DNA of 10,000 nt from Chloroflexota bacterium (lineage in GTDB: Bacteria; Chloroflexota; Anaerolineae; Anaerolineales; Villigracilaceae): assembly GCA_020217065.1 (NCBI GenBank), contig JAIWOB010000062.1, positions 1 to 10,000 of the forward strand, in the 5' to 3' direction. The translations under genes and the position numbers were made by a program. This document shows, piece after piece, positions 1-10,000 of this stretch; the stretch's first letter is position 1; the number at the start of each line of letters is the position of its first letter. The notes beneath the pieces are model-generated. The model was not told the DNA's origin, did not search any database, and saw nothing but the letters and a program-made list of their open reading frames with translations.

Positions 1-2064
1 TTCACCCGCAATCCCTCCACCGGCGAGAAGCTGATGATGGGCGAGTACCTGCTCAACGCGCAAGGCGAGGATGTCGTCGCTGGAATCCGCAACGCCGACC
101 CCATCATCCATCTCAAAGACCAGATGCCCGCCGCCTATAAGCAGTTCATGGACATCACCGCCAAACTCGAAAAGCACTACCGCGATATGCAGGATGTGGA
201 GTTCACCATCGAGCGCGGCAAATTGTGGATGCTCCAGACCCGCGTGGGCAAGCGCACCGCCAAAGCCGCCGTCAAGATGGCTGTGGATATGGCGAATGAA
301 AAACTCATCACCCGCGAAGAAGCCGTCAAGCGCGTCACGCCCGAACAAGTGGACGCCCTGCTTCATCCGCAGTACGACCCTGCCGCCGTTGAACAGGCGG
401 AAAAGGAAGGCAAGTTCCTCGCCAAAGGCGTGAACGCCTCTCCCGGCGCGGCGGTTGGTCAGGTGTACTTCGACGCCGACACCACTGAAAAGATGGCGAA
501 GGAACACGGTCAGAAGACTCTCATGGTCCGCCCCTTCACCAAGCCCGACGACGTTCACGGCATGATTGCCGCCCAGGGCGTGCTGACCAGCGAAGGCGGC
601 GCAACCTCTCACGCGGCGGTTGTCGCCCGCCAGTTCGGCATCCCCTGCGTGGTCGGCGCTTCCGCCATCAAGATTGACCTCGAAAAACGCGAAATGCAGG
701 TCGGCGACAAAGTTGTCAAGGAAGGCGAATGGATTTCCGTTGACGGCACCACCGGCAAGGTCTTCATTGGTCAAATCCCGATGACCACCCCCTCGCTCGA
801 AGAGCAGACCGAACTGATGACCCTCCTCCAGTGGGCGGATGAAATCTCCTCCCGCAAGGGCATCCGCGTGGATTCCAACGGCAAGCCGATGCGCGGCTTG
901 CAGGTTTGGGCGAACGCCGATTATCCGAAAGACGCGCGGCGCGCCCGCTCCTACGGCGCTGTGGGCATCGGTCTCTGCCGCACGGAGCATATGTTCTTTG
1001 AGCCGGAGCGCCTGCCCATCGTTCAGCGTATGATTCTCGCCGAAACGTCCGAAGAGCGCACCGCCGCCTTGAACGAGCTCCTGCCTTCCCAGCGCGCGGA
1101 TTTCGACGGCTTGTTCGAGGCGATGGACGGCTATCCCGTCATCATCCGTTTGATTGACCCGCCGCTCCATGAGTTCATGCCCGATGAAGAAAAACTCCTG
1201 CGCGAAGTGATTGAAATGCAGGTGAAAGGTCAAACTGAAGGCTTGAAGGAAAAGGAGAACCTGCTTGAAGCCGTCAAGGGAATGCACGAATCCAACCCGA
1301 TGATGGGTCTGCGCGGCGTCCGTTTGAGCATTGTCATGCCCGAAATTGTGGAAATGCAAGTGCGCGCGATTATGGAAGCCGCCGCCGATTGCACCCTGCG
1401 CGGCGTGGTCGCCAAGCCCGAAGTGATGATTCCGCTGACCGGCACGGTGAAGGAATTGGAATGGATTCAGCCGCGCCTTGAGCGCATCGCCGCCGCCGTC
1501 ATGGCTGAGAAGAACGTCAAGTTCGAATACAAGTTCGGCACGATGATTGAAATTCCGCGCGCAGCCGTCACCGCCGGCGAAATCGCCCAGAAGGCGGAGT
1601 TCTTCTCCTTCGGCACCAACGACCTGACCCAGATGACCTACGGCTACTCCCGCGACGACGCCGAGCGCAACTTCCTGATAACCTACCAGGAGCAGGGCAT
1701 TCTCGAAAAGAATCCCTTCCAGACGATTGACCGCGCCGGCGTCGGCAAGTTGATGCAATGGGCAATCCAGGAAGGACGCAAGACCCGCCCGAATCTTGAA
1801 GTGGGCATCTGCGGCGAACACGGCGGCGACCCGAATTCCGTGGAGTGGTGTTTCCTGATTGGCAACAACTACGTTTCCTGCTCGCCCTTCCGCGTGCCGA
1901 TTGCCCGCCTTGCGGCTGCTCATGCGGCGCTCGACCATGCCGTCAAGCCCGCACCCAAGGCTGCGGCTGTCAAAAAGCCCGCTGCGGCATCGTCTTCGAA
2001 GGGTAAGAAAGTCGTCAAGAAAGTTGCAAAGAAAGCGGTCAAGAAGACTGCGAAGAAGAAGTAG
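1..2064 (+). CDS. ppdK: Pyruvate, phosphate dikinase, 5'-truncated by the window edge
   Basis: PPDK interconverts pyruvate + ATP + Pi and PEP + AMP + PPi in the cytoplasm, in glycolysis or gluconeogenesis. The reading frame is open from base 1, ahead of the first Met, and starts FTRNPSTGEK, so the N-terminal part of the ATP-grasp domain lies outside the window; 687 residues are visible. The swivelling phosphohistidine domain shows GGATSHAAVVAR, with the catalytic His at codon 610-612 and the regulatory-type Thr two residues before it. The PEP-binding TIM barrel shows GLCRTEHMFF, NPMMGLRGVRLS, GTMIEIPRAA and FSFGTNDLTQM. The catalytic Cys is in GICGEHGGDP (codon 1810-1812). All key residues are intact, so the enzyme should be active. 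The normal family C-terminus (SPFRVPIARLAAAHAAL) is followed by an unusual 41-residue tail with 16 lysines (codons 1939-2061). A strong terminator follows the TAG stop. Confidence 0.97.
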   Translation, partial: FTRNPSTGEKLMMGEYLLNAQGEDVVAGIRNADPIIHLKDQMPAAYKQFMDITAKLEKHYRDMQDVEFTIERGKLWMLQTRVGKRTAKAAVKMAVDMANEKLITREEAVKRVTPEQVDALLHPQYDPAAVEQAEKEGKFLAKGVNASPGAAVGQVYFDADTTEKMAKEHGQKTLMVRPFTKPDDVHGMIAAQGVLTSEGGATSHAAVVARQFGIPCVVGASAIKIDLEKREMQVGDKVVKEGEWISVDGTTGKVFIGQIPMTTPSLEEQTELMTLLQWADEISSRKGIRVDSNGKPMRGLQVWANADYPKDARRARSYGAVGIGLCRTEHMFFEPERLPIVQRMILAETSEERTAALNELLPSQRADFDGLFEAMDGYPVIIRLIDPPLHEFMPDEEKLLREVIEMQVKGQTEGLKEKENLLEAVKGMHESNPMMGLRGVRLSIVMPEIVEMQVRAIMEAAADCTLRGVVAKPEVMIPLTGTVKELEWIQPRLERIAAAVMAEKNVKFEYKFGTMIEIPRAAVTAGEIAQKAEFFSFGTNDLTQMTYGYSRDDAERNFLITYQEQGILEKNPFQTIDRAGVGKLMQWAIQEGRKTRPNLEVGICGEHGGDPNSVEWCFLIGNNYVSCSPFRVPIARLAAAHAALDHAVKPAPKAAAVKKPAAASSSKGKKVVKKVAKKAVKKTAKKK

Positions 2065-2085
2065 TCAGTAATCGGCTTGCAGCGT

Positions 2086-2119
2086 AGACCTCCGGCGAGA
2101 GCCGGGGGTCTGTTTTTTT
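2086..2119 (+). terminator. Intrinsic terminator of the PPDK gene
   Basis: An 11-bp stem (AGACCTCCGGC, 2086-2096, pairing with GCCGGGGGTCT, 2101-2111, with one G-T pair) closes a GAGA tetraloop. It is followed by G and seven T residues (2113-2119). It begins 21 bp after the PPDK stop codon. There is no T tract in the minus direction, so it should act on plus-strand transcripts only and not terminate hemW. Confidence 0.93.
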
Positions 2120-2165
2120 CGCGGAGAATTTCGTCCTGTTTTATTTTGCGTCGAGATAAGCGGCG

Positions 2166-3410
2166 CTACACAAATTTTTGAAACGCGCGATTCCCCAACA
2201 GCCTGCCGCGTCGGGTCAGGCGGTAGCTTTCCCCGTTTTGTTCAAGCAGCCCGTCGCGGATTAATTCCCCGATTTCTTTGGGAAAAACCTCCAGCAGCCC
2301 GCGCCCGAAGCGGGATTTGAAGTCCGCGTTCGAAACGCCCGCCTCCGTCAAGCGCAGGTTGTTAATCATGTAATCGGAAATGTCGTCTTGCTCCGTCTGC
2401 TTGTGTTTGTTTACGACGGTGGGGGAGAGGGGAAAATGGGCAATTGGAAATTGCAAATTGACAAGCCGTTCAATATAGGTTTTGATTCGCAGGACATTCG
2501 AATATCTGTACCCGTTGGCGTAGCCGTGCGCGCCCGCGCCGAAGCCGAGATAGGGGAGAGAGCGCCAGTATTGCAGGTTGTGACGGCACATGAATTCTGA
2601 ATTCTGAATTTTGAATTCTGAATTTGCTTTCGCCCAATTGGAGATTTCGTACTGTGTGTAGCCAGATTTGGAAAGATAATCCATCGCCCATTCGTACATT
2701 TCGGCGGCAAGGTCGGGGTCGGGGATGGGCAGCAGCCCTTTGTTTGCCCACCTGCCAAACGGAGTCCCATGCTCCAGAGTCAGCGCGTAGGCGGAGATGT
2801 GTTCGGGGCGCAGGTCCAATGCGCGCGCGAGGGTCGTCTTCCACGAGGCGAGAGTCTGCTGCGGCAAGCCGTAAATCAGGTCGAGGTTGAGATTGTCGAA
2901 GCCCGCTTTTCTCGCGTCCGCCACGGATTGGATGACGGCGAAAAAATCGTGGACGCGCTCCAACATCCGCAGTTCTTCGGTATTCGCGGACTGAACTCCG
3001 AGGCTGACGCGGTTGATTCCCGTCTCGCGCAGCCGTTTCAACTGTTCCGCGTTCACCGTGCCGGGGTTGGCTTCGATGGTGATTTCAACGTCGGGCGCGA
3101 AGGCAAAGAATTTGCGGAGAGTCTTGAGTATCGAGTCGAATTGCTCCGGCGCGAGCAGCGAGGGAGTCCCTCCGCCGAAGAAGACGGTTTTTATGGTCGG
3201 ACAGTCGGATGGCCGGATAGTCTGATAGTCGGATAGTCTGATAGTCGGGTGGTCGGATAGGACGAGTTCGATTTCCCGTAAGAGCGCGTTTACGTAGGCG
3301 GGTATCAGCGCTTCCTGACCGGCGTAGGTATTAAAGTCGCAATACGCGCAGCGATGTTTGCAGAAGGGGATGTGTATGTAAACGGATACGGGGGACGGGA
3401 AATGAGACAT
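2166..3410 (-). CDS. hemW: HemW-type radical SAM protein (heme chaperone / coproporphyrinogen III oxidase-like)
   Basis: A radical SAM enzyme of the HemN/HemW family. HemW is a cytoplasmic [4Fe-4S] protein thought to bind heme and deliver it to respiratory enzymes; it is often misannotated as oxygen-independent coproporphyrinogen III oxidase. The cluster motif CKHRCAYC lies at C17, C21 and C24 close to the N-terminus, as in HemW. It is followed by FFGGGTPSLL (about 77-86), ITIEANPGT, RVSLGVQS and the HemW-typical HNLQYW (277-282). The C-terminus has the expected winged-helix-like part (LRLTEAGV to RRGRLLGNRAF). The 414-residue length is slightly above usual because of three repeat-coded in-frame insertions: about residues 51-72, 263-274 and 317-326. 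ATG at 3410 lies 9 bp after the TAA of the upstream gene, so the two are probably co-transcribed. The local ribosome site is weak (GGCGGAC), which suggests translational coupling. The stop is TAG. Confidence 0.93.
   Translation of the reverse strand: MSHFPSPVSVYIHIPFCKHRCAYCDFNTYAGQEALIPAYVNALLREIELVLSDHPTIRLSDYQTIRPSDCPTIKTVFFGGGTPSLLAPEQFDSILKTLRKFFAFAPDVEITIEANPGTVNAEQLKRLRETGINRVSLGVQSANTEELRMLERVHDFFAVIQSVADARKAGFDNLNLDLIYGLPQQTLASWKTTLARALDLRPEHISAYALTLEHGTPFGRWANKGLLPIPDPDLAAEMYEWAMDYLSKSGYTQYEISNWAKANSEFKIQNSEFMCRHNLQYWRSLPYLGFGAGAHGYANGYRYSNVLRIKTYIERLVNLQFPIAHFPLSPTVVNKHKQTEQDDISDYMINNLRLTEAGVSNADFKSRFGRGLLEVFPKEIGELIRDGLLEQNGESYRLTRRGRLLGNRAFQKFV
2433..2460. repeat. Heptamer tandem repeat inside hemW (third array)
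   Basis: On the plus strand, four 7-bp units: AAAATGG, GCAATTG, GAAATTG, CAAATTG. Read on the coding (minus) strand they are CAATTTG, CAATTTC, CAATTGC and a degenerate CCATTTT. They code for about residues 317-326 of HemW (VNLQFPIAHF), in a stretch after YIERL that usually varies in length in the family. The array leaves the frame open. Confidence 0.6.
2590..2624. repeat. Heptamer tandem repeat inside hemW (second array)
   Basis: Five contiguous 7-bp units on the plus strand: ATGAATT, CTGAATT, CTGAATT, TTGAATT, CTGAATT. On the coding strand the unit is AATTCAG. It encodes NSEFKIQNSEF, inserted between ISNWAKA and MCRHNLQYW, directly ahead of the conserved HNxxYW motif. Homologues normally run from the NWA segment to CRHN with only a few residues between, so this is an in-frame addition of about ten residues. 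Confidence 0.85.
3197..3260. repeat. Octamer tandem repeat inside hemW (first array)
   Basis: Eight contiguous 8-bp units on the plus strand: TCGGACAG, TCGGATGG, CCGGATAG, TCTGATAG, TCGGATAG, TCTGATAG, TCGGGTGG, TCGGATAG. Because 3 x 8 bp is 8 codons, the protein shows an 8-residue period (LSDHPTIR, LSDYQTIR, PSDCPTIK) at about residues 51-74. The insertion lies in the loop between the first helix (NALLREIELV) and the strand TVFFGGGTPS of the radical SAM barrel. Confidence 0.88.
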
Positions 3411-3419
3411 GTCCGCCGT

Positions 3420-4493
3420 TTACATCCCCTGCGATTTGACCAGCTCCACGCCGAGCGCGGCGAGTTCTTCCGCTTCGTCCGGGTTGAGCATGGCGGGCGC
3501 GGCGAGGTAAACGCCCCGCGGGCTGAACAATACGACGAGTTGGGAGAAGCCCGTCCCCGATTGAAACTGCTTGAGCGGATGACGCTCGCCCCAGTTCGCC
3601 AGCGGATTTTGCGTCCAGGGGTTGAGAATCCGCCGCGCTTCCGCCGGGTCGTTGGTGAACGCCATGAAATGTTTTGCCAGCGCGGGGGAGAGTGCTTCGT
3701 AGCCCTGCGCTTTGTCCCTGCCCGGCGTGTCTTCTTCCGAAAAGCCGTAGAGCGAAAGGGATTGACGGAAGAGCATGTTCGAGAGGGGAGCCAAAAACCC
3801 GCCCGTAGATTGTCCCTCCGCTTTTTGGGCAAGGTAGAGAAAGCCGCCCTGAGTCTTGAAATTGGGGGAGAACCAGCGCGTCGCGGGCGAAGTCCCAATC
3901 CCGATGGGCTGCAATTCCCAGCGGACTCCGTCGGTCTCGCGCGGTTCGGCGGCGCCCATTTGCTCCAGTTGCGCTTGCGCCGCCATCGCCCCGATTTTCG
4001 GCGCGGCGCGGAAGACGCCCTGCGGGGTCGCGTCGAAGGCTTCGGGCAGCCCGATGAAGGCGCGCAGTTCGCCCGCGATTTTTTGTTTGCGGAAAGAGCC
4101 GCTGGAATAGAAGGAACGGAAGGGGACTTGTCCGCCGTCTTTTAAGTCCGCCACCACGCGATAAGTCGCGCTTGTGCTTCCGCTGTCCGTGTCCCGCGAA
4201 ATGTGGCTTTCCACGCGGATGGTTTGAATCTCGTCGAAGCGGATTTCCTTTGTGGAGTGAAAGAGCAGGGAGCGGTAATCGAGCGTGAGCAGCCGGGCGG
4301 ATTTGTCCGCCGTGATGGTCAGGGCGTAGTTAAGCGTCAGCAGCAGCGCCCCCGCGACGAGGGCGGCGACGGCGCCATACCAATAAGGCGAAGAGAAGTT
4401 GAAGACGAGACGGTACGCGCCGTAGCCCAGCGCCGCTAAGCCGGTCAGCCAGCCGAGGTAGGGATAATCGCGGATTTTGAGTTCGTTTTCCAT
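3420..4493 (-). CDS. Uncharacterised membrane-anchored protein with two N-terminal TM helices
   Basis: 357 residues with ATG at 4493. This start is preferred over an upstream in-frame ATG at 4556 because AAGGGAGG lies 6 nt before it and the protein then begins MENELKIRDYPYLGW. Two hydrophobic segments follow, at about residues 13-31 (LTGLAALGYGAYRLVF) and 38-55 (YGAVAALVAGALLLTLNYAL), joined by a short NFSSPYWY loop. The next part (ALTITADKSARLLTLDYRSLLFHSTKEIRFDEIQTIRVE) has the alternating pattern of a bacterial PH-like beta domain after a paired TM hairpin; this is an inference from pattern, not a family match. The remaining 200 or so residues appear soluble, with Pro/Gly-rich loops, and I do not recognise them. 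The stop is TAA, 9 bp before hemW, so an operon is likely. Nothing in the sequence shows a role in heme handling. Confidence 0.82.
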   Translation of the reverse strand: MENELKIRDYPYLGWLTGLAALGYGAYRLVFNFSSPYWYGAVAALVAGALLLTLNYALTITADKSARLLTLDYRSLLFHSTKEIRFDEIQTIRVESHISRDTDSGSTSATYRVVADLKDGGQVPFRSFYSSGSFRKQKIAGELRAFIGLPEAFDATPQGVFRAAPKIGAMAAQAQLEQMGAAEPRETDGVRWELQPIGIGTSPATRWFSPNFKTQGGFLYLAQKAEGQSTGGFLAPLSNMLFRQSLSLYGFSEEDTPGRDKAQGYEALSPALAKHFMAFTNDPAEARRILNPWTQNPLANWGERHPLKQFQSGTGFSQLVVLFSPRGVYLAAPAMLNPDEAEELAALGVELVKSQGM

Positions 4494-4499
4494 GAGCGG

Positions 4500-4507
4500 C
4501 CTCCCTT
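4500..4507 (-). promoter_or_regulatory. Ribosome binding site deciding the start of the membrane protein
   Basis: Read on the minus strand this is AAGGGAGG, six bases before ATG at 4493. The upstream in-frame ATG at 4556 has no comparable site and would lie over the candidate promoter, so 4493 is the better start. Confidence 0.75.
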
Positions 4508-4546
4508 CAAAGGACCGTTGACCTCGAAACGCCCAAATCGTTTCGC

Positions 4547-4555
4547 ATTGTATCA
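4547..4555 (-). promoter_or_regulatory. Candidate extended -10 promoter for the membrane protein-hemW unit
   Basis: The minus strand reads TGATACAAT, which fits an extended -10 element (TGnTATAAT, one mismatch), about 55 bp before the chosen start. No good -35 hexamer is seen at 16-18 bp. The same pattern with one base changed (TGTTACAAT) precedes the beta-helix gene. Confidence 0.4.
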
Positions 4556-4688
4556 CATCGCAAATTCACCATTAAACCGGGCAAGAAGGCTGAATTGCGC
4601 GACGGCGGGAGATAAATCTTTTTTGAAACACGGAGACACAGAGTTGAGCGGGCGATTTATCGCCGCGGAAGCCCGCGCCCGCAAACCT

Positions 4689-4709
4689 CCAATCTCCAAT
4701 TGCCAAGGC
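4689..4709. repeat. CCAATYN heptamer repeat upstream of DUF4160
   Basis: Three 7-bp units: CCAATCT, CCAATTG, CCAAGGC. The same unit type recurs at 5552-5572 (CCAATCC, CCAATTA, CCAACAA). Its inner TTGCCA doubles as a possible -35 element for the downstream gene. Confidence 0.6.
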
Positions 4710-4726
4710 GAAAAAGTAGTTATAAT
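4700..4726 (+). promoter_or_regulatory. Candidate promoter for the DUF4160-DUF2442 pair
   Basis: TTGCCA (4700-4705) and a perfect TATAAT (4721-4726) are separated by 15 bp, slightly shorter than ideal. The predicted start would give a leader of about 30 nt before ATG 4764. The -35 lies inside the CCAATYN heptamer repeat. Confidence 0.45.
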
Positions 4727-4763
4727 AAAGCCGTATTCAAATCTCAATGCTTTGGAACGGCAA

Positions 4764-5009
4764 ATGCCAACCGCATTAAAAATCGGCCCTTATCGCTTTT
4801 ATTTTTACTCTTACGATTGCGTCGAGCCGCGTCACATGCACGTTGACCGCGAGGGCATGAGCGCGAAAATCTGGCTTGACCCCGTCGTATCCCTGGCGGA
4901 AAATCACGGATACAGCCGCAGGGAGTTGCGCGAAATCGAAAGAATTGCAACGGAAAATTTGGAGAAGCTGAGAAATGAATGGGACAACTTCTGTAGCGGT
5001 AACGATTAG
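4764..5009 (+). CDS. DUF4160 domain protein
   Basis: 81 residues and essentially all domain. The start at MPTALKIGPYRFYFYS fits the normal N-terminus of the family; the frame is open further upstream, but that part looks non-coding. Family hallmarks are FYFYSYDCVEPRHMHVDREG (the EPxHxHV core), AKIWLDPV, a Gly-Tyr-Ser turn and the C-terminal helix ELREIERIATENLEKLRNEWDNF. The ribosome site is weak (GGAACGG, about 4 nt before ATG). The last 35 bp overlap the next gene. The family has no firmly established function. It often occurs beside DUF2442 in bacterial genomes, and such pairs are suspected of being toxin-antitoxin-like, which remains an inference. Confidence 0.9.
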   Translation: MPTALKIGPYRFYFYSYDCVEPRHMHVDREGMSAKIWLDPVVSLAENHGYSRRELREIERIATENLEKLRNEWDNFCSGND

Positions 5010-5280
5010 CCTGCCGAGGGTTGTCAACGTCTCTGTGACGGACGACACCTTATCGGTGGATTTGGAAGACGGGCGGACGGTGTCCATCCCGATTGGCTGG
5101 TATCCGCGCCTCGCGCATGGGACTCCCGCCGAGCGCGCCAATGTCCAGATTGCAGGGGCAGGGTTCGGACTTCACTGGCCCGATTTGGATGAAGATATTG
5201 GCGTGGAAGGAATTTTGCTCGGCAGGCGTTCCGCCGAAAGCCCGCAATCGTTCGAGAAATGGCTGCGGGCGAGGAAGTAA
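4975..5280 (+). CDS. DUF2442 domain protein
   Basis: 101 residues. The domain is clear from VSVTDDTLSVDLEDGRTVS, IPIGWYPRL, TPAERAN, and the signature GLHWPDLDEDIGVEGIL, which is close to the C-terminus as usual. ATG 4975 lies 35 bp before the DUF4160 stop, with GGAG about ten bases upstream (4961-4964), so translation of the pair is probably coupled. Later starts would remove part of the first strand. Its function is unknown; as the second gene of the pair it could be an antitoxin or a partner subunit, but the sequence does not show which. A hairpin follows the TAA stop by 7 bp. Confidence 0.92.
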   Translation: MNGTTSVAVTISLPRVVNVSVTDDTLSVDLEDGRTVSIPIGWYPRLAHGTPAERANVQIAGAGFGLHWPDLDEDIGVEGILLGRRSAESPQSFEKWLRARK

Positions 5281-5287
5281 GACGAAA

Positions 5288-5319
5288 AGACCCTAAAGGC
5301 TCGCAAACCTTTAGGGTCT
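5288..5319. terminator. Perfect hairpin between convergent genes, likely two-way terminator
   Basis: A perfect 12-bp inverted repeat (AGACCCTAAAGG, 5288-5299, and CCTTTAGGGTCT, 5308-5319) with an 8-base loop. It sits between the DUF2442 stop (5280) and the stop of the minus-strand TPR remnant (5325). On the minus strand it is followed by TTTT; on the plus strand the following bases are only AT-rich (GATATTTATT). The outer bases AGACCC...GGGTCT match those of the 66-bp palindromic elements at 5482 and 5679. Confidence 0.8.
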
Positions 5320-5481
5320 GATATTTATTCAACGCCCTCCACCGCCTTTCGGACTTCTTTCAAGATTCCGTCTTTGTCGCATTTCGCCAGCTCGTCAAAC
5401 AACCGCAGAACTGACTTGACCACCCCCGCGTGCGGGGCGATTTTGCGCGCTTTTTTGAAGGTCTTTATCCCATCCTGTGCC

Positions 5482-5547
5482 AGACCTGACAGGTTTTCGC
5501 CCCTTGGCTCCTCGCCCGTAAGACTCTCCGTAAAACCTGTCAGGTCT
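5482..5547. repeat. 66-bp palindromic element, copy 1
   Basis: Perfect 16-bp inverted arms, AGACCTGACAGGTTTT (5482-5497) and AAAACCTGTCAGGTCT (5532-5547), enclose a 34-bp loop. On the minus strand the element stays open in the frame of the TPR remnant and encodes DLTGFTES...RGENLSGL. The length is 22 codons, a multiple of three. No target-site duplication is evident. Confidence 0.88.
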
Positions 5548-5551
5548 TTAT

Positions 5552-5572
5552 CCAATCCCCAATTACCAACAA
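5552..5572. repeat. CCAATYN heptamer repeat at the pseudogene frame break
   Basis: Units CCAATCC, CCAATTA and CCAACAA lie 4 bp beyond palindromic copy 1. The frame carrying LDAKGLAISGLLVI and the frame carrying the C-terminal helices meet here, so a gain or loss of a 7-bp unit is a simple explanation for the shift. Confidence 0.6.
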
Positions 5573-5678
5573 CCCTGAAATTGCCAGCCCCTTCGCGTCC
5601 AGCGCGTCGTAATCATCCTCCGTCTTGGCGAGAATCTCATCCGCTTGCGCGATGGCGCGGGTGAAGGCGGAACGCGCA

Positions 5679-5744
5679 AGACCCGTCAGGTTTTCACCGC
5701 GAGACTCCCCGCCCGCAGGACTCTCCGTAAAACCTGACGGGTCT
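5679..5744. repeat. 66-bp palindromic element, copy 2
   Basis: Perfect 16-bp inverted arms, AGACCCGTCAGGTTTT (5679-5694) and AAAACCTGACGGGTCT (5729-5744), enclose a 34-bp loop. It has the same total, arm and loop lengths as copy 1, with 12 of 66 positions different. Four of those differences form two compensated base pairs in the stem. On the minus strand it encodes GFTES...RGENLTGL, in the same phase as copy 1. Confidence 0.88.
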
Positions 5745-5980
5745 CCTGCCATACGAAGCAGGATGATTCCATGCAGGACGGAGATTGCCGAGGCGGTTGC
5801 CTTCGCCGCGTCGGTCGCCGATTTCACGGGAGGCGCAAATCGCGCTTGTCGTACCGAACGGCGATGGACGGGTTGCCGCCCGTCAATTTTTCGGCGAATT
5901 TGCGGATGAACTCCAGCCCGTCCGCGGTGGAATAACTATGGTTCGCGGGCAGGGGGAAGCGTCTCGTTTTATCTCTGCGG

Positions 5981-5989
5981 TGTTACAAT
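5981..5989 (+). promoter_or_regulatory. Candidate extended -10 promoter of the beta-helix gene
   Basis: TGTTACAAT fits an extended -10 element. It overlaps the first possible ATG (5988), so a transcript from it would start at about 5996 and could use only the ATG at 6009, which has AAGAGG seven bases before it. There is no clear -35. Confidence 0.4.
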
Positions 5990-6008
5990 GAAAGCAAGAG
6001 GCGCCGCG

Positions 6009-8852
6009 ATGAACAGAATTTCCGTTTTCCTGGCTCTTGTCTTTTCCTTGATGGTCAACGACCTGACCCCGCTCCCGTCTAACGCTCCTTTGTCCGCCGT
6101 CCCCAAAGAAGCGGTTGTCTTTTCAAAAATCGAACTGACGCCGAACATCGAGACTATGGGCGTAATTGTAAGCGGCAAGAATTTGCCGAAAACCGCCGCC
6201 TTAATGTACCGCCGCGACGGCGAAATTGCCTGGCGGACGGGGCATCCGATGGTGAGGATTGAAGACGGACGCCTGGCTGGCAGTTTGTTCGGTCTTTCTC
6301 CCTCTTCCTCTTACAGCGTTAAAGTCTCCGACGGCGCGGCGGAAATCAGCGCTTCGGCGGTCACCCAGGCGGATGAACTCGAATTTCAGCCCGCCGTCAC
6401 GTTGTATGTGGATGACGACGCCGCTGCGGGGGGGAATGGCTCGCGGGCAAAACCCTTTCGCACCATTCAGGAGGCAGTCAACCGCGCCGTCGCCGGTACG
6501 CGGGTGTTGGTCGCCGATGGGATATATCGTGAGAATGTGACGTTTCCCGTTTCGGGAACGGACGGCAGATGGATTCAAGTCAAGGCGGAGGGCGGCGGCG
6601 CAATTCTCGACGGCTCGGTCAACCTGCCCGCGAAAGCATGGAAACCCTACGGCGCAAAAACGAATCTGTGGTTTGCCGCGCTCTCGAAGCCTATTCAATA
6701 TCTGGCGCGCAATGGGCTGCGCTTTTACATGTACGATAACATGAAGGGCTTGACCGACGCGGTCGGGCATAATAAAGTTCCAATGGCGGAAGGCTGGTAT
6801 ATGGAGCCGAAAGGCGCCCGCCTCTATGTCCGCACCCGCGAAAACCCAGCCAATTATTCGTGGCAGGCGCCGCTGTTGAATCACGCTTTTGACGTCAATG
6901 GACGCAGTTGGATTTGGATTGAAGGGTTTGAAATTCGTTATTACGGCGCGAAGGACGGCTGCGGTATTTGCGTGAAGAATTCTTCGCATGTGGCGATTCG
7001 CCGTAACAAGATTCACCATGTGCAGTTGGGAATCTTCGTCAATTGGAACGGCTCCGACGCGCGCGGCAACGACGCGCGCATCGAATACAATGAAATTTAC
7101 GACCCGCCGGTCAATGAGTGGGCTTGGAAGGCGGTTAAAGGTTCTTCCATGGAGGGGACGGCGATTGTCATTCGCGGACACAGCGGGGCGATTGTGCGCG
7201 GAAACGAATTGCATCATATCTTCAATGGCGTTTATACGGGGTCGTCCGCCGACTTGGAAAACGCCGCCATCGCTTTCGACGTTGACGTTTACGATAATTT
7301 CATCCATCACATCGGCGACGACGCTCTTGAACCCGAAGGCGCCTGCGTCAACCATCGTTTCCGCAACAACGTGATTAGCGATTCCCTGGTGGGGGTTTCG
7401 CTGGCGCCGGTGACGCGCGGACCGGTCTGGGTGTTGCGGTCGTTGATTACCAATTACTCCGGCACAAGTTTTAAATGGGATTTAAACTCCAGGGGCGCGG
7501 TCTTTATCTATCACAATACGAGTTGGACCGACGCCGCGGGTTTGAACGCAATGAGTATGCTCCGCCCGGTTCATAATTCGGTGATGCGGAATAATATCTT
7601 TCAGGGCAATGAGTTTGCCTTTGAAGCCGCTTTTACCGGCGCGTCCGGGCATGACTGGGACTATGACAACTGGCGCACCGCTCGTTTCCCCGGCGTTCCC
7701 CGCTTTAAGTGGGAGGCGAAGCCGTATAACACGATTTCCGACTTATGCGCTGCGACCCGCCTTGAATGCAATGGATTGGAAGACCCGCCGGGGTTTGTCA
7801 ACCCGCAGGGCGGCGATTTCCGCCTGCTTTCTTCCAGCCCGAACATAGACCGCGGCGTCGTCTTGCCCGGCGTCAACGACGACTTTAGCGGCTCTGCGCC
7901 GGATATCGGAGCTTACGAATCGGAGTTTGACCGTTTCCCTGTGGCGCTCTCCGTCGCTCTCAACGATATTCTTCCGACCGGCGCGCAAAATGTGGAGTTT
8001 GAAGTCGTATTTTCCGAACCTGTCAGCGGAGTGGACGAAGGGGATTTCGAAGCGGCGGCGGAAGGGAGCCTGAGCGGCGCGTTCATAAAGTCCGTGACGG
8101 GAGAGGGAGCCGTTTACCGGGTGACGGTTGACACCGGCAGCGGGGACGGCTCTCTGGGTTTGCAAATCAAGGACGACGACAGCATTCTCGACTCGGCGGG
8201 AAACCCGCTGGGCGGAACAGGGACGGAGAACGGCGGCTTTCTTTCGCGCAGTCAATACCTGATTCTCAAATCCGCCCCCATTAAATTTGCGACCGCAAAC
8301 TTTACTTCCAACGGCGCGTTCGACGGCTGGGTTATCGAATCCGGTGAGGAAAGCGGCCGCGGCGGCGGATTTAACTCCGTCTCTCCCACGTTTTACCTTG
8401 GCGATAACGCCGAAGACCGGCAATTTCGCGCCATTCTTGATTTCAATACCGCGCCTCTGCCCGATAACGCCATCGTCGTCGGCGCTCTGCTGAAAATCAA
8501 AAAACTAAGCGTTACGGGGACAAACCCGTTTCTCACGCATCGAAATATACAAGTGGATATCGGCGGAGGAATATTTGGACTGCCCGCCTTGCAGGAGGCG
8601 GACTTTGAATCCGCCGCCGGCATGGACTTGGCGGGCGTAATTTTCGACGCCCCGCAGGAGAATTGGTATTCCGCAGCGCTGGAGCGCGCCGCCCTGCAAT
8701 TGATTAACCTCCAAGGTCCAACTCAAGTGCGCCTGCGCTTTCAAACGGACGACAACGACAATCTAAGCGCCGACACCGTCAAATTCCATAGCGGAGACAG
8801 CCGCCTGCCCGGCGACCGTCCCCTTTTGCAGGTTGAATATTACGCGCCTTAA
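6009..8852 (+). CDS. Secreted right-handed beta-helix protein with Ig-like and putative carbohydrate-binding C-terminal domains
   Basis: 947 residues from ATG 6009, chosen over ATG 5988 because AAGAGG precedes it and the N-terminus is then a tidy signal peptide (MNRISVFLALVFSLMV). Domains in order: a fibronectin-III-like beta domain, about residues 35-120. A parallel beta-helix of the DUF1565/pectate-lyase-like type begins at TLYVDDDAAAGGNGS, about 131, with the KPFRTIQEAV and VADGIYREN signature and many coils carrying Asn/His ladders (RRNKIHH, RGNELHH, DNFIHHIGDDAL, RNNVISD). It closes with SSPNIDRG...SAPDIGAYE (632-637). An Ig-like domain of the FSEPVSGVDEGDF type spans about 645-745. The last domain, about 757-947, reads RAILDFNTAPLP...LLKIKK and ends VKFHSGD...RPLLQVEYYAP, the layout of DNRLRE/CBM96-like domains. 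It is probably extracellular and acts on or binds polysaccharide, as a lyase, hydrolase or epimerase; the catalytic residues cannot be assigned by eye. There is no sorting signal or TM anchor at the C-terminus. Confidence 0.9.
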   Translation: MNRISVFLALVFSLMVNDLTPLPSNAPLSAVPKEAVVFSKIELTPNIETMGVIVSGKNLPKTAALMYRRDGEIAWRTGHPMVRIEDGRLAGSLFGLSPSSSYSVKVSDGAAEISASAVTQADELEFQPAVTLYVDDDAAAGGNGSRAKPFRTIQEAVNRAVAGTRVLVADGIYRENVTFPVSGTDGRWIQVKAEGGGAILDGSVNLPAKAWKPYGAKTNLWFAALSKPIQYLARNGLRFYMYDNMKGLTDAVGHNKVPMAEGWYMEPKGARLYVRTRENPANYSWQAPLLNHAFDVNGRSWIWIEGFEIRYYGAKDGCGICVKNSSHVAIRRNKIHHVQLGIFVNWNGSDARGNDARIEYNEIYDPPVNEWAWKAVKGSSMEGTAIVIRGHSGAIVRGNELHHIFNGVYTGSSADLENAAIAFDVDVYDNFIHHIGDDALEPEGACVNHRFRNNVISDSLVGVSLAPVTRGPVWVLRSLITNYSGTSFKWDLNSRGAVFIYHNTSWTDAAGLNAMSMLRPVHNSVMRNNIFQGNEFAFEAAFTGASGHDWDYDNWRTARFPGVPRFKWEAKPYNTISDLCAATRLECNGLEDPPGFVNPQGGDFRLLSSSPNIDRGVVLPGVNDDFSGSAPDIGAYESEFDRFPVALSVALNDILPTGAQNVEFEVVFSEPVSGVDEGDFEAAAEGSLSGAFIKSVTGEGAVYRVTVDTGSGDGSLGLQIKDDDSILDSAGNPLGGTGTENGGFLSRSQYLILKSAPIKFATANFTSNGAFDGWVIESGEESGRGGGFNSVSPTFYLGDNAEDRQFRAILDFNTAPLPDNAIVVGALLKIKKLSVTGTNPFLTHRNIQVDIGGGIFGLPALQEADFESAAGMDLAGVIFDAPQENWYSAALERAALQLINLQGPTQVRLRFQTDDNDNLSADTVKFHSGDSRLPGDRPLLQVEYYAP

Positions 8853-8859
8853 ACGAGCC

Positions 8860-8878
8860 GCCGCAAAGCCGCCCTATG
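8860..8878. repeat. Imperfect direct repeat flanking the protease gene, copy 1
   Basis: GCCGCAAAGCCGCCCTATG closely resembles GCGGCAAAGCCGGCCCTTTG at 9915-9934 (17 matches with one gap). This copy overlaps the stop codon of the protease gene; the other lies just upstream of its ribosome site. It may be a chance similarity of GC-rich sequence. Confidence 0.35.
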
Positions 8879-9884
8879 AAATATGCAAGTCGGACTTTTG
8901 AACCCGGCTGCCGACTTTTATCACCCGCCGCCAGCGGCTGACGTCGTTGAGCGAAATCCAGCGCCTTTCCTCGGTGCGGTAGAACCAGTCCTTGTCCTGC
9001 TGGAAGTACACCAGCGCGTTGGTCGATTCCCAAATATTCAAGATTTCGTTGCCGTGCGCGTGCGTGTCGTCGAAATCGGTGGTGGCGCGCTGTCCCATCT
9101 CGCTGTAGAGTTCGTTCAGTTCCAGTAAGAGGGAATTAATTTCCGGCTCCAGGCGGTTTACCTTCAACCCAATGCGTTTGGCTTCTTCATATAGAATGGG
9201 GTAGCCGTGCGAGGGATATTTGGCGTTCAGGGTGTTGGCAATCTTTTCCGCTTCGCCGTCGTCTTTGATGTGATAGGCGAGCAGTTCCTTGCACAGCATA
9301 ATCGAAAGCGATTCGGCGCGGTCCACCGCCCCGATGACCAGCGGATGCACGTGTTGAAAAAGTTCCTTGTAGGGGTTTTGCCGCGATTCGCCGTTTTGAG
9401 CCTGCCACAAACGCACAACGCGGGTCAACTCATCCAAACTTACGCTGACGCGGTCGTTGTCGCGGTCCAAAGGGGAGAGGGCGTGAGTCAACGAGGTGTC
9501 CACCGGCGTCAGGTACGCCATCGGTCCCATCTGAATTTGATTTGCGCCGAGGGTAATCATTGTGGCGGCGGAGGCGCATTCGAGGGGAATGACGGCGATG
9601 ATTTCGTTGCAGTACTGGCGCAAGAGATTGACGATGCGCAGCGACGCCTGCCCGTTTCCGCCGCTGGATTTGATGAACAGATAAATCTTGTCTTGAACCC
9701 CGATGTTTTCCAGCACTTCGTAGAGGGCGAGAACGTCGTCATGGCACACGCTTCCGCGCGGGTTATTAAAATAGGCGACCAGGGTGCCGCCCAGCGTTTT
9801 GTTCGCCCGCTCAATCAGCGCCTGAGTCTTGTCGAACAGGATAGGGGGTTGTTTTTCCTTCTTTTTTGTCGTTTTTTCCGGCAT
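8874..9884 (-). CDS. Serine dehydrogenase proteinase-family protein (ClpP/SppA fold)
   Basis: 336 residues, ATG 9884, with an excellent AAGGAG eight bases upstream. The family (SDH_protease/Clp-like, Pfam PF01972) contains ClpP-crotonase-fold serine peptidases related to SppA. Visible hallmarks: KIYLFIKSSGGNGQASLRIVNLLR (oxyanion-forming SGGNG at 74-78), then IPLECASAATMITLGANQIQMGP with the likely nucleophile Ser105 in CASAATM, and YLTPVDTSL (124-132) where relatives have LGPID. The C-terminal half is helical and less conserved. The N-terminus (KTTKKKEKQPP) is Lys-rich, with no signal peptide or TM helix, so the protein is predicted cytoplasmic. Substrate and biological role are not established for this family. 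It is convergent with the beta-helix gene, only 21 bp away, with no obvious shared terminator, so the two transcripts may read into each other. Confidence 0.9.
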   Translation of the reverse strand: MPEKTTKKKEKQPPILFDKTQALIERANKTLGGTLVAYFNNPRGSVCHDDVLALYEVLENIGVQDKIYLFIKSSGGNGQASLRIVNLLRQYCNEIIAVIPLECASAATMITLGANQIQMGPMAYLTPVDTSLTHALSPLDRDNDRVSVSLDELTRVVRLWQAQNGESRQNPYKELFQHVHPLVIGAVDRAESLSIMLCKELLAYHIKDDGEAEKIANTLNAKYPSHGYPILYEEAKRIGLKVNRLEPEINSLLLELNELYSEMGQRATTDFDDTHAHGNEILNIWESTNALVYFQQDKDWFYRTEERRWISLNDVSRWRRVIKVGSRVQKSDLHIS

Positions 9885-9892
9885 GTTTTTTT

Positions 9893-9898
9893 CTCCTT
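9893..9898 (-). promoter_or_regulatory. Strong ribosome binding site of the protease gene
   Basis: AAGGAG on the minus strand, followed by an A-rich eight-base spacer (AAAAAAAC) and ATG at 9884. It fixes the start of the protease-like gene. Confidence 0.85.
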
Positions 9899-9914
9899 AC
9901 CCAAAAAATTTTAA

Positions 9915-9934
9915 GCGGCAAAGCCGGCCCTTTG
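9915..9934. repeat. Imperfect direct repeat flanking the protease gene, copy 2
   Basis: GCGGCAAAGCCGGCCCTTTG, partner of the copy at 8860-8878. It contains a small hairpin CGGC-TTT-GCCG on the minus strand, followed 6 bases later by a T6 run (CTTAAAATTTTTT). It could therefore be a weak terminator for a gene entering from the right edge rather than a repeat with its own role. Confidence 0.35.
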
Positions 9935-9943
9935 GTTCTTCGT

Positions 9944-10000
9944 TTATATTTTCGACCAAACCCACCCCGCCGTAAAACCAAGCAGTTCTCCCGCAAACAG
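9944..10000 (-). CDS. Possible 3' end of an upstream minus-strand gene (membrane protein?)
   Basis: From the window edge the minus strand is open for 18 codons, LFAGELLGFTAGWVWSKI, ending in TAA at 9944-9946. The peptide is hydrophobic and reads like the last TM helix of a membrane protein. The stretch is short, so chance is quite possible. A weak hairpin plus T run lies just beyond (9908-9925). The other open frame here, which runs through into the protease start, is basic and low-complexity and looks non-coding. Confidence 0.35.
   Translation of the reverse strand: MFAGELLGFTAGWVWSKI

What the first reader, a model, noticed from the sequence alone, without database searches (positions are those of the whole stretch)
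5482..5744. Two 66-bp palindromic elements with compensatory arm changes, inserted in frame in a TPR gene
Seen: two copies with identical architecture (16-bp arms, 34-bp loop, 66 bp total) lie 131 bp apart. Within each copy the arms are perfectly complementary, yet between copies the arms differ at two pairs (T-A to C-G, and A-T to T-A), so both sides changed together. The element is 22 codons long and both copies are read in the same phase, giving the shared peptide pattern GFTES...RGENL.GL (15 of 22 residues identical). Inference: this is a mobile or recombining palindrome that tolerates or exploits insertion into proteins, analogous to the Rickettsia palindromic elements, with pressure to keep the hairpin at DNA or RNA level.
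Basis: partly seen in the sequence, partly recalled or inferred. Interest (0 to 1): 0.8.

Follow-up and report, generated by a model that had tools for sequence, protein, structure and literature searches.

The report
REPIN-like mobile palindromes inside genes
The two palindromes are copies of a small, probably mobile hairpin element found throughout the genomes of a group of environmental bacteria, most likely spread by a known type of transposase, and able to sit inside genes without breaking them; the kind is known, but this family and some of its details look new.

Summary
The two 66-bp palindromes (5482-5547, 5679-5744) are real and not chance. They belong to a dispersed family whose ends, AGACCTGACAGGTTT(T), recur in 55 of 57 genus genomes (reversed control 0), mostly as inverted pairs of about 34, 62-66 or 96 bp. 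Relatives carry a REP-associated tyrosine transposase (RAYT; closest solved fold 4ER8) whose gene is flanked by these elements and mostly carries one in frame just after its HxH motif. Two sister RAYT clades carry, and are mostly flanked by, two other palindrome families. In 98 of 99 RAYT proteins with exactly two scorable arms, the arm-coded residues are T/S or S/T, so the palindrome is kept inside the reading frame. Elements also sit in frame in LipB and a UvrD-like helicase. The window's TPR gene is a frameshifted remnant; copy 2 is in frame and at a site shared with another species, but the copies start 197 bp apart and cannot share one frame. REPINs, intragenic REPs and REPs inside such RAYT genes are already published, so I call this a new family and variant of a known kind; the usual GT[AG]G foot is absent. 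Mobility by RAYT is inferred, and no cognate RAYT was found in the 66%-complete own genome.

The parts
5482..5547 (.). Copy 1 of the 66-bp REPIN-like palindrome (arms 5482-5497 and 5532-5547, loop 34)
5679..5744 (.). Copy 2 of the 66-bp palindrome (arms 5679-5694 and 5729-5744); two arm pairs changed on both sides relative to copy 1; insertion site shared with G132
5459..5475 (+). 17-bp direct repeat, 6 bp outside copy 1 (partner 5542-5558, 94%)
   Evidence: family D3, spacing 83
5542..5558 (+). 17-bp direct repeat, overlapping the other end of copy 1
   Evidence: family D3
5540..5827 (-). TPR-protein remnant, frame that reads through copy 2
5325..5570 (-). C-terminal piece of the same TPR-protein remnant, in a different frame, reading through copy 1 (upper limit approximate)
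5288..5319 (.). 32-bp hairpin with AGACCCTAAAGG arms: short member of sister family B, just after the stop of the gene at 4975-5280

Best explanation
The two palindromes are REPIN/BIME-like non-autonomous elements: two inverted 16-nt ends around a variable spacer. They are most likely copied by a HUH-type REP-associated tyrosine transposase of the clade that resembles Quentin subclass 2.4 (Bertels RAYT group 4). The transposase would recognise the hairpin in single-stranded DNA and join it elsewhere (inferred). Hits inside genes survive where the insert is a whole number of codons, free of stops and in a flexible loop: the end AGACCTGACAGG is stop-free in two of three frames, and 33, 66 and 96 bp are 11, 22 and 32 codons. 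Shown: dispersion, size classes, flanking of and insertion into RAYT genes with near one-to-one family matching, paired changes in the ends, in-frame insertion in other genes. Inferred: transposition itself, the RAYT as mover, and recent activity in this genome.
Against: No match to the RAYT query in the own genome (66% complete). Genomes G152 (29 exact ends), G154 (264), G156 (4), G158 and G159 have no match to the clade-A RAYT; those of G153 are 30-38% identical with no family-A end within the fetched locus; G147 and G114 have many ends but only other or weak RAYT matches. Of 30 loci with PF01797 genes from the genus, three had any near-match end within about 1.5 kb (L119, L121, L140). One off-diagonal case: L326, a clade-C-like RAYT, has a family-A hairpin upstream. 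The GT[AG]G foot typical of published REPs is absent (0 of 58 end flanks). In the own genome 6 variant end positions were matched on both ends and 19 not (shuffled mean 1.35, maximum 5); in the 30-46 bp class it is 1 against 13. The density test is modest (p 0.004, 4 genomes against 53).
Confidence: 0.82

Rival explanations
1. MITE: a non-autonomous derivative of an ordinary insertion sequence whose terminal inverted repeats are AGACCTGACAGGTTT, moved by that element's transposase.
For: Inverted ends around an unrelated spacer; 17-bp direct repeats beside copy 1; identical ends in genomes of other phyla (Balneolaceae, Pinibacter, Thiomargarita), where no clade-A RAYT was found (Pinibacter, Thiomargarita) or only distant relatives without family-A ends in the fetched loci (Balneolaceae).
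Against: No pair of ends around a transposase-sized unit was noticed in the listed positions (lists truncated, not searched systematically). RAYT genes are flanked and penetrated by the elements in a family-matched way. Target duplications were not looked for in general.
Confidence: 0.08
2. Copy 1 arose from copy 2 by local duplication or conversion inside a decaying gene, so the window pair records one insertion rather than two.
For: The two loops agree at 26 of 34 positions, while loops at the other five sites compared agree with them at only 11-17. Copy 2's site is the older one, shared with G132, whose loop starts alike in 11 of 12. Only one other match (76%) in 150 family genomes.
Against: Arms differ at two pairs with both sides changed. 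The sites differ: copy 2 at RxxGD^..ARxAF, copy 1 in a variable linker. This leaves the element family itself unexplained.
Confidence: 0.45
3. Structural RNA: the hairpins are kept as transcription terminators or mRNA stabilisers, and the resemblance to mobile elements is secondary.
For: Several short-class copies end in runs of T, and family B at 5288-5319 follows a stop codon directly.
Against: Long variable spacers of 30-64 nt, insertion inside ORFs, and RAYT-matched families. No Rfam family in the window.
Confidence: 0.06
4. Members of the Rickettsia palindromic element (RPE) family.
For: Both are palindromes read in frame in unrelated genes. PMC3733652 (section 15 and passages) describes in-frame RPEs.
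Against: No sequence comparison with RPEs was made here. The elements belong with RAYT genes of Chloroflexota.
Confidence: 0.02

Closest known systems
REPIN (REP doublet forming a hairpin), 2011, PMC3116915 (abstract and passages seen; author names recalled: Bertels and Rainey)
   Same: Two invariant 16-bp ends in inverted orientation, less conserved spacer, hairpin, compensatory changes, clusters beside a matching RAYT.
   Different: Different end sequence; three size classes here; those described there are extragenic; here some are in frame in genes.
TnpA-REP subclass 2.4 / RAYT group 4 with REPs inside the transposase gene, Quentin et al. 2018, PMC6006769 (sections 11 and 13 and passages seen)
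   Same: [quoted passage not shown] 'double foot' REPs have a tetranucleotide and its reverse complement at the two ends.
   Different: No GT[AG]G foot here. Parallel families matched to RAYT clades, a mostly fixed 27-codon spacing and T/S alternation were not in the parts I saw; its supplement was not read.
Intragenic GTAG/CGTC REPs, 2013, PMC3733652 (section 15 and passages seen; author name recalled: Di Nocera)
   Same: REP inserts coding for 20-30 residues inside ORFs, including UvrD/REP helicases; Chloroflexi among the phyla with GTAG repeats.
   Different: Tagged by GTAG or CGTC; this family has neither GTAG nor GTGG beside its ends (CGTC not tested).
Rickettsia palindromic elements (as told in PMC3733652)
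   Same: In-frame palindromic insertions in unrelated proteins.
   Different: Other phylum; no sequence was compared and no RAYT link was looked for there.

Membership tests
REPIN / BIME of a RAYT | Two inverted, conserved 16-nt ends around a spacer, able to form a hairpin | tested here: met
REPIN / BIME of a RAYT | Dispersed in many copies, mostly extragenic | tested here: met
   94 of 101 elements outside frames open for 100 codons on both sides
REPIN / BIME of a RAYT | Same ends flank a RAYT gene | tested here: met
   5 of 5 clade-A loci in relatives; no such RAYT found in the own, incomplete genome
REPIN / BIME of a RAYT | GT[AG]G tetranucleotide at the foot of the REP | tested here: not met
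   0 of 58 end flanks in 29 own-genome pairs
REPIN / BIME of a RAYT | Mobilised by the RAYT | not testable with these tools
   needs biochemistry or strain pairs
RAYT (TnpA-REP) | HUH and Y motifs with an IS200-like fold | tested here: met
   [not shown]
[quoted passage not shown]
RAYT subclass 2.4 / group 4 | Falls in that clade of the published tree | not tested
   the published sequences were not held
Rickettsia palindromic elements | Sequence match to an RPE consensus | not tested
   no RPE sequence was compared
MITE of a DDE insertion sequence | Full-length parent element with the same ends | tested here: inconclusive
   none noticed among listed end positions, lists truncated

The most novel reading that the evidence does not exclude
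The palindrome inside the RAYT gene is not tolerated junk but a conserved cis-element. The transposase carries its own substrate in its coding sequence, kept as a nucleic-acid hairpin by selection (through T/S alternation and near-fixed 27-codon spacing). It would serve as a master copy or as a binding site for self-control, in three parallel RAYT clades with three different palindromes; and one host protein, LipB, has taken up the element-coded loop as a lasting part.
Probability: 0.25. Interest if true: 0.75.

Novelty: new variant of a known kind. Interest (0 to 1): 0.5.

Why it matters
It extends the REPIN-RAYT system, without its usual GT[AG]G foot, to a large and mostly uncultured group, and gives a natural data set in which the same element sits in the same loop of the same protein as full, smaller, half or empty versions. 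That lets one read how the elements grow, shrink and stay palindromic while being translated. The T/S swap is a built-in marker of constraint on the DNA or RNA hairpin inside a protein-coding gene.

Tried and rejected
A first test of the RAYT link failed: of 30 loci with PF01797 genes of the genus, three had ends within about 1.5 kb at up to two mismatches (L119 some 220 bp before the match; L121, a family-B-like end; L140 some 460 bp after the match). The cognate clade scores poorly on PF01797 and was reached only through the weak hit at G155:C453. A BLAST of the 66-mer over 150 family genomes found one further copy; spacers diverge. Rfam gave nothing. A plain phmmer search of PDB gave nothing; the profile gave 4er8 only. 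Lower-scoring other folds (tRNA-His guanylyltransferase, viral Rep domains, ribosomal S6) were taken as general fold likeness.

Rows dropped: 9 of 16 homologue loci were aligned usefully; the other 7 were read on the wrong strand and ignored. In one search many loci were read on the wrong strand; one search replaced it (28 RAYT reading frames, L291 and L315 being the same gene reached twice; L298, L303 and L312 were not caught by its motif, L298 and L312 were read apart, L303 was not read). In one search the loop of L326 was not parsed. In one search, 21 of 120 RAYT proteins did not show exactly two arm motifs and are outside the 99; one of the four ST helicases there (P0304) is a spurious motif pair. 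In one search, 91 of 120 helicases were missed by the pattern, so the site was read from an alignment of 49 chosen members. In one search the partner end was chosen by likeness to the consensus only; window copy 2 fell outside its limits. The LipB count rests on a regular expression and is biased, because the query carries the insert. The open-frame screen did not include the RAYT loci or elements near locus ends; L187, whose frame is open for 74 codons on one side, did not pass it.

Considered and dropped: a single in-frame ORF through both window copies (197 bp is not a multiple of 3); a terminator role as the main explanation; the two window copies as the whole story.

Full report
What is in the window. 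Two inverted repeats of 66 bp, each with perfect 16-bp arms and a 34-nt loop, lie at 5482-5547 and 5679-5744. Their arms differ at two pairs and both sides changed. Exact inverted repeats of this strength do not occur in 100 dinucleotide shuffles of the window, and all four strands fold into the long hairpin. A third hairpin with other arms (AGACCCTAAAGG, 5288-5319) follows the stop codon of the gene at 4975-5280.

The host gene. On the minus strand the copies lie in the remains of the C-terminal part of a large TPR protein. A search with window 5540-5827 matched 17 of 57 genus genomes, own included; 14 of the 16 others lie in open frames of 500 to 1112 codons, and one homologue has clear TPR domains. 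Against 9 usable homologues of 16, copy 2 sits as an in-frame insert between RxxGD and ARxAF, and copy 1 in a linker whose length and sequence vary among them. The ninth homologue, of genome G132, carries a 67-bp family-A element at the copy-2 site: its loop begins like copy 2's in 11 of 12 positions, 21 of 34 in all. Its two ends pair with each other, apart from one extra base, yet differ from copy 2's ends on both sides; it reads DLTGL..DLSG where copy 2 reads DPSG..NLTG. So this insertion is probably older than the split of the two species, and its ends have changed together. In G132 the reading frame changes at that extra base. The other 8 have no family-A end near the site. In the window the two copies start 197 bp apart, two more than a multiple of three, so they cannot be read in one frame. 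The reading frame changes between them, and a 17-bp direct repeat spaced 83 bp (also not a multiple of three) accompanies copy 1. Another frame change seems to lie upstream of copy 2, so I read the gene as a remnant; a sequencing error cannot be excluded.

A dispersed family. The end AGACCTGACAGGTTT occurs 36 times exactly in the 1.6-Mb own assembly and 927 times in 57 genus genomes; it is present in 55, and the reversed control gives 0. With two mismatches one search gives 120 against 8 in the control, but there one near-palindromic site can count on both strands. In 40 of 157 contigs plus the window, one search listed 31 hairpins with AGACC....AGG arms, four of them of other families: 14 of 32-36 bp, 2 of 43-45, 6 of 64-66, 1 of 70 and 8 of 96-97. 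Loops at different sites are mostly unrelated by eye. The 80 loci given hold 81 elements (62:12, 63:34, 64:12, 65:10, 66:9, 67:4), mostly in records named Chloroflexi or Anaerolineae but also Balneolaceae, Pinibacter soli and a Thiomargarita record. Many 63-bp copies, in MAGs such as CFX8, CFX4, CHL1 and CHL11, share outer flanks, so there the repeated unit is longer.

The transposase. Looking beside PF01797 genes of the genus gave no clear link. A weak hit in an Ardenticatenaceae genome, however, is a RAYT gene with three good family-A elements of about 95 bp and one decayed one around it. Its relatives in the genus fall into clades. Clade A (L301, L302, L306, L312, with L298) is accompanied by family-A elements, 5 of 5. 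L306 and L312 carry a complete 96-bp element in frame right after the HxH motif, L301 a 33-bp one, L302 half of one, L298 none. Clade B (8 genes read) carries a 95-bp element of family B in every gene and, of the three families tested, has only family-B neighbours. Clade C carries a 33-bp family-C element in L307, L314, L316, L317, L319 and L324 and half of one in L315/L291; L307, L314, L315 and L316 have family-C neighbours close by, L319 one about 1.2 kb away, L317 and L324 none. The eight RAYTs of other clades have none of the three families inside or beside them. One exception to the pattern is L326, a clade-C-like gene with a family-A hairpin upstream.

Other genes. In a UvrD-like helicase the same site holds 66-bp, 33-bp, half or no element, judged by the protein, in different relatives, with the T/S rule again (31 TS, 4 ST of which one spurious, 1 TT, 29 with one motif, 55 of 120 with none). 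In LipB the element is read in the other open phase (RPDR...PVRS), and 102 of the 120 nearest homologues keep both element-coded ends by a pattern match (biased towards the query; DNA seen for two only). An element of 66 bp also lies in frame in a protein that looks TPR-like by eye in another Chloroflexota genome (L187; no family search). In a screen of 101 elements of 60-100 bp, 7 lie in frames open for 100 codons on both sides. The four clear in-gene ones are all 66 bp; the three others (64, 64 and 65 bp) look like gene borders or antisense frames.

Interpretation. This is the REPIN/BIME arrangement of RAYT transposases. PMC3116915 describes 16-bp invariant ends, variable spacer, compensatory changes and clusters beside the matching RAYT (abstract and passages). 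Quentin et al. [quoted passage not shown] PMC3733652 lists intragenic REPs, UvrD/REP helicases among them, and recalls the Rickettsia elements (section 15 and passages). So the kind is known. What I did not see in those parts is the family without a GT[AG]G foot (0 of 58), the parallel palindrome families matched to RAYT clades, the near-strict T/S alternation, and size switching at one site. Paper searches listed no description of such a family, but the end sequence itself was not a search term and supplements were not read.

Limits. Movement by RAYT is inferred. The own genome is 66% complete and shows no match to the RAYT query, though its density of ends (22.5 per Mb) equals that of G132 (22.4), which has a clade-A RAYT. 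Genomes with a clade-A RAYT have more ends per Mb than the others (5.7-22.4 against a median of 2.7, p 0.004), a modest result. The same ends in other phyla without a clade-A RAYT remain unexplained.

Noticed in passing
window 5288-5319: Short hairpin with AGACCCTAAAGG arms, of the family that RAYT clade B carries in its own genes; probably also a terminator for the gene ending at 5280.
   Followed up: partly
L148 1448-1514 (G132): A 67-bp family-A element at the same site as window copy 2, with one extra base in its right end where the reading frame changes.
   Followed up: yes
L304 1141-1851 and 2033-2716: Two clade-B RAYT genes side by side, each with its own in-frame 95-bp element and more copies between and around them.
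   Followed up: partly
G154 (Thiomargarita record), whole genome: 264 exact copies of AGACCTGACAGGTTT in a gammaproteobacterial genome with no match to the clade-A RAYT query.
   Followed up: partly
L163, L174, L207, L212 and similar loci: 63-bp elements share outer flanks (such as gtaaccgttc or gtaaccattc before, cttgagggac after), so the repeated unit there is longer than the palindrome.
   Followed up: no
L147, L148, L150, L154, L158, linker before AIETFRKARKIAPHAG: The linker in which copy 1 sits holds other, repeat-like peptide inserts (such as RRTIDDGQSSMVNGQSPTVYR) in relatives: perhaps a hotspot for in-frame repeats.
   Followed up: no
L053 (G000:C102) about 5190-5815: A different RAYT-type gene in the own genome with a decayed 96-bp-like family-A copy just upstream and other short direct repeats around it.
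   Followed up: partly
P0165, P0170, P0190, P0202, P0218, P0231 (LipB homologues): A different loop (GGVRTLRVPTLDSDLQSQEALQSIPQAD and variants) at the same LipB site, possibly another repeat family read in frame.
   Followed up: no
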